From positions 62,001-126,000 of the forward strand of contig NZ_JACEFB010000012.1 in assembly GCF_013694095.1 (NCBI RefSeq): a stretch of 64,000 nucleotides of DNA, in the 5' to 3' direction. Below are positions 1 to 64,000 of the stretch, piece by piece. Position 1 is the first letter of the stretch; each line of letters opens with the position of its first letter. Both the position numbers and the translations under genes were made by a program. The notes beneath the pieces were generated by a model, which did not search any database, was not told the DNA's origin, and was given only the letters and a program-made list of their open reading frames with translations. This DNA is from Thermogemmata fonticola (GTDB taxonomy: Bacteria > Planctomycetota > Planctomycetia > Gemmatales > Gemmataceae).

Positions 1-855
1 AAATCCACCCTCCTGCGCATCCTGATCGGAGAGGAGGCGCCTAGTGAAGGACGGGTCGAGATAGGACATCGTGTTGTCATTGGCTATCTGGATCAGCAAC
101 TGGCTGTCTTGAATCCGGAACAGACCGTATTGCAGGCGGTACGCCCTGCCGATGATCCGGACATCACGGAACAGACCCTCCGCGATCTGCTCGGGAGTTT
201 CGGTTTGTCGGGGGAGGTGGTGGAGCAGCCGGTGGGCAGTCTCTCCGGCGGGGAGCGCAGCCGGGCTGCCCTCGCCCGTTTGACCTTACAGCGGGCCAAT
301 CTGCTCGTTCTTGACGAACCGACCAATCATCTGGACATCTGGGCTTGTGACGCTCTGGAAGAAGCCTTGCGAGCCTTCGATGGCTCCGTCATCGTGGTCA
401 GTCATGACCGCTATTTCCTCAACCGGGTCGTTGATATGCTCATTGTTTTCGACCACGGCACCACGGAGGTGGTTTACGGGAATTATGACTTGTACGAATC
501 CTTACGGCAAAGCCGCCTGTCGGCCGCTGCGGCCAATAAAGAAGCGGGGGGTTCGGCTCCATCCGCTTCCCGTTCCTCCCGACACGCGGGGGCAGAGGGA
601 GGAGGTATGCCGCGATCCTCTAGCAGTAAGCCGCGGCGCAAACGCCGCTTCCCCTACCGCAAAGTTGCTGACATCGAAGCCGACATAGCCGCGGCGGAAA
701 GCCGCTTGGCTAGCCTGGAAGCTGAATTGCAGAATCCCGACCTTTACCGCGATGCCGATCGTGTCCGCACCACTTTACAGCAGATCGAACAGCTCAAAGC
801 CGCCTTGACCCAACTTTATGAGCACTGGGAAGAGGCCGTGGAACTCAACGGCTGA
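1..855 (+). CDS. ABC-F family ATP-binding protein, C-terminal part
   Basis: The gene is cut by the left edge: the reading frame is open from base 1 and the first residues KSTLLRIL are the end of a Walker A motif, so this is the second ATPase domain. The signature LSGGERSRAALARL and Walker B LLVLDEPTNHLD follow, the latter with the NHLD ending typical of ABC-F proteins, then an SHDRYFLNR switch region. After about residue 175 comes a Ser/Arg-rich linker and a charged helical C-terminus (about residues 215-284) that resembles the C-terminal coiled coil of Uup/EttA-type proteins. ABC-F proteins lack membrane domains and act on ribosomes as translation factors or antibiotic-protection factors. 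Which subfamily this is cannot be told without the N-terminal half. Confidence 0.9.
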   Translation, partial: KSTLLRILIGEEAPSEGRVEIGHRVVIGYLDQQLAVLNPEQTVLQAVRPADDPDITEQTLRDLLGSFGLSGEVVEQPVGSLSGGERSRAALARLTLQRANLLVLDEPTNHLDIWACDALEEALRAFDGSVIVVSHDRYFLNRVVDMLIVFDHGTTEVVYGNYDLYESLRQSRLSAAAANKEAGGSAPSASRSSRHAGAEGGGMPRSSSSKPRRKRRFPYRKVADIEADIAAAESRLASLEAELQNPDLYRDADRVRTTLQQIEQLKAALTQLYEHWEEAVELNG

Positions 856-1064
856 TTCTGGGAGTCCGCCTTTTCCCGCGAGAACGTGCCATCTTTTTTC
901 TAGGAACATGCAACTGTCATAGATTCTGGCTACTCCTGGTGTTACTGTGAAGCACGGAACTTTTGCACGTTACGGTGAAGGACGGGAGTCGGCATACAGA
1001 CCTCGGACCATCCCGAAACAGGGTTCCGTGGCAAATCACACGCCAAGGGCATGAGGGCAAGGGC

Positions 1065-2450
1065 ATGAAAATCCTGCACACCGCCGATTGGCATCTCGGC
1101 GACCGCTTGGGGCAGCGGATCGATCGAACCGAGGATTTGCGTCGTGCTGTCGAGCAGATCGCAGAGTATTGCCAGCAAGAAGAGGTGGATGTGTTGCTGG
1201 TGGCGGGCGATCTGTTTAGTGAGATGGTACGGCCCGACTCCTGGAGGGAACATATCGAACACCTGGAACAAACCTTTCGCCCCTTCTTACTCCGCGGGGG
1301 AACGATTGTAGCCTTGACGGGAAACCACGACAATGAGCATCTCTGTGGTACCATTGTCGAAGCGATGGGATTGGTTGAACCGGCGGAAGTGACTCCCTCG
1401 GCTGCCACTCCTAGCCGCAGCGGCCGCTTCTATTTGGCGACACGTCCCACCCTGCTTTGTCTAGCGGACCGCCGGAATACACGCGTGCAGTTTGTCCTCA
1501 TGCCTTATCCTCGGCCTACGCATTTCGCGCCGGATTTCTTCGTGCCCCGGTCCGGCACCACCCCCCAGGAACGGGCTAACATGCTGAGTAGCTGCTGGGT
1601 CCGAACCTTGGAAAAAATATGCAGTGCGCCGGGATTCGATCCGACCATACCGGCGGTTCTAGCGGGCCACATTCAGCTTTATGGGGCAGACATCAGTCAT
1701 GGCCTCTTTCGTATCCATCCGCCGGATGATGTGGTGATTCCAAGGGCGCAGTGGGTCGAATGGTTCGACTACATCGCCCTGGGACATATCCACAAGCCCC
1801 AGGTGTTGAACGGTCAGCCGCACATCCGCTACAGCGGTAGCATCGAATGCTTGGACTTGGGGGAAAAAGATGATCGGAAGGGTGTGGTCATTGTGGAAGT
1901 AGGAGGCCAGGGCTTATCCGCCGAGCCGCGGTTCTTGCCCCTTCCTGCCACTCCCATCGAAGAAATCCACATCCGGGACTCGGAGTCGGACCTGCCGCGA
2001 TTGGAACAGCTGTATCCACCAGAATGGCGGCAGCGAGCGCTGGTCAAACTTGTCATCCACTATCAGGCCGGCCACGACATCCTAGACGACATCCTAGAGA
2101 AAGCTGCCCAGCTCTTTCCTCGTTGGTATGAGCGGGACTGGAGAGAGGTCAACGCTCTGGGGCAACCCTGGCCTCTCGAAGAGTATGAGGCCTGCCATCA
2201 CCAAAGTGTCGCCCAGGTGGTACGGGAGTATGTGGAGCACAACCTGGCCGATCAACCGGAAGAAGAACGGCAGGCTTTGTTGCAGATGGTGGAAAAAGTG
2301 CTGCAAGAGTGCGGGGAAATCCCCACCGGGGCAACGGTGACTTCATCGGGGATTCCCTCCTTATCCTCCTGCCCTGGAGCAGCCGCAATGGAAAGTGAGG
2401 ACGAGGCGGATGCCGGCGGATTCCTCTGGGAAGAAAGCGAAGGAGAATAA
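1065..2450 (+). CDS. sbcD: SbcD/Mre11-type exonuclease subunit
   Basis: Predicted 461-residue metallophosphoesterase of the SbcD/Mre11 family, which with SbcC trims hairpins and double-strand ends in DNA. The start ATG at 1065 opens with MKILHTADWHLGD, the DxH metal motif of the family; an earlier in-frame ATG exists at 963, but no relative would carry those 34 residues. Further metal motifs are LLVAGDLFS, LTGNHDN, the AGH of VLAGHIQ and GHIHKPQ. The C-terminal third is helical and ends in an acidic tail. No sbcC gene is adjacent: the next gene is convergent groEL, so the partner must be elsewhere or the protein works alone. The family call is firm, the exact function inferred. Confidence 0.9.
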   Translation: MKILHTADWHLGDRLGQRIDRTEDLRRAVEQIAEYCQQEEVDVLLVAGDLFSEMVRPDSWREHIEHLEQTFRPFLLRGGTIVALTGNHDNEHLCGTIVEAMGLVEPAEVTPSAATPSRSGRFYLATRPTLLCLADRRNTRVQFVLMPYPRPTHFAPDFFVPRSGTTPQERANMLSSCWVRTLEKICSAPGFDPTIPAVLAGHIQLYGADISHGLFRIHPPDDVVIPRAQWVEWFDYIALGHIHKPQVLNGQPHIRYSGSIECLDLGEKDDRKGVVIVEVGGQGLSAEPRFLPLPATPIEEIHIRDSESDLPRLEQLYPPEWRQRALVKLVIHYQAGHDILDDILEKAAQLFPRWYERDWREVNALGQPWPLEEYEACHHQSVAQVVREYVEHNLADQPEEERQALLQMVEKVLQECGEIPTGATVTSSGIPSLSSCPGAAAMESEDEADAGGFLWEESEGE

Positions 2451-2700
2451 GCGGTTCCTGGTGGGGGACTCTGCCCACTCGCGGCGAGGCATGAGAGCGA
2501 ATAGCACCGGTGAACAACGCGGGGGGTAAAAAAGGAATACCACCGCACCTGCCTGAAGGGCCGAGTCTTATCGTCGGCGATGCCAGGCGCGGTGGTAGCA
2601 GAAAAATGAAGGTTGGCTGATGCGGAGGTGATCGCCGCCCGAACCTGATCAGCCGTCGAGGCTAGCCGCCTGACTGCGACCAAGGTCAATGGCAGAACGA

Positions 2701-4341
2701 TCAATAGAGGTCATCGTAGTTGCCGCCGGCGGCGCCCTTCTTGGCTTCCTCCTTCTTCGGCTCCTCGGCGACGAGCGCATCCGAGGTGAGCAGGAGAGTC
2801 GCCACGCTGGCAGCATTTTGCAGGGCACTGCGGACGACTTTGGTGGGGTCGATGATTCCTTTCTTGACCATGTCGCAGAACTCACCAGCCCGCGCGTCGT
2901 AGCCGTAGTTAGTGTCCTTGTTTTCCAGGATTTTGCTGGCGATGACATTGCCATCCTCGCCGGCATTTTCGACGATCTGGCGTAGGGGTGCCCGGCAGGC
3001 ACGCAGGATGATGTTGTAGCCCACCTTTTCATCATCGGTGAGTGATTCCGGCGGCTGGACGGCTGTTGCCGCCCGCAGCAGAGCGACACCGCCACCAGGA
3101 AGGATCCCCTCCTGGTAGGCCGCTTTCGTGGCGTGCATCGCGTCCTCTACCCGCATCTTCTTCTCTTTCACTTCCGTTTCTGTGGCACCACCCACATTGA
3201 TCTTGGCGACCCCGCCCTTGAGCTTGGCGATCCGCTCGCTCAGCTTCTCCCGGTCGTAGTCGCTGGTGCTCTTCTCCAGTTCCTTCTGGATGCTGGCGAT
3301 GCGGGCTTCGATGTCGGCCTTCTTGCCGGCTCCCTCGATGATGGTGGTGTTGTCCTTATCCACCTTGACTTTCTTGGCCCGGCCCAAGTCCGCCAGGGTG
3401 ACATTCTCCAGTTTGATGCCCAAGTCCTCGAAAATGGCCCGACCGCCGGTGAGGATGGCGATATCCTGGAGCATGGCCTTGCGGCGGTCGCCGTAGCCCG
3501 GCGCCTTGACGGCACAGACGCGGAAGGCCCCCTGCGAGCGGATGACATTGACCACCAGGGTAGCCAGGGCCTCGCCTTCGACTTCTTCCGCGATGATCAA
3601 CAACGGGCGCCGCTGATCATACACCTTCTCCAGAATGGGGATCAGGTCCCGGCTGCTGGTGATCTTCTTTTCGTGAATGAGGATGTAGGCATCCTCCAGT
3701 TCGCATTCCATCGTTTCGGGGTTGGTGATGAAGTAGGGGGAGAGGTAACCCCGGTCGAACTGCATTCCCTCAACAAACTCATAGGTGGTTTCGATGGTCT
3801 TGGCTTCCTCCACCGTGATCACGCCATCCTTGCCCACCTTGTCCATGGCCTCGGCAATGATGTTGCCGATAACTTCGTCCCCGTTGGCAGCAACCGTAGC
3901 GACGTTTTTGAGATCAGCCTTTCCCTTGACCGGAATAGTCATGTCCTTGAGTTTGGCGACGACATCTTCGACGGCCTTGTCCATGCCGCGCTTCATCAAC
4001 ATGGGGTTGGAACCGGCCACGACGGCGCGCAGTCCCTCCAAGAAGATGGACTCCGCTAGAACCGTCGCTGTTGTGGTTCCGTCCCCGGCCACGTCGCCGG
4101 TCTTGGAGGCCACTTCCTTGACCAAGGCGGCGCCGATGTTCTCGGCATGATCGGGCAATTGGATTTCCTTAGCCACGGTCACGCCATCCTTGGTAACGGT
4201 TGGGCTGCCGAACGACTTCTGAATCACCACATTACGGCCCTTTGGTCCCAACGTTACCTTGACAGCGCGGGCCAGCTTAGCGATGCCCCGCTTCATGGCC
4301 TCACGGGCTTCCTGATCGAAAATCAGTTGTTTGGCGCTCAT
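2701..4341 (-). CDS. groL: Chaperonin GroEL (Hsp60)
   Basis: A 546-residue GroEL of normal length. It starts [19 protein letters not shown], carries the nucleotide-binding [10 protein letters not shown] and the catalytic [11 protein letters not shown] with its conserved aspartate, and keeps the equatorial-domain GGGVALLRA. The C-terminus ends in GGNYDDLY instead of the Gly-Gly-Met repeats of E. coli GroEL, so the flexible tail inside the cavity is replaced by an acidic/aromatic end. The ribosome site GAGGA lies seven bases before the ATG. It is downstream of groES on the same strand with a 235-base gap. It forms the double-ring folding chamber with GroES in the cytoplasm. Confidence 0.97.
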
Positions 4342-4576
4342 GCTCGTTTCCTCAGTATTAGTTCAGTGACACCACAAACTTCGGACCCACTAGGAACCTC
4401 ATGGACCTGCCGCCAAGGCTAGCCACGGAGGCAGGTGTTGATTTTCCTCAAAGCCTGATCGTTTTTTGTACCCTTCATGCCGGGAAGGCAGGCTCCGGCT
4501 GGAGAGTTTCACCATGATAGGATCCCGTCCCGTGGAAGGCATCCTCTTCTCCCCCGGCGTTATTCTCCACTCCGGC

Positions 4577-4876
4577 TTACTTCTCCTCGATCACGCAGAG
4601 CACATCTGATTCATGCATGATGAGGATTTCTTCGTTCTTGGCTCGATCTTTGAACTCGTCGCCGGCCCAAGAGGTGAACAGAACCCGGTCCCCAGCTTTC
4701 AGTTGCATCGGGGCACGCGTTCCGTCCTTCTTCAACTTGCCAGGCCCCACCGCCAGAACGACACCCCGTTGGGGCTTGTTCTTGGCAGTATCCGGGAGAA
4801 CAATCCCTCCCGCCGTCGTCTCTTCGGGGGCTTCCCGACGTACCACAATCCGGTCACCGAGAGGTCGCAAGGCCAT
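4577..4876 (-). CDS. groS: Co-chaperonin GroES
   Basis: A 99-residue GroES. MALRPLGDRIVVRR opens the beta-barrel, the mobile loop that docks on GroEL reads EETTAGGIVLPDTAKNKPQ with the GGIVLP tip intact, and LMHESDVLCVIE closes it. The ribosome site GAGGA is eight bases before the ATG. groEL follows on the same strand after 235 bases, so the two are probably [13 protein letters not shown], although the gap is larger than usual. Two tandem inverted repeats lie 50 to 88 bases upstream and may control the operon. Confidence 0.97.
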   Translation of the reverse strand: MALRPLGDRIVVRREAPEETTAGGIVLPDTAKNKPQRGVVLAVGPGKLKKDGTRAPMQLKAGDRVLFTSWAGDEFKDRAKNEEILIMHESDVLCVIEEK

Positions 4877-4925
4877 AATATCTGTCCTCGTGATCGCTCC
4901 TCCACATTCTGGCTGGACGCCAGAT

Positions 4926-4964
4926 TCGCCACAATCCAGGCGATTTCGCCATAATCCAGGCGAT
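4926..4964 (-). promoter_or_regulatory. Tandem inverted repeats upstream of groES, candidate heat-shock operator
   Basis: Two 19-base units, spaced exactly 20 bases apart and differing at one base, sit 50-88 bases before groES. Read on the minus strand each unit is a small inverted repeat, TCGCC, an eight-base spacer (TGGATTAT or TGGATTGT) and GGCGA. The duplication on one helical face suggests cooperative binding by a dimeric regulator. The sequence is not CIRCE (TTAGCACTC-N9-GAGTGCTAA), and no CIRCE was seen here. The link to groES control is inferred from position. Confidence 0.5.
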
Positions 4965-5316
4965 ACGTGTTCCCTGCAAGTCGCGTGCCGTCATGGAAAT
5001 AAGCGTAACAGTTTATTTGGCAAAGAATTATGGATCATCCCTGGGACGCTATCCTGGAACTATTCTGCCAGAGTGGCGCGGTTGGCGTCCTGGACCTGTC
5101 GCTTTGGCAGGACCGCCTTTGCGCCGCGTGGGAATTTTGACTTTCCCACTCTGAGCCTGGTTGGATGGGTCGAAGTCTGCGTGGTTCCGTCTCCATTTGG
5201 CTCCGTCGGAGTCCCATTGCTGTGAGTTTGGCTGGGTGCGGAGTTCACATTCAGCCCCATTTGGAGCCTACCCCGTCCGGTTGCTTCGGAGGAGTTGTCT
5301 TCAGGAGTGTGGGGGA
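4965..5316. other. Intergenic region between groES and terC
   Basis: About 350 bases upstream of the groES operator and downstream of the TerC gene. I see no convincing gene; the short open frames here overlap one another and have no ribosome site. The groES promoter should lie at the left end, but no well-spaced -35/-10 pair could be singled out. Confidence 0.5.
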
Positions 5317-6537
5317 TCAGGGGTGGGGTTCAGCGGCGAGCGGTCCGGATGTGTGGCTATCGGGGAGCAGAGGCGCGGCTCCTTTGCGGAGCTTCAGATT
5401 GATCATCTCCACAGCCACAGCAAAGGCCATAGCGAAGTAGATGTAGCCTTTGTCCAGATGTTGGCCCAACCCTTCTGCCGCCAACAACACACCGATGAGG
5501 ATGAGAAAACTCAAGGCCAGCACTTTGATGGTCGGATGGCGATCCACAAAGGTGCCGATGGGGCGGGCAAAAACCAACATGACGAGCATAGCCAGCACCA
5601 TCGCGGTGACCATGATCCAAACCTCTTCCACCATGCCAATGGCGGTGATGACAGAATCCAGAGAAAACACAATATCGATCAGAGCAATGGTGATGACGGC
5701 GGAGAGGAAGTGCGTGGGTCGCCGGGTCGGGGTAGCTGATCGACTTTCAGGACGAGCCTGTTCCAGCTTCTCATGCATTTCCCGGACGCTTTTGCCGATG
5801 AGGAACAATCCTCCGCCGAGGAGGATCAGGTCCCGCCAGGAGATCACGCGGGCTTCCCAGTCATGGAGGAAGGGAAGGGGGGGCAAGGTGAACAGAGGAG
5901 CGGTCAAGCCTATGAGGAATGAGAGAAAGAGCAGCAGCAGCAGTCGCATTCCCAGAGCAGCGGCTAAGCCGAAGCGGCGGGCCAAAGATTGTTGCGCCGG
6001 TGGCAATTTGCCCACTACGATCGTGAGGAAAATGATGTTATCGATGCCCAGGACGATTTCCATGAGTGTCAAAGTGACCAAACCGATCAAGAGAGCGGTC
6101 CAACTGCTGGGTCCAATGTCGAGGAAGCGAATTTCTGCCAACTCGGTCCGCGGCCAGGATTCCTGGCCGGTTGCCGTAAGCACGGGAAACTCGCGCACTA
6201 AAATCTGACCGCGCAGAATCGACTTGTCCCGCAGTTGGACCACGTCCAGCGCGGGGGAATCGGTGTCCTCGCGAGCAAACGTCAGGCGGAGGATCTGATC
6301 GCTTCGCAGTTCCAAGATGCCGATGTCGCTTTGGAGTCGAATGGCGGGCAGCAGTAGGGTTGCCTCTTGAGGGGTAGGGGCGGCCTTCCGGCTGGCTCGG
6401 ATGCGAAAGCCGGGGGACTCCGAGGCTGAGGATTCCGCCACCGGTGTGTGTGTTCCTGAGGCTGCCATGACCGCAGAACCCCAGCCGATCAGCGCAGCCA
6501 GCAGTAGCAATGTTCCTCGCAAAGAGTGGGCAGGCAT
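5317..6537 (-). CDS. TerC-family integral membrane protein with exported N-terminal region
   Basis: Predicted 406-residue protein. The ATG at 6537 is chosen because AGGGAG lies eight bases before it; a TTG at 6558 is in frame but weaker. Residues 1-25 look like a signal peptide, followed by about 100 residues without membrane segments that would sit outside the cytoplasm. The rest is a TerC domain: METIVLG-like MEIVLGIDNIIFLTIV with the acidic residues of the first helix, several hydrophobic helices, and a second charged helix TIALIDIVFSLDSVITAIGMV that mirrors the first. TerC proteins are linked to tellurite resistance and, in several bacteria, to manganese export or metal loading of exported enzymes. 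The gene follows an unknown gene by 30 bases, so the two likely form an operon. Confidence 0.85.
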   Translation of the reverse strand: MPAHSLRGTLLLLAALIGWGSAVMAASGTHTPVAESSASESPGFRIRASRKAAPTPQEATLLLPAIRLQSDIGILELRSDQILRLTFAREDTDSPALDVVQLRDKSILRGQILVREFPVLTATGQESWPRTELAEIRFLDIGPSSWTALLIGLVTLTLMEIVLGIDNIIFLTIVVGKLPPAQQSLARRFGLAAALGMRLLLLLFLSFLIGLTAPLFTLPPLPFLHDWEARVISWRDLILLGGGLFLIGKSVREMHEKLEQARPESRSATPTRRPTHFLSAVITIALIDIVFSLDSVITAIGMVEEVWIMVTAMVLAMLVMLVFARPIGTFVDRHPTIKVLALSFLILIGVLLAAEGLGQHLDKGYIYFAMAFAVAVEMINLKLRKGAAPLLPDSHTSGPLAAEPHP

Positions 6538-6567
6538 GGTGATGTCTCCCTCTGGCAAGCTCGGAGG

Positions 6568-7353
6568 TCACCGTTGAGCGGCATAGAGGAGTTGCCCGCG
6601 ATGGACCAGGGCAAATTCAGGAGCTTCCACTGGCTCATGGGGCAGCAAGCGGAGCAGGCGGAGTTCATCGAGCTGGATCAGCCCTTGATGGAAGGCAGGA
6701 ATGCCGAGGGCGGGATGCCGGGTCGCCAAAGCGGCGAACAGTTCTGGCAGCAGGCAGGGAGCGGGAGTCGCTGCTGCCCGCTGATCCAGGTAATCCAGGG
6801 CATCGGCGGCCCAGGGGATCAATTGCCGGACTGGTTCGCCCAAAAGGGTCCGGTCCAGTTCGCAGCGGCGCAGAGCGGCCTCCAGCCTTTGGCTCAGGTG
6901 CTGAAGGCGTTCTCGGAGGGCATTCGCCTGGGCTTCAAACCGTTCGGCGAGTGCAGCTAGCTCTTGGCGAAATTGGACCATCCAGGCAGGGAGGCCAGCG
7001 CGGGTCAGGTCCACCGTTTGCTTCCATTCCCGCAAGATAGCCTGGGGAGAGTCGTGCTGATGGACGAATTGGACGGCAGCAGGTGTGGCCCGGACCCATT
7101 CGGTGAGGATTTTCCCGCGAGTTTCCCGCCGGGTGATCTGGAGCAAGCCATGACGCAAGGCCAGAGCTGCCGCCGTGGCTGCGGGTCCGACACGTTGGGC
7201 GAACAAACCGGGGAGCTTCCCGGAACGGAACAGTCGCTGCTCCCCTTCCTGACTTAGGGCGGCGCGCAGGGCCAGAAGCAATGCCTCCAGCACCGCGGGG
7301 TCGGCTGACAGACGATTCAGTTCCTCAGCGGGGATGGGTTCGGGAGCGTCCAT
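6568..7353 (-). CDS. Hypothetical helical protein upstream of terC
   Basis: Predicted 261-residue protein of no family I recognise. The ATG at 7353 has CAGGAGAAG six bases before it and is preferred over a TTG at 7380. The sequence is rich in Ala, Leu, Arg and Glu and appears almost wholly helical; a stretch of heptad-like Leu/Ala/Glu at residues 135-190 could form a coiled coil. It has no signal peptide or membrane segment. Its stop is 30 bases before the TerC start on the same strand, so it may be a cytoplasmic partner of that protein, but this is guesswork from position. Confidence 0.75.
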   Translation of the reverse strand: MDAPEPIPAEELNRLSADPAVLEALLLALRAALSQEGEQRLFRSGKLPGLFAQRVGPAATAAALALRHGLLQITRRETRGKILTEWVRATPAAVQFVHQHDSPQAILREWKQTVDLTRAGLPAWMVQFRQELAALAERFEAQANALRERLQHLSQRLEAALRRCELDRTLLGEPVRQLIPWAADALDYLDQRAAATPAPCLLPELFAALATRHPALGIPAFHQGLIQLDELRLLRLLPHEPVEAPEFALVHRGQLLYAAQR

Positions 7354-7573
7354 CCGTGGCTTCTCCTGTTGCTGGCGCAAACAGAACAGCTTTCCGGAAA
7401 CTGACGTGGCCCTAGTCTATCGATTCGAGAGCATTGCGGGAAAGACCAAAAGGTTGGGCGGCTGGTCTCGGCGGGTACCAAGCGGGCGGCCCCAAGCAAG
7501 CAGCATCTGTCTTGACGACTCCCGGCGGCTTGAAGGATACAATGATCAGTCTGGTGTGAGAGGAGGCTCAACC

Positions 7574-8698
7574 GTGAATGCCGGAACCCATGCCGAAGGC
7601 GTCCCTACAGAAGGGACCACAAGTCCCTCCCGCCTGGATGGGGTGGATCGAGGAGTGGATCGCCCCCGGATTCTCAGCGGCGTGCAACCCTCTGGCAAAT
7701 TGCATTTGGGGAATTATTTCGGGGCCATCCGCCAACACATTCAGCGGCAGGACCAGGGGGATTGCTTTTACTTCATCGCGGACTATCATGCTCTGACCAG
7801 TTTGCGGGAAGCGGAGGAACGGGAAAAGGCCATCGCGGCGAAGAACAAGGCTTACCTTCCCCGTCCGGCACGGCAGATTCTCGCTGAGAATATCCGCGAT
7901 GTCGCCCTGGATTATCTCGCCTTGGGTTTGGACCCCAAAAAGGTGATATTTTTCCGCCAGTCCGATGTGCCGGAGGTGACCGAGTTGGCTTGGATTCTCT
8001 CGACCGTCACCGGTATGGGGCTATTGGAACGGGCCCATTCGTACAAGGACAAACTGGCCAAGGGGATCACGCCGAATGTGGGGTTGTTCACTTATCCCGT
8101 CCTGATGGCAGCGGATATACTGCTCTATCGGTCGCATTTGGTTCCGGTGGGGAAAGATCAGGAACAGCATCTGGAGATGACGCGGGACATTGCCGGAGCC
8201 TTCAATCACGCCTACGGGGAGGTATTCCCTTTGCCGCAGGCCGTGTTCAACGACACCCCAGTGGTGCCAGGGACCGACGGCCAGAAGATGAGTAAGAGCT
8301 ACGGCAATACCATCGAGATCTTTGCCGAGGGAAAGGCTCTGGAACGTGCGGTCATGAGCATCGTGACGGATCAAACGCCCTTGGAGGCGCCTTTGGATCC
8401 AGAGCGGTGCCATGTGTTCGCCTTGTACAAGCTGTTTGCGACGCCGCAGGAAGTGGAGGAGATGGCAGCACGCTACCGTGCCGGTGGATTCGGTTACGGG
8501 AATGCCAAGAAGGCTCTGCTGGCCAAGATCGATGCGTATTTTGCTCCTGCTCGTGCCCGCCGCAAGGCTCTGGAACGCGACCCCGGTTACATCGAAGAAG
8601 TGCTGGCCGAGGGTGCGCGCCGCGCGCGGGCCGTCGCACGGACCACACTCCAGCTCGTTCGGGAACGGCTCGGCCTGCTCCGCTCACCCGCGACCTGA
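7574..8698 (+). CDS. trpS: Tryptophanyl-tRNA synthetase
   Basis: A 374-residue class I aminoacyl-tRNA synthetase that charges tRNA-Trp. The start is GTG at 7574, with AGGAGG seven bases upstream; the open frame extends further left but without coding character. The HIGH-type motif appears as PSGKLHLGNYFGA, the tryptophan pocket region as DYHALTS, and the KMSKS loop as GQKMSKSYGNTI. The first 30 residues before RILSGVQPSG are a family-atypical extension. It is divergent from the hypothetical/TerC operon, sharing a 220-base upstream region. No Trp-codon leader or T-box was seen. Confidence 0.95.
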   Translation: MNAGTHAEGVPTEGTTSPSRLDGVDRGVDRPRILSGVQPSGKLHLGNYFGAIRQHIQRQDQGDCFYFIADYHALTSLREAEEREKAIAAKNKAYLPRPARQILAENIRDVALDYLALGLDPKKVIFFRQSDVPEVTELAWILSTVTGMGLLERAHSYKDKLAKGITPNVGLFTYPVLMAADILLYRSHLVPVGKDQEQHLEMTRDIAGAFNHAYGEVFPLPQAVFNDTPVVPGTDGQKMSKSYGNTIEIFAEGKALERAVMSIVTDQTPLEAPLDPERCHVFALYKLFATPQEVEEMAARYRAGGFGYGNAKKALLAKIDAYFAPARARRKALERDPGYIEEVLAEGARRARAVARTTLQLVRERLGLLRSPAT

Positions 8699-9013
8699 AA
8701 TCCGCGCTTAGCCCGTTCCGACCTCACTCGCCTGCTCCCCTTCGGACGCTACCCAGGACGATTCCTCCCGAAGGACGCGGAGGGACTCTTCTGGAAGCCG
8801 AACATTCGCCGGAAAGGCCGAGTTGGTTTTCACCTGCGGGTAGGATTTTCGCCCCGGATCAAAAAAAGGGCGAGAGACACTTCCCTCCCCCGAAGAGAAG
8901 GGCGGCACGGCGATGGTCGGCATTCTATGGTGGAGTGTAGGCGATTCAGGCAGCGACCCCTGAAGCTCCCTCCAAGCCTGCGGTCCCCTCCCCGTAGAGT
9001 GGCACAAGCGGTT
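8699..9013. other. Intergenic region, trpS to kinase
   Basis: About 315 bases between two genes on the same strand. I see no gene, hairpin terminator or clear promoter. The kinase frame extends back to an ATG at 8927, but the 29 extra residues are basic and unlike the rest. Confidence 0.45.
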
Positions 9014-11779
9014 ATGAATACCGTTGGGGTGAATCTCTGTCCCTATTGCCGTTCGTCATTGGAGCCACCCGGATCGACGGTCGTAGTGGATAGTTCCTCT
9101 CCTTTGACGGCCTCGCCGGCGGGCGGAGAAGACAAGGCGTTTTGGGAACAGCCAACCCAAGTGCTGCCCGCCTCCGTGATTCGATTACGGTGTCCGGTGT
9201 GTGGGCGTACCTTGCAACAGTCTCGCGAGGCGGATTGGGAAGGGGTTCCGGGAACATTTCCCCCTAAGGCGGCCGATGGTGTGCCTCCCTCCGAAGCACA
9301 ACATGTCACTCCTCGTGGAGTAGCGGCATCTGCACCCGCACCGGGGAATGACTTTCCTGCCTCTGCGAAGCTGTCCAATCAGACCGGTGGGGTGTTGGCA
9401 CCGGAAGATTCTCCAAAGCCGTCCCCCGCTTCACCCTCCTTTACGTGCAAAGGGGGCCAAGCGTCGGTTCCACCTGTCCAAATACCGGGTTATGTGATCG
9501 AAGGGGTCATCGGGAGTGGCGGGATGGGAACCGTCTATTTGGCTCGGCAACTGTCACTGGACCGGCATGTGGCTTTGAAGGTGATGAGTACACGGTGGTT
9601 GCACGATCCGGTGTTTCTTGCCCGTTTCACGCGTGAGGCGTATGCGGCGGCCCAGTTGTCGCATCCCAACATTGTGCAGATTTACGACATAGGAGAAGCC
9701 GATGGGGTGCCGTTTTTCAGCATGGAGTACGTGCGTGGTCGCAGCCTCAGTGATCTGGTACGGCGTCAAGGCCGGTTGGACCCCCAAACAGCGGTCAGCT
9801 ACATTTTGCAAGCCGCTCGCGGATTACATCACGCTCACAGCCGAGGTTTGATCCATCGGGATGTCAAGCCGGACAATCTGCTGCTCGACGAGAATGGATT
9901 GATCAAAGTGGCGGACCTAGGGCTGGTGAAGACCCCCCACGGGGAGCTTACGCCGCGAACTCCCCATCCGCGCCAGCCGGATTATGCGGAGTGGGCCACT
10001 ACCCCGGAGATGACGGGGGCGCAGATCGCCTTGGGGACCCCCGCCTACATGTCTCCGGAACAATGCCGGGATGCCGCCAGTGTCGATCACCGCTCGGATA
10101 TCTATTCGCTCGGTTGCACCTTGTATGTGCTTTTGACGGGCCGGCCCCCGTTCGAGGGGAGCAGTGCCGGCGAACTGATGAGCAAGCATGCCTATGAGCC
10201 GCCGCCGCCGCCGGAGCAATGGGTCCCGCGCTTGCCGCGCGAATTGTCCGCCATCCTGTTACGCATGATGGCCAAAGACCCGGCCGAACGTTACCAGACG
10301 ATGGAGGAGGTGATTCAGGCGTTGGAAGGCTGGCTGGGTCTGCCCCCTCCGGGACAGTTCCTGCCGCGACCGGAACATATCGATCAGGTCGAGGCCTGGG
10401 CGAAGCAGTTTCGCCGCTCGCCGGCTGCTCGCCGCCGGAAACGAGTTCTGGTGGCAGCCTGCTCCGCGTGGGCTGTCACGGAGTTGCTCCTGCTGTTTTT
10501 TGCGGAACCGGCCTGGGCGGTCGGATGGTGCAGCCTGCTCCTCCATACGGCCCTGAGTTACTTTGTCATTCACGGTTGGCATACGCGCGGGCCGCTGTTC
10601 AGCCGCGTGCGCCGCAGTGTCCTGGCCATTGCCTGGAGTGATTGGTTCCTGGTGGTGATCGGCCTGCTGCTTTTCTGTGTGCTACTGGCGGTTCTGGGCA
10701 TTTTCTGGGTTTGGTGGGGTTTTGCCTTAATTGGCCAAGGTGTGGCCGGGTTGATCTACTATCTGCTCGACCGTCCCGTCTTCCGAGAGCGGTGCCGGCC
10801 GCTGGAAGCCTGCGAGCGACTCCTCCGCCGGCTGCGCAATCAAGGGATCGCCGAGGAACAATTGCGCCTCTTCGTGGCTCGTTATGCTGGACGAAAATGG
10901 GAGGAGTTCTTCGAGGCTCTCTTTGGCTATGAAGCCAAGCTGGAGGTCCGCGCTCGGCTCGGCGCCGTGTCCTACTCCAGTTATCGCGAACGCTATGCGG
11001 CCTGGCGGGAACCGTTGATCGCTTGGCTGGACCGCTGGGAAGCGCAACGCCAGATGCTTCGAGAGCGAAGCTGGTTGATCCGTTGGGAGAAAGCTCGCCT
11101 GGTGGCGGATGGCGAAAAAGCTGAGGTGGCCGCCGTCAAGGCTCAGCAAACTGCCGAGGCGCTGATGCAGCGGGCGGAACACCTGCGCGCTGGAGAACGC
11201 CCCTGGCTCTCGTCATCGCTGTCCCTGACCTTGCCAGTTTCTAGTCAAAGCCTGATGGGTTCGAGTTTATTCCTGAGCTATCCGTCCCTGACTTCCTCGA
11301 CTCCGGCTAATATCTCGCGACCCTCTTGGTCAGATCGCCTGGTGGCCCTGCTCCTGGGAACCGGGACGCGCTGCCTGCTGGCGGCCTTCCTCCTCGCCGC
11401 CTGGAGTCTCTGGGTCTACCAGAATGCCGGGGCCTATCGTTCTGTTCATGTTTCTGAGACTTCCACCATCATCGGGGTTGGTGAGGCGCTGTGGCAGTAT
11501 CTGAAGCATCCGAAGGAACCATTACGCGTAAGTGGCATTCCTGCGGAGCTGACGAGTTGGGTCGATGGCTGGAATATCGGGGTCGCTGCCCTTTTGCTGC
11601 TCGTGTCCCTCTTCTATCGCGGGCATGTCATGGGGCTGTTTGTGTTGTTGGGGGCTGCGGTCACGGCCTGGGGTGCTCACTATGGCATTCGGGCACCGGA
11701 GCCGCTCCGCCCGGAACATACCGCTTTGATCCTAGGCACAACCCTGACCTTGCTGGGCTTGCGTTGTGCCCGTTTCTGA
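9014..11779 (+). CDS. Membrane-associated Ser/Thr protein kinase with N-terminal zinc ribbon
   Basis: Predicted 921 residues. CPYC at residues 9-12 and CPVC at 60-63 look like the two halves of a zinc ribbon split by a linker. After a low-complexity Pro/Ser/Ala stretch, a Hanks-type kinase domain starts near residue 160: glycine loop GSGGMG, ALKVM lysine, catalytic HRDVKPDN, DLG in place of the usual DFG, and TPAYMSPEQC. The domain ends around residue 455. Several hydrophobic segments follow (about 500-610), then a charged helical region and further membrane segments to the C-terminus. It would phosphorylate proteins on Ser/Thr from the inner face of the membrane. Expanded kinase sets of this type are common in planctomycetes. 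The start at 9014 is preferred because it directly precedes the first CxxC; the ribosome site is weak and 8927 remains possible. Confidence 0.88.
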   Translation: MNTVGVNLCPYCRSSLEPPGSTVVVDSSSPLTASPAGGEDKAFWEQPTQVLPASVIRLRCPVCGRTLQQSREADWEGVPGTFPPKAADGVPPSEAQHVTPRGVAASAPAPGNDFPASAKLSNQTGGVLAPEDSPKPSPASPSFTCKGGQASVPPVQIPGYVIEGVIGSGGMGTVYLARQLSLDRHVALKVMSTRWLHDPVFLARFTREAYAAAQLSHPNIVQIYDIGEADGVPFFSMEYVRGRSLSDLVRRQGRLDPQTAVSYILQAARGLHHAHSRGLIHRDVKPDNLLLDENGLIKVADLGLVKTPHGELTPRTPHPRQPDYAEWATTPEMTGAQIALGTPAYMSPEQCRDAASVDHRSDIYSLGCTLYVLLTGRPPFEGSSAGELMSKHAYEPPPPPEQWVPRLPRELSAILLRMMAKDPAERYQTMEEVIQALEGWLGLPPPGQFLPRPEHIDQVEAWAKQFRRSPAARRRKRVLVAACSAWAVTELLLLFFAEPAWAVGWCSLLLHTALSYFVIHGWHTRGPLFSRVRRSVLAIAWSDWFLVVIGLLLFCVLLAVLGIFWVWWGFALIGQGVAGLIYYLLDRPVFRERCRPLEACERLLRRLRNQGIAEEQLRLFVARYAGRKWEEFFEALFGYEAKLEVRARLGAVSYSSYRERYAAWREPLIAWLDRWEAQRQMLRERSWLIRWEKARLVADGEKAEVAAVKAQQTAEALMQRAEHLRAGERPWLSSSLSLTLPVSSQSLMGSSLFLSYPSLTSSTPANISRPSWSDRLVALLLGTGTRCLLAAFLLAAWSLWVYQNAGAYRSVHVSETSTIIGVGEALWQYLKHPKEPLRVSGIPAELTSWVDGWNIGVAALLLLVSLFYRGHVMGLFVLLGAAVTAWGAHYGIRAPEPLRPEHTALILGTTLTLLGLRCARF

Positions 11780-11813
11780 TGAGCACAACCCCGCGTGTGG
11801 TGGCCCGTGAGCG

Positions 11814-11891
11814 AAGTTTCCCTCTCAAGCCGTCCAAGCTCAAGTGAAAGAGTCAAGTTTCCCTCTCAAGCCGTCCAAGCTCATGTGAGAG
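11814..11891. repeat. Two-copy 41-bp tandem repeat
   Basis: A 37-base sequence starting AAGTTTCCCTCTCAAGCCGT occurs twice with a period of 41 bases and only two mismatches, in the gap between the convergent kinase gene and the 1389-residue gene. It is noncoding. It looks like a recent duplication and no function is evident. Confidence 0.75.
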
Positions 11892-11999
11892 CAGGATACA
11901 TCCGCGGTGGTCGAGCACCAGGAGCAGTGTGGAGAAACGTCCAATCCACGGGCCGAGGACTTGACCCGCACATCTGAAGTGCTGGGGGCAAAAGGGCTG

Positions 12000-14900
12000 T
12001 CACGATTCGCTGATGGGGCGGTCCCAGTCGGCCAGTTGCTGGCGCAGGTCTTCGAGTGCGGGAATCGAACGGATCAGAGGGGGGCGCTGGACGAGTTGGC
12101 GGGCATCCCGCAGGGCATCTTCCAGGCGGCGGACCCAGGCGGGAACATCCAATCCAACGCCGCTGATTCGGGCCGCCAGGGGAGCGATCGCCTCAGCCAA
12201 GCGTTCAAAAGCGGGGTGGGATTCCGTGTGTCCTTCGGCGGCAGCGATAGCGGCAGGAGCGACACGGGCTAAGGCCTGATCGACTTCAAAGGGGAACAGA
12301 AAACGCTCTTCGAGGCGATCCCGGACGGTCCGCAAGCGGATACCGTGCCGCTGTTCCAACTGGTGGAGGCGTTGGAGCAGTTCTTCCGCTTGGGCGGCAG
12401 TGTGTTGGGCCACGTGTTCGCGCCAGCGCTGGGCTAAGGCATCCTGTCCCCGGCGGCAGAGCACTTCGTGGGCCATAGCCAGAGGACGTAAGCGCCAGGC
12501 ATATCGCTCATAGTTGCTCTTGAGGCGGAGAAAATCCAGGAAGATGTGCAGGTTCTCCCCGTAGTCCGATTGCGTTGTTGTAGCGTTGTAGTCGCGATAC
12601 TCTTCGTAATGTTCGATCAGGGCCTGGAGAATCCATTCCAGGAGACGAGCGTGGCGGGGACGATCGATCCGTCGGGCCGCCCAGTCTTCCACTAGACGGG
12701 GGCGTTTTTCTTCGGTTCGTTCCGCTTCGCTGTCGAGCCAAGCGGCTGTTCCGCGTGCGATGATCCCGCGCATGTTCGAGAGAACCAGAAACTGCACGGT
12801 GAAGAGGTCCGAGCCGTATTTGCGGATGAAGCGACGGATTGACTCCCAGTCTTCTTCATCATGAAGGGTTTCCAGAATGGACAGGCGCAGAGATTGGCTA
12901 TGTTGCAGCCACAGCCCCTGGAAGGTCTCCACGATGTGGAAGAGCAGGTCGGAAGCGGGATGGAGCGGTTCTGCTGGCAGAGGGCCGGCGGCATCAAGCA
13001 GAGTTTCCACCACGCCGCACAGCGCGGTGTGGAAGAGATGATCGAAACTGCTGATCCGGCGTCCTTCGGGCGGTTGATTCCATTCCATCTGTCGGGCCAG
13101 TTTGGTCAATTGGAATGTTTCACGGATCAAGCCCAAGCGCGGGAACAGCGTCAGCAATTCGTCCAGCACGTGCAAGGCGGTGTGGGTCCGCAGCACGTCA
13201 GAGTATTTGCCACCGTCTGCCAGGGGGCAGTACAGGAGCGGTTCGTGTCGGAAGCTGTGAATGAAGGCGGGGAGCAATTGCCGCACGCTGTCGCGCTGCT
13301 GCTGCACCAGGGCCTGGAGTATGCGGATGAACGCCGATTCCCAGGCGGGCGCATCCGGCAGGCGAAGGTCTTCGGGGGGTGGGGGCAATTCGGGGCCAGG
13401 CAGAAGTAGAGCGGACAACGTCCGTGCGGTCTGCTCACTTTCGACGCAGGCGGAGACAGCCAATTCTAGGATATGCCCCTTCAAGGCGCGCCGCCGGTCG
13501 AAATGGATCATTCCTTCCGGTCCGCTGGCGGGGTCAGGAACCGGCAGGGCACTGACCTGTTCCAGCAGATAACGCAAGCCGGAACGCAAGCGGATCAGGG
13601 TGGTATGCCAGAGGCGCAAAGTCTGTTGGGCTTGCGGGTCATAATGGAGCCAGCCGGGGGTGCTGACCGCTTGGCGTAGCAAGCGAGCCAGGGTGTGGAC
13701 GAAGCGCAAGCCTTGTTCCAATTTTTCGGCATCCTCTTCCAGCGGGAATTCCTGGTCTGGTGCGGAGGGGCTGTCAGCGTCAGCGACCGATCCTTCCTGG
13801 CCGTCATCGGCCGAATCCCGGTAGGTCATACCTAGATACGCCGTCTCGAACTCGGACTGCTGCCGCGGGCGCTCGCTCGGCTCCTCGACCTGAGGTTGCC
13901 AGTGCTGAATCCAGCGTTCGGGATGCAGCCATTCCTCATCCGCGTTGGCTTCGAGCAACTCCAGGAAGCGGCGGATCAACGCGGCACGCGCCTCTTCAGA
14001 GAGGGAGCTATCCGTGGTGACGGAGTGGAGCCAGCGGTGGGCCAGTTCATCCAGGGACGCAGAGGTGTCTTGCAAGGGGATCCGTCCTCCCTCCGCCAGC
14101 CAGGTCATCAAGAGGGCCATTGCGGCTCGGTAAGCCTGGCGGCGGATGAGCGCCTGCACCACCTGGGCGAAAGCTGCCGGAGTGGTTAGACTTGTACGAT
14201 GTTGCCGCCAGAAGGTAATGTCATCGGCGGCTCCCTGCCGCTGGGCCCAATCGGCCAAAGCGCGAGCGACTCGTTCCGCGGCGGCCACACGTTCCCGGCC
14301 CATCACCTGCGGCAGATCGCTGACCGTGTGGGTAGCAAACTGGTCCCACCACTCGGCAGTTCGTTGCATTCGCCGGCGGATCTGTTCACTGAAGCGAGGA
14401 TGAGCAGAGGGCACGTCTTGGGGGTTTTCTCGGCTAGCATCTGATGACGCTTCTTCCCGTGGCCGCGAAAGGCCCTCCGGGGTCATCAAGGACAGCATTG
14501 GCTTACTACCGCCTGAGCGGGGCTTGCGCTTGCTGGAGGCAGCAGGCGGCGGGGAGGGAGGGTGGCCCTCGCGGCAAGCGGCGGCAGCTAAAGCCAGAGC
14601 ATAAAGATCGAATTGCCGGCCCATCAACTCGATGAGTTCCTCGGCACGAGGATCGCGGACGGTGTCTTCCCGGCCGGGGAAAATAGGGAACAATCCCTGG
14701 AATCCCAGGATGTTCCAGGGGTCGATCAATGCTCCGCATTCGATACCGCGGTGCAACAGTTCTTCGACTTCCGCTAGGCACTGGACGGCATGTTCCACTT
14801 GGCCGCGTTCTGCGGCAAAAGCAGCTTCCGTTTGCCGGATGCGGATTTCTGTGTTGAAGCGGACGGCAGGGGCCTGAATGCCGGCGGCCTGGCGTCGTGC

Positions 14901-16169
14901 TGCTTGAGGGTACCCCATAGCTGCGTACCATTGGGCCAGTCGCCGATCCTGGAGGTGGGCTGCCCGTTGAGTGGCCAGGGCCTGATTCAAGTACTGGCGT
15001 ACACTGGCGAAGGGTTGCCGACGCTGTTGGGCCTCCTCGCGGAGTCGGTCCCCTTGAGATCCTGGTACTTTCCGTAATAGTTGCTCGTAAAAGGCGTCCC
15101 GATATCGGGCCACACGGGGTACCAGCCGGGCGAGGCTGACGCTGGAGTCGTGATACTGCGGGCTGGCCCCACAAATCCCCGCTCCCATGAGAATCGTCCC
15201 GGCCAGTACGGCGGCGGCTTCTAACAGCCGCTCCTCGGGATCACCCGGACTTTGCGGCTGGGGCATGCCCCGCCCTAACGGCTTTTGCTCAACCCAGGAC
15301 ATCAAGGTGTCCAGCGTGAGTTGGCGGAGCACGAAGCGGCGGTAATACCCCCGCGCGTCGAGATGATGCGGGTCCCACTCCCCGAACAGAACATTGGGGC
15401 GCTTATTGATGGGATGGAAATGGTCATGTGCTCGCGGGTCGAAGGCAAGTTCTTCCAGCATGTCCCATTGGAAGGCTGCCTCATCGAGGATCACCGGATC
15501 GGTTTGCTGGAGAAGTTCTAGGGCGCGCGCCACGAGAGGGGCATACTTGCTTGGTCCCACTCCGACACCCTGAATGTACAGCGGCACAGGACGGACCTTC
15601 TCATGAGGGTAGTAGTCACGATCCTTGCGTTTGTGCAGAATGGCAACGGGGCGGTAGCCGACGTAGTCGTTGAGTTGCCGCAAGGCGCCCCGGACGAGCC
15701 GACGGGTTTCTTCCCACGGTCCCCCTTGTTGCAACACAGCCTCGCAGACTCGGGCCAAAAACAACGGGGTAAACAGATCACTGTCCGATTGATGGGCGAG
15801 CAGGTCGGCATGGTGCTGACGATACAAGCGGGGGAATTCGCGCAGAGCCGCTTGGATGACTCCTTGGGCCTGGCGGATGTCGCGAAAGGCCGGCGCTTGG
15901 GAGGCATGTAACCGATCCAGTTCCTCCAGCAAGTCAATGGCGAGGCGCTCTGGGAGCGGTTCGGCTGGGTATTCTGCAGATAGAACCGCTCCCCACTCAG
16001 CGAAGGCCCGCTGGAATTTGGGGTCACACCGCCCATCTGAAAAATTGAGATACCCTAACAACTTGGCGGAGTCAGGGCGGCTCGTAGCGGTTATGAGGAA
16101 GCCTTCCATCGGCGTTTCGATTCCTTGAGGTTGCCGGCACCACAACTGTTGGGCCGTTGTTACTAGCAT
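12000..16169 (-). CDS. Very large hypothetical protein, 1389 residues
   Basis: An uninterrupted 1389-codon gene, ATG at 16169, with no strong ribosome site. I recognise no family. Residues 1-480 include a His-rich stretch HDHFHPINKRPN and FGEWDPHHLD near residue 250, which could be a metal site. Around residue 550-590 there is a low-complexity Ser/Pro/Lys linker, then a long helical region with repeated Leu/Ala/Arg/Glu pattern and acidic linkers (for example near residue 790-815), resembling helical-repeat scaffolds. No signal peptide or membrane segment is obvious. It is divergent from purN and convergent with the kinase. The base composition and codon pattern match the neighbours, so it is a real resident gene. 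Function unknown. Confidence 0.85.
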   Translation of the reverse strand: MLVTTAQQLWCRQPQGIETPMEGFLITATSRPDSAKLLGYLNFSDGRCDPKFQRAFAEWGAVLSAEYPAEPLPERLAIDLLEELDRLHASQAPAFRDIRQAQGVIQAALREFPRLYRQHHADLLAHQSDSDLFTPLFLARVCEAVLQQGGPWEETRRLVRGALRQLNDYVGYRPVAILHKRKDRDYYPHEKVRPVPLYIQGVGVGPSKYAPLVARALELLQQTDPVILDEAAFQWDMLEELAFDPRAHDHFHPINKRPNVLFGEWDPHHLDARGYYRRFVLRQLTLDTLMSWVEQKPLGRGMPQPQSPGDPEERLLEAAAVLAGTILMGAGICGASPQYHDSSVSLARLVPRVARYRDAFYEQLLRKVPGSQGDRLREEAQQRRQPFASVRQYLNQALATQRAAHLQDRRLAQWYAAMGYPQAARRQAAGIQAPAVRFNTEIRIRQTEAAFAAERGQVEHAVQCLAEVEELLHRGIECGALIDPWNILGFQGLFPIFPGREDTVRDPRAEELIELMGRQFDLYALALAAAACREGHPPSPPPAASSKRKPRSGGSKPMLSLMTPEGLSRPREEASSDASRENPQDVPSAHPRFSEQIRRRMQRTAEWWDQFATHTVSDLPQVMGRERVAAAERVARALADWAQRQGAADDITFWRQHRTSLTTPAAFAQVVQALIRRQAYRAAMALLMTWLAEGGRIPLQDTSASLDELAHRWLHSVTTDSSLSEEARAALIRRFLELLEANADEEWLHPERWIQHWQPQVEEPSERPRQQSEFETAYLGMTYRDSADDGQEGSVADADSPSAPDQEFPLEEDAEKLEQGLRFVHTLARLLRQAVSTPGWLHYDPQAQQTLRLWHTTLIRLRSGLRYLLEQVSALPVPDPASGPEGMIHFDRRRALKGHILELAVSACVESEQTARTLSALLLPGPELPPPPEDLRLPDAPAWESAFIRILQALVQQQRDSVRQLLPAFIHSFRHEPLLYCPLADGGKYSDVLRTHTALHVLDELLTLFPRLGLIRETFQLTKLARQMEWNQPPEGRRISSFDHLFHTALCGVVETLLDAAGPLPAEPLHPASDLLFHIVETFQGLWLQHSQSLRLSILETLHDEEDWESIRRFIRKYGSDLFTVQFLVLSNMRGIIARGTAAWLDSEAERTEEKRPRLVEDWAARRIDRPRHARLLEWILQALIEHYEEYRDYNATTTQSDYGENLHIFLDFLRLKSNYERYAWRLRPLAMAHEVLCRRGQDALAQRWREHVAQHTAAQAEELLQRLHQLEQRHGIRLRTVRDRLEERFLFPFEVDQALARVAPAAIAAAEGHTESHPAFERLAEAIAPLAARISGVGLDVPAWVRRLEDALRDARQLVQRPPLIRSIPALEDLRQQLADWDRPISES

Positions 16170-16287
16170 AAAACATCCAAGTAGCCAATGTCGAGGTGCT
16201 CTGGCTCCGCTCCGGGAAGAAACAACAGCATCCTGGAGCCTTCAGGTCTGCCGGGTCTGAAAGTGATATCGGGATAAGGGGTACTGC

Positions 16288-16953
16288 ATGACAGAGTCGC
16301 AATCCGTCCGGTTGGCGGTGCTGATTTCCGGAGCGGGAACGACGTTGCAGAATCTGGTGGATCGGATCACCCGTGGCCAATTGGCTGCGGAGATCGTCCA
16401 TGTCATTTCCAGCCGTGCTGGGGTGCTCGGTGTGGAACGTGCCCGGCAAGCCGGTCTGCCGGTGACTGTGGTCGAGCGGCGAGGTTGCATCGATGCCGAG
16501 TTTCAGCAGCGCGTCTGGGAGGCGATCCGAGCTGCCGCCCCGGACCTCGTGTGCCTGGCGGGCTGGCTGCATCTGCTGTCCATTCCTCCCGACTACCGCT
16601 ATCGTGTTCTCAACATTCATCCGGCTTTGTTGCCCGCCTTTGGTGGCAAGGGCTTGTATGGCCGGCATGTTCATGAAGCTGTTCTGGCGGCAGGCGTGAA
16701 AGTCAGCGGTTGCACGGTCCATTTTGCAGATGAAACTTATGACACTGGTCCGATCATTGTGCAGCGCTGCGTGCCGGTACGGGACGACGATACGCCGGAG
16801 ACGCTAGCCGCTCGTGTCTTTGCAGCGGAGTGTGAAGCCTATCCCGAAGCGATCCGACGGGTGGCTTCCGGACGCTGGCGGATTGAAGGCCGCCGCGTGC
16901 TATTTCCAAGCGATGAGTCGGAGGCATTCCGCCCCTCAGCCGGGAACGGATAA
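16288..16953 (+). CDS. purN: Phosphoribosylglycinamide formyltransferase
   Basis: Predicted 221-residue GAR transformylase, step three of de novo purine synthesis, using 10-formyl-tetrahydrofolate. It starts with the nucleotide-binding VLISGAGTTLQNLVDRI (GAGTT where many have GRGSN), has LAGWLHLLS, the catalytic Asn/His of NIHPALLPAFGGKGLYG, and the conserved GCTVHFADETYDTGPIIVQ. The last 20 residues go beyond the usual length. Its 3' end overlaps the convergent purD gene by 18 bases, so two consecutive-pathway genes meet tail to tail. Confidence 0.94.
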   Translation: MTESQSVRLAVLISGAGTTLQNLVDRITRGQLAAEIVHVISSRAGVLGVERARQAGLPVTVVERRGCIDAEFQQRVWEAIRAAAPDLVCLAGWLHLLSIPPDYRYRVLNIHPALLPAFGGKGLYGRHVHEAVLAAGVKVSGCTVHFADETYDTGPIIVQRCVPVRDDDTPETLAARVFAAECEAYPEAIRRVASGRWRIEGRRVLFPSDESEAFRPSAGNG

Positions 16954-18309
16954 GGCTTTCAGGCCGATGTCAGTACGGTAATGCATGCCAGGGAAATGGA
17001 TCCTCCGAACGGCTTCATAGGCCCGTTCTCGAGCCTCGCGGAGGTCCTGCCCCAAAGCCGTGACGCCCAGGACACGCCCTCCATCGGTGACGAGCCGCCC
17101 TTGTTCATCCCGGCGTGTGCCGGCGTGAAAGACTTTCACATCCGGGAGAGCTTCCGCCTCGGCCACGCCGTGAATCACCTTGCCGGTCTCATATTTTCCG
17201 GGATAACCGCCGGAACACAGCACGACACAAACCGCCGGCCGCGGATCGAAGCGAATCGTCTCCGGCCACTGGGATAACTCCCCTTCCGCCGCGGCATAGA
17301 GCAGGGGCAACAGATCGCTCTGCAACCGCATCATCAAGGGTTGAGTTTCGGGATCGCCGAAGCGGCAGTTGAACTCCAGCACACGCGGACCTTGGCTGGT
17401 GAGCATCAAACCGGCGTAGAGCACACCCTGGAAGGAGCGGTGTCCGCGTTTGAGAGCATGGATGGTCGGTATGAAAATCTGCCGTTCGATGTCGCGCATC
17501 AATTCCGGTGTGGCTCGTGGGGCGGGGCAGTAGGCTCCCATCCCCCCGGTATTCGGCCCTTGGTCGCCGTCAAAGGCCGCTTTGTGATCCTGACAGGCAG
17601 GCAGCATGACCAGTGTCCGCCCGCTGACAATGGCCAGCACGGATAATTCTTCGCCTTCTAGCTTTTTTTCCACGACAATGCGCCGTCCCGCGGCAGCTCC
17701 GAATTCCTCCTCGGTCATGATGCGCCGAACAGCGCGCACTGCTTCCGCCGCATCCCGGCAGACGATGACTCCCTTGCCCGCCGCTAGTCCATCCGCTTTG
17801 ACCACCACCGGGTAGTCCCGTGTCTCGATATAGACCCGTGCCGGCTCGGGATGATCAAACACTTGAAATTCCGCCGTCGGCACGTAGGCATGGCGCATCA
17901 GTTCCTTGGCAAAGACCTTGCTGGCCTCGATCTGAGCTGCCGCAGCGGACGGCCCGAATACGCGGATTCCTTTAGACCGCAAATGGTCGGCCAAACCCGC
18001 CGCGAGGGGTTCTTCCGGTCCGATGACCACCAAATCGATCTGTTCCTTGAGGCACAATCGAGCCAGGCGATCCTTATCCAAAGGGGCGATTGCGACATTG
18101 ATCGCTCCCTCGTCGGCGGTCCCGGCATTCCCCGGCGCACAGAACAACCGTCCCAAGTGTGGAGATTGTTTCAATTTCCACGCCAACGCATGCTCGCGAC
18201 CGCCTTTCCCGATCACCAGCACGTTCCAGCGGGGCGCAGATGTTCCCTCAGCGGCACCTTCCGGTTTCGTCAGGGATGCACCCTGGGCACGGCCACTCCT
18301 ATCGTCCAT
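16936..18309 (-). CDS. purD: Phosphoribosylamine-glycine ligase
   Basis: Predicted 457-residue GAR synthetase, step two of purine synthesis. The ATG at 18309 has AGGAG ten bases upstream; the frame stays open for another 128 codons but these do not look coding. After about 25 extra residues the protein reads NVLVIGKGGREHALAWKL, the family N-terminus, then GPEEPLAAGL, the ATP-grasp core VVKADGLAAGKGVIVC, and GGMGAYCPAP and EFNCRFGDPETQ with the metal ligands. It acts just before PurN, whose gene it meets convergently with an 18-base overlap. Confidence 0.95.
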   Translation of the reverse strand: MDDRSGRAQGASLTKPEGAAEGTSAPRWNVLVIGKGGREHALAWKLKQSPHLGRLFCAPGNAGTADEGAINVAIAPLDKDRLARLCLKEQIDLVVIGPEEPLAAGLADHLRSKGIRVFGPSAAAAQIEASKVFAKELMRHAYVPTAEFQVFDHPEPARVYIETRDYPVVVKADGLAAGKGVIVCRDAAEAVRAVRRIMTEEEFGAAAGRRIVVEKKLEGEELSVLAIVSGRTLVMLPACQDHKAAFDGDQGPNTGGMGAYCPAPRATPELMRDIERQIFIPTIHALKRGHRSFQGVLYAGLMLTSQGPRVLEFNCRFGDPETQPLMMRLQSDLLPLLYAAAEGELSQWPETIRFDPRPAVCVVLCSGGYPGKYETGKVIHGVAEAEALPDVKVFHAGTRRDEQGRLVTDGGRVLGVTALGQDLREARERAYEAVRRIHFPGMHYRTDIGLKALSVPG

Positions 18310-18620
18310 ATCGTCTTGGCTCCTGTTCCCGCAACACTTTAGGGCATTCACCGCCGGGTATCTGCAAGAAACTCGGTTTCTGTACGGCGACAAGGCGGTC
18401 ACCCGGTCAGCCCAGCGGCACACCAGACATCTTATGCCCTGGCTTGCCCTTCGGGGGTGTGTCCGAGGCCACCGCCTGTCTCTTCTTTTCCTGCGCCTGG
18501 ATCTTATCCAGATGACTGGTGATGAGTTGACCCAATTGGGGGGTGAGATGAGCGGCCAAGGATGGGGAGGGCAGGTCGGGCCCCTCGTCGCACCGTGGGG
18601 GATGGAGGAAGGAAGCCGGG
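18310..18620. other. Intergenic region upstream of purD
   Basis: About 310 bases between purD and the HPF-like gene, both minus strand. Open frames run through it on both strands, but none has a credible start or family content. It should hold the purD promoter; no clear motif was identified. Confidence 0.45.
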
Positions 18621-19571
18621 TTACCGCCTCGTAACGGGGCTCAAAGCCTCCCGGCGCACAGCCTCGCGGAGTAAATGTTGAATGGTTTGCCACGCTTGCT
18701 CGACCTCTCGTTGCGGTCGTTCCGTGATATGAGCGATATCCTCTAACTCAAAACCGGCGATATAATAAAGATCAAAAACTTCACGGACTAAGGCGTCAGT
18801 ATGAGCTAGAATATGATCGAAATGAGAAATCAATGTAGAATTTGGCGGAGAGATAGTTTCTCCTGAGTGAGCAGGCGACGGAACGGGTGTATCGGCATGC
18901 AGTTTCTGTAAAGCAATGTGGAAGCTTCTAGCCTTGTCACTGAGTTGGGCAAGGCGGCGGCTGAGAGGCGCGGAACGTTGATTCTGGACGGCTTCGAGAT
19001 AATCAGCGACCTTGTGGTCGGAGATGCCGCTGGACGAGAGCTGTCGCTGGACGAAGTGGTGCAATTCTGCTGCATATTGGGCATAGTGGCGGGCTGTGGC
19101 TTCGGCCACTGTGGCCGGTCCTTGATCTGCCGCTTGAGGCGTAGTGGCGAACCGCAGCTTGGCTCGGCGGGCCTTGCGCTTCCAAAGCGGCTCCCCGCGC
19201 AAGCGCGCTTTCAGCGCTTCCAACTGACGGACCAAAGCCTTAGTCGCCTCTCCCACAGCCACCTCCACCTGGGCGTGCCGTTTCTCGCTTTTCAACAGAT
19301 GCTCCGGAAGACTCAATACCATCTTCACCTCATATTTTTCCGTTTTGGGAATCTTCTCGATATGAATGTATAGGTGCACAGCTTCAGGATCAAAAGATTG
19401 CAAATGCTTTTCCAAAGTGCCAATCCGCTTCCGTACTCGTGGGATGAAATCCTCGGCGACTTCCATCCCCTTGCAGACCAGTTTCCAGGGGAATTCCGTC
19501 AGTCCTTCCTGGCTGTCCGGAGTTGTTTGAGTCGGGACCGGGTAAGCTGTGAGATTCGATTCGCTGCTCAT
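18621..19571 (-). CDS. HPF/RaiA-like ribosome-associated protein with sigma-like HTH tail
   Basis: Predicted 316 residues; the ATG at 19571 has GAGG six bases upstream. Residues 25-125 resemble the hibernation-promoting factor/RaiA fold: WKLVCKGMEVAEDFIPRVRK followed by HLYIHIEKIPKTEKYEV and a helix with regular Lys/Arg. The middle is basic and helical (PLWKRKARRAKLRF). The last 60 residues, FDLYYIAGFELEDIAHITER onwards, look like region 4 of an ECF-type sigma factor: an acidic LxDIA helix, turn and recognition helix with Arg/Glu. HPF proteins bind the ribosome decoding centre and inactivate it in stasis. Fusion to a sigma-like DNA-binding tail is not the standard long-HPF layout. The middle third has lower GC than the neighbours. 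Confidence 0.7.
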   Translation of the reverse strand: MSSESNLTAYPVPTQTTPDSQEGLTEFPWKLVCKGMEVAEDFIPRVRKRIGTLEKHLQSFDPEAVHLYIHIEKIPKTEKYEVKMVLSLPEHLLKSEKRHAQVEVAVGEATKALVRQLEALKARLRGEPLWKRKARRAKLRFATTPQAADQGPATVAEATARHYAQYAAELHHFVQRQLSSSGISDHKVADYLEAVQNQRSAPLSRRLAQLSDKARSFHIALQKLHADTPVPSPAHSGETISPPNSTLISHFDHILAHTDALVREVFDLYYIAGFELEDIAHITERPQREVEQAWQTIQHLLREAVRREALSPVTRR

Positions 19572-19819
19572 AACGTACCTCTAGGGGTTAAGTTTTTGCT
19601 GGGATGCAGTCGCTATTCCGCACTCCGTTGAACAGCTTGCGCGCTATCTTCTGTTGGTCATGAGCTTAGAGGTAGCAGGGCCGGCATAAGATTCGAGGGG
19701 ATCCGAACACGCTCTCAGCATGCTGCTGGGTTAGAATTGCTCTAGTCCGCAGGCTAGGATCGTTTATAATGCATTGAGGAATTAGTTTCGCCTATGTCGT
19801 CCAGTTCGTGAGGTCGAAG

Positions 19820-20803
19820 ATGGCAGACGACGGATGGAGCTGCGGATGGAGGCGATGGCCGCGGCTGCTGCGGGTGTTACTTGCTGTCTGGCTGGCGGGG
19901 GCCGCCGGTTGCACTGGCCGTTTTTCCCCCCATTCCGCGCAGGAGCAGTCCAAGGTGCGGGTGGTGTGTACGACAACCATCGTCGCGGACTTGGTCCAGC
20001 AAGTGGGGGGGGAACGGGTCCACGTCGAAACCCTGATGGGGCCAGGGGTGGATCCACACAAGTATATTGCCGGCATCGGCGACATCCGCAAGCTCCAAAG
20101 CGCCCAGGCGGTGTTCATTAATGGTTTGCATCTGGAGGGGAAAATGGCGGACTTATTGGAGCGCAACCGCCGGCAATGGCGGGTCCATGCGGTTACGGAC
20201 CCTTTGCCGCGCGAACAGCTCCTCCCCGCCGAGGAAGATGCGACGGTTTATGATCCCCATGTTTGGTTCGATGTGCTGCTTTGGGCGCAGACTGTCGAGG
20301 GAGTACGGCAGGTCTTGAGCGATTTGGACCCCCAAGGCGAGGCATACTATGCGCAACGGGCCGCCGCGTATCGAGAGCAACTCCAGCAACTGGACCGCGA
20401 AATCCGGCAAGAGTTGGCGCGCGTCCCTCCTGAGCGTCGCGTCCTGATCACAGCTCACGATGCCTTTCGCTACTTCGGCCGAGCCTACGGCTGGGAGGTC
20501 ATCGGATTGCAAGGTGTCAGCACGGCCAGCGAACTGGGGACCCAGCAGCGGGAGCGACTGGCTCGCCTGATCGTCGAACGGGCCATCCCTGCCGTCTTCA
20601 CGGAAACCTCCGTGCCGCCTGAAGGATTGCAGGCTGTCTTAGACGATGTGCGGCGAAAGCAAGGACCGCTTGTCCGCCTCATCAGCGATCAGGATGCCCT
20701 GTATTCCGATGCCCTGGGACCGGCGGACTCTCCAGCGGGCACTTACACGGGCATGATCCGCCACAACGTCCGTGTTCTGGTCCGTGCTCTTGGCTCTAGT
20801 TGA
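19820..20803 (+). CDS. Zinc/manganese ABC transporter substrate-binding lipoprotein
   Basis: Predicted 327-residue TroA/ZnuA-type binding protein. ATG 19820 has GAGG six bases upstream; a GTG at 19808 is also in frame. The lipobox LAGAAGC near residue 30 predicts a lipid-anchored protein. Metal ligands of the family are present: His in VDPHKY, His in DPHVWFD, His in [14 protein letters not shown], and Asp in the C-terminal [16 protein letters not shown]. There is no long His-rich loop, which favours manganese or iron over zinc, though this is a soft rule. TATAAT at 19765-19770 is a likely -10 box. The ATPase gene follows after 92 bases. Confidence 0.9.
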
Positions 20804-20895
20804 TGTCGTTTTGTCAGGAAGGCTCGGCCAGATATTCCGCCCCTGACGCTCGCGTTTTGCGGTGGATCGGGCCGGTTCCGAGATGTGATAGGGAC

Positions 20896-21699
20896 ATGAC
20901 ACCAACGTCTCCCACCCCTCCGTCCTCTGAGCCAGCCAAGGCGGTCGCGCCGCGGCCTCCAGATGCGTCCGGCCCATGTGCGGCCGATTCTGCCATCGAC
21001 ATTCACGACCTGACCGTGGCCTACGGCGAACGCCCCGTGTTGTGGGACATCGACTTGGCGGTGCCGCGAGGCGTTCTGGCGGCGGTGATCGGTCCTAACG
21101 GTGCCGGCAAAACTACCCTGATCAAAGCCATATTGGGACTGGTACGTCCGCTCACAGGGGAAATTTGTGTTCTGGGTGAACCGTATTCTCCCCGTCGGGG
21201 TTGTGTGGCTTACGTTCCCCAGCGTAGCAGTGTCGATTGGGATTTTCCCACAACGGCCTTAGATGTGGTTCTGATGGGTACCTATGCCCGGTTGGGCTGG
21301 TTCCGCCGCCCAGGACGGCGCGAACGTCAGCAAGCCCTGGAAGCCTTGGAACGGGTCGGGATGCAAGACCTGGCTTATCGGCAGATCGGGCAGCTCTCCG
21401 GCGGCCAACAACAACGGATTTTTCTAGCTCGTGCCCTTGTGCAAAACGCCCCGCTCATCCTCCTCGACGAACCGTTCCAAGGCGTGGATGCTGTCACCGA
21501 ACAGACCATTGTGACACTACTCCGTCAGTTGCGCGATCAAGGACATACCCTGTTGGTAGTGCATCACGACTTACAAACGGCGGCCCAGTACTTCGATTGG
21601 GTCATTCTCCTGAACGTCCGTCTCATTGCCAGCGGTCCGACAGCTTCCACCTTCACCCTGGAAAACCTCCAGCGGACTTACGGTACCACCGTTCGCTGA
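20896..21699 (+). CDS. Metal ABC transporter ATP-binding protein
   Basis: Predicted 267-residue ATPase of the ZnuC/MntB type. The ATG at 20896 follows AGGGA and is preferred to 20800, which overlaps the previous gene's end. Walker A is [13 protein letters not shown], the Q-loop [15 protein letters not shown] is the form usual in manganese/zinc importers, the signature is [16 protein letters not shown] and Walker [13 protein letters not shown] with H-loop VVHHD. A Pro-rich first 40 residues are atypical. No membrane permease gene follows: the next gene is convergent dnaA, so the importer lacks its channel here. Confidence 0.92.
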
Positions 21700-21848
21700 C
21701 AAAGCTGGACCCACCTGAATGGCGCAGCAACTCGCGGCTATTGGTCCCAAGCGGGAGTCCTTACGCAATGGATTCCGCTGGCCAAGTCGGAGCCGGATCA
21801 GGAAGTAGCGGTACCGGTAGGGGGTTCAGAGTGACAGGCGGCGTTCGA

Positions 21849-23975
21849 TCAGTGGTGCAGTTGGCGTTCGATCCGTTCGATAAGGTCCCGGACATTCCAG
21901 ACCTGGCTGCCAACAGACAAGGAGGCATCGCGCTCTAGCCATTGGCGGACCTTCTTTTCGGCGGCCACGGCGGTGCTATGGGTTTTGGCCCCGAAGTGCC
22001 GGGCAATTTCGCCGTAGGTCGCCGAGGTGTGTTTGCGGCAAAGATAGACGGCAATCATGCGAGGATGAGTGACGGCCCAGGCGCGAGACTTGGATTGTAA
22101 AGTTCCCGAAGAGAGCCGCAAGACGGTGCACACGGCTGCATCCACCTCGGCAAGGGTAACAACCCGGACCGCATGCCGGATCAATTCTCCCAGGGCTTCA
22201 CGTGCTAGGATCAGGTCCACAGGCCGGCCAGTTACCTTGGCATAATGGCGTAAACTGTGCACAGCCCCTTCCAACTCGCGCACGTTGCCCCGCAGGCAGT
22301 TGGCCAGGGTTCGCAGGACCAAGTCGGGGATGGGTGGAGAAGCGCCAGCCGCCTTGTGCCGCAAGATAGCCAATCGGGTTTCAGCATCAGGCGGTAACAA
22401 TCCCCAGACTGCGCCTCCTAAGAGCCGGTCCACCAGTTCCGGCATCAATTCGTCCGCCAAGCGGGGATGGCAATCGAGTGTCACGACGACGGGCCGTCCT
22501 TCGGAGACCAGACTGTCCAAGGTATGCAGGAACTCGATCTGTGTAGCCTTACGGCTGGCCAGGAAATGTAAGTCATCGAAGAGCAGGGCGGTCGCTTCGC
22601 GGAATTGCCGCCGGAAGGCTGACATTCGTCCTTGATGCGTAGCGCTCACAAAACGTGTGGTGAATTCCTCGGCGGTGACGTAGCAAGGACGTTGCTGGGA
22701 GTCTCGCTTCAAACCGGCATAGATGCCTTCTAGCAGATGGGTCTTTCCGACTCCCACCGGTCCGTGAAACACGAGGGGAGTCACAGCTTCATCGGGAGCC
22801 TCTACGACGCTCATCGCTGCGGCGTGGGCGACCCGATTGCATGCCCCCACGACAAAATCTTCCAGCCGCTTCCACCGCCGTGGACCGCGGACTACGGTTT
22901 CGCCACTGTCCACGCTCCTGCGGCTTCCGCTGCGGCGGGGTGAAGTTACTGCCACCGGCTCGCCGAACAGATTCATTTCTCCCAAATCGCCACGAGTCAT
23001 GGAGGATGCCGCGGCATTCTCCCGAATCCCGGAACGAATGCATTCATCTCCTTCAAGACCGTTACGTTCTCGATGAGTCGGGATGTTGCGAGGCGTGTGA
23101 CCGTTCCGGTTGGCCCTGGGTTCCCCGTTGGCCGGTTGGCAATTATGGTGAGAACGGGTGTGTGATCCGCAGAGCATTGGTGGCGGTAGTGGGATAGATA
23201 CGTCCTCTCTTTGCCATGTGTTTTGGGTCTCAGTGCGGGAAGGAGGTACCGGCTTTGCCTTGCTTGGGGAATGCTCCGTCGTCGTGGCTAGCTTTTCGGA
23301 TGGGGTGGGGACGGACCCAGAGCTGGCCGCCGCTCCGCCTCCTTCCTCCTCCTGGACGGCAGCAGGGTCGATGGTCCACTGAAGGGGTACAAGGACACCG
23401 CACACTTCTTTTACCGCTTCGCGCACAGCCAGACCAAAAGTGTGCTCCAACCAGTCACGTACCTGCAAGTTCCGTGTGGCGACGACAATCGCCCCCTGAT
23501 CCCGCCGGAAGCGGGCCTGCCCTCGGAACCACAAGCCAAAGCGTGCGGGACCGATCCGTTGGATGAGTGCCTGAACTACGGCGGCCTCCACGTTTGCGGG
23601 GCACACGGTATGCTCAGCCTGAACTTCAACGGCTGCTGCTGTTCCTGCACGCCGGGATGCTATCACCTGGGAGTGGGACGGTTTCCGTGCCGGCACAGCA
23701 AATCTCCCTCGCGAGTGGTCCCCCTCCTGACGGACCTGCCTCGACCTGGCTCGACCATCTCTTCCTGCTCTTTGTTCCTTCTGAAACATCACAACTATTG
23801 CCTGAGCTGGGGGAGAAACAACGGCTCTTGGACCAGCTGCGGCCTTTTGCCCCACCACCGCGCAGGCGCATTCCCTACTTCCTGGCGCCGCCAGCAAGGT
23901 CATTCCTTCCGCGCCAGAGATTACAACCCCGCCTGCATTGGCGCTGCCGTTAGGTCCGTCACGGGAGGAAAGCAT
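21849..23975 (-). CDS. dnaA: Chromosomal replication initiator DnaA
   Basis: Up to 708 residues. The AAA+ part has Walker A HGPVGVGKTHLLEG near residue 404, Walker B LLFDDLHFL, and the arginine-finger region; the C-terminal DNA-binding domain has the signature HFGAKTHSTAVAAEKKV after YLCRKHTSATYGEIA. Residues about 130-195 match DnaA domain I (a tryptophan-containing helical domain), followed by a 200-residue low-complexity linker. The first 130 residues are an unusual, basic extension without a good ribosome site, so the true start may be internal, for example the ATG at 23789. DnaA binds oriC and opens it. No cluster of TTATCCACA boxes was seen near the gene, and dnaN is not next to it. Confidence 0.88.
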   Translation of the reverse strand: MLSSRDGPNGSANAGGVVISGAEGMTLLAAPGSRECACAVVGQKAAAGPRAVVSPPAQAIVVMFQKEQRAGRDGRARSRQVRQEGDHSRGRFAVPARKPSHSQVIASRRAGTAAAVEVQAEHTVCPANVEAAVVQALIQRIGPARFGLWFRGQARFRRDQGAIVVATRNLQVRDWLEHTFGLAVREAVKEVCGVLVPLQWTIDPAAVQEEEGGGAAASSGSVPTPSEKLATTTEHSPSKAKPVPPSRTETQNTWQREDVSIPLPPPMLCGSHTRSHHNCQPANGEPRANRNGHTPRNIPTHRERNGLEGDECIRSGIRENAAASSMTRGDLGEMNLFGEPVAVTSPRRSGSRRSVDSGETVVRGPRRWKRLEDFVVGACNRVAHAAAMSVVEAPDEAVTPLVFHGPVGVGKTHLLEGIYAGLKRDSQQRPCYVTAEEFTTRFVSATHQGRMSAFRRQFREATALLFDDLHFLASRKATQIEFLHTLDSLVSEGRPVVVTLDCHPRLADELMPELVDRLLGGAVWGLLPPDAETRLAILRHKAAGASPPIPDLVLRTLANCLRGNVRELEGAVHSLRHYAKVTGRPVDLILAREALGELIRHAVRVVTLAEVDAAVCTVLRLSSGTLQSKSRAWAVTHPRMIAVYLCRKHTSATYGEIARHFGAKTHSTAVAAEKKVRQWLERDASLSVGSQVWNVRDLIERIERQLHH

Positions 23976-24154
23976 CCCATCGCCAAATGGAGTGGAGTGG
24001 CGAGTCGTGGATAGAGAACCGGGTCGATGGCAAGGCCAAGGGGGGATTCATCGCAGGCGGAGTCTCTTGTCAAGGCAAGCCCAGGAACAGCTCAAGTAAC
24101 TTCGGGGATATGGAGAAAAGGGTGGCGGCTGTTGGAGGCGATCCCTGGAAAGGC

Positions 24155-25555
24155 TCAACCGGTGATGAGGCGGCCTATGACGAAAAGGATACCCGCCAGA
24201 CCCATGGTTGCTGGGAGAGTGAATGCCCACGCCGTGAGAATTTTGATCAAAGTTTGGTGTTGTACACCGGAGCGATTGGCCACCATAGTTCCAGCCACTC
24301 CGCTGCTGAGAACGTGGGTTGTGCTGACGGGCAGGCCAGTAACTGCTGCAAGCAGAATGGTAGCAGCCGCGACGGATTCAGCCGCAGCCCCTTGCGCATA
24401 GGCCAGATGCTGCTTCCCGATCTTCTCCGCGACGGTAATCACAATCCGGCGGTAGCCAATGCAGGTTCCAATGCCCAAAGCTAAAGCCGTGCCCATGACC
24501 ACCCACACTGGGACATACTCCACCGCGGGGAGCAACTTTTGCTTGCGGAGTTGTTCCAGTTCCTGACGCAGCTCCGGTGATACGTTGGGGTCGGCTACTA
24601 GAGTTTTAAGATGGCGGCTGATTGTCAAAATGGACTGCCGGACTTCCCAGCGCACCTCACGATCCAAGGGTAGTTCATCAAAGGATGTTTTCTCCGCCAA
24701 CTCACGCTCCAACAAATCGATGGCTTGACGCACGGGACCAGGTAGTTCGTGACCTTGATCTGAAAGCTTGTCCCGCAAGTACTGGGCCGCCTCACGGACC
24801 TGCGGCGCTCGCTGCGGCTCGGTTACAGTCAGGGCGTAATGCAGCGGCAAAAAGCCGATCAGGACCAAGAGTAATAATCCCATCCCTTTCTGGCCGTCGT
24901 TGGAACCGTGGGCGAAACTGACCCCTCCACACGTCCCGATCAGCAAGGTCCGAATCCATCCCGGAGGACGATCATGATCCGGCGGCGGCTGATACAACCG
25001 TGGAGAGCGGACCGTCGCTTTCAGCAGCAGCAGTAATAACCCCGCTAACAGAAAACCCAATAAAGGGGAGATCAACAGGGCCAGGCCGACTTTCAAACAC
25101 TCTTGCCAATTGACCCCCGCTAATCCTTGGCCAACCCACAGACTGTTGGCCATTCCCACGCCGAGAATCGAACCAATCAAAGTGTGAGAGCTGGACACCG
25201 GTAGACCAATATACCATGTTCCCAGATTCCACATCACCCCCGCCAGGAGCAAGGACAGCACCATCACCAAGGCTGCCCCAGAACGTGCATCGACCAGCAA
25301 ATCCACAGGCAACAAATTGACAATACTGAAGGCGACTGCTGTTCCCCCCAAGAGCACACCGAGAAAGTTCAAAAAGCCGGAATAGATGACGGCCGCCAGC
25401 GGAGGTAAGCTGCGCGAATAGATCACCGTGGTCACCGCATTGGCTGTATCGTGAAACCCGTTGATGAACTCGAAAGCAAAGGCCGTCGCCAATGCCACAA
25501 ATAACAAGAGCAGGGGACCAACAGGAAGACTGCTGATGGCTTCGAGGAAACTCAT
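24155..25555 (-). CDS. Pit-family inorganic phosphate transporter
   Basis: Predicted 466-residue membrane protein. The ATG at 25555 begins MSFLEAISSLPVGPLLLLFV; an upstream start at 25735 would add 60 hydrophilic residues. Both PiT signature repeats are present, FINGFHDTANAVTTVI in the N-terminal half and FAHGSNDGQKGMGLL after the first block of helices. About residues 235-345 form a hydrophilic, helical cytoplasmic loop between the two membrane halves, after which VEYVPVWVVMGTALALGIGT restarts the membrane part. It takes up phosphate (as metal phosphate in some relatives) driven by ion gradients. It sits 180 bases upstream of dnaA on the same strand. Confidence 0.92.
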   Translation of the reverse strand: MSFLEAISSLPVGPLLLLFVALATAFAFEFINGFHDTANAVTTVIYSRSLPPLAAVIYSGFLNFLGVLLGGTAVAFSIVNLLPVDLLVDARSGAALVMVLSLLLAGVMWNLGTWYIGLPVSSSHTLIGSILGVGMANSLWVGQGLAGVNWQECLKVGLALLISPLLGFLLAGLLLLLLKATVRSPRLYQPPPDHDRPPGWIRTLLIGTCGGVSFAHGSNDGQKGMGLLLLVLIGFLPLHYALTVTEPQRAPQVREAAQYLRDKLSDQGHELPGPVRQAIDLLERELAEKTSFDELPLDREVRWEVRQSILTISRHLKTLVADPNVSPELRQELEQLRKQKLLPAVEYVPVWVVMGTALALGIGTCIGYRRIVITVAEKIGKQHLAYAQGAAAESVAAATILLAAVTGLPVSTTHVLSSGVAGTMVANRSGVQHQTLIKILTAWAFTLPATMGLAGILFVIGRLITG

Positions 25556-26350
25556 GGCATGTAAGATAGAGTTATCAGAATTATTACCGGGAATCCTAAA
25601 CTCTTCTGACAAAACCCTGACCCGCAAACATCCGTATTCGCTTTGAAAGTCAGAAGCTTCAGTTTTTGTCAACTCCTCCCTGTGCCTAAGAAGCGGTACA
25701 AGCGTTCCCTGACCTTCAACCAATGTGAGGGCCAAGGAAAATGGTCCGCCCTACGACGGTATCGCCCGACTCCTCACTCAGTAAAAACCTGTCGATCCGT
25801 GAAGGCTTATCCCATCTGCCATCAAAATAATTTCCCTTCCTGTTCGTCGTCACCCGGAAGTTGTCTGCCTTCAACAAATCTTCATATTCCTTGGCCCTTC
25901 TCCCTCGTTCATATTCTCCCACTACGCCATTCGCTCGCACCATCAACGGTACTTGGCGATTGGGAACCTAATACATCGGCGATATGTGAGGGGGCCTGGA
26001 TAAACAATCGTGCCATTAGACTGTTGCGAAACCAGGGAAGAGGAAAGCCAAGGTAGATGTCTACTCTTTGCTTCTAACGAATTCCAGACGCCGGAACTGG
26101 TTCGACCAACTGTCTGTCCGCTCCATCAACCTCCGGTGAAGCTCCAGATCTTCGAGTATTCCATTCCTACCGCCTTATCTTGTTCTTATTCTCCGTTGTT
26201 CCAGAGACTCATTCCTCTGCCGCGCATCATGCGCCCTGTCGATAAAAGCTTCTCAGATTCCTTTGGTGTAGGATAATTGACCGAAAAGATATTCTCCCTT
26301 ATTATATTGTTAGTATTCCGAATCCTGTAGATTATACAGAATGTAGAAAG
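25556..26350. other. AT-richer intergenic region at left edge of island
   Basis: Nearly 800 bases without a credible gene. Open frames are short, Ser/Pro/Cys-rich and lack ribosome sites. Composition is visibly richer in A and T than the housekeeping regions, especially 26260-26350. It separates the Pit transporter from the RHS-containing island and may contain eroded genes. Confidence 0.5.
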
Positions 26351-26908
26351 ATGGTTATGATGTACCCGTCCGATCATGCACTTGCCCTGGCTCGCGTGTT
26401 GCGAGTGATTGAGATCATCGCTAACCGACCTGATATATCAAACGAGGAACTAGTAGAGCAGTTAGTTAGCGACGGGATCGATCCTGTCGATGCCCACCTT
26501 CTCATGGCCTTTGTTCCGACTGCACTCTCATATCCGATTGTAGTAAGCATGGGAGCTTCCAACTTGCCTTGGTATTACACGGTCGGCAAGCGACCAGGGT
26601 CGAGAAGATTAGTACTTTTGCCATTGAAAGAGGAGCATTACTTTACCGCCGCGCTACAGTGGGTCACTGAGCTGTTAGCAATGGACCCAGCCGCACGACC
26701 TATCACTCTGGAAGCATTCAATGCGGTAGTTGTTCGTAGCCCGGTACTGGATGCTGCCAACGGAATGATAGAAAATTACGGACGAGATGCCCTCCGTGGG
26801 GGTGTGTTTGCCCCGTTGGTTATCTGTGGTGTCACCGCAGAGGAAATCGAAGCCAGCCGCCGCGCCTTTCGGTCCAAAAGGCGGTGGTGGCAATTCTGGC
26901 GACGATGA
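26351..26908 (+). CDS. Hypothetical protein, island
   Basis: Predicted 185 residues, ATG at 26351 with a GAAAG immediately upstream. I recognise no family. It starts with an acidic helical part (ISNEELVEQLVSDGIDPVDAHLL), has a mixed middle and ends in a strongly basic aromatic tail KRRWWQFWRR. It carries no signal peptide or membrane helix. Codon use is less GC-biased than in the housekeeping genes. Its place next to an RHS remnant makes an immunity-type or toxin-associated role possible, but nothing in the sequence shows it. Confidence 0.65.
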   Translation: MVMMYPSDHALALARVLRVIEIIANRPDISNEELVEQLVSDGIDPVDAHLLMAFVPTALSYPIVVSMGASNLPWYYTVGKRPGSRRLVLLPLKEEHYFTAALQWVTELLAMDPAARPITLEAFNAVVVRSPVLDAANGMIENYGRDALRGGVFAPLVICGVTAEEIEASRRAFRSKRRWWQFWRR

Positions 26909-27026
26909 AACGATCACAGACGCGTCCCAAATCCGCCACATCCAGAGCAATCCTTGCCTGGGTAAAGAATTAGGTAGACATCGGCCCTGGGAAACTTTCC
27001 AGAGAGGATAAGTCTTGGAGGGATCG

Positions 27027-27413
27027 ATGGTGACATTGCCCATCATTGTTATTTCAAGAGGCGATATAGATGTGTATGACTCCGTTGAAGAGGCGGCCCT
27101 CTCGATGGAGTCAATTGATGTGCTCGAGGGTGAGTACGTCGTTTTTGATTCTCAAGGTTATCTTTTGGAGTTGTACGTTGATGACCTTTACAAACCGCGA
27201 GGACCAAAGTGGCTTCGATGGTTCCTTGGTGTGCCGATTGGTCCTGTCGAAATTCGCGGCCGTAAGGAAGCTGAACCACGCGAAGGAGAGCTACGCTCAC
27301 GGATCATAGAGTATCTAACTACGCTGCAAAAACTTGGCATTGTGCGTGCGGAGTTAGATTGGTTGTCAACCGCATCGCTGTCCGAACTCATTAATGCTGT
27401 ACGCGACCCCTGA
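27027..27413 (+). CDS. Small hypothetical protein upstream of RHS remnant
   Basis: Predicted 128 residues; the ATG at 27027 has GGAGGG four bases upstream. The protein is acidic at the start (VYDSVEEAALSMESIDVLEGEY) and ends in a helical segment. It looks like a small cytoplasmic domain of alternating strands and helices and matches no family I can name. It ends 15 bases before the truncated RHS reading frame begins, a position often taken by immunity genes of polymorphic toxins. That role is inferred from place only. Confidence 0.65.
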   Translation: MVTLPIIVISRGDIDVYDSVEEAALSMESIDVLEGEYVVFDSQGYLLELYVDDLYKPRGPKWLRWFLGVPIGPVEIRGRKEAEPREGELRSRIIEYLTTLQKLGIVRAELDWLSTASLSELINAVRDP

Positions 27414-27428
27414 AGGCTCAATCGCTAA

Positions 27429-28700
27429 CAGCCGAGCATACGACCTAACGATAAGATCGTAGCGCTCTTTGAGAATTCGGGCAAGGTCGTCGAGCATTAT
27501 CTCTACGACCCCTTCGGTCAGGCGGCGGTGCTGGATGCGGAGTGGAACGTTCAGTCCGGTGGCAGTGCCTACGATTGGCGCTATCTGCATCAGGGTGGAC
27601 GGTACGATGTCACCAGTGGTCTGTATCACTTCCGCCACCGCGACTACTCGCCCACCCTCGGCCGCTGGACGAGCCTCGATCCCCTCTCCTACGCCGCGGG
27701 AGATGTGAACCTATACCGCACCGTCGGCAACGACCCCCTCAACTCCCTCAATCCGAGCGACCTGCACGATGTCAAAACAGTGTCCATGACACCACCTTTG
27801 CCCCCGCCTCATCATGTTCCCCCAGTGCCCAGTCCCAGCAGCTACAACAGACCAAGCCCAACCCCTTACCAACGTGTCCTGATCCTGCGCTGCGCCGTCT
27901 GCGACGGCACAGCCGATGGCCAATGACTCCCACTTGCCACCTTCCCCGAACTGATCTAATACGCCCCGCCCGACCAACGGCACGCCTTAGCCGACATCGA
28001 TTAGGCCGCCCTCGACCACCGCTTCCAAGCCAACTTCAACCCGTTGCTGCCCTCCGGTCCCCTGGCCGGGCAGGCACGCTTAGGCGGCAGCGGCGAAGTG
28101 CTTGGGACAGCCTTCAGCCACTGGGCGGATTATCTGTTTGCGCCATTGCCCGGTAGTCCCAGTTCAAGGGTGGGGGCGATGACGCCGGTGGTCGGTCCGG
28201 CGCGGGAGACAGTCGCGGCGATCCAAGCAGAACGGTGTGATCGGGCGTTGTTCTACGGCGGCTCGGCGATCGTGGATGTAGTCCTCGCCAAATGGCTGGC
28301 CAATGGAGTTGTCTCCACTTGGCGACGAGCGCCGGGGAACGCTCCACGAGGATTGCTGAATGAAGGAGCAAGAGCCACTGAGTTGGCTAACGAGGCTCTC
28401 TTAAACAAATTGCGGGCACGAGGCTACACGATTGACCAGAGTGCCGAGGTTCAACGCTACCTGGACCAACGGGGAGCAAATGCAGCAACCTTCCTGAATA
28501 AAGACTTGCTTCTCCGACCAGATGCTCGCAAAATCGAAGCGCTGGAGGAGTACCTGCATAACGTACAACAAGACATTGGTTTGCTGAACAAGATGACCCC
28601 AGCTCAGATGGAGATTCATGTCAAGGAGTTCATGCTTCGGCACAAGAAGATGCTCGGCATCTCTGATGCCGATGGCTCAGTGGCTCAAGAATTGGCTTGA
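27429..28700 (+). pseudogene. RHS-repeat protein C-terminal region, 5'-truncated with three nonsense codons
   Basis: The frame opens abruptly at 27429 with the end of an RHS core: HYLYDPFGQAAVLDAEWN, then GLYHFRHRDYSPTLGRWTSL and DPLSYAAGDVNLYRTVGNDP, the conserved RHS-associated core end. The same frame continues with sensible protein to 28700 but is broken by TGA at 27924, TAA at 27957 and TAG at 28002. All three can arise from CGA, CAA and CAG by one C-to-T change. After the last stop the frame is open for 232 codons and may survive as an orphan tip (from about 28044); its helical C-terminus is of a type I do not recognise. RHS proteins are shell-like toxin carriers with variable C-terminal toxins. 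This copy has no 5' part and cannot make an RHS shell. Confidence 0.75.
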
Positions 28701-28721
28701 CAAAGCCAAGGGGTTGTGAGA

Positions 28722-29018
28722 ATGGACCGAGCAATGTTGACCGCCAAACCAATCAGAGCATTTGTCCTGGCAGGTAGACGGATTCTCACATGCCGTGTTG
28801 TGGGCCAGAATCCGCATGCCTTCATTGGCAAAGACCTGTACTTCTACGCTGACAGTAGAGAGCCGAAGCGTATCCATATCGAGGGCTTGTCCACGGCAAG
28901 TGACATTCAGGGAAACGAATACGATTTCCTCTACACCGGTGACGAGGTGTTGCCATCCGAGATTTCTGAAGAGGCTATTGTCGCTGAGGGGTCATGCGAA
29001 GAGACGATGGCAAAGTAG
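28722..29018 (+). CDS. Small hypothetical protein downstream of RHS tip
   Basis: Predicted 98 residues, ATG at 28722 with AAGGGG eight bases upstream (a GTG at 28716 is in frame). It starts 21 bases after the RHS-tip frame ends. The protein is a small mixed alpha/beta domain with acidic C-terminus (DEVLPSEISEEAIVAEG). Position right after a toxin-type tip is where immunity genes sit, so an immunity role is a fair guess, without sequence support. Confidence 0.6.
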   Translation: MDRAMLTAKPIRAFVLAGRRILTCRVVGQNPHAFIGKDLYFYADSREPKRIHIEGLSTASDIQGNEYDFLYTGDEVLPSEISEEAIVAEGSCEETMAK

Positions 29019-29116
29019 GTGTCGCAGGATGGCTAAAAACCGAAGTGCATCCGCTACCAGAGGCCCGGCCCTACCACCCCTTCCCCCAGGTTTTCTCCAA
29101 AGAGCTGTTTGATTGA
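28994..29116 (+). CDS. Possible 40-residue ORF overlapping the preceding gene
   Basis: An ATG at 28994, two bases after GAGGGG, opens a 40-codon frame ending KTEVHPLPEARPYHPFPQVFSKELFD. It overlaps the 3' end of the previous gene in another frame. The peptide looks protein-like, with a Pro/His/Phe pattern seen in tips of polymorphic toxins, so it may be a real small gene or a scrap of a larger, frameshifted one. It is too short to decide. Confidence 0.3.
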   Translation: MRRDDGKVGVAGWLKTEVHPLPEARPYHPFPQVFSKELFD

Positions 29117-29387
29117 AAACTCTGCAACACCGATCGCTCGACGCCACGACCACGCTGACGCCAACTTATGTACCGATCCCGACGCCCTTGCTGGCGATAA
29201 GCAGACAGCATATGGACGACGATGGCTCGCCACTGAGCCGCTAAGGACAGTTTATCGACAGCGTTCCAGCGACAACGAGCGGGCAGCGACGACTGAGGCC
29301 GAGGTCGCTGGCTCAGCCGTTGCAGCACTATGTCCGCCTAGCTCGACGCCGACTCCACATTTGCCACTTGATTTAGCTGTAGTGGGT

Positions 29388-29579
29388 TCTGGTTGTCGGC
29401 GGATTGATGAGATCACGATTGATGACGAGGTGTTGTCACGGGATGAGCATGATCCGAGTGGGCCGCTGGCGTGGGAGAAGGTAGAGGAGACGTTCGGGCG
29501 GGTGGGGTGGGTGCTGAAGCTAGAGGTGGGCGGCCGGACCATCGGCACGACAGCGGAGCACTACGAGCGGTCAACCTAA
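29388..29579 (+). pseudogene. Fragment of a Hint (intein-like) domain
   Basis: The frame encodes IDEITIDDEVLSRDEHDPSG then VEETFGRVGWVLKLEVGG and TIGTTAEH, which is the middle of a Hint/pre-toxin self-splicing domain as found before the toxin tips of secreted polymorphic toxins. The catalytic N-terminal Cys block and the C-terminal His-Asn are absent, and the frame ends in YERST right after TAEH where HPFYV would be expected. The fragment directly abuts an integrase scrap. It is a relic of a second polymorphic toxin gene. Confidence 0.6.
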
Positions 29580-29582
29580 GAT

Positions 29583-29627
29583 GGCACAGAAAGCGTCACA
29601 CAGGCGGCACAGTTTGCGGCACAGCAG
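29583..29627 (+). pseudogene. Integrase C-terminal scrap matching the tRNA-Glu element
   Basis: These 45 bases equal the reverse complement of 57062-57106 at 44 positions; the only mismatch is at 29596. In the integrase of the tRNA-Glu element that stretch encodes GTESGTQAAQFAAQQ; here the frame gives the same with one Gly-to-Val change. Both copies run toward the 3' end of a tRNA on the opposite strand. The scrap marks a former integration at tRNA-Ala of an element related to the one at the right end. Confidence 0.7.
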
Positions 29628-29738
29628 GATGCAGCAGGGAGCGGCAAGACGTTGAAGGGATCAGGCGTAAGTGCTGGTGAAAGTGCAAGTTACGCATCAT
29701 CTAGCAATGTGGCTCCATCTGCTGCCGCAATACCAAAT

Positions 29739-29811
29739 TGGAGCAGAAGGGATTCGAACCCTCGACCTCTTCGTTGCGAACGAAGCGCTCTCCCAACTGA
29801 GCTACTGCCCC
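29739..29811 (-). tRNA. tRNA-Ala(CGC)
   Basis: A complete 73-base cloverleaf on the minus strand. The acceptor stem is GGGGCAG paired with CTGCTCC and holds the G3-U70 wobble pair that marks alanine tRNAs. The anticodon loop TTCGCAA between CTTCG and CGAAG gives anticodon CGC, reading GCG. The T-loop GGTTCGAATCC is standard. CCA is not encoded. An integrase scrap points at its 3' end. Confidence 0.96.
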
Positions 29812-30108
29812 GATCAGTTCCGCCAATCGGAAACTCTGTCAATTCTGGAAATATCGTAGCACTTCCCCTGAATGCGGACAAGGGCTGTCGCGCTGCCCAA
29901 TGATCGCCACGTCTGAAAGGAGTTCTCAGCAGCAGGATTCGCCTGATAGGGAAATGGTACGTATGGTAAGCTGAGAAAGGCTGATGTTGAAGATCGCCAC
30001 GGTTAGGGGAACAGCATCAGCAGGGGAATCCTGTGTTGAGGTTCCCAGCGAAAGCTAAAAAATAGGCCAGAAGCGCGAAGCCAAGAATCATCCGTCGGGA
30101 GTTGAGGA

Positions 30109-31377
30109 ATGGCGCCTAACACGTGGGGAACCGAGGAATGGGGAGCCGAGGGAGAGGAAGGGACAGGGCAGGAGAATACGCGCTGGAACATATCCTGGTT
30201 CGAGCGGCTGCGGGGCATACTGGAGGGTTCCGGAGAACAGAGAGCCATTGAGACCCTGATCGCGGAATTGCGAGCGGCGGAGGATTACACGAATCTGTTT
30301 TACGCACTCTTGCTGCGGAAACGGTGGGAGTTGGGGGTCTCACCATTTCCAACAGGGCCGTCCACAGAGCTGCCGCCCGAAACGCATGAGGAATACGAGC
30401 AAGCCATCCGCCAGGCGGGTCGCGAAGTCGGGCAGGCCTTGCTCCAAAAGCGGCGGTTTCTTCAGGCTTGGGCGTTCTATCAGATGCTGGAGGAACCAGA
30501 ACCGCTGCGTGCCGCTTTGGAGACCTACACGCCAGCGGAAGATGAGGATATCGGGCCATTGATTGAGGTTGCTTGGCATCATCGAGTCTTGCCGCGCAAA
30601 GGCTTTGATTGGGTTTTGGAACGGCATGGCGTCTGCTCGGCGATCACGTTGGCAAGCAGCACCGACTTCCGGGAAGATACTGCTTTGAGGGACTACTGTA
30701 TCGGCCGGCTGGTGCGGGTTGTGCATGAGCAATTGTGGGAACGCTTGCGTTCGGATATCCGTGAGCGTGGCTGGGGGGAAGTCCCAGAAGAAACCCGGAT
30801 CTCGACCCTCCTGGAGCGCTTTCCCGCTCTCACAGCAGAAGAGAGTTATCACATCGATGTCTCCCACCTGTCCAGCGTGGTGCAGATGAGTTTGCATCTT
30901 CCTGCTGGGGAAGAGAACGTGCTGGCTCAGGAACTCTGTCACTATGGCCGGCGCCTCTCACCGGTGCTTCAAGGACGGCATGAACACCCATTTGAGGAGG
31001 GATACGAAGATTATTTGGCCTATCTGGAGGCAATCGGGGGGCGGAATGTGGATGAACATCTGCTGCGTTTTCGGATCAAAGCGGAACGTGCAGCAGCGGA
31101 GGGTAGCACCTACGCGGCACAGGTCTATGTGAACCTGCTATTGCGCGTGGGAAGGGAAGGAGAAGCATTGGCGGCTGCCCAGCAATTTCTCCTGCGGGAA
31201 GACGAACGGAACCTCATCTGCCCTGGAGTTTATGAGCTGGCACGACGGCGGGGGGACTACGCAGCCATTGCTCAGGCTGCTGCTGCACGAGGCGATCCGG
31301 TCGCCTTCCTAGCCGCTCTGCTCAGTGGCCGGAAGCAAGCCTCTGTTCAGGCCGGCACCTCTCCGCCCATCTCTTGA
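30109..31377 (+). CDS. Hypothetical protein, helical repeat type
   Basis: Predicted 422 residues, ATG at 30109 with GAGG close upstream. It is almost wholly helical, with Glu/Arg/Leu/Ala-rich segments that resemble TPR-like or related alpha-solenoid repeats, most clearly in the last 120 residues (EALAAAQQFLLREDERNLI, then ELARRRGDYAAIAQAAAARG). It has no signal peptide, membrane segment or catalytic motif I recognise. It stands alone between tRNA-Ala and a convergent ACT-domain gene. Confidence 0.75.
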   Translation: MAPNTWGTEEWGAEGEEGTGQENTRWNISWFERLRGILEGSGEQRAIETLIAELRAAEDYTNLFYALLLRKRWELGVSPFPTGPSTELPPETHEEYEQAIRQAGREVGQALLQKRRFLQAWAFYQMLEEPEPLRAALETYTPAEDEDIGPLIEVAWHHRVLPRKGFDWVLERHGVCSAITLASSTDFREDTALRDYCIGRLVRVVHEQLWERLRSDIRERGWGEVPEETRISTLLERFPALTAEESYHIDVSHLSSVVQMSLHLPAGEENVLAQELCHYGRRLSPVLQGRHEHPFEEGYEDYLAYLEAIGGRNVDEHLLRFRIKAERAAAEGSTYAAQVYVNLLLRVGREGEALAAAQQFLLREDERNLICPGVYELARRRGDYAAIAQAAAARGDPVAFLAALLSGRKQASVQAGTSPPIS

Positions 31378-31417
31378 GCTGGAAGGGCGATGAGTTGCCG
31401 TCCGACGCGAAAGCTGC

Positions 31418-31852
31418 TTAATCCGAGGTTCCCAATTCTGCCAGAATGGTGGCCGCGCGATTAGCGTCTTCCACACTGTCGAACGTGACGTAGCCCACGA
31501 ATTTGCCCTGGATCACCGTCATCACCAGACCGTGCAAATTGATGCCTGCCATTTCCCAAGCCTGGGTCAGCCGTCCGCCCAGCCCTTTTTTGTCGTCCCC
31601 CTCGATACGCATGACGATCGGTTCGCTAACTTCATGCATACCGGCAGCCCGTGCCGCAGCAATCTGGCCATTGCCATTGAGAGGTGCGACGTACAAATCT
31701 CCCATCCCCGGCCTCGTGGCGGAACGTTGACTATAAACATACTCCAGGTGGACACCGGCCTCGGCGAGCTTCTTCAGTTTGGCAGCGATACCGCCTGGCT
31801 TATCCTCAACCTCAGCATGGTAGACATGGACTCGCTGCATCTTGAAACTCAT
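31418..31852 (-). CDS. ACT-domain protein
   Basis: Predicted 144 residues; the ATG at 31852 has GAGGAGG seven bases upstream. Two ACT-like halves are visible: VHVYHAEVEDKPGGIAAKLK with the DKPG turn, and IVMRIEGDDKKGLGGRLTQAWE with the DDKKG turn, each followed by a helix and strands. ACT domains bind amino acids or other small ligands and usually regulate a linked enzyme; here the protein stands alone, so it probably senses a ligand or binds a partner. No amino-acid pathway gene is adjacent. Confidence 0.82.
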   Translation of the reverse strand: MSFKMQRVHVYHAEVEDKPGGIAAKLKKLAEAGVHLEYVYSQRSATRPGMGDLYVAPLNGNGQIAAARAAGMHEVSEPIVMRIEGDDKKGLGGRLTQAWEMAGINLHGLVMTVIQGKFVGYVTFDSVEDANRAATILAELGTSD

Positions 31853-32015
31853 GGGAAGACCTCCTCAACGAATGGCTCACCGGACAGGACCTGCCATGAT
31901 GGCTAGCCGTGCACCCGCACCACTAGCTATCTCTACGGATGATACCGCCGCACCCCGACAGTTGGCAACCTTCTGGTTTTTATTTTCCTCACCTTTTCTT
32001 CTGCGAGAGTACACA

Positions 32016-34811
32016 ATGCACTCATCCTGCAATTTCCGCCTATCGTCCCTCCTATGCCTGGGACAAGTTTGGGATAAGTTGGTGCTGATTGTTCTCCTAC
32101 TCTTAGCTTTGCTGGGAGGATTGTTGCCAACGCAGGCAGTTCCTTCCGAACTGAATCGAGCGGCTACGCCTGAAAAGAATGGTCAGACGGCTTCCCCGCC
32201 GGGCCTCCAGCCGGCGGCACTGCCTGTTCGTGTGTTTCATCGTTGCACTCTATACGATGGCACCGGAGCGGCTCCAATTGCCGATGCTGTTCTAATCGTG
32301 GCCGCGGATGGTACCATCCAAGCTGTGGGTTCGCGCCAGCAGGTGGGAGCGTGGCCGAAGGAGGCGGAGGTCATCGATCTGCAAGGGGCGGTAGTGATCC
32401 CCGGCCTGGTGGATACGCATTCGCATGTGGGTCTGTGGTCACGTCCCAGTGTTCCGGGAAATGCGGATGGAAATGAAATCAGCGGGCCGGTTCAGATCAC
32501 GTTGCGTGCCTTGGATGCCGTCAATCCCGACGATCCTGGTCTAGCCATGGCGCGTGCTGGTGGCATTACCACGGCGAATATCATGCCCGGTTCGGCCAAT
32601 GTGATTGGGGGTGGCACGGTCTATGTCAAACTCCGTCCAGCGGCCACCATCGAGCAGATGCTTTTGCAAGGTCGGCTGGCGGATGGCACTCCGATCCTGG
32701 GCGGATTGAAAATGGCCAATGGGGAAAATCCCAAAGGGTACGGGCGGCTACGGCAGCAGGCTCCGTTCACCCGCATGAAGGTAGCAGCTTTGCAACGGGA
32801 GGCCTTTGTCCAAGCCCGACAACGCTGGCAACGGCGGGGAGAAAAGGCGGAACCGCAGGCGGAGGATTGGGATTACCAACTGCTGGGGGAAGTCTTACAG
32901 CGCCGCCGCACGGTGCACTTCCATTGCCATCGAGCCGACGACATCCTCACCGCCGTCCGGCTCTCAGAAGAGTTCGGCTTTGAGGTGGTCTTGCATCATG
33001 CGACCGAGGCCTACCGGGTGGCGGACATTCTCGCTCGCAAGAAGATTCCCGTGTCCTTGACCCTCATCGACAGCCCTGGCGGAAAAGCGGAAACCATCGG
33101 CCTGCTGGAGGAGACCGCGGCAATCCTCGTGCGTGCCGGTGTCCCTGTAGCCATCAATACTGACGATGCTGTGACAGAATCTCGCTATTTCCTGCGTACC
33201 GCCGCGATTGCCTTGCGTGGGGGTCTGAATGAGGTGCAGACCCTGCAAGCTCTGACTTTGACCCCTGCTCGTCTCTTGCATTTGGATCACCGCCTCGGCT
33301 CCTTGGAGAAGGGGAAAGATGCGGACTTCGTAGTACTTTCTGGACCACCCTTTTCCGTGTACACCCAAGTGTTGCAAACTTGGATCGAAGGACGGAAAGT
33401 TTTTGACCGGAATCGCAAGTCGGACTGGCACTACCAAGTCGGCGGTTTCGCCTTACCTGACGGCGGGGCGGAATTGCCCGGTCCGTTACCACCTCCGCGG
33501 CCACCAGCGACTGTCCAGACGCCGTCTCTTCCTTCTGGTCTGGCACCGTTGTCCCAAGAGGCCCCGCCTCAACTAGCCATCTTGGCCGGACGGGTGCATA
33601 TCGGCGATGGCACCAGTATCTCTCCGGGGGTCGTTCTGATTGCTCAAGGTCGTATCCGAGCCGTTGGTACGCCGCAACAGGTGGCCATTCCGCCAGGAAC
33701 GGCTGTGCTGACCGCCGCGGAGGTCACACCGGGCTTGATTGATCCTTTCTGTGTCGCCGGACTATCCGGGGCGTGGAACATCCCCGCGGATCAAGATCAG
33801 GATGAACTGAGCCATCCGAATCAGGCGGAGCTGAGAGTCGTGGATGGATTCAATCCTCGCGAGCCGCTCCTGTCGTATCTCCAGGCCCAGGGAGTGACGA
33901 TCGTTCATGTGACACCGGGGCGTCAAAATGTCATTGCCGGGCGTTCTGCCATCTTCCGTACCGATGGCCCGACTGTGGAGGCAGCCCTGTTGCGGGCGGA
34001 TGCCGCTTTGGTCGTCAACTTGGGAGAAGTCCCCAAAGCGGCCTACAAGGACAAGGCTCCGCAAACCCGTATGGCGATCGCCGCCATAATCCGCAAAGCC
34101 TTCGCCGACGCACAGCATTACCGCCAACGAGGAGGAGCCAAAGGGAAGGATGAAACCGTTTCGCTGAAACAGGAGGCCTTGATACCTGCTCTGGAAGGAC
34201 GCATCCCGGTCATCTTTGTCGCCCAGCGCCGCGATGACATTCAAACCGCCTTGCGGATCGCTGCCGAGTTCCGCCTGCGCCCCATTATTGCCTTGGGAAG
34301 TGAGGCCTACCGACTCTTGTCGGAATTGAAACAGGCTGGTGCAGCAGTGTTCCTCCATCCCCCGATGCAGCGTGTCGGCAGCAGCTTAGAGACACTCCAC
34401 GCTACCACCGTCTCTGCATTCCAATTGGACAAGGCCGGTATTCCGTTTGCTCTCTGCACTGGTTTTGAGGGGTATGTTCCCAAGGTCCGGGTCCTGCGCC
34501 ACGAAGCGGCGATGACCTTGGCTCGCGGCGGCCTCGATCATGCTCGAACTCTTCGTGCCGTGACCCTCGATACCGCCCGCCTGCTCGGTCTGGATAAAGA
34601 CTACGGCTCCCTCCAGGTGGGCAAAGTGGCAGACTTGGTGCTCTACGACGGCGATCCCCTCGAACATGCCACCCACGTCACCCACACCATCATGGCCGGC
34701 CGGGTGGTCTATAACCGTGCGGACTACCTCAAACTGCCTTTGGATCGCCGTATCCTCTCGGCTACCGCCGCGGTATCATCGGAAGCCCCTTGCTGCCTCT
34801 TCGGCTGGTAA
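32016..34811 (+). CDS. Secreted tandem amidohydrolase, second domain inactive
   Basis: Predicted 931 residues. The ATG at 32016 opens a signal peptide whose hydrophobic core is LVLIVLLLLALLGGLLP; the 31842 start would overlap the ACT gene. Two amidohydrolase domains follow. The first (about residues 65-480) has VIPGLVDTHSHVGLW with the HxH metal motif, HFHCHRADDI and INTDDAV with the metal-ligand aspartate. The second (about 510-920) keeps the frame, for example VTPGLIDPFCVAGLSG and RLLGLDKDYGSLQVGKVADL, but lacks HxH and the aspartate, so it is probably structural. Relatives are imidazolonepropionase-like exported amidohydrolases of unknown substrate. Confidence 0.85.
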   Translation: MHSSCNFRLSSLLCLGQVWDKLVLIVLLLLALLGGLLPTQAVPSELNRAATPEKNGQTASPPGLQPAALPVRVFHRCTLYDGTGAAPIADAVLIVAADGTIQAVGSRQQVGAWPKEAEVIDLQGAVVIPGLVDTHSHVGLWSRPSVPGNADGNEISGPVQITLRALDAVNPDDPGLAMARAGGITTANIMPGSANVIGGGTVYVKLRPAATIEQMLLQGRLADGTPILGGLKMANGENPKGYGRLRQQAPFTRMKVAALQREAFVQARQRWQRRGEKAEPQAEDWDYQLLGEVLQRRRTVHFHCHRADDILTAVRLSEEFGFEVVLHHATEAYRVADILARKKIPVSLTLIDSPGGKAETIGLLEETAAILVRAGVPVAINTDDAVTESRYFLRTAAIALRGGLNEVQTLQALTLTPARLLHLDHRLGSLEKGKDADFVVLSGPPFSVYTQVLQTWIEGRKVFDRNRKSDWHYQVGGFALPDGGAELPGPLPPPRPPATVQTPSLPSGLAPLSQEAPPQLAILAGRVHIGDGTSISPGVVLIAQGRIRAVGTPQQVAIPPGTAVLTAAEVTPGLIDPFCVAGLSGAWNIPADQDQDELSHPNQAELRVVDGFNPREPLLSYLQAQGVTIVHVTPGRQNVIAGRSAIFRTDGPTVEAALLRADAALVVNLGEVPKAAYKDKAPQTRMAIAAIIRKAFADAQHYRQRGGAKGKDETVSLKQEALIPALEGRIPVIFVAQRRDDIQTALRIAAEFRLRPIIALGSEAYRLLSELKQAGAAVFLHPPMQRVGSSLETLHATTVSAFQLDKAGIPFALCTGFEGYVPKVRVLRHEAAMTLARGGLDHARTLRAVTLDTARLLGLDKDYGSLQVGKVADLVLYDGDPLEHATHVTHTIMAGRVVYNRADYLKLPLDRRILSATAAVSSEAPCCLFGW

Positions 34812-34942
34812 CCTGCCCAAAAACCGTTCATGGGGCACCGAAAATGCCATGCCCTTGTCACGGGAACCTCTTTTCTGGTCATAGCGATGTTCTACCCCCA
34901 GCAAGCTGGTTCCTAAGAGCCTAAAGGGGACTTCGAGCCGCG

Positions 34943-34983
34943 AAAAAAACCGGCTTCCCTCCATATTTGAAGGGAAACCGGCT
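34943..34983 (-). terminator. Intrinsic terminator for the DUF1559 gene
   Basis: On the minus strand AGCCGGTTTCCCT pairs with AGGGAAGCCGGTT (13 pairs, two G-U), with a ten-base loop, followed by seven T. It lies about 95 bases after the stop of the pilin-like gene. Confidence 0.85.
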
Positions 34984-35078
34984 AGTTTTGCGGTGGGGAA
35001 AGTGACAGTCCTGAGCTATGGCAGGGGGATGAGAAAGATTCTCTCGCCGGAGGCCAGTTCAGTGGAGGTGGTTACTGT

Positions 35079-35999
35079 TTAATCCAACTGCACGACCTCA
35101 CGTCCCGAACGGGTTCCCATGCCCTGCCAAATGGCCGGGTTGATGTCCTGCCGAATGAAGCGAACGCTGCCGTCACCTAAAGCGACGTTGACCCCGCCAG
35201 GATGCTGACTGCGCGAGTACATCACACTGGGATTGGTCGTGGTGGGGGTCCCGATGCAGGGCAGTCCCTGAGCGGGTAAATTGTTGCAATAATAGGTCGT
35301 GTAGATTACGTCGGGGCTAGTGGTGTTCGGTGGCATGAAAGTGCTCACACCTGCCGCATCACCCCACCAGATGAAACCACGCAGATCTCGCCCCTGACCC
35401 TGTCGCACTTCTGCGATCATCACGGTGTTGGACAAGCCGTCCACCACGTCGGTCAATTTCCAGCCAATCTGCGATCCGCTTTTCCACTCGAACATCCCTC
35501 CCAACTGCGGCACGCCGGCAATGGGACGATTATAGCCTGGATAGCCTCCCTGGCTGTGCACCACAGCATAGTTATGATTCGTCAAGTTACCGAAGGGTCG
35601 GTTCTCCTGATCGCTGGGACAAGTCCACACCTTGAGGCGTTGATTGGTCACATTCGTAGTGTTAGGAGCTGAGCTGTAGCGCGGTCCCGTAGAATCGTTC
35701 CCACCCCAGTTCTGGTACAAGTTGAAAAGTTGTTGTTGCTCGATGTAGGGCATGACCTGGATGGTCCACGTTCCCCAACAACAGCCATAAGGCCCCATCA
35801 GGTTCGGCAATGCCTGATTGACATCATGGTAGCTGTGCATCGCTATTGCGTTTTGCTTGAGATTGTTCTGGCAGCTCATGCGGGCCGCGGCTTCCCGCAC
35901 CTTCTGCACAGCCGGCAGCAGCAACCCGATCAGGATCGCTATGATGGCAATGACCACCAGCAGCTCAATCAGCGTAAACCCACGTCGCACACGGTACAT
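35079..35999 (-). CDS. DUF1559 pilin-like protein
   Basis: Predicted 306 residues. ATG 35999 has GGGAGGG six bases upstream. A type IV prepilin leader MYRVRRG is followed by [20 protein letters not shown], the methylation site and hydrophobic helix, then the DUF1559 domain with [20 protein letters not shown] and the C-terminal H-x9-DG motif in [13 protein letters not shown]. Such proteins are hugely expanded in planctomycetes and are thought to be pseudopilins exported by a type II-like system and processed by prepilin peptidase. It is followed by a terminator and preceded by a small lipoprotein gene on the same strand, a common pairing in this phylum. Confidence 0.95.
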
Positions 36000-36109
36000 G
36001 ATCAACCCTCCCACAAGGGACCATGACAAAAAAGACAGGGAGAGAAACCAGGATTCGGATGAGAACCGCTCCCATCCAAATTAGCTCGCGTATGAGCCGT
36101 TACGTGGAC

Positions 36110-36535
36110 TCACTTGATATCAAAGTCAAACTGGTTGTTGTTGTTCGCTTGGACTTCCCGGACGATATCGCTGCGGACATTATACTTTTCCGGAATCAGT
36201 TCCTTCTGCAATTCGCTGACGCCAGGCGGTTCGTCGGGATTCTTGGGAGCGCTGCCACCCGCAGCCGCTGAGATCATGACCTTATACTTCCCCGGCGCCA
36301 ATCCTCCGCCAGGCGGTGACTCATACTTGCCATCCTTGATGGGAATCGAGGCACGGGTCCCACCAGTACCACCTTCCGGAGTGAACATGATCACTCCTTC
36401 AGCCAAGGGTGCTCCCTTGAAGGTTACTGTGCCGAACACCTTGTAATTCTGCGGTCCTTTTTTCCCGCAACCGACCAGACCTACAGCCATCAAGCATCCC
36501 GCGATCCCTGCTACAATCCTGATGCTCCCGACCAT
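36110..36535 (-). CDS. Small lipoprotein with transthyretin-like fold
   Basis: Predicted 141 residues; ATG at 36535 with AAAGGAGC seven bases upstream. The signal region ends in the lipobox VGLVGC at about residue 23. The remainder, beginning VFGTVTFKGAPLAEGVIMFTP and containing DGKYES and LAPGKYKVMISA, has the beta-sandwich pattern of carboxypeptidase-regulatory/transthyretin-like domains. Planctomycetes have many of these lipoproteins next to DUF1559 pilins, as here. Probable outer surface or periplasmic role; precise function unknown. Confidence 0.88.
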   Translation of the reverse strand: MVGSIRIVAGIAGCLMAVGLVGCGKKGPQNYKVFGTVTFKGAPLAEGVIMFTPEGGTGGTRASIPIKDGKYESPPGGGLAPGKYKVMISAAAGGSAPKNPDEPPGVSELQKELIPEKYNVRSDIVREVQANNNNQFDFDIK

Positions 36536-36892
36536 CCAGTTAGCTCCTTTCCTGTTCAGGAAGTGAACTCAATTCCCCTATAATTACACTCATTCTTTCC
36601 ACGCTGGCGCATGGCTGCCATGCAAGGCCGAGGTTATTCCGGTTTGTCGACTCTTTTCTGAGGATCGCCATGTGTCGCGACTTCTGCATCAGCATGATAT
36701 CCCTGATGGTAATGCCCTGCAAGGGCCATCGTGTTTTTTTGAGATTCTAGGTGGTCTTCGCTGCCCCCAAGGATAGTACGCATGGGACAGCATAGGATGG
36801 AATCCCTCAGGCCGTCGTTCGATGATGATAGGGTGCGAAGGAAACAAAGATGTCGAGACCAGTGAGATGCTTCCAGACACCCTAGCCCAATT
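36536..36892. other. Intergenic region between divergent lipoprotein and sigma-like genes
   Basis: About 360 bases with no credible gene on either strand. It must contain the promoter of the lipoprotein/pilin operon on the minus strand, which I could not pinpoint. Confidence 0.45.
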
Positions 36893-36921
36893 TTGACTTG
36901 CACAGCAGCGGAAGCTATGGT
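36893..36921 (+). promoter_or_regulatory. Sigma-70-type promoter before the region-4 protein
   Basis: TTGACT at 36893-36898 and TATGGT at 36916-36921 are separated by 17 bases. A second possible pair, TTGTCA at 36927 and TATAAG at 36952, has a 19-base spacer. Either would drive the small sigma-like gene that follows. Confidence 0.45.
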
Positions 36922-36981
36922 AAGAATTGTCAATAGTACTATCTCGTACAGTATAAGGGCATGTCTTTTCTGGGAGCAGAT

Positions 36982-37293
36982 ATGTCCCGCATGAAGTTGC
37001 CGAGCATGGGGGAAATTCATCGTCTGGGTCGGCTGGAGCCGCGGCAACGAGCGGTGCTCAAACTTCGCACCGGTTGCGCCCCCCTCAACGCTGAAGAACT
37101 GGCCTTCGTGATTCCCGAACGGCGGGAAGAAGCCGCGGTGGTACGCCCTCGGACCCTTCAGGAAGTGGGCAATCTCTTGGGGCTAACTCGCGAGCGCATC
37201 CGGCAAATCCAGGATTCTGCTTTGCGGACCTTGGAACAGGAGGAAGAAGAAGCGGTGGTTCGGCGGCGCGGACGGCGCAAGGTCTCTCGCTAA
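36982..37293 (+). CDS. Small sigma-70 region 4 protein
   Basis: Predicted 103 residues. The ATG at 36982 has GGGAG five bases upstream; 36961 is also in frame. LEPRQRAVLKLRTG and then TLQEVGNLLGLTRERIRQIQDSALRTL are the -35-recognition helix-turn-helix of primary sigma factors, including the RERIRQI core. Regions 1-3 are absent and the protein has a polyglutamate patch and a basic tail. It cannot act as a sigma factor alone; it may bind -35 elements or compete with sigma for RNA polymerase. Similar isolated region-4 proteins are annotated in many bacteria without known function. Confidence 0.85.
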   Translation: MSRMKLPSMGEIHRLGRLEPRQRAVLKLRTGCAPLNAEELAFVIPERREEAAVVRPRTLQEVGNLLGLTRERIRQIQDSALRTLEQEEEEAVVRRRGRRKVSR

Positions 37294-37497
37294 GTTCCCG
37301 CGGAGTCAGGGAGCGGGGGACTTGGTCCTCCCCAATACCATCATCTAAGAGCCTGCTGGCGATCAGCAATGGGTCTAACGACCCCAGGCTGGGAGGTTCA
37401 GGGACATTCCCATTCTTCAGACTGGGAAAGGTGCGTCAGAGAAAGTAGGTGTGGATCGCCCAATCTGATGCTTTGTTACCCCTTTCAGGAGTCAGCC

Positions 37498-38175
37498 ATG
37501 CGCTACGAATTAGTCAACCCCGGTCCATTTGTTATGCTCAAGGTCCAGTTGGACCTGGGAGAATCGCTCAAAGCAGAAGCTGGTTCGATGGTCGCTATGA
37601 GTGACACTGTGGATGTAGAAGGGAAGATGGAAGGGGGTATCCTCAAAGGTTTGGGCCGGATGCTCGCGGGAGAATCGTTCTTTTTCCAGACTCTGACAGC
37701 CCGCCGCGGCCCCGGTGAGGTGCTGCTGGCTCACGAGTTACCGGGAGAAATCTATCCGATCACGCTAGACGGCCGGACCAACTACATCCTCCAAAAAGAC
37801 GGCTTCTTTGCCGCCAGCCGGGAGGTTGAGATCAGCACGAAGGTACAAAATCTTCTCAAGGGTCTCTTTTCGGGTGAAGGGTTTTTCGTTCTGCGGGCCA
37901 GTGGCATGGGAACGCTTTTTGTGAGTTCCTATGGGGCGATCCATCCGATCGACTTATCCGAGGGACAAGAGTTTGTTGTGGATAACGGCCATCTCGTAGC
38001 CTGGCCGGAAACCATGGAGTACAAGATTCAGAAGGCTTCCAGCGGGTGGATTTCCTCCCTCACATCCGGTGAAGGTTTGGTCTGCCGCTTCCGTGGTCCG
38101 GGCCGCGTGCTGATCCAAACCCGCAATCCTGGGGGCTTCATCGCCTGGATTACGCAATTTCTACCGAAACGTTGA
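37498..38175 (+). CDS. AIM24-family protein (TIGR00266 type)
   Basis: Predicted 225 residues; ATG at 37498 has CAGGAG six bases upstream, whereas the open frame begins further left without coding character. It matches the AIM24/TIGR00266 beta-sandwich family: AEAGSMVAMSDTVDVEGKME, LAGESFFFQTLTARRGPGEV, FFVLRASGMGTLFVSSYGAI and GEGLVCRFRGPGRVLIQTRN near the C-terminus. The family is widespread and its molecular role in bacteria is not settled. It is convergent with the LptB-like gene. Confidence 0.9.
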   Translation: MRYELVNPGPFVMLKVQLDLGESLKAEAGSMVAMSDTVDVEGKMEGGILKGLGRMLAGESFFFQTLTARRGPGEVLLAHELPGEIYPITLDGRTNYILQKDGFFAASREVEISTKVQNLLKGLFSGEGFFVLRASGMGTLFVSSYGAIHPIDLSEGQEFVVDNGHLVAWPETMEYKIQKASSGWISSLTSGEGLVCRFRGPGRVLIQTRNPGGFIAWITQFLPKR

Positions 38176-38237
38176 GCATCCTGTAGCCCTAGTTGTCGGC
38201 ATTCGCCTCCGGTATCCAATTCCAGGGCGTACCTCGC

Positions 38238-39449
38238 TCAAGCCCCGAGGCGCAGGCGAAGGAAGGCCAGTTGCCGCCGGCGCAACTCCGGCGGCCCTGC
38301 CGGGTCGAAAGGCAGCAGGATCGGTTCATTTCCCTCATGGGGGCCGTGCGTGCGAACCAAATAACGTAACACCTCAAAGGCGCGTTGCCGGAGGAGCAGT
38401 TCCTGGCGTTCCAGAGCATCCAGGAGTAAGGGTACGGCCCGCGGTCCGCTGCGAACCAACTGCACAGTTGCCTGCGACAGCGCTGCATCATCGATCAGCG
38501 CCTCGATGGCTAAGCGGAGGCGTTCCAACTCCAGAAGTTCTAGCGGTAAGTGGTGCTCGTCGCGGACCGACGGTCCTGTTTCAGGACCCCGGCTTGACAC
38601 AGCTCCCGAAGTTGGACTGGCGGCCAGGGCGGCACTCGCCGCGGATTGTAAGACGGACTCCACATTGCGGTTAGCACGGGCGGCCATCTGCCGGGTGAAT
38701 CCGTCCTCCTCAAAACTTCGACCCAAGTATGCTTTGATGGCGATCTCGTCATTGACCAGTTGGTGGGGAGTGCCGTGAGTGACGACCTGGCCATCGGTAA
38801 TCAGATAGACCCGGTCGGCGGTGCGGAAGACCTCTCGGACATTGTGGTCGGTGATGAGGATGCCAATGCCGGATCGGGCCAGCTCGCGGATATTATGGCG
38901 AATATCTTCCGTGGTCAGGGGGTCGACCGCGGCGAAGGGTTCATCCAGGAGGATCAGCAGCGGCTCGCACACGAGGCAGCGGGCAATCTCCAGGCGGCGT
39001 TTTTCCCCCCCGGAGCAGCGGGCCGCAATGTTGGAACGGACATGTTCGAGTTTGAAACGCCGTAGAGCTTCCTCCGTGCGTTGTCGGCGTTCCCGCCGGG
39101 TCAAAGGGCGTCCCAAGGTTCGGCTGCGCGGCAAGGCTTCCAGGATGGCCAGCAGGTTCTGCTCCACGGTCAGTTTGCGGAAGACGCTCGGCTCTTGCGA
39201 CAAATATCCCATCCCGCGGCGTGCGCGCTGGTACATGGGCAGATGGGTCACGTCTTCACCATTGAACAGCACCCGTCCAGCATTTGGGGTGAGCTGACCG
39301 GTGGCCATGCGGAAACTGGTTGTCTTCCCGGCACCGTTGGGACCGAGCAATCCGACTACCTCGCCCGCCTGGACTTCAAAGGAGACCCCCTTGACCACCT
39401 CGCGGCGGCCAAACACCTTGACCAACCCTTGAACTTCCAGCAGCGCCAT
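38238..39449 (-). CDS. lptB: LptB-like ABC ATPase with extra C-terminal domain
   Basis: Predicted 403 residues; ATG at 39449. The first 240 residues are a full Lpt[22 protein letters not shown] (Walker A), GMGYLSQEPSVFRKLTVEQN (Q-loop, typical of LptB), CSGGEKRRLEIARCL (signature), [19 protein letters not shown] (Walker B) and ITDHNVREV (H-loop). LptB powers lipopolysaccharide extraction from the inner membrane. Here a Ser/Thr/Pro linker and about 110 residues follow, with LVRSGPRAVPLLLDALER and RAFEVLRYLVR patterns that look like a HEAT-type helical repeat. That extension is absent from ordinary LptB (about 240 residues). No lptA/C/F/G genes are beside it. Confidence 0.85.
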   Translation of the reverse strand: MALLEVQGLVKVFGRREVVKGVSFEVQAGEVVGLLGPNGAGKTTSFRMATGQLTPNAGRVLFNGEDVTHLPMYQRARRGMGYLSQEPSVFRKLTVEQNLLAILEALPRSRTLGRPLTRRERRQRTEEALRRFKLEHVRSNIAARCSGGEKRRLEIARCLVCEPLLILLDEPFAAVDPLTTEDIRHNIRELARSGIGILITDHNVREVFRTADRVYLITDGQVVTHGTPHQLVNDEIAIKAYLGRSFEEDGFTRQMAARANRNVESVLQSAASAALAASPTSGAVSSRGPETGPSVRDEHHLPLELLELERLRLAIEALIDDAALSQATVQLVRSGPRAVPLLLDALERQELLLRQRAFEVLRYLVRTHGPHEGNEPILLPFDPAGPPELRRRQLAFLRLRLGA

Positions 39450-39946
39450 GATGTCAGCCGGCCTCCTCTAAATCCCGTATGGGATGAGTGGACCTGTCGG
39501 AGTGATGGCTTTCCGCCTTTACCCTAAATGCGACGCCCATGCAAGGTGGCTTGCCAATTGGCCAGATCGTGGACTCGTGCATATCCTCATTCGCGATGGA
39601 AGCAACATGCCCAAACGGCCCCACTTTCTTTCCAACGTGAGAATAATTCCCTCCCGATGTCCGCATAAGCGTTGTCCTTCTCTTTCTGGAGAGGTAAGAG
39701 GAAGGTAAGAGGAAAAGATGCAGCTCCCGTGCCTTACCGAGATGTGGATAGATGGCCCATAGAATAACAGTGATGACAGCGGTGGGTAGATGGGGCGCAA
39801 AGAGGCAAAAAATCGGTGCTAGGTCTCCCCGTCAAGGCGGGAATCGGTCAGAATAAGTAGGATAGGGTGATGATCCATAAGATGGCACCACTTGGGCTGC
39901 GTCGACCGGCCACCGTGGGATTCCTATCCATTGGGGAGCGGCAAAT
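39450..39946. other. Intergenic region between lptB-like and oxidoreductase genes
   Basis: About 500 bases between divergent genes. No credible gene is visible. GGTAAGAGGAA is duplicated head to tail at 39693-39714. It should contain promoters for both flanking genes. Confidence 0.5.
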
Positions 39947-41704
39947 ATGGCACTCGATCTGACTCCGGAGCAGAAGGCAATCGGCAAGGCGAATTTCGAG
40001 CAAGCCGTTGGCGATCTCGCTCGGCAAGGGAAAATGTCCTCCGTGGTGGTCGGGGGCGCCCCCGTGGATCCGAACCACCCCGATCGGCGCGATTTTCTCA
40101 AAGCCGGTCTGGCCGCGGGTGCCGTAGTGCCAGTCTCCGCTGCGGTCTATTACGGTTACCACTCCTGGAAAGGGAACAAGGCGGTACGTACTGCCCTGAT
40201 CGGTTGTGGCGATGAAGGCGGCGTGCTCGTGGGCGACCACAACCCTGAATTCAATGAGATCGTGGCAGTTTGCGACATTCGCCCCTCGAATCTCAAGCGG
40301 ATTTTCGAGGGTGAAGATCGCGGACCGCGCAAGGGCCTCAAACGGATTTACGGCGTAGAAACGGCCCGCAAAATCCGCACCTATGACCATGTGGATGCCC
40401 TGTTGGCAGACAAAGAGAAATTGGGATTGGAAGCCGTCATCATCGCCACCCCACTCAATACCCATGACGTGCTCACCCGCAAGTGTTTCGACGCTGGTCT
40501 GCACGTGCTCTGCGAGAAGCTTATGGCGCGCGATATTGCGCGCTGCAAAGCGATGATCCGAGCAGCCAAGGAGAAAGGATTGCTATTGGCCATCGGCCAT
40601 CAACGGCACTACAGCACTCTCTATGCTCACGCCATCGAAGTGATCCACAACGGTGTACTCGGAGATATCCGCCACATCCGAGCCTTGTGGCATCGGAATA
40701 ATTCCTGGCCGTTCAACCCTTCAGCCAAAGAGCGAGCCACTTATGCCAGCGGCAAGGACCTGGATGGCCAACCCTTCGACGTCCCCTTCTACCGTGATGG
40801 CTGGTACAAACCGATCCTTCAGGAAGACGCTGATGTGTTCCTCCAGGACCCGAAAAAACTGACAGAAGCCGGCTTCAGCACCATCCGGGAACTGGTCCGC
40901 TGGCGACTCTATGAGAAGACGGGAGGCGGCCTAATGGCCGAATTGGGAAGCCATCAGTTGGACGCCGCCTCGATCATCCTCGGTCACGTTCATCCCCTCG
41001 CGGTTCAAGGGGTGGGTGGAAAGTTCTTCTACCGGCCTGGTCGGAACGACCGCGAAAGCGATGATGCGGTCTTCGTCACCTATGAGTTTCCTGGTCCCAA
41101 TCACCCCAAAGCCGGCAAGGGGGGCAACGACCCCGACGACATTGTCATTGTCACCTACTCCTCGTTCAACACAAACAGCTTCGAGAAATACGGCGAGTGT
41201 GTAATGGGCAGCCGGGGCACCATGATCATCGAGGAAGAACGGGAGGTGTATCTGTTCAAGGAACCGGAACCGGGTAAGGCCGGCAGCGGCGGTCGGGAAA
41301 CGCGGCTGGTGGTCAGTAACGCTGGCAAAGGCCCTGTCCTGGAAGCCACCAGCACCTGGGGGGGCGGCGGCGGAGCAGCGATTTCCAAGTCAGCCTCGGC
41401 ACCCGCCTGGGATAGCGCGGTCCGCGGTTATCGCACGGAAATGGAGCACTTCGCCTACTGTGTCCGCCGCTGGCAAGAGATGAAGCAGCCCGTCAGCTAC
41501 GACAAAGATACCAACGGCCGCCTCAAATATGCCGACATCCTACCGCGCTGCCACGGTGAAGTCGCTCTGGCGGATGCCATTGTCGCCCTCACCGCCAATC
41601 TAGCGATGGCGAACCGCCAGCGGATTACCTTCGAGGATGATTGGTTCGATGCCGACAAACCCACTGCCACACCCGAGGCCAAATACGCCCGCTCCCGTGC
41701 CTGA
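39947..41704 (+). CDS. Gfo/Idh/MocA-family oxidoreductase with Tat-like export signal
   Basis: Predicted 585 residues; ATG with GGGGAG eight bases upstream. About 45 residues precede a twin-arginine-like motif, DRRDFLKAGLAAGAVV, so export through Tat is likely even though the motif lies deeper than usual. The NAD(P)-binding fold begins ALIGCGDEGGVLVGDHNP, with VIIATPLNTHDVLTRKCFDAG and HVLCEKLMA, the EKP-type catalytic lysine motif with Leu instead of Pro. The C-terminal domain has GGGLMAELGSHQLDAA, the conserved G-x-H pattern for substrate binding. Such exported oxidoreductases are abundant in planctomycetes and probably act on sugars or sugar derivatives. Substrate unknown. Confidence 0.9.
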   Translation: MALDLTPEQKAIGKANFEQAVGDLARQGKMSSVVVGGAPVDPNHPDRRDFLKAGLAAGAVVPVSAAVYYGYHSWKGNKAVRTALIGCGDEGGVLVGDHNPEFNEIVAVCDIRPSNLKRIFEGEDRGPRKGLKRIYGVETARKIRTYDHVDALLADKEKLGLEAVIIATPLNTHDVLTRKCFDAGLHVLCEKLMARDIARCKAMIRAAKEKGLLLAIGHQRHYSTLYAHAIEVIHNGVLGDIRHIRALWHRNNSWPFNPSAKERATYASGKDLDGQPFDVPFYRDGWYKPILQEDADVFLQDPKKLTEAGFSTIRELVRWRLYEKTGGGLMAELGSHQLDAASIILGHVHPLAVQGVGGKFFYRPGRNDRESDDAVFVTYEFPGPNHPKAGKGGNDPDDIVIVTYSSFNTNSFEKYGECVMGSRGTMIIEEEREVYLFKEPEPGKAGSGGRETRLVVSNAGKGPVLEATSTWGGGGGAAISKSASAPAWDSAVRGYRTEMEHFAYCVRRWQEMKQPVSYDKDTNGRLKYADILPRCHGEVALADAIVALTANLAMANRQRITFEDDWFDADKPTATPEAKYARSRA

Positions 41705-42009
41705 AATTACCCATTTCGGAGCGAGAGATTTTCTAAACGAGAGACTCCCAGGCAGAAGATCGGAATGTCCCGTTGACTCGTGGGCATGGGCTTGGCCCCG
41801 TCGGAACACAATGGGTGCAACCCTGTTAGGCCCTTGCCTCCAAGCACCGCAAGGCCGGAGCCGCCTGGCCCGGTTTGGGTGTTTTCCTGGCTCAGGTTTG
41901 CCTTTGGTGGGTCTTGCTGGGAACCGGCCGTCTGTCGCCTACTTTTCTGTCGCCTGCTTTGATCTATCGCCGCCACCCTTTCAGGTGACACACTTCCAAG
42001 TGACGCTCC
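41705..42009. other. Intergenic region, convergent genes
   Basis: About 305 bases between two convergent genes. No gene or clear hairpin terminator was seen. Confidence 0.4.
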
Positions 42010-43281
42010 TCAGGCGGATGGAGTCGGACTCGTCGTGGAGGCCGACGGTTGCGTGGTGCAGCGCCGGCGGCAGCAATACGTCCAAAGGGCATCCAATCCC
42101 AGCCATCGGCCTGTCGGATGAACCAGGATGACGCATAAAGCCAGAGCTTCGATGACGTTTTTGTTGATGAAGATCGGATTCCCCTCGGTACCAGGTGGTA
42201 AGGGGAACCAGGGGAAAGGGGGGTAGGTCAGGTAAGTGAGCACCAGAAAGCCGATGGCACCGAGGCAAGCCAAGGGGGTGAACAAGCCCACCAGCAGCAA
42301 GGTTCCGATAACCACCAGAAACCACATGGTTACACGATCGAGAAGATCCCCACGACTCCGAGTCGGTGGCGGGGGCGTCCAGGCGTCACCGAGCAGTTCC
42401 TTCTTCAATTCCTCGACAAAGGCTTGAGCATCACGTGCCAGGTCGGACAGTGCATTGTAATAATCGCTCTGCAATTCGGTGACACGCTTCTGTTCAATTC
42501 CATAACCCTGACCCAATCCCAGGCGGAGTCGATCTTCTGCCTCTTGAAGGGCTTGCCGGAGGTGGTCCAAGTATGCGAGCCGCTGCGGTGCTGTCAGAGG
42601 CACCTCGTCATTGCCGATGAATTTGATGCGTGTAGGTCGAGGCTCCACGCCATGAACCCAACGCGCATAGGCTGCTTTGGCGGCTTGGACTCGTTCCCGG
42701 GCGATGGAACCGTAATTGTCCTGTTTCTTCCGGGCAGCGGTGCGGGCAGTTTCTGCCTTGCGCCGCACCTCAGCTTTCGCAGTGTCTGTAGTGGCTTGGG
42801 CCAGGCCGAGAGCTTCCTCTTTATCAGCGGCGGCCAACTCCCGCTCGGCTTCCTGGCGGACAGCCTCCTCCACTTGGGGCAAGAGCGCCTCCAGTTCTTC
42901 CGCTACAGCAGGCGGGCAGGCACCAGCTTGGTCCTCCAGGGAGGAACGCCGCAACAGGTCGGGATTGCTTACGGAAGAAAGCCGGACTCGTGCCGCAATC
43001 ACCGCTTCCGGGTCCTCGAATTGACGCCGCATGAACGGTCCCAATGGCCCCGGCGCCGAGCGGAAATACGCCGCACTGCTGAACGGGCGGTTGGTTTCCG
43101 TCGGCCCGACATAATGCGAGTGGATTTTATGCAAGCCTTCAAAGAGAAAGTGCCAGCCGATAGCCAGACGCAGCGCCAGCAAGAAGAAAACACGCGGGGA
43201 GCCACGTTGGAACGCTGTGGCGACGACCAGGGCCAGCAGTAAACCGCCCAAACCCACATAAATCACAGGTAACGGAATCAT
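42010..43281 (-). CDS. DoxX-like membrane protein with long soluble insert
   Basis: Predicted 423 residues; ATG 43281 has AGGAG four bases upstream and overlaps the ApbE stop codon in ATGA. The N-terminus has two hydrophobic helices, and FFLLALRLAIGWHFLFEGLHKI is the DoxX family start. A 250-residue soluble insert follows, including a long Glu/Ala/Arg coiled coil (about residues 140-240). Then DRVTMWFLVVIGTLLLVGLFTPLACLGAIGF and ALALCVILVHPTGRW complete the DoxX membrane half. The start and end therefore form one DoxX domain split by the insert. DoxX proteins are small redox-associated membrane proteins; coupling with ApbE supports a flavin or redox role. Confidence 0.78.
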   Translation of the reverse strand: MIPLPVIYVGLGGLLLALVVATAFQRGSPRVFFLLALRLAIGWHFLFEGLHKIHSHYVGPTETNRPFSSAAYFRSAPGPLGPFMRRQFEDPEAVIAARVRLSSVSNPDLLRRSSLEDQAGACPPAVAEELEALLPQVEEAVRQEAERELAAADKEEALGLAQATTDTAKAEVRRKAETARTAARKKQDNYGSIARERVQAAKAAYARWVHGVEPRPTRIKFIGNDEVPLTAPQRLAYLDHLRQALQEAEDRLRLGLGQGYGIEQKRVTELQSDYYNALSDLARDAQAFVEELKKELLGDAWTPPPPTRSRGDLLDRVTMWFLVVIGTLLLVGLFTPLACLGAIGFLVLTYLTYPPFPWFPLPPGTEGNPIFINKNVIEALALCVILVHPTGRWLGLDALWTYCCRRRCTTQPSASTTSPTPSA

Positions 43282-44348
43282 GACACTCCTGTCCCTAATC
43301 CCGATTCGGCGCCGGGCGATGGGAGCGATGGAATAAACTCGCTCGCGGAACGTTGGCTTCCCTGAAAGAGTAGAGGGTGATGGGGATCCTGGCCGCTGGC
43401 ATTTTCTGGCAGCACCACGAGGGTCACTTCGGGATATAAGCGTGTCAGGCGTTCGGCCCCGGCTGGGCCGAGGACAAAAGCTGCGGTGGACAAGGCATCC
43501 GCTTGGGCCGCCGTGGGAGCAATGGCAGTCGCACAAGCTACCCCCTTGGCGGGCCAGCCACAGCGGGGATCCAGAACATGTCCCAGTCTTTGCCCGCGGT
43601 ACTCGAAATACTGAAAGGTGGCCGCACTTACTCCCAGAGCGGCATCCCGCAGGTACACTGTACCTAAATGGCAATGAGGGTCGTGAGGATGCCGCAAGCG
43701 GATGGGCCAGCCTCGCTCACAGGCCGGTGAGGTTCCCAGGGCGAGAATACTGCTACCCCCGCCGTGCAAGAGAGCCTGCGTGATCCCCCAATCCCGGCGC
43801 AAACACTCCCCGGCCTGGTCCAACGCATACCCCTTTCCCACAGACCCCAAGTTCAGCTCCAAACCCTGGCGGCGAAAGCGGATCAAGCGCCGTTCCGGGT
43901 CCAATACCAGGTGGCGCAGACCACTACACTGCATCGCATGAATGCGTTCTTCCGCCGAGGGGACACGACCCATGCGCCGGTAGAACCCCCACGCTTTGAT
44001 CAGAGCACCACAAGCAATGTCGAACGCTCCGCCGCTAGCCAGCCCCCATTGGACACAGCGAACCAATAAGTCGAACAATCGGGACTCGACTTCGATGGCT
44101 TCTGTGGCCGCCGTTGCATTGATCCGCGAGACTTCGGAATCTTCGCGATAGACTGTAAGCTGAGCTTCCAGGGAGTCGATGGCGTCTAGAGCTGCTTCCG
44201 CCGCTTCCCACGGCGCCGGAGAATGACCGGCTGGCAAAGCAACCTCGAAGATGGTTGCCATTGCCCGACGTTGAAAGCGCAGGAGCAGGCATTCCTCGAC
44301 GCCTTCCTCTGCGGCCTCCCACGGAGTCCCGGCCAGCATTTCCCACAT
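43278..44348 (-). CDS. apbE: FAD:protein FMN transferase (ApbE)
   Basis: Predicted 356 residues; ATG at 44348 with GAGGA eight bases upstream. It carries the family motifs: MATIFEVALP, DSEVSRINATA, LNLGSVGKGYALDQA, LHGGGSSILALG, GHVLDPRCGWPA and APTAAQADALSTAAFVLG with the metal-binding aspartate. ApbE covalently attaches FMN from FAD to Thr residues in redox membrane proteins such as NqrB/NqrC or RnfG. No signal peptide or lipobox is seen, so this version may be cytoplasmic or membrane-peripheral, unlike exported lipoprotein ApbE. It is translationally coupled to the DoxX-like gene, which may be its target or partner. Confidence 0.92.
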   Translation of the reverse strand: MWEMLAGTPWEAAEEGVEECLLLRFQRRAMATIFEVALPAGHSPAPWEAAEAALDAIDSLEAQLTVYREDSEVSRINATAATEAIEVESRLFDLLVRCVQWGLASGGAFDIACGALIKAWGFYRRMGRVPSAEERIHAMQCSGLRHLVLDPERRLIRFRRQGLELNLGSVGKGYALDQAGECLRRDWGITQALLHGGGSSILALGTSPACERGWPIRLRHPHDPHCHLGTVYLRDAALGVSAATFQYFEYRGQRLGHVLDPRCGWPAKGVACATAIAPTAAQADALSTAAFVLGPAGAERLTRLYPEVTLVVLPENASGQDPHHPLLFQGSQRSASEFIPSLPSPGAESGLGTGVS

Positions 44349-44452
44349 CCGACCCGTCCTCGCAAGCGAGTAGTAACGGTGACCTCCACCAGCGGCCTTA
44401 CCCGCTTGGTGAGCGCCTCACAGCGGTTTGACATTCAGAACGCTCACTCCCC

Positions 44453-45838
44453 TCAGTTTTCGCTGATCTGGTCGTGGATAATGGGTTCCAGATATTTCGT
44501 ATTGCGTTCGATGGCGAGAACGATGGTCCGTTCTTCGACCCCATCCGCAGAAACAGCTACAGCCGGGATGATCTGCCGGCTATCAGGTAGGCTGAACTCC
44601 ATCACAAAAGTTCCATCTGGCCGCAATTCGACGGGGTCATTTCCCAGAGTGAGATGAGCTTGCGGATCCGTTCGGCCAAAGACAATGAGCCGGGCATCCA
44701 AGTCAAAGTAGAACTTCTTGAGGTGATGAGGTGGCGTCGCGCCGCTGCCAAACGCGCTTTCCCGTGGCGAGCCGATGGGACGGCGAAACCGTTCCTCGAA
44801 GATGGCTTTAAGCTGGGGATGAGCAGCGCTTTCAAAGCCGGTGGACATGGCTGCGATTCGCTCCGCCTTGCGGGGGTCAGTTTCCCAGCCCGCATCGAGG
44901 GCTTCCGGCGTTCCAGCTTTGGGTGTGGTGACGACATTGGAGCGCGCCAAGACAAAGAATTCCCCCCGCCGGGACATATAGCCGATGTCGACGCGATAAG
45001 TTCGGGGCGGTTGCGACACGTGAATATACCAGTTGTGGCCATCCTCTTCCACCGGAATATCCTGGAGCGGCGTTTCGTAGGTGCTCGTGGTGTCCTGACT
45101 GGTGACATCCCAGAGGCGGATGGTGAGTTTGGCTCCGTACCAGTCTTGCTTCAAGGCCGCCTCCGCTCGCTGCACAGACTGAGCTGATAACTCCCACATG
45201 ACGTGCAGCCAGTAAGGATCATTGACTGTCAGAATAACCCGATCTTTGGCTGGCGGAGTGCTGACGCGGGGCGGTACTGCCACCGTAGCCGATGCGATTC
45301 CACCGCTGCTAGGTCGGGAAACCACTGCTGCCAACTTGCTCCCCCCGCCGCCTACCAGGTCGACGGCTTGTCCTTTGTCAACCCCGCCAGTTGGGGACGC
45401 AGTTTTTTTCATCTTGCCAGCGGTGGATTGCGCTGGTTCCCGGCTCTTTTCTCCTGCTGGGGCAAGTGTTTTGCCAAGGCGCGGGGGAGCAGCAGTCTCT
45501 GGAACACGGTCATTTGTTGCAGTCTTCTTACCGCTCCTGGAAGCAGGAGCCGGGGTAGATTTGTGGCGAGATGCCACTCGGCGGCTCTTGGCGCTTGCCG
45601 TACTAGCTGAACCGGCACCTGACGCACGCCGCTGGGACGAGGAAGTTCGGCGAGGTGTGGTGACTTTGGCTGCGGACTTGACTGTAACCCGTCCTTTTTT
45701 ACTACCCCCCGTAACTTTCAGAAGGGCTGCCACGAGGGCCGTCTTCGTCATCGTTTCCCAGCCGCGGATTCCCCGGCGGCGAGCCATCCGCTCCAACTCT
45801 ACCTTCGGACGGCGCGACAACGGCGTTGCTTTGCTCAT
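44453..45838 (-). CDS. DUF4912 protein with N-terminal SAP-like domain
   Basis: Predicted 461 residues; ATG at 45838 with GGGAG ten bases upstream. Residues 10-50 (VELERMARRRGIRGWETMTK TALVAAL pattern) look like a SAP/Rho-N-type nucleic-acid-binding helix pair. A 150-residue basic Ser/Thr/Ala/Lys linker follows. From about residue 200 the DUF4912 domain appears: DPYWLHVMWELS, AKLTIRLWDVT, WYIHVSQPPRTYRVDIGYMS and EFFVLARSNVVTTP. A C-terminal beta-rich segment ends the protein. The function of DUF4912 is not established; a carbohydrate-binding-like fold has been suggested by its pattern, which I treat as inference. Confidence 0.85.
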   Translation of the reverse strand: MSKATPLSRRPKVELERMARRRGIRGWETMTKTALVAALLKVTGGSKKGRVTVKSAAKVTTPRRTSSSQRRASGAGSASTASAKSRRVASRHKSTPAPASRSGKKTATNDRVPETAAPPRLGKTLAPAGEKSREPAQSTAGKMKKTASPTGGVDKGQAVDLVGGGGSKLAAVVSRPSSGGIASATVAVPPRVSTPPAKDRVILTVNDPYWLHVMWELSAQSVQRAEAALKQDWYGAKLTIRLWDVTSQDTTSTYETPLQDIPVEEDGHNWYIHVSQPPRTYRVDIGYMSRRGEFFVLARSNVVTTPKAGTPEALDAGWETDPRKAERIAAMSTGFESAAHPQLKAIFEERFRRPIGSPRESAFGSGATPPHHLKKFYFDLDARLIVFGRTDPQAHLTLGNDPVELRPDGTFVMEFSLPDSRQIIPAVAVSADGVEERTIVLAIERNTKYLEPIIHDQISEN

Positions 45839-46475
45839 CGACTTTCATCTCCCGTCCGCTTGTCTCACCAGCGGCTTATCAAACTCCCATCCCTGTGCCT
45901 CCACTTCAACCCGCGTTCTCCCCCGCGGAACCCGACACGCCGTTCCTCTTCAAAATATCAGTATATCGATGATTTATCTAAACTCAAGGAACTCAACATA
46001 TTACGGAGTAAAGCTTCAACAGTCTTGGTGATTCCTGGGTGGCCCCCTGCTCCATTAAACACCCCTAACTCCCTTGACTTGCATGACATTATAACAACTT
46101 GGACGTGTCATGGCATCCTGCTGTCTGATGACTTTTCCTATTCCGGTTTCGTGATCCCTCCCTTACCACCCCACCATCTGCGAATATCCGCCCACCCTTT
46201 GCTAACCCTCTGTCCCGTCCGGATTGCTGCGGAGCCAACTTGTGTGGCCAATAAGGCTGCTCCCTGCGGCAACCTGCTGTGCTCCACTTTAGCCTCGGTC
46301 TGGGTTGTGATAGGGCCTGAAATTCCAGTTATTCTGAAGTTTCCGGTATGGCGGATGTCGGTTGCTCCGACTCTTCAGCAGGCGGGCTGGAGTGAGGGGA
46401 AGGTTCCGAAGCGGCATTGGACTCTAAGTTCGGCGGGACCGGAGTTGTCGATTCTTCCGACTCCTTGGCAGCCCC
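45839..46475. other. AT-richer intergenic region
   Basis: Nearly 640 bases between two minus-strand genes. A plus-strand open frame of 230 codons covers it, but the product is Pro/Ser/Cys-rich, has no ribosome site and runs antisense into the phosphatase gene, so I do not count it as a gene. A kinase that might complete the VWA-PP2C set is not here. Confidence 0.5.
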
Positions 46476-47417
46476 CTACGTCCCTTCCCTCGATTCGAAA
46501 TGAGTTTGTGCGGCGCTGTCGAGCCACTCTTGGGGGCACTCCATGTCCTTGATTCGAATAATCATCAAAGTGACGTCGTCGTTCCTTAAATTTTTTCGTC
46601 CTTGTTCCTCCTGAATCCTCTTCTCAAACTCGTCAAAGTTACTGATCTTTTGGATTTGCGAGATGATTTCCGGCTCGCTTTTCTGAACGCGGAGGAACCA
46701 GCATGCCAGAGCGTCGGTCATCAGCCAAAACTCATCCCCCTCTTGACACGTTATCTCGATTGGCGAACGGTCCGAAGATGGGTTGTTGTGAGGATCACCC
46801 TGATCCGGGCATACACTTTGCCGTGTACTGATGAGTACAGGTGAGGAATTGAAGGCGCCGGGGTCGTCCAAGGGAAACGCTCGGGACAATCCGTCGCCAC
46901 GAATGTGGAAGAGACAACAATCCCCTACAGCGTTGGCACGGCAGCACCACTCTCCGCCCTGATGTGAAAACTCGACGCCCAGAAAAGTGGCATGAGCACC
47001 CCAACGTAACCCCTCCTCGAGGTACCACTGGTCGCTTGTCGGTCTCTTATTGATTTGGTTGCGTTGCTGCTGATACCAGGCCTCATGGATTCGCTTGTCG
47101 TACACTTCTCCTGGTGAGGAAAAATGCCCCTGGACATACGCCTGGACCAGATGCTCCGCCCACGATTTCGCCCACGTGCTTTCCGTGGCTCCATCAGCTA
47201 TGGCCGCCCGAAAGGTGTCTTCTGACCGAAGTTGAACCTCGCAATGTTGGAAATGATCCCCCCCTTGATCCCCCTCTGATGGGACCTGCTCGTCCTGAGA
47301 ACAGCCATCGCTCCCTGCCCGATCACTTTTCTTGGGGTGGAAGGCGAAAGCATCCTCGTATTCTGCCTTGGTATTTCCCGTCTTGGGCAGCCAATATACT
47401 CGTACTTCCAATTTCAT
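46476..47417 (-). CDS. PP2C-type protein phosphatase
   Basis: Predicted 313 residues; the ATG at 47417 has no good ribosome site but follows the VWA gene by 23 bases. Metal-binding motifs of the PPM family are present: the Asp of YEDAFAF, AIADGATES, ANAVGDCCLFHI, LMTDALACW and RNDDVTLMII. An acidic loop with EQVPSEGDQGGD interrupts the first part. It would dephosphorylate Ser/Thr on proteins. Linked VWA and PP2C genes occur in predicted TerY-type phosphosignalling triads together with a kinase, here not adjacent. Confidence 0.82.
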   Translation of the reverse strand: MKLEVRVYWLPKTGNTKAEYEDAFAFHPKKSDRAGSDGCSQDEQVPSEGDQGGDHFQHCEVQLRSEDTFRAAIADGATESTWAKSWAEHLVQAYVQGHFSSPGEVYDKRIHEAWYQQQRNQINKRPTSDQWYLEEGLRWGAHATFLGVEFSHQGGEWCCRANAVGDCCLFHIRGDGLSRAFPLDDPGAFNSSPVLISTRQSVCPDQGDPHNNPSSDRSPIEITCQEGDEFWLMTDALACWFLRVQKSEPEIISQIQKISNFDEFEKRIQEEQGRKNLRNDDVTLMIIRIKDMECPQEWLDSAAQTHFESREGT

Positions 47418-47440
47418 AGGCCCGGAAAAGTAGGAGGAGA

Positions 47441-48286
47441 TTAGCGCATCTGGCGGTCCACTCGCGTACCAATATCCAGAAATTGGGCGATGGCGACGGC
47501 ATCAGCATTGAAAACGTAACCACGAGAGCCTTCTTGGGCCGGCAGTTTGCGCTCCTGAGCTGCGGCGACAAACATTGGCGGCATCACACTCGACATCCGG
47601 TAGAGCATCCGAGCCGCATCATCTGGCAGTCCCGCGTCCGTCACGGGATACTGGATCGGCTTGGCGTTACTGGACGAGATGTGCAGGTTGAACAGCAGCA
47701 CCTGGCCATCATTGGTGAATAACTCACGGATGGATTGGGCGTCTTGCTCGGGGTTGCCGTCGGTCGGTTCCCCATCGGTCAGATTAAGCACAACCGGCGG
47801 GAAAGAGTCGGGATGCTCTTTGCAAAATCTCTCCACGATGTAGTAAGCTTGTCTCATCGCTTCTGTCATCGGAGTCGAGCCGCTCGCGACAGGCTCCAAG
47901 AAAACCGCGAACTTGTAAGGTTCTTCGTAAATGCCGCCTGCTCCATCCGGCGACCTTTTCATTCGCTCTTCGACACGGATTGGATGCTCCGCAATTTTAC
48001 TGATGGGAATCAGGTCATCTGAATGGTTTGCCAACTCACCTCCCAAGGCTCGCCCAACGTGAGCACCGTATCCCAGCACGGCAATGTGAAAGTAGTCCCG
48101 CACTCCTTCGGCCTTGGCGCAGCGCAAGATCAGATTCTGGAAGATGCGATTGACGACATCGGCGACATATTCGGCTTTACTCCGGTTTTCAAAACCAGGG
48201 CAGGGGTCACTCATAGAGCCGGATTGATCAATCATAAACAAAAAGCAGGTGGGATTTCGGCGGCTGACTTCGGCGCTGTAGGGCAT
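47441..48286 (-). CDS. VWA-domain protein, TerY-like
   Basis: Predicted 281 residues; ATG at 48286 has GGGAG seven bases upstream (TTG 48292 is in frame). A complete MIDAS metal site is visible: FMIDQSGSMSDP, the Thr of ASGSTPMTEAM and VVLNLTDGEPTDGN. The domain spans about residues 12-225; no signal peptide is seen, so it should be cytoplasmic, as TerY-like VWA proteins are. It lies in an operon with the PP2C gene. Together they probably form a protein-phosphorylation switch, perhaps for stress or defence; the target is unknown. Confidence 0.85.
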   Translation of the reverse strand: MPYSAEVSRRNPTCFLFMIDQSGSMSDPCPGFENRSKAEYVADVVNRIFQNLILRCAKAEGVRDYFHIAVLGYGAHVGRALGGELANHSDDLIPISKIAEHPIRVEERMKRSPDGAGGIYEEPYKFAVFLEPVASGSTPMTEAMRQAYYIVERFCKEHPDSFPPVVLNLTDGEPTDGNPEQDAQSIRELFTNDGQVLLFNLHISSSNAKPIQYPVTDAGLPDDAARMLYRMSSVMPPMFVAAAQERKLPAQEGSRGYVFNADAVAIAQFLDIGTRVDRQMR

Positions 48287-48785
48287 CGGCAATCTCCCGC
48301 TACTTCCCGTTGTATCTACATCCTCTATCGATTCTAACTCAACGAATGGCTAATGGAAGAGCAAAAGGTTGGGAAAACACTACAACCCTCAGGGATAATG
48401 TTGGTTTTGGTCCGGTGGAAAACGACGCCGCCGCTGGGTGGAGGAAGCTCTTTCATCTCCAGGTATGCACAGTGTTGAATACCAACCCAAAGGCGATCAG
48501 GAAACGGACTGTTGGGTTCGCATAGGATTAGGATAAGAGAGTCGTCAGGGACGACCTATTCTCCTGTTGAGTCTGGGGCGGGCAATGTCAGCGATGAGCG
48601 GAGACGGTGGCGTTTGGCCTGGCGGCATCAGAGGGCTGGTGATTGAAATGTTCGGCTTAGGGGAATGAGGGGAAGATAAAGGCGGAAAAAGAAACGGCGG
48701 CGGGACTGCTTGCAAGGAGCCGGACGAGTGGTTAGTCTGGAGTCACTTAGAAGGAGATTGACCGGTGCGTCCCCAGGAGAGCACT
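48287..48785. other. Intergenic region between divergent VWA and STAS genes
   Basis: About 500 bases with no credible gene. It should contain promoters for both divergent units. No strong promoter pair or repeat was identified. Confidence 0.45.
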
Positions 48786-49169
48786 ATGGCGGGGGAGATG
48801 GATTGGAGCGAGGAGTTCTTTCAGGTCCGTCGCCACGGCGATGTGGCGGTGATTGTGCCATCTGCCCAAGTGGAACACCTGGCTGAGACTCTATTGGAGC
48901 CGGCTGCCCAAATGGTCCTGGAACCTTTGCGCCGGGATCCGCCGGGACATATTGTGGTGGACTTGTCGGATGTGTCGTATTTCGGCTCTTCGTTCATCAC
49001 CTTTCTCTTGCGCTGCCATGAGATTGTCAAGCCGCGGGGTAGCGAGTTGGTGCTCGCGGGGGTGAATCCCCGGATTCGGGAGCTGTTGCAAACCACGGCT
49101 CTGGACATGCTCTGGGCGATCTACGCTACGCCGCAGGAAGCCCTGGCTTCGCTCGGCGGCTCCTATTGA
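48786..49169 (+). CDS. STAS-domain anti-sigma factor antagonist
   Basis: Predicted 127 residues; ATG 48786 has CAGGAG six bases upstream. It matches SpoIIAA/RsbV-type STAS proteins: VAVIVPSAQVEHL, then DLSDVSYFGSSFITFLLRCHEIVK, with the Ser of FGSS at the position phosphorylated by the anti-sigma kinase, and ELVLAGVNPRIRELLQTTALD. In the usual partner-switch, the unphosphorylated form binds the kinase and frees a sigma factor. No anti-sigma kinase gene is adjacent. Confidence 0.9.
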   Translation: MAGEMDWSEEFFQVRRHGDVAVIVPSAQVEHLAETLLEPAAQMVLEPLRRDPPGHIVVDLSDVSYFGSSFITFLLRCHEIVKPRGSELVLAGVNPRIRELLQTTALDMLWAIYATPQEALASLGGSY

Positions 49170-49209
49170 TTAGCCGTCGCTGGACGGCTGTTGTTGTTGA
49201 GGATAGAGA

Positions 49210-52185
49210 TCATTTCCCGGCTGCCTGCAACTCGCGCAGGTTTTCTTCCAAGGCGGCAATTTGCCTTGTCAGGTCATGGAGCAATTCTCGTTGTTGCTGC
49301 ACGATCTCCGGCGGCGCATTCTGGACAAATTTGTCGTTGGCCAACTTGGACTGGACCGTCTCGCACGCCTTGCGTTTTTCGGCCAGTTGTTTTTCGAGCC
49401 GGCGTACTTCAGCCGCCAGATCGATCAGACCGGCGAGGGGGACATACGCCTCAAATTGGGGGTGAACGATGCTGCCAGCCAATGAGGGTTTCTGGGTTGC
49501 CGCCCCCGCTTGTAATTGGCCGATACCTGCCAAGGGAGCCAAAAAGCTTGCTACCGACTGGAGGTCCTCCGCCGTTTGTTCACTGCATTTGACGAATACA
49601 TCGATTTTTGTCCGTTCGTCCATTTGATAACGGCCTCGAAGTTCGCGGATTCCCCGAACCAAGTCTTGTAGCAAGGCAAAACGTTGTTCCACTTGAGGAT
49701 CGATCCATTGAGGCGGCAGTAGCGGCCAGCGGGCGATCACGACGCTTTCCTCAGCGGGGGAGGGGGCCGGTAAGCCCCGGTGAGGGGCGACCTGACCCAG
49801 GGCCTGCCATAGCGACTCGGCGACGAACGGCATGATCGGTTGCACCAGGCGCAAAATGGCATCGAGAACACCTACAAGCACTCGCTGAACCAAAGGACGT
49901 GATGCTTCTTCTTTCAGCCTTCCTTTAGATAATTCGATGTACCAGTCGCAGAACTCGGACCAGATGAAGTCGTAGAGGAGGCGGCTGACTTCGCTGAAGC
50001 GGTAGGCTTCGAGAGCGGCAGTAACATCCTGAGCCGTCCGGCTTAAGCGGGAGAGAATCCAGCGGTCTTCTGTGGGCAAATCGGACCAGGTCAGCAGGGC
50101 CGGGGAGTAGCCCTCCAGATTCAGGAGCAGGAAGCGGGTGGCATTCCAGAGTTTGTTGGCGAAGTTGCGTCCAACTTCAAAGCGATCAGAGCCTTGTTTG
50201 GCGGTAGGCAGCTCCGGGTCGTCGGAAGGCCAGGGGCCGCCGGGACGGAAGGGCTTTTTACACTGCGGGCAGGTGATTTTCCGCGTGCGCATGTACATAT
50301 GTTCTTGTCGCACAGGAATCTGGGCCTGGCAGTGCGGGCAGATGTTGACCACCGGCATCCGGCTATCCTGTGTCTCTGTTGCCAAATGGACCATGCCGTA
50401 ACGCAGGGCATCCACTCCGTAGATGTCAATAACGTCGAGGGGATCGACGCCGTTGCCTTTGGTCTTGCTCATGGTTTCCCCAAAACCGTCGAGCACCTTG
50501 GGGTGAATGTAAACGTGGTGGAAAGGTACTTCCCCGACGTTGTAGAGGCTGGCCAGTACCATCCGTGCCACCCACAGGGTGATGATGTCCCGGCTGGTGA
50601 CCAGGACGGAGGTGGGGTAGTAGTACGGCCGCAATTGCTGCCAGTCCGGGGCGACACGATCGGGCCGGTCTTCCGGCAATGCAGGACCGGGCCAGCCGAG
50701 GGTACTGTGGGGCCACAAAGCCGAAGAAAACCAGGTGTCCAGTACGTCTTCGTCCTGGCGGATGGAGACACCCGGGCCGAACATGCTCGTGTCGATGTCC
50801 TGACGAGAACAAACCAGCCACTCTTCCCGTTCCGCATCATAGTGTGCCACCAGATCAGGTCCTTCGGCGGCGCGGATAGCGTCCTCCGGCCCGCGCACAT
50901 ACCACACGGGAATCCGATGCCCCCACCACAGTTGGCGGCTGATACACCAGTCCCGCTTCTCCGCTAGCCAGGATAGATAACCTTCCTTGTATCGTTCGGG
51001 GAAGAAACGGACTTTGCCGCTCGTCACTGCATCAATTGCTAGTTGGGCCAAACCAGGCTTGCCATCGTCGCGGTCTCCCATGCGGATGAACCACTGGTCG
51101 GAAAGATACGGTTCGATGGGTGTCTTGCTGCGGTCGCTGTATTTCAAGGGGATGAGCCGCTCTTCGCATCCTTCGTAAAAGCCCAATTCTTGCATCTTGC
51201 GGATAACTGCCTCGCGGGCGGCATAGCGGTCCATGCCGGCAAACTCGCCGCCATTCTCGTTGAGGGTGCCATCGGGGTTGAGGATGTTGATCATTCCGAT
51301 TTCCGGATGGCGCTGCCAGCAGGCGTAGTCATTCGGGTCATGGGCGGGGGTGACCTTCACGCAGCCGGTTCCCAGCTTCGGATCCGCGAGAATCGCGTCG
51401 GCGATGATGGGAATGCGCCGGCCGTTGAGAGGGATGATTGCCGTTTTGCCGATCAGATGTTGATAGCGGGGATCGGCAGGATGGACACAGACAGCGGTGT
51501 CGCCCAACATGGTTTCGGGGCGGGTCGTGCTGAAGCGGATATAGGTGTCGGGCATCCCCTCTACGGGATATTTGAACGTCCAGAAGAAGCCGGGGGTTTC
51601 TTCGGTGTAGGTTTCATCATCGGCAACTGAGGTTTGCAGTTGCGTATCCCAGTTAACCAGGCGCTTACCGCGGTAGATGTAACCGTCCCGAAACATGCGA
51701 AAGAAGGTTTCCCGCACCGCACGGGCGCAGACAGGGTCCAATGTGAATCGGGTCCGGCGGTAGTCGCAGCTTGCGCCCATCTGTTGCAACTGGGCCAGAA
51801 TACGAGCCTCGTACTTGTCCTTCCACGCCCAGATGCGTTGCACGAGCGCCTCGCGGCCCAAGTCATGCCGGGTCTTTTTCTCTTGCTGGTAGATGAGGCG
51901 TTCCACGACCGACTGGGTAGCAATCCCGGCGTGATCTGTGCCAGGAATCCACAAGGCGTTATACCCTTGCATGCGACGCCAGCGGATCAACACATCCTGA
52001 AGCGTGTTATTCAGAGCATGCCCCATGTGCAGGGCACCCGTGACATTCGGGGGAGGAATCACGATGGTGAAGGCTGGCCGCTGCGGATCGGGATCGCTGT
52101 GAAAATATCCCCGTTCCTCCCAGAAACGCAGCCACTGCTGCTGGGCCAGTTTCGGATCGTAGGCTTTGGGTAACTCCATGGCCAT
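49210..52185 (-). CDS. valS: Valyl-tRNA synthetase with zinc-ribbon insert
   Basis: Predicted 991 residues; ATG at 52185 is likely, with 52224 also in frame. Motifs: PPPNVTGALHMGHALNN (HIGH), the editing domain TTRPETMLGDTAVCV, PYLSDQWFIRM, and the KMSKS loop in variant form ETMSKTKGNG. The C-terminal coiled coil that holds tRNA is present (AEVRRLEKQLAEKRK). Between the KMSKS loop and NFANKLWNATRF, around residues 610-655, is an insert with CPHC and CPQC pairs, which can form a zinc ribbon and is not part of the E. coli type. It charges tRNA-Val. The next gene on the same strand, upstream, is cimA, 47 bases away. Confidence 0.95.
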   Translation of the reverse strand: MAMELPKAYDPKLAQQQWLRFWEERGYFHSDPDPQRPAFTIVIPPPNVTGALHMGHALNNTLQDVLIRWRRMQGYNALWIPGTDHAGIATQSVVERLIYQQEKKTRHDLGREALVQRIWAWKDKYEARILAQLQQMGASCDYRRTRFTLDPVCARAVRETFFRMFRDGYIYRGKRLVNWDTQLQTSVADDETYTEETPGFFWTFKYPVEGMPDTYIRFSTTRPETMLGDTAVCVHPADPRYQHLIGKTAIIPLNGRRIPIIADAILADPKLGTGCVKVTPAHDPNDYACWQRHPEIGMINILNPDGTLNENGGEFAGMDRYAAREAVIRKMQELGFYEGCEERLIPLKYSDRSKTPIEPYLSDQWFIRMGDRDDGKPGLAQLAIDAVTSGKVRFFPERYKEGYLSWLAEKRDWCISRQLWWGHRIPVWYVRGPEDAIRAAEGPDLVAHYDAEREEWLVCSRQDIDTSMFGPGVSIRQDEDVLDTWFSSALWPHSTLGWPGPALPEDRPDRVAPDWQQLRPYYYPTSVLVTSRDIITLWVARMVLASLYNVGEVPFHHVYIHPKVLDGFGETMSKTKGNGVDPLDVIDIYGVDALRYGMVHLATETQDSRMPVVNICPHCQAQIPVRQEHMYMRTRKITCPQCKKPFRPGGPWPSDDPELPTAKQGSDRFEVGRNFANKLWNATRFLLLNLEGYSPALLTWSDLPTEDRWILSRLSRTAQDVTAALEAYRFSEVSRLLYDFIWSEFCDWYIELSKGRLKEEASRPLVQRVLVGVLDAILRLVQPIMPFVAESLWQALGQVAPHRGLPAPSPAEESVVIARWPLLPPQWIDPQVEQRFALLQDLVRGIRELRGRYQMDERTKIDVFVKCSEQTAEDLQSVASFLAPLAGIGQLQAGAATQKPSLAGSIVHPQFEAYVPLAGLIDLAAEVRRLEKQLAEKRKACETVQSKLANDKFVQNAPPEIVQQQRELLHDLTRQIAALEENLRELQAAGK

Positions 52186-52232
52186 ATCTGCGCTTGCTCC
52201 TGCTCTGAACTCAGAGAAAAACATCCGACGGA

Positions 52233-53834
52233 TTAGACATCCGAACCGCCCGCTGGGTGATCGCGCCCGGCGCCTTCAGTTTCGCTATCTTTGAACAGCT
52301 TGTATTCAATGCTGTCCACGAGGGCCAACCAACTGGCTTCGATGATGTTTTCGCTCACGCCTACGGTCCCCCAGACATCGGTGGCATCGCGGGATTCGAT
52401 GACGACGCGGACGCGGGCGGCTGTACCTTCCCGAGCGTTGACCACACGCACCTTGTAATCGACCAGTTGCATCTCCTGCAAGCGGGGATAGGCGGGAGTC
52501 AGCGCTTTCCGCAACGCTCCGTCCAAGGCATTGACCGGACCATCGCCTTCGCTGACCGTATGGGCAATCTGATCTCCGATGCGGACCTTGACCGTTGCCT
52601 CTGTCACGGGTGCGCGTTCGCTGTCATGTTCGATGTTGACCCGGTAAGCCAAGCGTTCAAACCAGGGGCGGTATAATCCCGCCGCTTTCTTGACGAGCAG
52701 GTCGAAGGAGGCCTCCGCCGCTTCGAACTCGTACCCCGCATTTTCCAGGTCCTGCACCTGATTGAGTATCTGCGTCAACAGGGCCTTGTCATGATGCAGG
52801 CGGTATTTCATGGTTTTGGTCAGAATGGTCGAATGGCCGGATAACTCAGAGACCAGAATGCGCCGTTCATTGCCGACCATTTCGGGCCGGATGTGTTCGT
52901 AAGTGGCTGGATCGCGGTTGACGGCATGTGTGTGCATTCCTCCTTTGTGGGCAAAGGCGCTGCTGCCGACAAAGGGTTGATTGGAACGGAAATTCATATT
53001 AGCCAACTCGTACACATAGCGGGAGATTTCCGTGAGTCGCTGTAAACTCGACGGTTGCAACACCTCGTAACCGTACTTCAGAGCTAAATTGGCAATGATG
53101 CTGATCAGGTCAGCATTGCCGCAGCGTTCGCCAAGGCCGTTGATAGTCCCCTGCACCTGCGTGGCTCCCGCTCGGACGGCGGCGAGGGAATTGGCCACGG
53201 CCAAATCGCAATCATTGTGGCAGTGAATGCCGATGGCACAGGGAAGCGCTCGTCGCACGGCGGCCACCGCCTCGGCGATCATCTCCGGCATCGTTCCTCC
53301 GTTGGTGTCACACAGGATGATGGTGGATGCACCACCCTCTGCCGCCGCTTGCACCGTTTTCAAGGCATAATCGGGATTGGCCTTCCAGCCGTCGAAGAAA
53401 TGCTCGGCATCGTAAAACACCTCCCGGCCCTGACGCCGGCAATACCGAACCGAATCCTCGATCATGCGCAGGTTCTCATCTAAAGTCGTTCCGAGGACGT
53501 GAGTGACGTGATAATCCCACGTTTTGCCGACCAGAGTGACCACAGCAGTCCCGGCGCCCAAAAGCGCTCGCAGGCCGGTATCGTCCTCCACCGCGGTGTG
53601 TTTCTTACGCGTCATGCCAAAGGCCACGACACGGGCATGGCGTAACGTCAACTCCTGAACGGCTTGGAAATACTCGGCATCCTTCGGATTGGAAAGCGGA
53701 TACCCTCCCTCAATGTAATCGATACCGAACTCGTCCAATCGGCGCGTGAGCAAGAGCTTATCCTGAAGGGAGAAATTGACGCCTTCTCCCTGACTCCCAT
53801 CACGCAATGTTGTGTCGTATATAACGATCCGCAT
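52233..53834 (-). CDS. cimA: Citramalate synthase
   Basis: Predicted 533 residues; ATG 53834 has GGAG nine bases upstream. The protein starts [20 protein letters not shown], the metal-binding DTTLRDG of the isopropylmalate/citramalate synthase family, with [16 protein letters not shown] and [20 protein letters not shown] plus [13 protein letters not shown]. The C-terminal LeuA-type allosteric domain is present (about residues 390-515). CimA condenses pyruvate and acetyl-CoA into citramalate, the threonine-independent entry to isoleucine. A CimA rather than LeuA call rests on the length and the [23 protein letters not shown] pattern and is probable. A leader with Val/Ile codons and a terminator lies directly upstream. 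Confidence 0.88.
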
Positions 53835-53883
53835 ATCCCGCTTCTCCTGGTCCCTTCTTCCAGAGCGAGAGTCTGACACTCAC

Positions 53884-53912
53884 GAAAAAACCCCGGCGAT
53901 GTTCACCGGGGT
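53884..53912 (-). terminator. Intrinsic terminator in the cimA leader
   Basis: On the minus strand ACCCCGG pairs with CCGGGGT across a nine-base loop and is followed by six T. It lies 50 bases before the cimA start, with no room for a full promoter after it, so it should control read-through into cimA. Confidence 0.8.
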
Positions 53913-53955
53913 CGTTGTCATTCTGGTATCACCTTGGCGGCCCTGTCCGACCCCG
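53907..53955 (-). promoter_or_regulatory. Candidate antiterminator pairing of the cimA attenuator
   Basis: On the minus strand CGGGGTCG (53955-53948) is perfectly complementary to CGACCCCG (53914-53907). The second segment contains most of the 5' arm of the terminator, so the two structures exclude each other. The first segment begins five bases after the stop codon of the leader ORF, where a terminating ribosome would cover it and a ribosome stalled on the Val codons would not. Confidence 0.6.
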
Positions 53956-53960
53956 CTCCC

Positions 53961-54050
53961 TCACCCAACGCCGGCAATCACGACCACGTGGCGCGCTCCC
54001 CGCGCCGCGGCAATGGCGATTCCAACGGCCTGATGAGTGATCTTCGGCAC
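53961..54050 (-). CDS. Candidate leader peptide of cimA, Val/Ile rich
   Basis: A GTG at 54050, eight bases after GGAGGA, opens a 29-codon ORF (an ATG at 54077 is in frame but lies inside the -10 box). Nine of 29 residues are Val or Ile and none is Leu; the end reads HVVVIAGVG, with GTG GTC GTG ATT in a row. It is followed by an antiterminator/terminator pair and cimA, an enzyme of isoleucine synthesis. The layout matches ribosome-mediated attenuation of ilv/leu operons. It could also be an unrelated small ORF. A product was not searched for. Confidence 0.6.
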   Translation of the reverse strand: MPKITHQAVGIAIAAARGARHVVVIAGVG

Positions 54051-54075
54051 CGGACAGTTCCTCCGCTTCTCTGGC

Positions 54076-54103
54076 ATACTAGCACAACAGCCCCGCTTGT
54101 CCA
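54076..54103 (-). promoter_or_regulatory. Promoter of the cimA leader
   Basis: Read on the minus strand, TGGACA (54103-54098) and TAGTAT (54081-54076) are 16 bases apart, with an extended -10 TG one base before. The [15 protein letters not shown] start near 54069, a few bases before the leader's ribosome site. Confidence 0.5.
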
Positions 54104-54488
54104 GTTCCGACTTCTCGTTGAGTCTCCCATTCCGCCGCACAGGACCTGCCGCAGTTGTGACTTTCCATTCCTTCCTGCACCACTCGATCCCCCCTCCTTA
54201 CGTCTCACGCTTTGGGTCGGTTGAGCCTCCGCGGTTCCCATATACTGTAAATATGAACCATAAATCGGCAGAAGTCAAATCCATTTCTGGAAATTTTTTC
54301 CGCTCCGTTAGGTGCGAAGAAAAACGTGTTCTTTCCTGCTAGTATTCCCTGTCCAGCCTCTCGTCGATTTTGTTGGGGAGACCTCGCCGTGACGGGACGC
54401 ACCGGAAGGCTGCGTAAGGAAACCAGAAGGCTGCTAGAGGAGGAGGAATGGAGGGGCGGTGCCACAGGGACGATGGCAAGAAACCTAC
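54104..54488. other. Intergenic region upstream of cimA leader
   Basis: About 385 bases with no credible gene; the open frames are low-complexity and lack ribosome sites. Confidence 0.45.
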
Positions 54489-54543
54489 AAAAAATCATCG
54501 CCCGTGTGGGAGGTAGGCAAAAAGGGCGATTCCCACACGGGCG
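54489..54543 (-). terminator. Strong intrinsic terminator after a small basic ORF
   Basis: On the minus strand CGCCCGTGTGGGA pairs perfectly over 13 bases with TCCCACACGGGCG around a 19-base loop, followed within four bases by six T. It lies 24 bases after the stop of the 41-codon ORF at 54568. Confidence 0.85.
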
Positions 54544-54567
54544 GCGTTCCGTAGGCGAACCGGAACT

Positions 54568-54693
54568 TTATTTCCACTCTAGCGATAATTTGGGCTTACC
54601 AAAACTCTTTTTATCGCGTTTTTTGAGTTTCTGTGTTGTTCCCCTGCTGCCAATAGAGCTTACCGCAATCCGTGTGCCATAACCCCTCGACAT
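54568..54693 (-). CDS. Candidate 41-residue basic protein
   Basis: An ATG at 54693 opens a 41-codon frame, MSRGYGTRIAVSSIGSRGTT followed by a Lys/Arg-rich end with KLKKRDKKSFGKPK. The ribosome site is weak (GAG six bases before). A strong terminator 24 bases downstream on the same strand argues for a real [14 protein letters not shown] ending here. Several ribosome-associated or nucleic-acid-binding small proteins have such composition. The ORF has an upstream in-frame ATG at 54774 without support. I recognise no family. Confidence 0.4.
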   Translation of the reverse strand: MSRGYGTRIAVSSIGSRGTTQKLKKRDKKSFGKPKLSLEWK

Positions 54694-54838
54694 TGTCTCA
54701 ATTCGCTGCAACTTCTTCCGCAACAAAAAGTTATTTGTAATTGCACTCCATTCGTTTCTCGGACTTATGCGCATTCCATAGCTGTCTGTTTTTTCGACAT
54801 TTCCCCGACATCTGTCGAAAAATTCGCCGAAAAAATTC

Positions 54839-54866
54839 TTGACTTCTTCCCGTCGACCGCTATTAT
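54839..54866 (+). promoter_or_regulatory. Promoter of a candidate small RNA
   Basis: TTGACT at 54839-54844 and TATTAT at 54861-54866 are separated by 16 bases. Predicted start is near 54873, and a strong terminator follows 60 bases later. Confidence 0.6.
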
Positions 54867-54872
54867 GCTAAT

Positions 54873-54938
54873 AGACCGGTTGCGATCTCTGAGCTGAATG
54901 GGCGACGGTTCAGGGGTCAGCGACCGGTCGCCTTTTTT
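54873..54938 (+). ncRNA. Candidate small noncoding RNA, about 66 nt
   Basis: Between a promoter and an intrinsic terminator there is no room for a gene. The terminator stem is GGCGAC (54901-54906) with GTCGCC (54927-54932), extended by GGTT/GACC after a bulge, then six T. Near the 5' end ACCGGTTGC can instead pair with GCGACCGGT of the terminator's 3' half (eight Watson-Crick pairs and one G-U), so two alternative folds are possible. No gene follows on this strand for over 500 bases, which favours a standalone RNA over a riboswitch. Confidence 0.5.
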
Positions 54939-55528
54939 GTTACCCCACGACCTCTCCTCACGTTCCTTGGGTGTCTTGTTACCGCAGGAGAGACATCTAA
55001 ACAATTCCCTCCTTCTTTGGGCCGTAACATCTGGGATACATCACACGACATAATGTGGACATGAGCCTGGCCTACTGGGCTTTCACCTAGGCAGCATGCC
55101 TCAGGGAGAATACGAGTCCGATGTAGAAAGTTACCAGAAGTATTTTTCTTAGGCGGCATCGACTGCCTTACCTCGGTTCCAATAAGGCTAGGTCTTCCTG
55201 TATCCCCCTGACAATTCATGCTCTTATTGGTCGTTAGATTCCAGCTCAAAGTTCCACGGAAGTGCAAATTTTCCAAGAAGATCGATTATGCTGAGACAAT
55301 AATTTGGTACCCAACGGGCCTCTTCACCACAGAAAACAGGACTGATACCGTTTTCCTCCCGATGCGGTGAGGTGTGTAACTCCCTTTCCCATCAACCGAA
55401 TGATTCTCGCAACGGTGTTTCTGTATGGGGCATGGGAGTAATCGCGGAAACCAGGGAGGGGTGGGAATTGGCTGGGTTAGAGTTCCCAACCCCCACGCTG
55501 TCCTTGCGCCATCTCCGGCACGTCTGGC
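54939..55528. other. Intergenic region, no gene seen
   Basis: About 590 bases right of the small RNA. The frames that are open lack ribosome sites and sensible composition. The last 100 bases adjoin the decayed surface-protein gene and may hold its terminator, which was not found. Confidence 0.45.
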
Positions 55529-56532
55529 TCAACTTACCGCGATCGCCCGCGAGAGGACCTGCAAGCCGTTCCCCAAGCGGGCTACCAAACGGTAACGTCC
55601 CGGCTGGGACAGCACCAGGTCGCCAAACGTCGCCAAGCGTTAGCACTCGTCCGCTTGACCAGCATCCCGGCCCGCTGCCCGATAGCAACCTGAGCCGCAC
55701 CGCCACATTCGGCAGCCGTACCGCATTCCCAAACTGATCCCGCAACTGCACCTGCAGCCGGAACCGCTGGTCCACACTCACCGTCGCCGGCGGCTGAATC
55801 TTGAACACCAACTGGCCCAAGGGTCCCGGATCGTTCACCAATGAGAAGCTGGCGTTGAGACTTCCCACGGTTGCCGTGACAGTGTAGCTGCCCGCCACGG
55901 TATTGGTACTGGCATTCCCTGAGGCTTGGCCGTTAGCATCCGTCGTCACCGTGATGGTGCTGTTGCCACTAAATAAGGACTGGCCCCATTGCTGGGAGCG
56001 GTGAAGGTGGCAGAGACACCTTCCATCGGCTCACCGAACTGATCCAACACCTGAACCACTAAGGGAGTGCCGAAGGAGTTGCTCACCGTCGTGCTTTGAT
56101 TGTTGCCATTGGTAATGGTCAGCGTGGTCGTGATCGCCGTTCGCCACAACTCTGTTCCGTGGCTTCCATCATCGGCACAGAAAAACAGCGTTCCGTTCAC
56201 GTTGATCAAGTTCCGGGGGTTGGCGCTGCCGCTGGGATTGATGTCGACCATGCGATAGGTGCCCACCGTCGTCCCATCCGTCCGCCACAGTTCCCGATCC
56301 CCACTGGCATCCGTCGCAGCAAAGTAAATGACGCCGTTGACCTCGGTGAAGTAGGCTGGCTAGGACGCTCCCGAACCGGTGGCGATGTCTTGGATCACTC
56401 TCACCCCTAGGACCGACGGTGTGGTGCGATCTTCCAATGCTTCGAAATGCAGGGTCGTTGCCCGCCGGAGGGTGCGAGCAGAACGGGCGGAAAACAACCA
56501 ACGCCTCCAAGAGAGGGAAGCCGCGACTTCAT
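55529..56532 (-). pseudogene. Decayed surface protein with ELWR repeats and Ig-like domain
   Basis: The start ATG 56532 has GGAG seven bases upstream. After MKSRLPS a two-base frame change near a CTCTCT run leads to WRRWLFSARSARTLRRATTLHFEALEDRTTPS, the N-terminal pattern of exported Gemmataceae surface proteins. A TAG at 56360-56362 interrupts the frame before PAYFTEVNGVIYF and two copies of GDRELWRTDGTTVGT/GTELWRT. A frame change near 55946 leads into an Ig-like domain VTTDANGQASGNA...LVNDPGPLG, and another near 55650 leads to FGDLVLSQPGRYRLVA and stop at 55529. At least three frame changes and one stop mean it is not expressed whole. Confidence 0.75.
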
Positions 56533-56879
56533 GACGAAACTCCAGGGGAGATGGGGGGAAATGATAGGATTCTGCGCTGCGCACCACGGATAGGGGAGTG
56601 CAGCTACCTGCGATGTGAAGGGCAGGTTCCAAGCGGTCAACTCCAAAACCCAGGAATTGACCATTGTGGGAGATAGGGAATGTGGAAAATCGGACTTAGG
56701 GATCAGACTACTACCGCTTCGGAAGTATGGGTGGGGGTAGCAGGGGTAGCGGGGTTTCCCTAAGGCGGGGTTCAGTGGGGAAGGGGGCGGCGAGAGTTTT
56801 CTGTTTAGCTTTCCCCCTTGACCTAACCGAGGGTTGTGCGTAACAAGATATAGAGTTTCTTACGGGATGTCTCCCTTAC
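56533..56879. other. Intergenic region before tRNA-Glu
   Basis: About 350 bases without a gene; 56720-56820 is G-rich on this strand. TTGACC at 56818 may be the -35 box for tRNA-Glu, but the matching -10 is poor. Confidence 0.4.
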
Positions 56880-56952
56880 GGCCCTATCGTCTAGTGGTCT
56901 AGGACGTAGCCCTCTCAAGGCTAAAACTCGGGTTCGAATCCCGATAGGGTCA
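56880..56952 (+). tRNA. tRNA-Glu(CTC)
   Basis: A complete 73-base cloverleaf. The acceptor stem pairs GGCCCTA with TAGGGTC (one G-U), the anticodon loop CTCTCAA lies between TAGCC and GGCTA and gives CTC, reading GAG, and the T-arm is GGGTTCGAATCCC. The stop codon of the convergent integrase gene lies inside it, at 56921-56923. Its 3' half is the likely attachment site. Confidence 0.96.
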
Positions 56953-58351
56953 ACTTTTGACTTGGCACCGTACTGCACGATGATGCAACACGATGCGTAA
57001 CATCCTCAATTCCAAGCTCTTGCGACTCCCTGCGCCATATAGCACACTGTACTTCCGTATTCTGCTGTGCCGCAAACTGTGCCGCCTGTGTGCCGCTTTC
57101 TGTGCCGCCTGACAAGATGGGAGTATGGAGACAAGATGCCGATCTTGTCGGCGGTGGGACCGCTCCCAGCGGACCGCCCCACTGGCGGGCGAGGTCGAAG
57201 TGGGCATCCGTGACCTGGAGATAGTGATCTTGGGCTACCGCCGCCGTATTCCCCAGCCACTCACAGACAACGTGATCCGGAAAAGTGTTGGCCAGGTCCG
57301 TCTGAGCCGAGGCCCGCAGGTTGTGCCACAGGCGCGGCCAGGGCCGGATTCCCGCCCGCTTGAGCATCCGCAGGAAGTGTGTCCGCAGATTCACGCTCCC
57401 CCAGAAGCCCCTATCCGCCGCCTTGGCACTCTCCCGCTGCCGCAAGTGGTGAAAGATGTAGATGCTCCCCTCCGGGGCTTGATCCCAGACTTCCTGGAGA
57501 TACGGCAGCACTTGCGGTAGAATCGGCACCACCCGAAAGCCCTTGCCGCTCCGCTCAGTTTTCGGACTGGGGACTCGGAGGCGCTGTTTCTCCCAATCCA
57601 CACAGTCCCACGTGAGAGAGAATGGCTCACTCGGCACTCGCAAGCCCAAGTAGCGAGCAAGAGCCAGGAGCAAGCGCCACTCCGCCGATGGGGCTTGTTC
57701 CCGGATCAGCCGCTCTATTACGTCAGCGGGAACATAAGCCTGGCGATCCCGATTGCGGGCCTCCGGTCGCTTGATCCCCGCGAAGGGACTCTCTGCAATC
57801 AGTTTCTGACGCACGGCGTCGGCAAAGATGCTGCGACAATGCCCTAGTCGCCGATGCACCGTCGCCGGAGCCAGGGCCTTGGGCTTTTTGGGTTGCCGCG
57901 GCGAACGTCCCCCCGCCAGCAGCCATTTGCGAAAGTCGTCAGCCTGACCTGCTGTGATGGAATCGATCCGGCAATCCTCCCCGAAGTAAGTTAGCAGATT
58001 CCGGACAGTCTGAGCAATCACGCCCCGACTGGCCTCTTTGACGTGCGTGTGCCGCTCCAGATAGGACTGGAGAAACTCCCCCAGCGTCATGCACTTCGGC
58101 GCTTCGACAAGCCCCAGCTTCACCAGCTTCTCGCGCAGCTCGCCATGCAATTCCTTCAGCCACGTTGCCGTGTCTGGGGGAATTGGCAAGCCGCGAACCT
58201 GAGCCGCGAGTAAAGCTTCGATATGGATAGCGATAGCTTGAGCTGTTCGCTTGTCGCACTTGCCCAGCCGCACCGTTTTCCGCTTCCCATCGCGCGGGTC
58301 AAGGAACAGGATGCGCTTGCGACCGTTGGCATCATTCCCAATGCTGGCCAT
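56921..58351 (-). CDS. Tyrosine recombinase (integrase)
   Basis: Predicted 476 residues; ATG 58351 has GGAGG five bases upstream, and the longer frame to 58528 is not coding-like. An N-terminal arm-binding/core-binding part (to about residue 175) precedes the catalytic domain. Expected catalytic residues: Arg near residue 238 in LGLRVPSEPF, Lys in SPKTERSGKG, His and Arg in LWHNLRAS near 343, and the nucleophile Tyr in AQDHYLQ near 376. The last 100 residues are low in structure and end in SGFEPEF, encoded within tRNA-Glu. It should integrate and excise the element there. Part of the tail reappears as a scrap at 29583. Confidence 0.93.
   Translation of the reverse strand: MASIGNDANGRKRILFLDPRDGKRKTVRLGKCDKRTAQAIAIHIEALLAAQVRGLPIPPDTATWLKELHGELREKLVKLGLVEAPKCMTLGEFLQSYLERHTHVKEASRGVIAQTVRNLLTYFGEDCRIDSITAGQADDFRKWLLAGGRSPRQPKKPKALAPATVHRRLGHCRSIFADAVRQKLIAESPFAGIKRPEARNRDRQAYVPADVIERLIREQAPSAEWRLLLALARYLGLRVPSEPFSLTWDCVDWEKQRLRVPSPKTERSGKGFRVVPILPQVLPYLQEVWDQAPEGSIYIFHHLRQRESAKAADRGFWGSVNLRTHFLRMLKRAGIRPWPRLWHNLRASAQTDLANTFPDHVVCEWLGNTAAVAQDHYLQVTDAHFDLARQWGGPLGAVPPPTRSASCLHTPILSGGTESGTQAAQFAAQQNTEVQCAIWRRESQELGIEDVTHRVASSCSTVPSQKLTLSGFEPEF
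57154..57171 (-). repeat. Single copy of the 18-bp CGCTGGGAGCGGTCCCAC repeat
   Basis: The reverse complement of this exact 18-mer occurs within the integrase gene, where it encodes PLGAVPP. Multiple copies lie at 62797 and 63039 in the same element. Confidence 0.85.
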
Positions 58352-58413
58352 AGGTGCCTCCGAAAACACAGAGTACCACGGGAAGGAAGGGGGAACAAGC
58401 CGGGGCGAGGGGA

Positions 58414-58848
58414 TTATTTTTTCCGGCGCGGGAGGCGATCCGAAAGATGAAAAGTGTTGATCAACTCCCGCATCCGCTGGAGCCAGCCCTCCAGCCACTC
58501 TTTCTCGTGCCACTGGTAATACAAGCACTCGACCTCCAGGTCACCCCGAATCCCCCGCCGGTTGGCGGCCTGCCACATGGCCAGGTCAAAATCAGCCAGC
58601 GCCTCCCTGAGTTGGAACCAACGGTCGCGGCACTTTTGCACGTCGGCTGCTGGCGGGGCGTCAGCCGCGGCGGCGAGCCATTGGAGCCATTCGGGGTGGG
58701 CATGCAGGCGGCGCGCCGCTTCCAGCAACTCCCCTTCCAGCCCCCATTCACTCTCCACTGGCGTTTGCCGCACTTTCGACAAAACGCCTGCGGCCAGCAA
58801 CTTCCGAATCACGGGAACGGCTTCGGTTTTGTTCAACGGCTTCGTCAT
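58414..58848 (-). CDS. Hypothetical protein, integrated element
   Basis: Predicted 144 residues; ATG 58848 has AGGAGG five bases upstream. It is helical and charged with many Trp and Leu residues (PEWLQWLAAAADAPP, then LYYQWHEKEWLEGWLQRMREL). No known motif. It is 62 bases from the integrase gene downstream on the same strand and next to the repeat cluster, so it may be a small accessory or excision factor, by position only. Confidence 0.7.
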   Translation of the reverse strand: MTKPLNKTEAVPVIRKLLAAGVLSKVRQTPVESEWGLEGELLEAARRLHAHPEWLQWLAAAADAPPAADVQKCRDRWFQLREALADFDLAMWQAANRRGIRGDLEVECLYYQWHEKEWLEGWLQRMRELINTFHLSDRLPRRKK

Positions 58849-58912
58849 GGGAACCTCCTACATGTTAGTAACACACTGATAAGGGTACACACATACAAAC
58901 CTCCCAGGGGGT

Positions 58913-59031
58913 CAGATGGCCAAAATTCGCTTATATATAGGGAATTTTGGCCATCTGGTCCGGCAAACCCGTGGATTTCCAGGGTTTTCCTCTTTTGGAA
59001 TTCTGGCCACCTGACCCAGATGGCCAAAATT
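58913..59031. repeat. Four inverted 15-bp iteron-like repeats
   Basis: CAGATGGCCAAAATT occurs at 58913-58927 and 59017-59031, its perfect reverse complement at 58943-58957, and a reverse-complement copy with two changes within 58997-59016. They form two inverted pairs, one facing inward and one outward, in the 241-base gap after the primase-helicase gene. The first pair could also fold as a 15-bp hairpin. Such an arrangement suggests binding sites for an element-encoded initiator or recombination directionality factor. Confidence 0.75.
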
Positions 59032-59089
59032 CCGAGTCTCACAGTCGCAGCATGTATGTAGAGGGTTCAACATCTTTTGTTCCAGTTAG

Positions 59090-60937
59090 TTATTGATCGA
59101 AAAGCTGGGCTACGGCTTCGGGGGCGGGCTTCCACCCTGGCAGCGCCCATACCCACCCGTTCGCCATCTGGCGGGGGCGGATTCCCAGCCGAGCCTTGGC
59201 GCGATGTAGTGTTTTCTGAGCGATCCCGGCCGCGCGGGCCTGAGCGAAAATGTCACGTGCCGAAAGCGGCCCGCGGCGCAGGACAACCTCCAGGAATTCC
59301 GTGGCTTCCTGAAGCTCTGTTGGGGGACGGCCAGGCTGGGCTTCCTCTTTGGCAGCCCGTTGCTCGGCCAGGATTACGTCCGCGGTCCGCTCTGGCGGCA
59401 GCTGCCCGCCCCAGGCCAGAACCGGGGGCGTGCCGGTAATGCGGAACTCCAGGCCAGGCGCGGGGCGCGCGAGATTCATTTTTCCACTGGCCAGGACCCG
59501 CTCCCCATCGTGGGGTTTCTCCCCCGGCAGGACGTGCCACACAGCCCGTGCCAATGCGGTAAAGGCGACCGAGCCGAGCACCTGGGAATCGGCTGCATCG
59601 GCGGCGGCCTTGCGGAGGTGGGCGACGACCAAAATCGCCAGGTTTTTCTCTTTCGCCAGCTCGGCCAGGGGCGAAAGTGCCGCCCTCACCGCGTTATCGC
59701 GGAAGGCATCGGTTTGAGCGCCCAGGTGATTCCCAATAGGGTCGATGATCAGCAAACGACAGTCCGGCGTGCGGTCGATGATACGGGCGGCCCTCTCCAC
59801 CTCGAAAGTGTCCAGCGGGGTCGTGACGGCCCGGACCCTGTTCACGTCCGCACCAGCGGCCCGCAAGCGGGGCTTCAGGACGCGGGCGGCGTCATCCTCC
59901 AGGTTGACGATGACGACCCCGCCCTGCGGCGCAACGCCGGAACCGTCGGGCCAAGGGCTGCCGGTGGTGATCCGGCCCGCGATGTCCAGCGCCAGTAGCG
60001 ATTTCCCCAGCCCCTGGCGGCCTGCGAGGAGGGAGACGAAACCCAGGGGGAAGCGATCTGGCCACAGCCAGTCCACTTCCCGCTCTTGGAGCTCAGCCAG
60101 GCACACGTCTCCATCATCCGCGGGCGCAGGCAGATGTCCCGGCCGCCACCGCGCCGCGGACCTCAAAATGTCCTCCACCTCGCTTTCGGGCAGCGGCGGT
60201 GTGCATCGCGTCCGGTTCTCTGTGATGAGGGCCGCCCGGATTGCCTCCAGGGACATCCCCTTGTCGCGTAGCTTCCCCGCAAGCGCGACAAGGGTCGTTT
60301 TCCGCCGCCCTTCGGGGATGCGGGCCCCCTCCGACCCAGCGGTGATGTGACCGTTAGCCGTGCCGTTGAGCGCCGCCCCGTTGACACTGACAGACACGGC
60401 GGCGACTGGGGCGGGCGGTCGGGGTTGTTCGGCCAACCGTTCCAGGAGCCAGACTGGTGGTTCCGGCAGTTCGTCACACGGCGGCGGCTTGCGGAGCCAC
60501 TCGTAGCGGCCGTTTGCGGTGCGGGACGGCGGGGTGACAATATGCCCTCCAACGGCACGCACGTCCACCCCCTCCCCCAACTGTCCAGCGGAGCAGCGGA
60601 TCTCCGCCAACTCCTGGGTGGCGAAGTACAAATGCAGGCCCCCGCGAGGCGAGCGCACCACCGCACCCGCTCGGTCCTGAAGCTCCTGATTGAGCGGTCC
60701 GTCATCCGGCCAGCCTAATCCGGCGGGCGCGTCAAGATCGATGACGATGAGATGGGAGGTAGAGATACCAACGTTCGCATCGGGCCGCCGAGACCACCAC
60801 TCGCGGATCGTCTTTGGCTCAGTGCTCGCGATCTTGTAACCTCCCTGCAACAGGGGAACCTTCTCTCCGGGCCGCAGGGGAAGGACGGCGTATCCCAGCT
60901 CGGCCAGTTCCAGGGCCGCTTGAAGGAGTTCACTCAC
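59090..60937 (-). CDS. Primase-polymerase / RepA-like helicase fusion
   Basis: Predicted 615 residues; GTG at 60937 overlaps the HTH gene's end by eight bases, with GGAGG eight bases upstream. Residues 1-180 are an archaeo-eukaryotic-type prim-pol domain: ELGYAVLPLRPGEKVPL, catalytic VIDLDAPAG, and SPRGGLHLYF. A linker with HTH pattern follows, then a RecA-fold ATPase: Walker A LLAGRQGLGKSLLALD near residue 304, Walker B CRLLIIDPIGNHLG and VVAHLRKAAADAADSQVLGS, of the RepA/hexameric helicase type. The C-terminal 90 residues have a winged-helix pattern. It probably primes and unwinds the element's own origin. Confidence 0.9.
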   Translation of the reverse strand: MSELLQAALELAELGYAVLPLRPGEKVPLLQGGYKIASTEPKTIREWWSRRPDANVGISTSHLIVIDLDAPAGLGWPDDGPLNQELQDRAGAVVRSPRGGLHLYFATQELAEIRCSAGQLGEGVDVRAVGGHIVTPPSRTANGRYEWLRKPPPCDELPEPPVWLLERLAEQPRPPAPVAAVSVSVNGAALNGTANGHITAGSEGARIPEGRRKTTLVALAGKLRDKGMSLEAIRAALITENRTRCTPPLPESEVEDILRSAARWRPGHLPAPADDGDVCLAELQEREVDWLWPDRFPLGFVSLLAGRQGLGKSLLALDIAGRITTGSPWPDGSGVAPQGGVVIVNLEDDAARVLKPRLRAAGADVNRVRAVTTPLDTFEVERAARIIDRTPDCRLLIIDPIGNHLGAQTDAFRDNAVRAALSPLAELAKEKNLAILVVAHLRKAAADAADSQVLGSVAFTALARAVWHVLPGEKPHDGERVLASGKMNLARPAPGLEFRITGTPPVLAWGGQLPPERTADVILAEQRAAKEEAQPGRPPTELQEATEFLEVVLRRGPLSARDIFAQARAAGIAQKTLHRAKARLGIRPRQMANGWVWALPGWKPAPEAVAQLFDQ

Positions 60938-61151
60938 TGCCGGCGCCTCCTTTCGCTTGTCCCTTCAACTGCTCGCGAATCCAGGCATCAAGAGCTTCGA
61001 TGGAGTACAAGACCCGGCTGTATTTCGGGTTTCCGGTCCCAAGCCTTACACAGGGGATCGGACCACGGGGACATGTAAGTTGCCAAAGCAGACGTGAGGA
61101 AATACCGAGGTAGTTTGCGGCTTCCCTTACTGATAACAGTGCCCGTTCCAT
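60930..61151 (-). CDS. Excisionase-like HTH protein
   Basis: Predicted 73 residues; ATG 61151 with GGAGG four bases upstream. MERALLSVREAANYLGISSRLLWQL has the helix-turn-helix of the MerR/excisionase family, followed by VRLGTGNPKYSRVLYSIEALDAWI, the wing and final helix. It may be the directionality factor for excision or a repressor. Its stop codon overlaps the next gene's start, so the two are translated together. Confidence 0.85.
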   Translation of the reverse strand: MERALLSVREAANYLGISSRLLWQLTCPRGPIPCVRLGTGNPKYSRVLYSIEALDAWIREQLKGQAKGGAGSE

Positions 61152-62165
61152 AGATCCTCCATTGTTTCTAACACCAGGATGCCGGCACAAGCAACTGTGC
61201 GCTTCCGTAGTTAGTAATAGCGCCTACTTGAGAAATTGATCGTATTTCCCGGAGGGATTTATGGAAAAAGTGGGAAATGATATAAAAAACGACGAATACT
61301 TCACATTTTTTTTCGTTCATGAAGCAGTTTTTAGTCAGTTTTAGCTACCTGTGATGCTGTTTTTTGTAATTTTCGATAAAGAAAGTGGATTTATTCAGTT
61401 TTAGTAATCTATGGAGTTGCTGCTTGAAATTGCAAAGTTTGGCATATCATCGCATCTCGGTCTTTGTTAGGCAGGAATAGATCGCTTAGCAGTCCTCTGA
61501 GTGGGACTAGAACTGCTAAACATTCGCCAGAAGTGGCAGGGGCGCTATCCACTTGGGAGTGGTCCTACCGCCGCCCAAAAAACCAACCGACCAGCTCCCC
61601 TTGCGGAACACTGGCCGGTCTGAGCTGCTTCTCAGGCTTGATTCCCGCGATCAAGCCCACTACGTGCTAGCCCTACTGACACAATCGGAAAAAGCGGCTA
61701 CAAGCATTGTAACACCCACCCGCTGATGGCGCTAGGCCGGCGGCCAGGCCCAGCCCCCGTCCCGTCCCAAGCCAGACCCCCTGTGGGCCACTGCCCGGAC
61801 ACTCTCAGGCCGCCCCTGCGGTGGTGCGCCTCCCGCTATGTCAGCCAATAAAAGAGGGCGGCTGCTGGAGTGCAACCGCCCCGGAGGTGAGGTTGGCCAT
61901 CCGTGACGACAAGTCGCGGAATCCACCCCTATCCTATCCCGTCCCCACCGCTCGGCGCAAGCCTAGTAGGGTGGCATTGTCAATTTTCCTACTTCCTGCT
62001 ATCTTTTTGCTCCGTTTGACGATGGAAACACCTGACCATCAGGAAGCCTGTTCCCATAAGCTTGCGCAGTCAAGAGCAAAACTGGAATAGGAACGGCCGA
62101 TAAGTCGTCGGCCTGAGCCATAGTCTATCCCGATAGATAAAGAGCGGGATCGACTCTAGAGGTGA
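61152..62165. other. Long AT-rich gap with short direct repeats
   Basis: About 1 kb without credible genes. 61200-61450 is the most A/T-rich stretch in the element. TCAGTTTTAG occurs at 61335-61344 and 61395-61404, exactly 60 bases apart, with looser similarity after it. The region carries the promoter of the HTH-primase operon and possibly an origin. A terminator at 61848 serves the gene to its right. Confidence 0.55.
61848..61881 (-). terminator. Intrinsic terminator of the 159-residue gene
   Basis: On the minus strand GGGCGGTTGC pairs with GCAGCCGCCC (ten pairs, one G-U) around a six-base loop, followed by TCTTTTAT. It lies about 285 bases after the stop of the gene at 62166. Confidence 0.7.
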
Positions 62166-62645
62166 TTACTGGGCTTGTCCCAGAATCTGACGGATTTGCT
62201 CCACAGTGACCTTGTGCCCTTGCTCAGCGAGTAGCTGCGCAATCTTCTCCGGGGCCATCTTCAGAGCTGCCAAGCCAGTGACGGCAGTTACCACTGCATC
62301 CTTCTCCGCAGCGGCACGGGCCACCTCTTCTGGAGCGGCCACCTCGAAGGCTGCTTTTCTCAGTTCCGGTGCTACTTGGGCAACCTTGTCGGCTCCCTTC
62401 TTCACCACAGCGTCGGCGATTTCCTTCTCGCTGGCCACCTCGAAGGCTGCTTTTCTCAGTTCCGGCACCATTTCCATCAGTCTCCTAGCGAGTTCTGGGC
62501 TGTCTTTCAGATACCGTTTGATGGCTTCGGCAAACCGCTCGGCACCCATCGCGGCCACCTCCCTGGCCACCCGGTCGCTGAGCCGCTTGTACTCCTGCTC
62601 CTTGAGAAACTCTTGATAGCGCCGATAGAGGTCTTCATCCTCCAT
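62166..62645 (-). CDS. Hypothetical helical protein with internal duplication
   Basis: Predicted 159 residues, wholly helical, rich in Ala/Glu/Lys. PELRKAAFEVA occurs twice 32 residues apart, matched by a 33-base DNA repeat with a 96-base period. No known family. The ribosome site is weak (AGG five bases before the ATG). It is the last gene before a terminator. Confidence 0.65.
   Translation of the reverse strand: MEDEDLYRRYQEFLKEQEYKRLSDRVAREVAAMGAERFAEAIKRYLKDSPELARRLMEMVPELRKAAFEVASEKEIADAVVKKGADKVAQVAPELRKAAFEVAAPEEVARAAAEKDAVVTAVTGLAALKMAPEKIAQLLAEQGHKVTVEQIRQILGQAQ
62337..62465. repeat. 33-bp direct repeat, period 96
   Basis: The 33 bases at 62337-62369 and 62433-62465 are identical and lie in one reading frame, giving a duplicated PELRKAAFEVA unit. 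The rest of each 32-codon unit has diverged, so the exact match suggests recent gene conversion or a tandem duplication. Confidence 0.85.
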
Positions 62646-62761
62646 TACGGCCTGGAGCGCTTGCCGCAGCCGCTCCTGCGCCGATTGTACCCTATCCTTG
62701 TCCCACCCGACAAGCTAGAGCCTTCAACTTCCCGCTCAGTCACGGAAGCCTTGCTCTCCCG

Positions 62762-63394
62762 TCAGGAACGCCTGAATCTGTTCCCAGTCCCTAAGCCGCT
62801 GGGAGCGGTCCCACCGCTGGGAGCGGTCCCAGCGCTAGGAGCAGTCCCACCGCTGGGAGCGGTCCCACCCTTGGCGGAACCAGCCGGAGCGGAAGCCAAG
62901 CCCCGCAGGAGGGCCTCGATGCCCTGCGATGGGGGGGCGGCAAACAATCCCAGGGACGACAGCGCCCCCCGCCGCCGCAGTTTCTCTACCAACCCCAACG
63001 GCCCCAGCCCCTGAAGTGACCGCCGCCGCACCGGCCTCCGCTGGGAACCGTCCCGCCGCTGGGAGCGGTCCCACCGCTGGGAGCGGTCCCACCGCTTTGG
63101 AACCTGACGCAGCAAGGCCACCGCCGCCTCCAAACGCACCTCATGCTTGTCCGAAGCCAGGAGCAACTTCAGAGTGTTCAGGGCTTGGATCGCCGCCTGC
63201 TTCACCTCCCCCCGCACCCACTCCATCATCTGCTGCCGCTGCGCCTCCAACGCTGCCCGAAAGGCGGGGTCAGCCATCCGTCGCTCCACGGTCCGCACAC
63301 TGCACTTGGCCAGGCGGGCAGCGGCCTGCTGGGTCTGGCCAGCGGCCAGGGCGGTGAGGAGCAACTCATCGACGGGACGGCGGGGGCGGGGCAT
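62762..63394 (-). CDS. Hypothetical HTH-containing protein with minisatellite-coded tails
   Basis: Predicted 210 residues; ATG 63394 has AGGAG nine bases upstream. The first part, PRPRRPVDELLLTALAAGQTQQ...CSVRTVERRMADPAF, looks like a helix-turn-helix domain such as in small terminase or transposase-like proteins, followed by a helix ending near residue 105. Then RWDRSQRWDRSQ, a basic region and GGTAPSGGTAPS arise from an 18-base repeat in two different frames. Those tails are probably disordered. Function unknown, with a possible DNA-binding role. Confidence 0.65.
   Translation of the reverse strand: MPRPRRPVDELLLTALAAGQTQQAAARLAKCSVRTVERRMADPAFRAALEAQRQQMMEWVRGEVKQAAIQALNTLKLLLASDKHEVRLEAAVALLRQVPKRWDRSQRWDRSQRRDGSQRRPVRRRSLQGLGPLGLVEKLRRRGALSSLGLFAAPPSQGIEALLRGLASAPAGSAKGGTAPSGGTAPSAGTAPSGGTAPSGLGTGNRFRRS
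62797..62868. repeat. Four tandem copies of an 18-bp minisatellite
   Basis: CGCTGGGAGCGGTCCCAC is repeated four times with zero to three changes per unit. Each unit contains the self-complementary GGGA/TCCC pair. In the minus-strand gene it encodes GGTAPS repeats. Confidence 0.9.
63039..63092. repeat. Three tandem copies of the same 18-bp minisatellite
   Basis: One diverged and two exact copies in the same orientation as the array at 62797, but in a different reading frame of the same gene, giving RWDRSQ repeats. Confidence 0.9.
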
Positions 63395-63518
63395 GGGGGC
63401 AAGCTCCTGAACCGGGCGGCGGTGTCTAAGGCATTCTACCCTGGTTCTGGCGGGTTGTGGCGGATTATGACGGGGGGAAGTGCCACCCTTGCATCGTGGG
63501 GGCGGGGGAGGGGTTGGA

Positions 63519-63746
63519 CTAGCAGAGCAGGTCCACCTCTGTGGCGATGATCCAGGCGAAGCGTTGGCGGACCTCTGGGGACACTTCCTCATCGCGGACA
63601 TACTTCCTGCATTCCGCTCCGCTGCCGAAGCCGTCGGGGAACGTGAGGCCGTCCTCGGTCACCAGGGCGAAGCCCCAGATGGAGTCATCACGTTTTTGGA
63701 GCCAGTAAGTGCCCTTGCTGTCGCGGACAAAGATAGGTCGGTTCAC
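63519..63746 (-). CDS. Small hypothetical protein, integrated element
   Basis: Predicted 75 residues from a GTG at 63746, with GGGAG upstream and the stop codon of the previous frame overlapping as GTGA; an ATG at 63761 is an alternative. The sequence FVRDSKGTYWLQKRDDSIWGFALVTEDGLTF looks like a small compact beta domain. No known family. Confidence 0.65.
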   Translation of the reverse strand: MNRPIFVRDSKGTYWLQKRDDSIWGFALVTEDGLTFPDGFGSGAECRKYVRDEEVSPEVRQRFAWIIATEVDLLC

Positions 63747-64000
63747 GGTTCTCTCTCCCATGTGTTCCGTTCCGCTGGCTGGCTTTCGGACCGTCCGAGA
63801 GCCTGGATCAGGGTAGTCAGCAGAGTGCGGATACTCTCGCTGAGCGTTGGCCACAGAGCGGCTAGTCCTTCTAGGTCAGATGGCAGACTGGTAAAAACTG
63901 TCGGATGCTCTGCCATCCCTTGTCTACTAGTGGACGTACATGTAGACAGTCGTTGATCTACATCTTGTAGATGCTCGCCTGACTGTACTGGCTTTGCTGT
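63743..64000 (-). CDS. Hypothetical protein, C-terminal part cut by window edge
   Basis: The frame is open from the right edge to a TGA at 63743-63745, giving at least 85 codons, and overlaps the next gene's GTG. The last part, LPSDLEGLAALWPTLSESIR TLLTTLIQALGR pattern, is helical and coding-like, with a polar Glu/Arg tail. Too little is seen to name it. It is the first visible gene of a likely operon with the 75-residue protein. Confidence 0.5.
   Translation of the reverse strand, partial: TAKPVQSGEHLQDVDQRLSTCTSTSRQGMAEHPTVFTSLPSDLEGLAALWPTLSESIRTLLTTLIQALGRSESQPAERNTWEREP

Follow-up and report, generated by a model that had tools for sequence, protein, structure and literature searches.

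The ilvGMEDA and ilvBN operons of enterobacteria carry Ile/Val (ilv) leader attenuators. Candidate attenuators of ilvB, leuS and trp have also been described in Actinobacteria (PMC1262725), and the passages of this actinobacterial survey on those leaders are the closest comparative cases to the locus reported here. Its full text contains 0 mentions each of cimA, valS, citramalate and planctomycet. No report of cimA attenuation, or of classical attenuation in Planctomycetes, was found in the open-access literature searched. Judging from its sequence and from the corresponding regions of relatives, the leader of the Thermogemmata fonticola citramalate synthase gene is very probably a ribosome-mediated (classical) transcription attenuator of a cimA-valS operon.

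Results

Leader elements upstream of cimA

The window analyzed is a 64,000-nucleotide stretch of the T. fonticola genome (G000, 4.8 Mb). An initial annotation had placed a series of elements, from a promoter to cimA, on its minus strand, and all of them were located in the sequence at the claimed positions. These elements and those added by the present analysis are as follows.

54076..54103 (-), promoter-like site TGGACA-N16-TAGTAT (TGGACA 54103-54098, TAGTAT 54081-54076), located in the sequence and by threshold scan
54059..54064 (-), Shine-Dalgarno-like GGAGGA of the leader ORF, located in the sequence
54048..54057 (-), putative region 1 (protector), pairing with 53952-53943 in the free RNA and not conserved as a rule
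53961..54050 (-), leader ORF with GTG start, 29 codons plus TGA, Ile/Val-rich, ending HVVVIAGVG
54012..54014 (-), ATT Ile codon ending 6 nt before the in-ORF hairpin, with Ile at this place in 39/39 hairpin leaders
53991..54005 (-), in-ORF hairpin GCGCG-GGGAG-CGCGC (in relatives mostly GCGCA-GGGAG-UGCGC)
53979..53987 (-), Val codon run GTG GTC GTG, GTGGTCGTG, located in the sequence
53948..53955 (-), antiterminator segment CGGGGTCG, 5 bases past the leader TGA, from sequence and pairing tests
53884..53914 (-), terminator, with CGACCCCG at 53914-53907, the hairpin at 53913-53889 and then the T run to 53884
52233..53834 (-), cimA, citramalate synthase (TIGR00977, 721 bits, cut-off 450)
49210..52185 (-), valS, valine-tRNA ligase (TIGR00422, 920 bits, cut-off 612)

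The leader ORF contains four Ile and five Val codons, the GTG start not being counted, and the ATG of cimA lies at 53834, 50 bases downstream of the terminator T run. Because the leader frame stays open upstream, as a 59-aa ORF from a GTG at 54140, the leader start was chosen by the promoter and the ribosome site; both this start codon and the promoter are predicted. Scans of positions 52000-56000 gave five promoter-like sites against 2.0 expected and five terminators against 4.3 expected, so that the window alone proves little and the comparison with relatives decides. The cimA leader terminator, with 11 pairs, had the most among the five terminators scanned. The threshold scan revealed no promoter-like site on the minus strand between 53884 and 53834. 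The initial annotation had missed valS behind cimA, the hairpin at 54005-53991 and a possible protector pairing (54057-54048 with 53952-53943).

Elsewhere in the window, an ORF with phage integrase domains (PF00589, PF13102) at 56921-58528 (-) extends at its end into a tRNA gene at 56880-56952 (+), and the region 56880-58528 looks like an integration site.

Conservation of the leader among relatives

CimA was searched in 99 relatives and in 95 genomes of the family, and the first sample comprised 101 cimA upstream regions from 100 genomes. A leader was called by script in 69 of the 101 regions on either of two criteria, the diagnostic hairpin within the ORF (35 leaders) or an Ile/Val-rich ORF that precedes a terminator (34). 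A terminator was found by script in 66 of the 69, the others being hairpin leaders (L005, L037, L083). By family, leaders were present in 58/81 regions of the window's own family (f1), 3/4 of f2, 7/7 of f4, 1/1 of f8, 0/7 of f3 and 0/1 of f5. No leader was detected by script in 32/101 regions, including all seven examined of f3, nor in 24 of the 79 regions with valS behind cimA. Among 15 further cimA regions, which were kept out of the main statistics, seven were picked out by the ORF-plus-terminator rule (f6 5/7, f5 2/2, f4 0/2 with both just under the threshold, f3 0/3, f1 0/1). The family leader loci have named counterparts, among them Limnoglobus roseus, with its leader at L116.

The leader peptides outside the hairpin segment have little in common except Ile/Val content, and the same-genus relative G001 (L003) has another leader peptide, without the in-ORF hairpin. 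The terminator follows the leader stop at 20-53 nt (median 30.5) and precedes cimA by 20 to 245 nt, depending on the leader.

Two observations concern single loci. In genus g17, L023 and L099 have GC-rich inverted repeats before cimA instead of a leader, perhaps repeat-element insertions. A Gemmata-type leader also precedes cimA on contig JAIXLE010000161.1 (L126), titled Bacteroidales bacterium; its peptide is identical to that of G020 (L152), and the title is probably wrong.

Chance controls and codon content

The ORF-plus-terminator rule, which does not use the hairpin criterion and whose threshold was set after inspection of these regions, selected 57/100 cimA regions compared to 0/300 dinucleotide shuffles and 1/100 reverse complements. 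With the terminator kept and the upstream part shuffled, 0-3 of 66 were selected, compared to 57/66 real regions. Terminators were present in 73/100 cimA regions versus 3, 4 and 0/100 shuffled ones, and promoter-like sites (at least 9/12) preceded 49/69 leaders versus 0-6 in mononucleotide shuffles.

In the 35 leaders defined by the hairpin, Ile and Val accounted for 222 of 665 codons in frame (33%), compared to 39 and 26 (6% and 4%) in the other frames. Across the 69 leaders, half of which were selected by composition, Val, Ile and Leu made up 19.6%, 15.9% and 2.0% of in-frame codons, respectively, and Val and Ile 1-3% of codons in the other frames. The ratio of ATT to ATC was 156:86 in leaders versus 298:1282 in cimA genes.

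As a control, 30 leuA loci yielded Leu leaders in 21 cases and Ile/Val leaders in one; under the same rules, with the threshold of the Leu rule set after viewing the sequences, cimA regions gave 57/101 Ile/Val leaders and 0/101 Leu leaders. Codon content thus follows the pathway. The leuA regions (L189-L218, 30 genomes) with Leu-rich leader ORFs before a terminator include, for example, MANLLLLLGLLLTLG; such leaders also occur in families without a cimA leader, so leuA attenuation seems common in these bacteria. The leuA genes of T. fonticola itself (L205) and of the same genus (L207) are outside the 21. The former (L002/L205, contig C14) has an ORF that ends in DLHLLRCGRGGFAVQTA and, on visual inspection, a GC-rich hairpin upstream of the gene, but the Leu rule did not select it. 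For ilvB, ilvC and leuA of this genome, the script found no terminator over 420 nt upstream of the profile match and the rule selected none, so the same leader on any of these three genes was ruled out.

The in-ORF hairpin and the invariant Ile codon

A hairpin GCGC-N7-GCGY was found in 39 of the 69 leaders, in 31 of them as GCGCAGGGAGTGCGY; the other 30 have an Ile/Val ORF before the terminator without such a hairpin. In all 39, exactly 6 nt separate it from an invariant Ile codon upstream. This third codon before the hairpin is Ile in 39/39 and ATT in 38/39 leaders, cimA genes favouring ATC by about 4:1, and the codon two further upstream is Ile in 31/39. The hairpin is in frame in 27/27 leaders whose ORF was found by composition alone (12/39 were not found in this way); the full count of 39/39 is partly circular, since 35 ORFs were set by the frame of the hairpin. 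Third-position changes occur in the first and fourth codons ahead of the hairpin, which itself hardly varies; conservation there thus extends beyond the peptide to the RNA. Covariation is thin: among the five pairs, three are invariant, one has G-U in 4/39 and one varies on both sides (A-U 32, G-C 4, broken C-U 3). Ile codons lie at a median of 17 codons from the stop and Val codons at 7 in the 35 hairpin-defined leaders, whereas both lie at a median of 9 in the leaders not so defined.

The exact pattern GCGCRGGGAGYGCGC had 44 matches in the 95 family genomes. Twenty-eight of these are GCGCAGGGAGTGCGC, of which 25 stand before cimA, one (G035) is in a leader cut by a contig end and two are inside long open frames without cimA. 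The other 16 comprise three at cimA (G000, G017, G043) and 13 elsewhere by coordinates, seven of these 13 having been inspected. In the named collection, 17 of 25 matches were before cimA, one was at a contig end and seven belonged to other bacteria, where cimA does not follow.

In known cases of hairpin-paused ribosomes, such as frameshifting sites, the stem likewise lies about 6 nt from the decoded codon. We propose that the hairpin turns the distant Ile codon into a gauge; the fixed Ile codon before the conserved hairpin is a likely second stall site besides the Val run, and the combination of codon and hairpin may offer a new means of sharpening a stall site. Alternatively, the hairpin may serve polymerase pausing or CsrA binding.

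If the hairpin were a CsrA site, the leader could be mainly a protein-controlled switch in which the Ile/Val ORF is secondary. The core of CsrA sites is A-N-GGA, which the hairpin loop AGGGAG fits in most relatives, although the variant in the window is without the first A. csrA is present in 95/95 family genomes and, being in every genome, does not discriminate. A hairpin of this shape is found in only 39 of 69 leaders, and the remaining 30 have the Ile/Val ORF and terminator without it; moreover, it is in frame in all 27 composition-found ORFs and stands behind an Ile codon, and a CsrA site would need neither. We therefore consider a mainly CsrA-controlled leader unlikely.

Antiterminator, terminator and protector pairings

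Pairing of the segment after the leader stop with its own terminator arm reached -17.0 kcal/mol compared to -14.2 (sd 0.35) for permuted partners (n=66), and 0/5000 permutations were as good. In genus g13, the segment overlaps the stop codon and the pairing looked weak with the first search range. With the range widened to 15 nt before the stop after the first result had been seen, as used in the later pairing tests, one leader per genus (29 genera) gave -18.5 for own versus -15.5 (sd 0.52) for permuted partners, with 0/2000 in each of 20 draws. Single antiterminators had a mean z of -1.65 against dinucleotide shuffles and were below -1 in 45/66. At least six antiterminator pairs were present in 66/66 leaders, a count without a null of its own. 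Both helices, antiterminator and terminator, show changes on both sides among relatives.

The paired segment mostly starts within a few nucleotides of the leader stop and, given the usual footprint, would thus be covered by a ribosome that has reached the stop. By energies alone on the full RNA, the terminator dominates (mean pairing 0.80 for its 5' arm versus 0.06 for the antiterminator), and the attenuation model thus depends on kinetics.

In the free RNA of the window, the post-stop segment folds back on the start region as a protector-like helix, which, if formed, would favour termination without leader translation. Across leaders, the protector helix had a mean z of -0.25 against shuffles, being below -1.5 in 10/66, and its own pairing was -19.0 versus -17.3 (sd 0.37) for permuted partners. 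A family-wide protector helix was not supported by the shuffles; a strong protector appeared in single cases only (z below -2 in L001, L022, L024, L069, L071, L093 and L109).

The initial annotation had suggested a ribosome-mediated attenuator of cimA and proposed its comparison with related cimA regions. The suggestion held up in that comparison: the ORF, its Ile/Val codons, the terminator and the exclusive pairing are conserved in relatives, the pairing with changes on both sides.

The cimA-valS operon and leader Val codons

With the ATG as chosen, valS starts 47 nt after cimA on the same strand. The regulated unit would accordingly be cimA plus valS, extending beyond the cimA gene named by the initial annotation. 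To relate leader codons to the operon, valS was scored as present if it shared the strand of cimA and lay no more than about 2 kb away, giving 55 leaders with valS and 11 without; L018, L054 and L093 were dropped, the position of valS being unknown there. The mean number of leader Val codons was 4.0 with valS and 1.2 without (p = 2e-5). By genus, the level up to which these statistics are corrected for kinship, it was 3.6 versus 1.4 (20 with valS, 8 without; p = 0.0065). Ile codons were not significantly different (3.3 with valS versus 4.5 without, p = 0.07; by genus p = 0.57). Exceptions were L017, with five Val codons and without valS, and L003, L021, L031 and L069, with one Val codon each and with valS. 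The link indicates that leader codons track operon content, and in the simplest reading the leader would sense Ile for cimA and Val for valS.

In 20 regions of valS genes not directly behind cimA, a terminator was found in 3/20 and the Ile/Val rule selected 0/20; among these regions, L183 is actually cimA-valS, L175 is behind a cimA end and L173 is 4.8 kb behind. A Val leader of its own on separate valS genes was rejected. One of the three regions with a terminator, L178, has an ORF with five Val codons (YVSVTGVVVYLMLYRMYPPE), which looks like the end of a longer gene.

The dependence of codon content on pathway and operon content also bears on two other roles of the leader ORF, namely a re-initiation booster of cimA translation, as has been proposed for leader ORFs in a passage of PMC4833913, or a functional small protein, the terminator being a processing or insulating hairpin. 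Such codon content speaks against both, as do the variable terminator-to-cimA distance, the scant similarity of the peptides outside the hairpin segment apart from Ile/Val content, and the match of the post-stop segment to its own terminator. We regard these roles as highly improbable. A T-box, a riboswitch or another RNA that binds tRNA or a ligand and acts without leader translation would likewise sense Ile or Val with a terminator/antiterminator pair, but it is hardly credible and was rejected, since conservation concerns the codons of a single frame, the others being at background level, and Rfam gave no match to another regulator (only two tRNAs in the whole window at the gathering threshold; at E up to 5 in 53800-54200, six matches to sRNA and lncRNA families, all scoring well short of the cut-offs).

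Discussion

From these observations we infer the following course of events for the cimA-valS attenuator. RNA polymerase would start at about 54069 and make the leader, with a ribosome translating the 29-codon ORF at the same time. When both Ile-tRNA and Val-tRNA are charged, this ribosome would reach the stop and cover the segment at 53955-53948; the terminator hairpin could then form, and transcription would end near 53885. A shortage of either tRNA would hold the ribosome back, at the Ile codons (54020-54012) or at the Val/Ile run (53987-53976). This would leave the segment free to pair with the terminator 5' arm, the terminator would be blocked, and cimA and valS would be made. The hairpin at 54005-53991 probably lengthens ribosome dwell on the Ile codon or paces the polymerase. 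On balance, we lean towards a two-gauge leader in Gemmata-type bacteria, with the Ile codon and hairpin as one gauge and Val codons near the stop as the other if valS is present, together with transcription-translation coupling.

The cimA and leuA attenuators would work only with a ribosome close behind the polymerase, so coupling would be needed for these operons, and the species-specific pairing kept across the family suggests that ribosomes follow the polymerase there. This matters because the proposed spatial separation concerns the same family. Transcription is described as separated from translation in Gemmata obscuriglobus in statements citing Gottshall 2014 (PMC6212462, PMC5287468), the membranes of this species are described as topologically ordinary in a passage of PMC3660258, and Planctomycetota is not in the list of phyla classed with runaway transcription given in PMC13323073.

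The leader described here shares with the ilv leaders of enterobacteria an ORF with codons for the end product, exclusive terminator and antiterminator structures, and regulatory codons before the stop. It differs in its target, cimA, whose product opens the citramalate route of isoleucine synthesis, plus valS, in its phylum, Planctomycetota, in the in-ORF hairpin at a fixed distance from an Ile codon, and in that no conserved protector was found. The actinobacterial candidates, as outlined in PMC1262725, likewise have runs of regulatory codons followed by terminators, also before the synthetase genes leuS and trpS. The actinobacterial ilvB leader ORFs are described there as overlapping the terminator, with a mode called unclear (PMC1262725), whereas the present leader keeps its ORF, free segment and terminator apart, and permutation tests back the pairing. 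The Staphylococcus aureus ilvD attenuator, in the account given in PMC5794164, also has Leu and Ile leader codons and a predicted terminator/antiterminator before a branched-chain operon; it differs in being Leu-rich, in its genes and phylum, and in having mutant support (PMC5794164). Attenuators of the pheST type, mentioned in PMC1262725, resemble the present one in acting on an aminoacyl-tRNA synthetase gene, but here a single leader would serve a biosynthetic gene together with the synthetase for a different amino acid, and it contains codons for both amino acids. Attenuation at this locus is thus ordinary in principle, and new in its gene, its operon logic, its phylum and its codon-hairpin element.

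Follow-up and report, generated by a model that had tools for sequence, protein, structure and literature searches.

A dyad-repeat cluster directly behind a primase-helicase gene as the probable replication origin of a small element integrated at tRNA-Glu in Thermogemmata fonticola

The window, the 64,000-nucleotide stretch of Thermogemmata fonticola DNA analysed here, carries nearly all of an integrated element of about 7.15 kb. The element is delimited by an exact 19-bp duplication of the 3' end of tRNA-Glu, and its second end lies just beyond the window. The following features were annotated.

56880..56952, + strand: tRNA-Glu (CTC), the integration target (ARAGORN; Rfam RF00005)
56934..56952, + strand: attL core TCGAATCCCGATAGGGTCA, the tRNA 3' end (exact 19-bp duplication)
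56921..58351, - strand: tyrosine integrase, Phage_integrase with SAM-like core-binding domain (PF00589, 1.7e-10; PF13102, 5e-8; phrog_1, 8.6e-43)
58414..58848, - strand: ORF144, no assigned function (ORF list, Pfam, phrog)
58909..59033, no strand: dyad-repeat cluster, proposed as the element's replication origin (repeat search and fold; position conserved in relatives)
59090..60937, - strand: Rep, PrimPol / RepA-like helicase / winged helix (Pfam; AF2 model; fold matches)
60930..61190, - strand: HTH_17 excisionase/AlpA-like protein (Pfam HTH_17, 3e-7; NCBIfam excise, 3e-4)
62166..62645, - strand: ORF159, no assigned function (ORF list, Pfam, phrog)
62762..63601, - strand: ORF279, weak terminase-small-subunit/HTH similarity (phrog_4044, 6e-5; phrog_2538, 7e-5)
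63519..63854, - strand: ORF111, no assigned function (ORF list, Pfam, phrog)
Contig C12:126062-126080, window-equivalent 64062-64080: attR, the second 19-bp copy, 62 bp past the right edge of the window

An integrase, together with copies of the tRNA 3' end in direct orientation at either boundary, identifies this as an element integrated in a tRNA gene. From the tRNA outward the gene order is int, ORF144, the repeat gap, Rep, HTH_17, ORF159, ORF279 and ORF111, and all detected genes of the element are directed toward the tRNA and int. The stop codon of the HTH_17 excisionase-like gene overlaps the start of rep. ORF144 had no counterpart in any other genome of the family (95 genomes). Packaging genes of the PICI type were represented by the weak TerS-like match in ORF279 only, and no Phage_capsid_4 gene was found in the genome. 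When a sister genome was considered as an empty site, its tRNA-Glu was 95% identical and neither flank was common to both genomes. About 1 kb upstream of the xis-like gene (window 61190-62166) is without a convincing gene. ORF279 contains an 18-bp, nearly palindromic unit, CCGCTGGGAGCGGTCCCA, in two arrays (window 62796-62869 and 63038-63096), which might be noncoding repeats crossed by an open frame.

The gap between the Rep gene and ORF144 holds four copies of a 16-bp repeat, arranged as two inverted pairs.

58913-58928, + strand: repeat copy 1, CAGATGGCCAAAATTC (exact 16-mer)
58931-58940, no strand: TTATATATAG, AT-rich loop within the first inverted pair, possible melting site (from the sequence)
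58942-58957, - strand: repeat copy 2, CAGATGGCCAAAATTC, exact and inverted relative to copy 1
58958..58997, no strand: 40-bp spacer separating the two inverted pairs, with a small AAACCC/GGGTTT dyad within it
58998-59013, - strand: repeat copy 3, CAGGTGGCCAGAATTC, 2 mismatches
59017-59032, + strand: repeat copy 4, CAGATGGCCAAAATTC, exact

The first pair encloses a 13-bp loop and the second a 3-bp loop, so that the order read along rep is reverse, forward, 40-bp spacer, forward, reverse. A sequence-only reading of this locus had reported four copies, three of them exact, in two inverted pairs; that description holds, with the unit corrected from 15 bases to 16 bp. It had also noted TTATATATAG at its present position and placed it between the pairs, whereas it sits inside the first one. 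When the whole 64-kb window was dinucleotide-shuffled 100 times, four matches at ≤3 mismatches never occurred (mean 0.58, maximum 3). The arrangement is confined to this gap: the 16-bp unit is absent elsewhere in the 4.8-Mb genome, the 12-mer TGGCCAAAATTC occurs three times in the genome and AGRTGGCCARAATTC four times, in each case within the cluster. Single-strand DNA folding of the region gives two strong hairpins, to which the spacer adds a small one from AAACCC/GGGTTT (z = -8.4). The AT-rich candidate for unwinding is the TATATATA loop in the first pair; the GC content of the spacer is 52.5%, that of the gap 47% and that of the element 61%.

Rep contains PrimPol (residues 8-159), PriCT-1 (207-266) and AAA_25 RecA-fold helicase (284-445) domains by Pfam. 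An AlphaFold model of residues 268-615, built with relatives from viral contigs, was confident (pLDDT 86.8) and placed a C-terminal winged helix of three helices and two strands at about 540-600. The helicase core has a RecA fold and matches RSF1010 RepA and DnaB among many RecA-fold proteins, all at Z about 21, a value that cannot decide the family within this fold. The best matches of the C-terminal piece alone were winged-helix DNA-binding proteins and repressors, with probability up to 0.97 and E-values all >0.05. Fold searches outside the helicase core and winged helix returned nothing specific, and a PDB sequence search gave no match. As modelled, the helicase is of the RepA/DnaB type and not SF3, so Rep falls outside the pRN type. 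Rep is predicted to combine in one protein the repeat-binding, unwinding and priming functions that in RSF1010 are split over RepC, RepA and RepB'.

Relatives of Rep were sought in the family set of 95 genomes and in viral contigs. Scans with the single protein gave one weak genome match and zero viral matches; an alignment query yielded 48 independent loci from viral contigs, and the loci of 38 distant relatives were retrieved from the family, with identity up to about 45%. A relative of intermediate identity (>50%), suited to base-level conservation, was absent from the 95 genomes. Close DNA homologues were found neither in phages nor, above chance level, in the family.

A cluster was defined as at least four copies of a 12-mer, with at most one mismatch, within 450 bp. 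In viral contigs this was reached downstream of rep at 9 of 41 loci, upstream of rep at 0 of 42 and in 4 of 813 control windows. The pooled test was de-duplicated, excluded the window and took other gene 3' ends in the same loci as control: at least four copies were present at 13 of 49 rep 3' ends (27%) versus 6 of 376 other gene 3' ends (OR 22, P = 2e-9). The comparison with homologous elements that the sequence-only reading had proposed therefore came out in its favour, a significant share of relatives keeping a dyad or iteron cluster at the rep 3' end; about one quarter reach four copies, and many have two, three or none by this criterion. Repeated, mostly inverted words lie directly 3' of rep in L066, L077, L078, L085, L089, L093 and L098. 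L066, the closest full-length relative, has seven copies of GAAGGTGGCCA. The cluster is 3' of rep irrespective of the next recognised gene, be it int (L066, L089), TerL (L117), an SNF2 helicase (L125) or a ParB-like gene (L140), and it may overlap the rep stop codon (L089, L098, L066).

Two further arrangements were observed among the relatives. In L078 (G002:C109, 4788-5200), an 888-aa prim-pol gene is directly followed by ten forward and then nine reverse copies of the iteron-like 12-mer TGTCTACGAAAC, 19 in all, an opposing iteron array of textbook form. L073, L075 and L084, which are among the 700-800-aa prim-pol proteins matching only the PrimPol part, share a 3' motif of their own, AGTAATTG(C/T)(C/T)GT, in two or three copies at the same place. 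This motif perhaps marks a second origin class.

The repeat sequence differs among elements, most of which have a core like (A)AG(A/G/T)TG(G/C)CCA. Under a matrix derived from the relatives only, AGATGGCCA of the window ranks in the top 2e-5 of random 9-mers. In a 64-kb scan with a PWM trained on the relatives, the window's copies were not at the top, because the common part is a 9-base core only (AG[AG]TGGCCA; P = 2e-5 per 9-mer); motif identity with the relatives is therefore partial. Repeat copy 3 has the 10-mer AGGTGGCCAG in common with the repeats behind rep of L066. Motif matches at G074:C1:946826 and G070:C78 were single copies with no rep homologue nearby.

Similarity of the repeats followed similarity of the C-terminal winged helix in a small, post hoc covariation test of 17 loci (Mantel r = 0.47, P = 0.003). 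The association persisted when the helicase domain was controlled for (partial Mantel r = 0.41, P = 0.007), and in the reverse test helicase similarity added nothing (r = 0.03, P = 0.38). This is the pattern expected if the winged helix binds the repeats.

On evidence that is computational throughout, we consider it very likely that this 7.1-kb tRNA-integrated element replicates from the cluster at 58909-59033, and that this origin is bound by the winged helix of the element's own initiator. An origin beside the prim-pol/RepA-like gene had been the main proposal of the sequence-only reading, and it gains support from the clusters kept at rep 3' ends and from a repeat sequence that follows the winged helix. 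If the element is still mobile today, Int and the HTH_17 Xis-like protein would excise it as a circle, which would be copied by its single initiator, Rep. The C-terminal winged helix of Rep would bind the inverted 16-bp repeats that directly follow the rep gene, and the RepA-like RecA-fold ring helicase would open the duplex at the AT-rich loop or at the spacer. The PrimPol domain would then lay the first primer, after which a host polymerase would take over.

The repeats might instead be operators or a promoter region for ORF144 and int downstream, bound by Rep or by the HTH protein and controlling integrase expression. The gap is the only long one from rep to int, ORF144 and int need some source of expression, and an AGGAGG precedes ORF144; however, no sigma-70-like promoter was found in 58300-59300, and in relatives the cluster follows rep whatever gene is next and can extend over its stop codon, as in the three loci named above. 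We regard this explanation as unlikely. Origin repeats often serve as operators too, and a cluster that is an origin could also take part in autoregulating rep or int. The presence of an Xis/AlpA-like HTH_17 gene would suit sites for excisionase or integrase arm sites, the alternative that the sequence-only reading had offered as directionality-factor sites. Arm and Xis sites are normally found no more than a few hundred bases from the attachment core, whereas the cluster is about 2 kb from it, with int in between. Its position tracks rep, even where TerL, an SNF2 helicase or a ParB-like gene comes next, and its sequence tracks the Rep winged helix, which makes a role in directionality very unlikely.

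Some insertion sequences end in inverted pairs of this size, and the copies could be the remnant of a dispersed repeat (IS ends, a MITE or a REP-like sequence). This candidate was rejected on finding zero further copies in the genome; moreover, the layout (- + spacer + -) is unlike IS ends, and the recurring clusters are tied to rep genes and not scattered, so that such a remnant is very improbable. Both inverted pairs fold strongly, as a terminator or structured RNA downstream of rep would, yet a T-run after the hairpins is absent, a terminator search found none in the gap and an Rfam search of the gap was without match. In several relatives the layout of the copies is not one that forms hairpins (L085; the forward array of L078). 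An element acting at the RNA level is accordingly given hardly any credence.

The position of the cluster has counterparts in characterised replicons. The PICI origin directly follows the 3' end of the initiator gene and has two sets of iterons, between which lies an AT-rich region (PMC6092414). Like the PICI/SaPI pri-rep-ori arrangement (PMC6092414), the present element is a small island with int, an excisionase-like regulator and a primase-initiator followed by ori, here assigned by position and proposed to lie immediately 3' of the initiator gene. It also has two repeat sets around a spacer; here, however, the repeats are inverted pairs, the spacer they flank is not AT-rich, the helicase is RepA/DnaB-like (RecA fold) and all detected genes point toward int. 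In pRN1, the PrimPol-helicase-winged-helix gene is followed by 166 essential bp, within which a 100-nt stem-loop is the origin (PMC4234260). Its ORF904 likewise has PrimPol, helicase and C-terminal winged helix in one protein (PMC4234260), and the placing of the origin right after the gene for this protein is matched here by cluster position only. Unlike the present element, pRN1 is archaeal, has an SF3 helicase and uses a single 100-nt stem-loop origin without iterons.

RSF1010, with RepA/RepB'/RepC and an iteron oriV (PMC4234260), resembles the element in origin repeats, repeat binding (here predicted), primase and a RepA-type hexameric helicase (here a fold match), but it uses three separate proteins where one fused protein is found here, and it is not integrative. 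The alpha protein of phage P4 is a single protein that binds origin repeats by a winged helix, unwinds and primes (PMC4234260), as is predicted for Rep; P4 alpha has a Toprim-type bacterial primase, whereas the primase of Rep is a PrimPol of archaeo-eukaryotic type and its helicase is RepA-type. PICMI satellites (PMC10803314) are also very small islands with int, an AlpA/HTH_17-like regulator and a primase, but they belong to Vibrionaceae, sit in fis and have primases of the DUF3987/DUF5906 kind. In the PLE satellite, the origin repeats are bound by its own initiator, as shown by EMSA and genetics (PMC7145576). The present case matches PICI, pRN1 and PLE in position and logic and differs in helicase type, in inverted-pair layout and in a spacer only modestly rich in AT. 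The element should not be classed as a PICI, a type marked by helper-phage induction, packaging and interference, or as a pRN replicon, whose helicase is SF3.

Related elements carry different cargo. In L066, L089 and L063 an integrase is next to rep and an HTH (HTH_17) homologue lies upstream of it. L089/L151 (G001:C11:140332-149361) is an element of about 9.0 kb with a 21-bp att repeat at tRNA-Val, carrying int, rep, xis and an S49 protease-major capsid fusion; the capsid gene hints at a satellite-like life, and the element may be a satellite that carries a capsid gene, or a very small phage. L065/L152 (G074:C1:618472-633473) is about 14.9 kb long, with a 46-bp att repeat at tRNA-Arg. Its cargo is a type-III-like restriction system (ResIII helicase, N6/N4 methylase, DUF4391, SNF2 helicase), which adjoins the same kind of rep and origin-like cluster. 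L089 and L065 differ in cargo, and the module of int, origin-like cluster and rep therefore recurs across cargo types.

More broadly, we see an even chance that these form a hitherto undescribed group of small elements integrated at tRNA genes, some of them satellite-like, such as the 9-kb relative with the protease-capsid gene. They would share a one-protein, RSF1010-type initiation (PrimPol, RepA-type helicase and origin-binding winged helix) and a portable origin, identifiable from the dyad cluster at the 3' terminus of rep, whose repeat co-evolves with the winged helix. PICIs and pRN1 already provide the principle of an origin behind its initiator gene; new here is the predicted joining of primase, RSF1010-RepA-like helicase and origin binder in one protein. 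A computable rule follows, namely to seek dyad clusters behind AAA_25/PrimPol rep genes as origins in the many uncharacterised integrative elements and viral contigs. The Rep winged helix and the repeats are a concrete protein-DNA pair for testing, and for bacteria that have few genetic tools the element offers a replicon that is compact and self-contained.

At window 57066-57111, two 23-bp copies in tandem (TGTGCCGCAAACTGTGCCGCCTG) lie between the attachment site and the conserved part of int. Integrase arm sites are more plausibly placed in these copies than in the repeat cluster.
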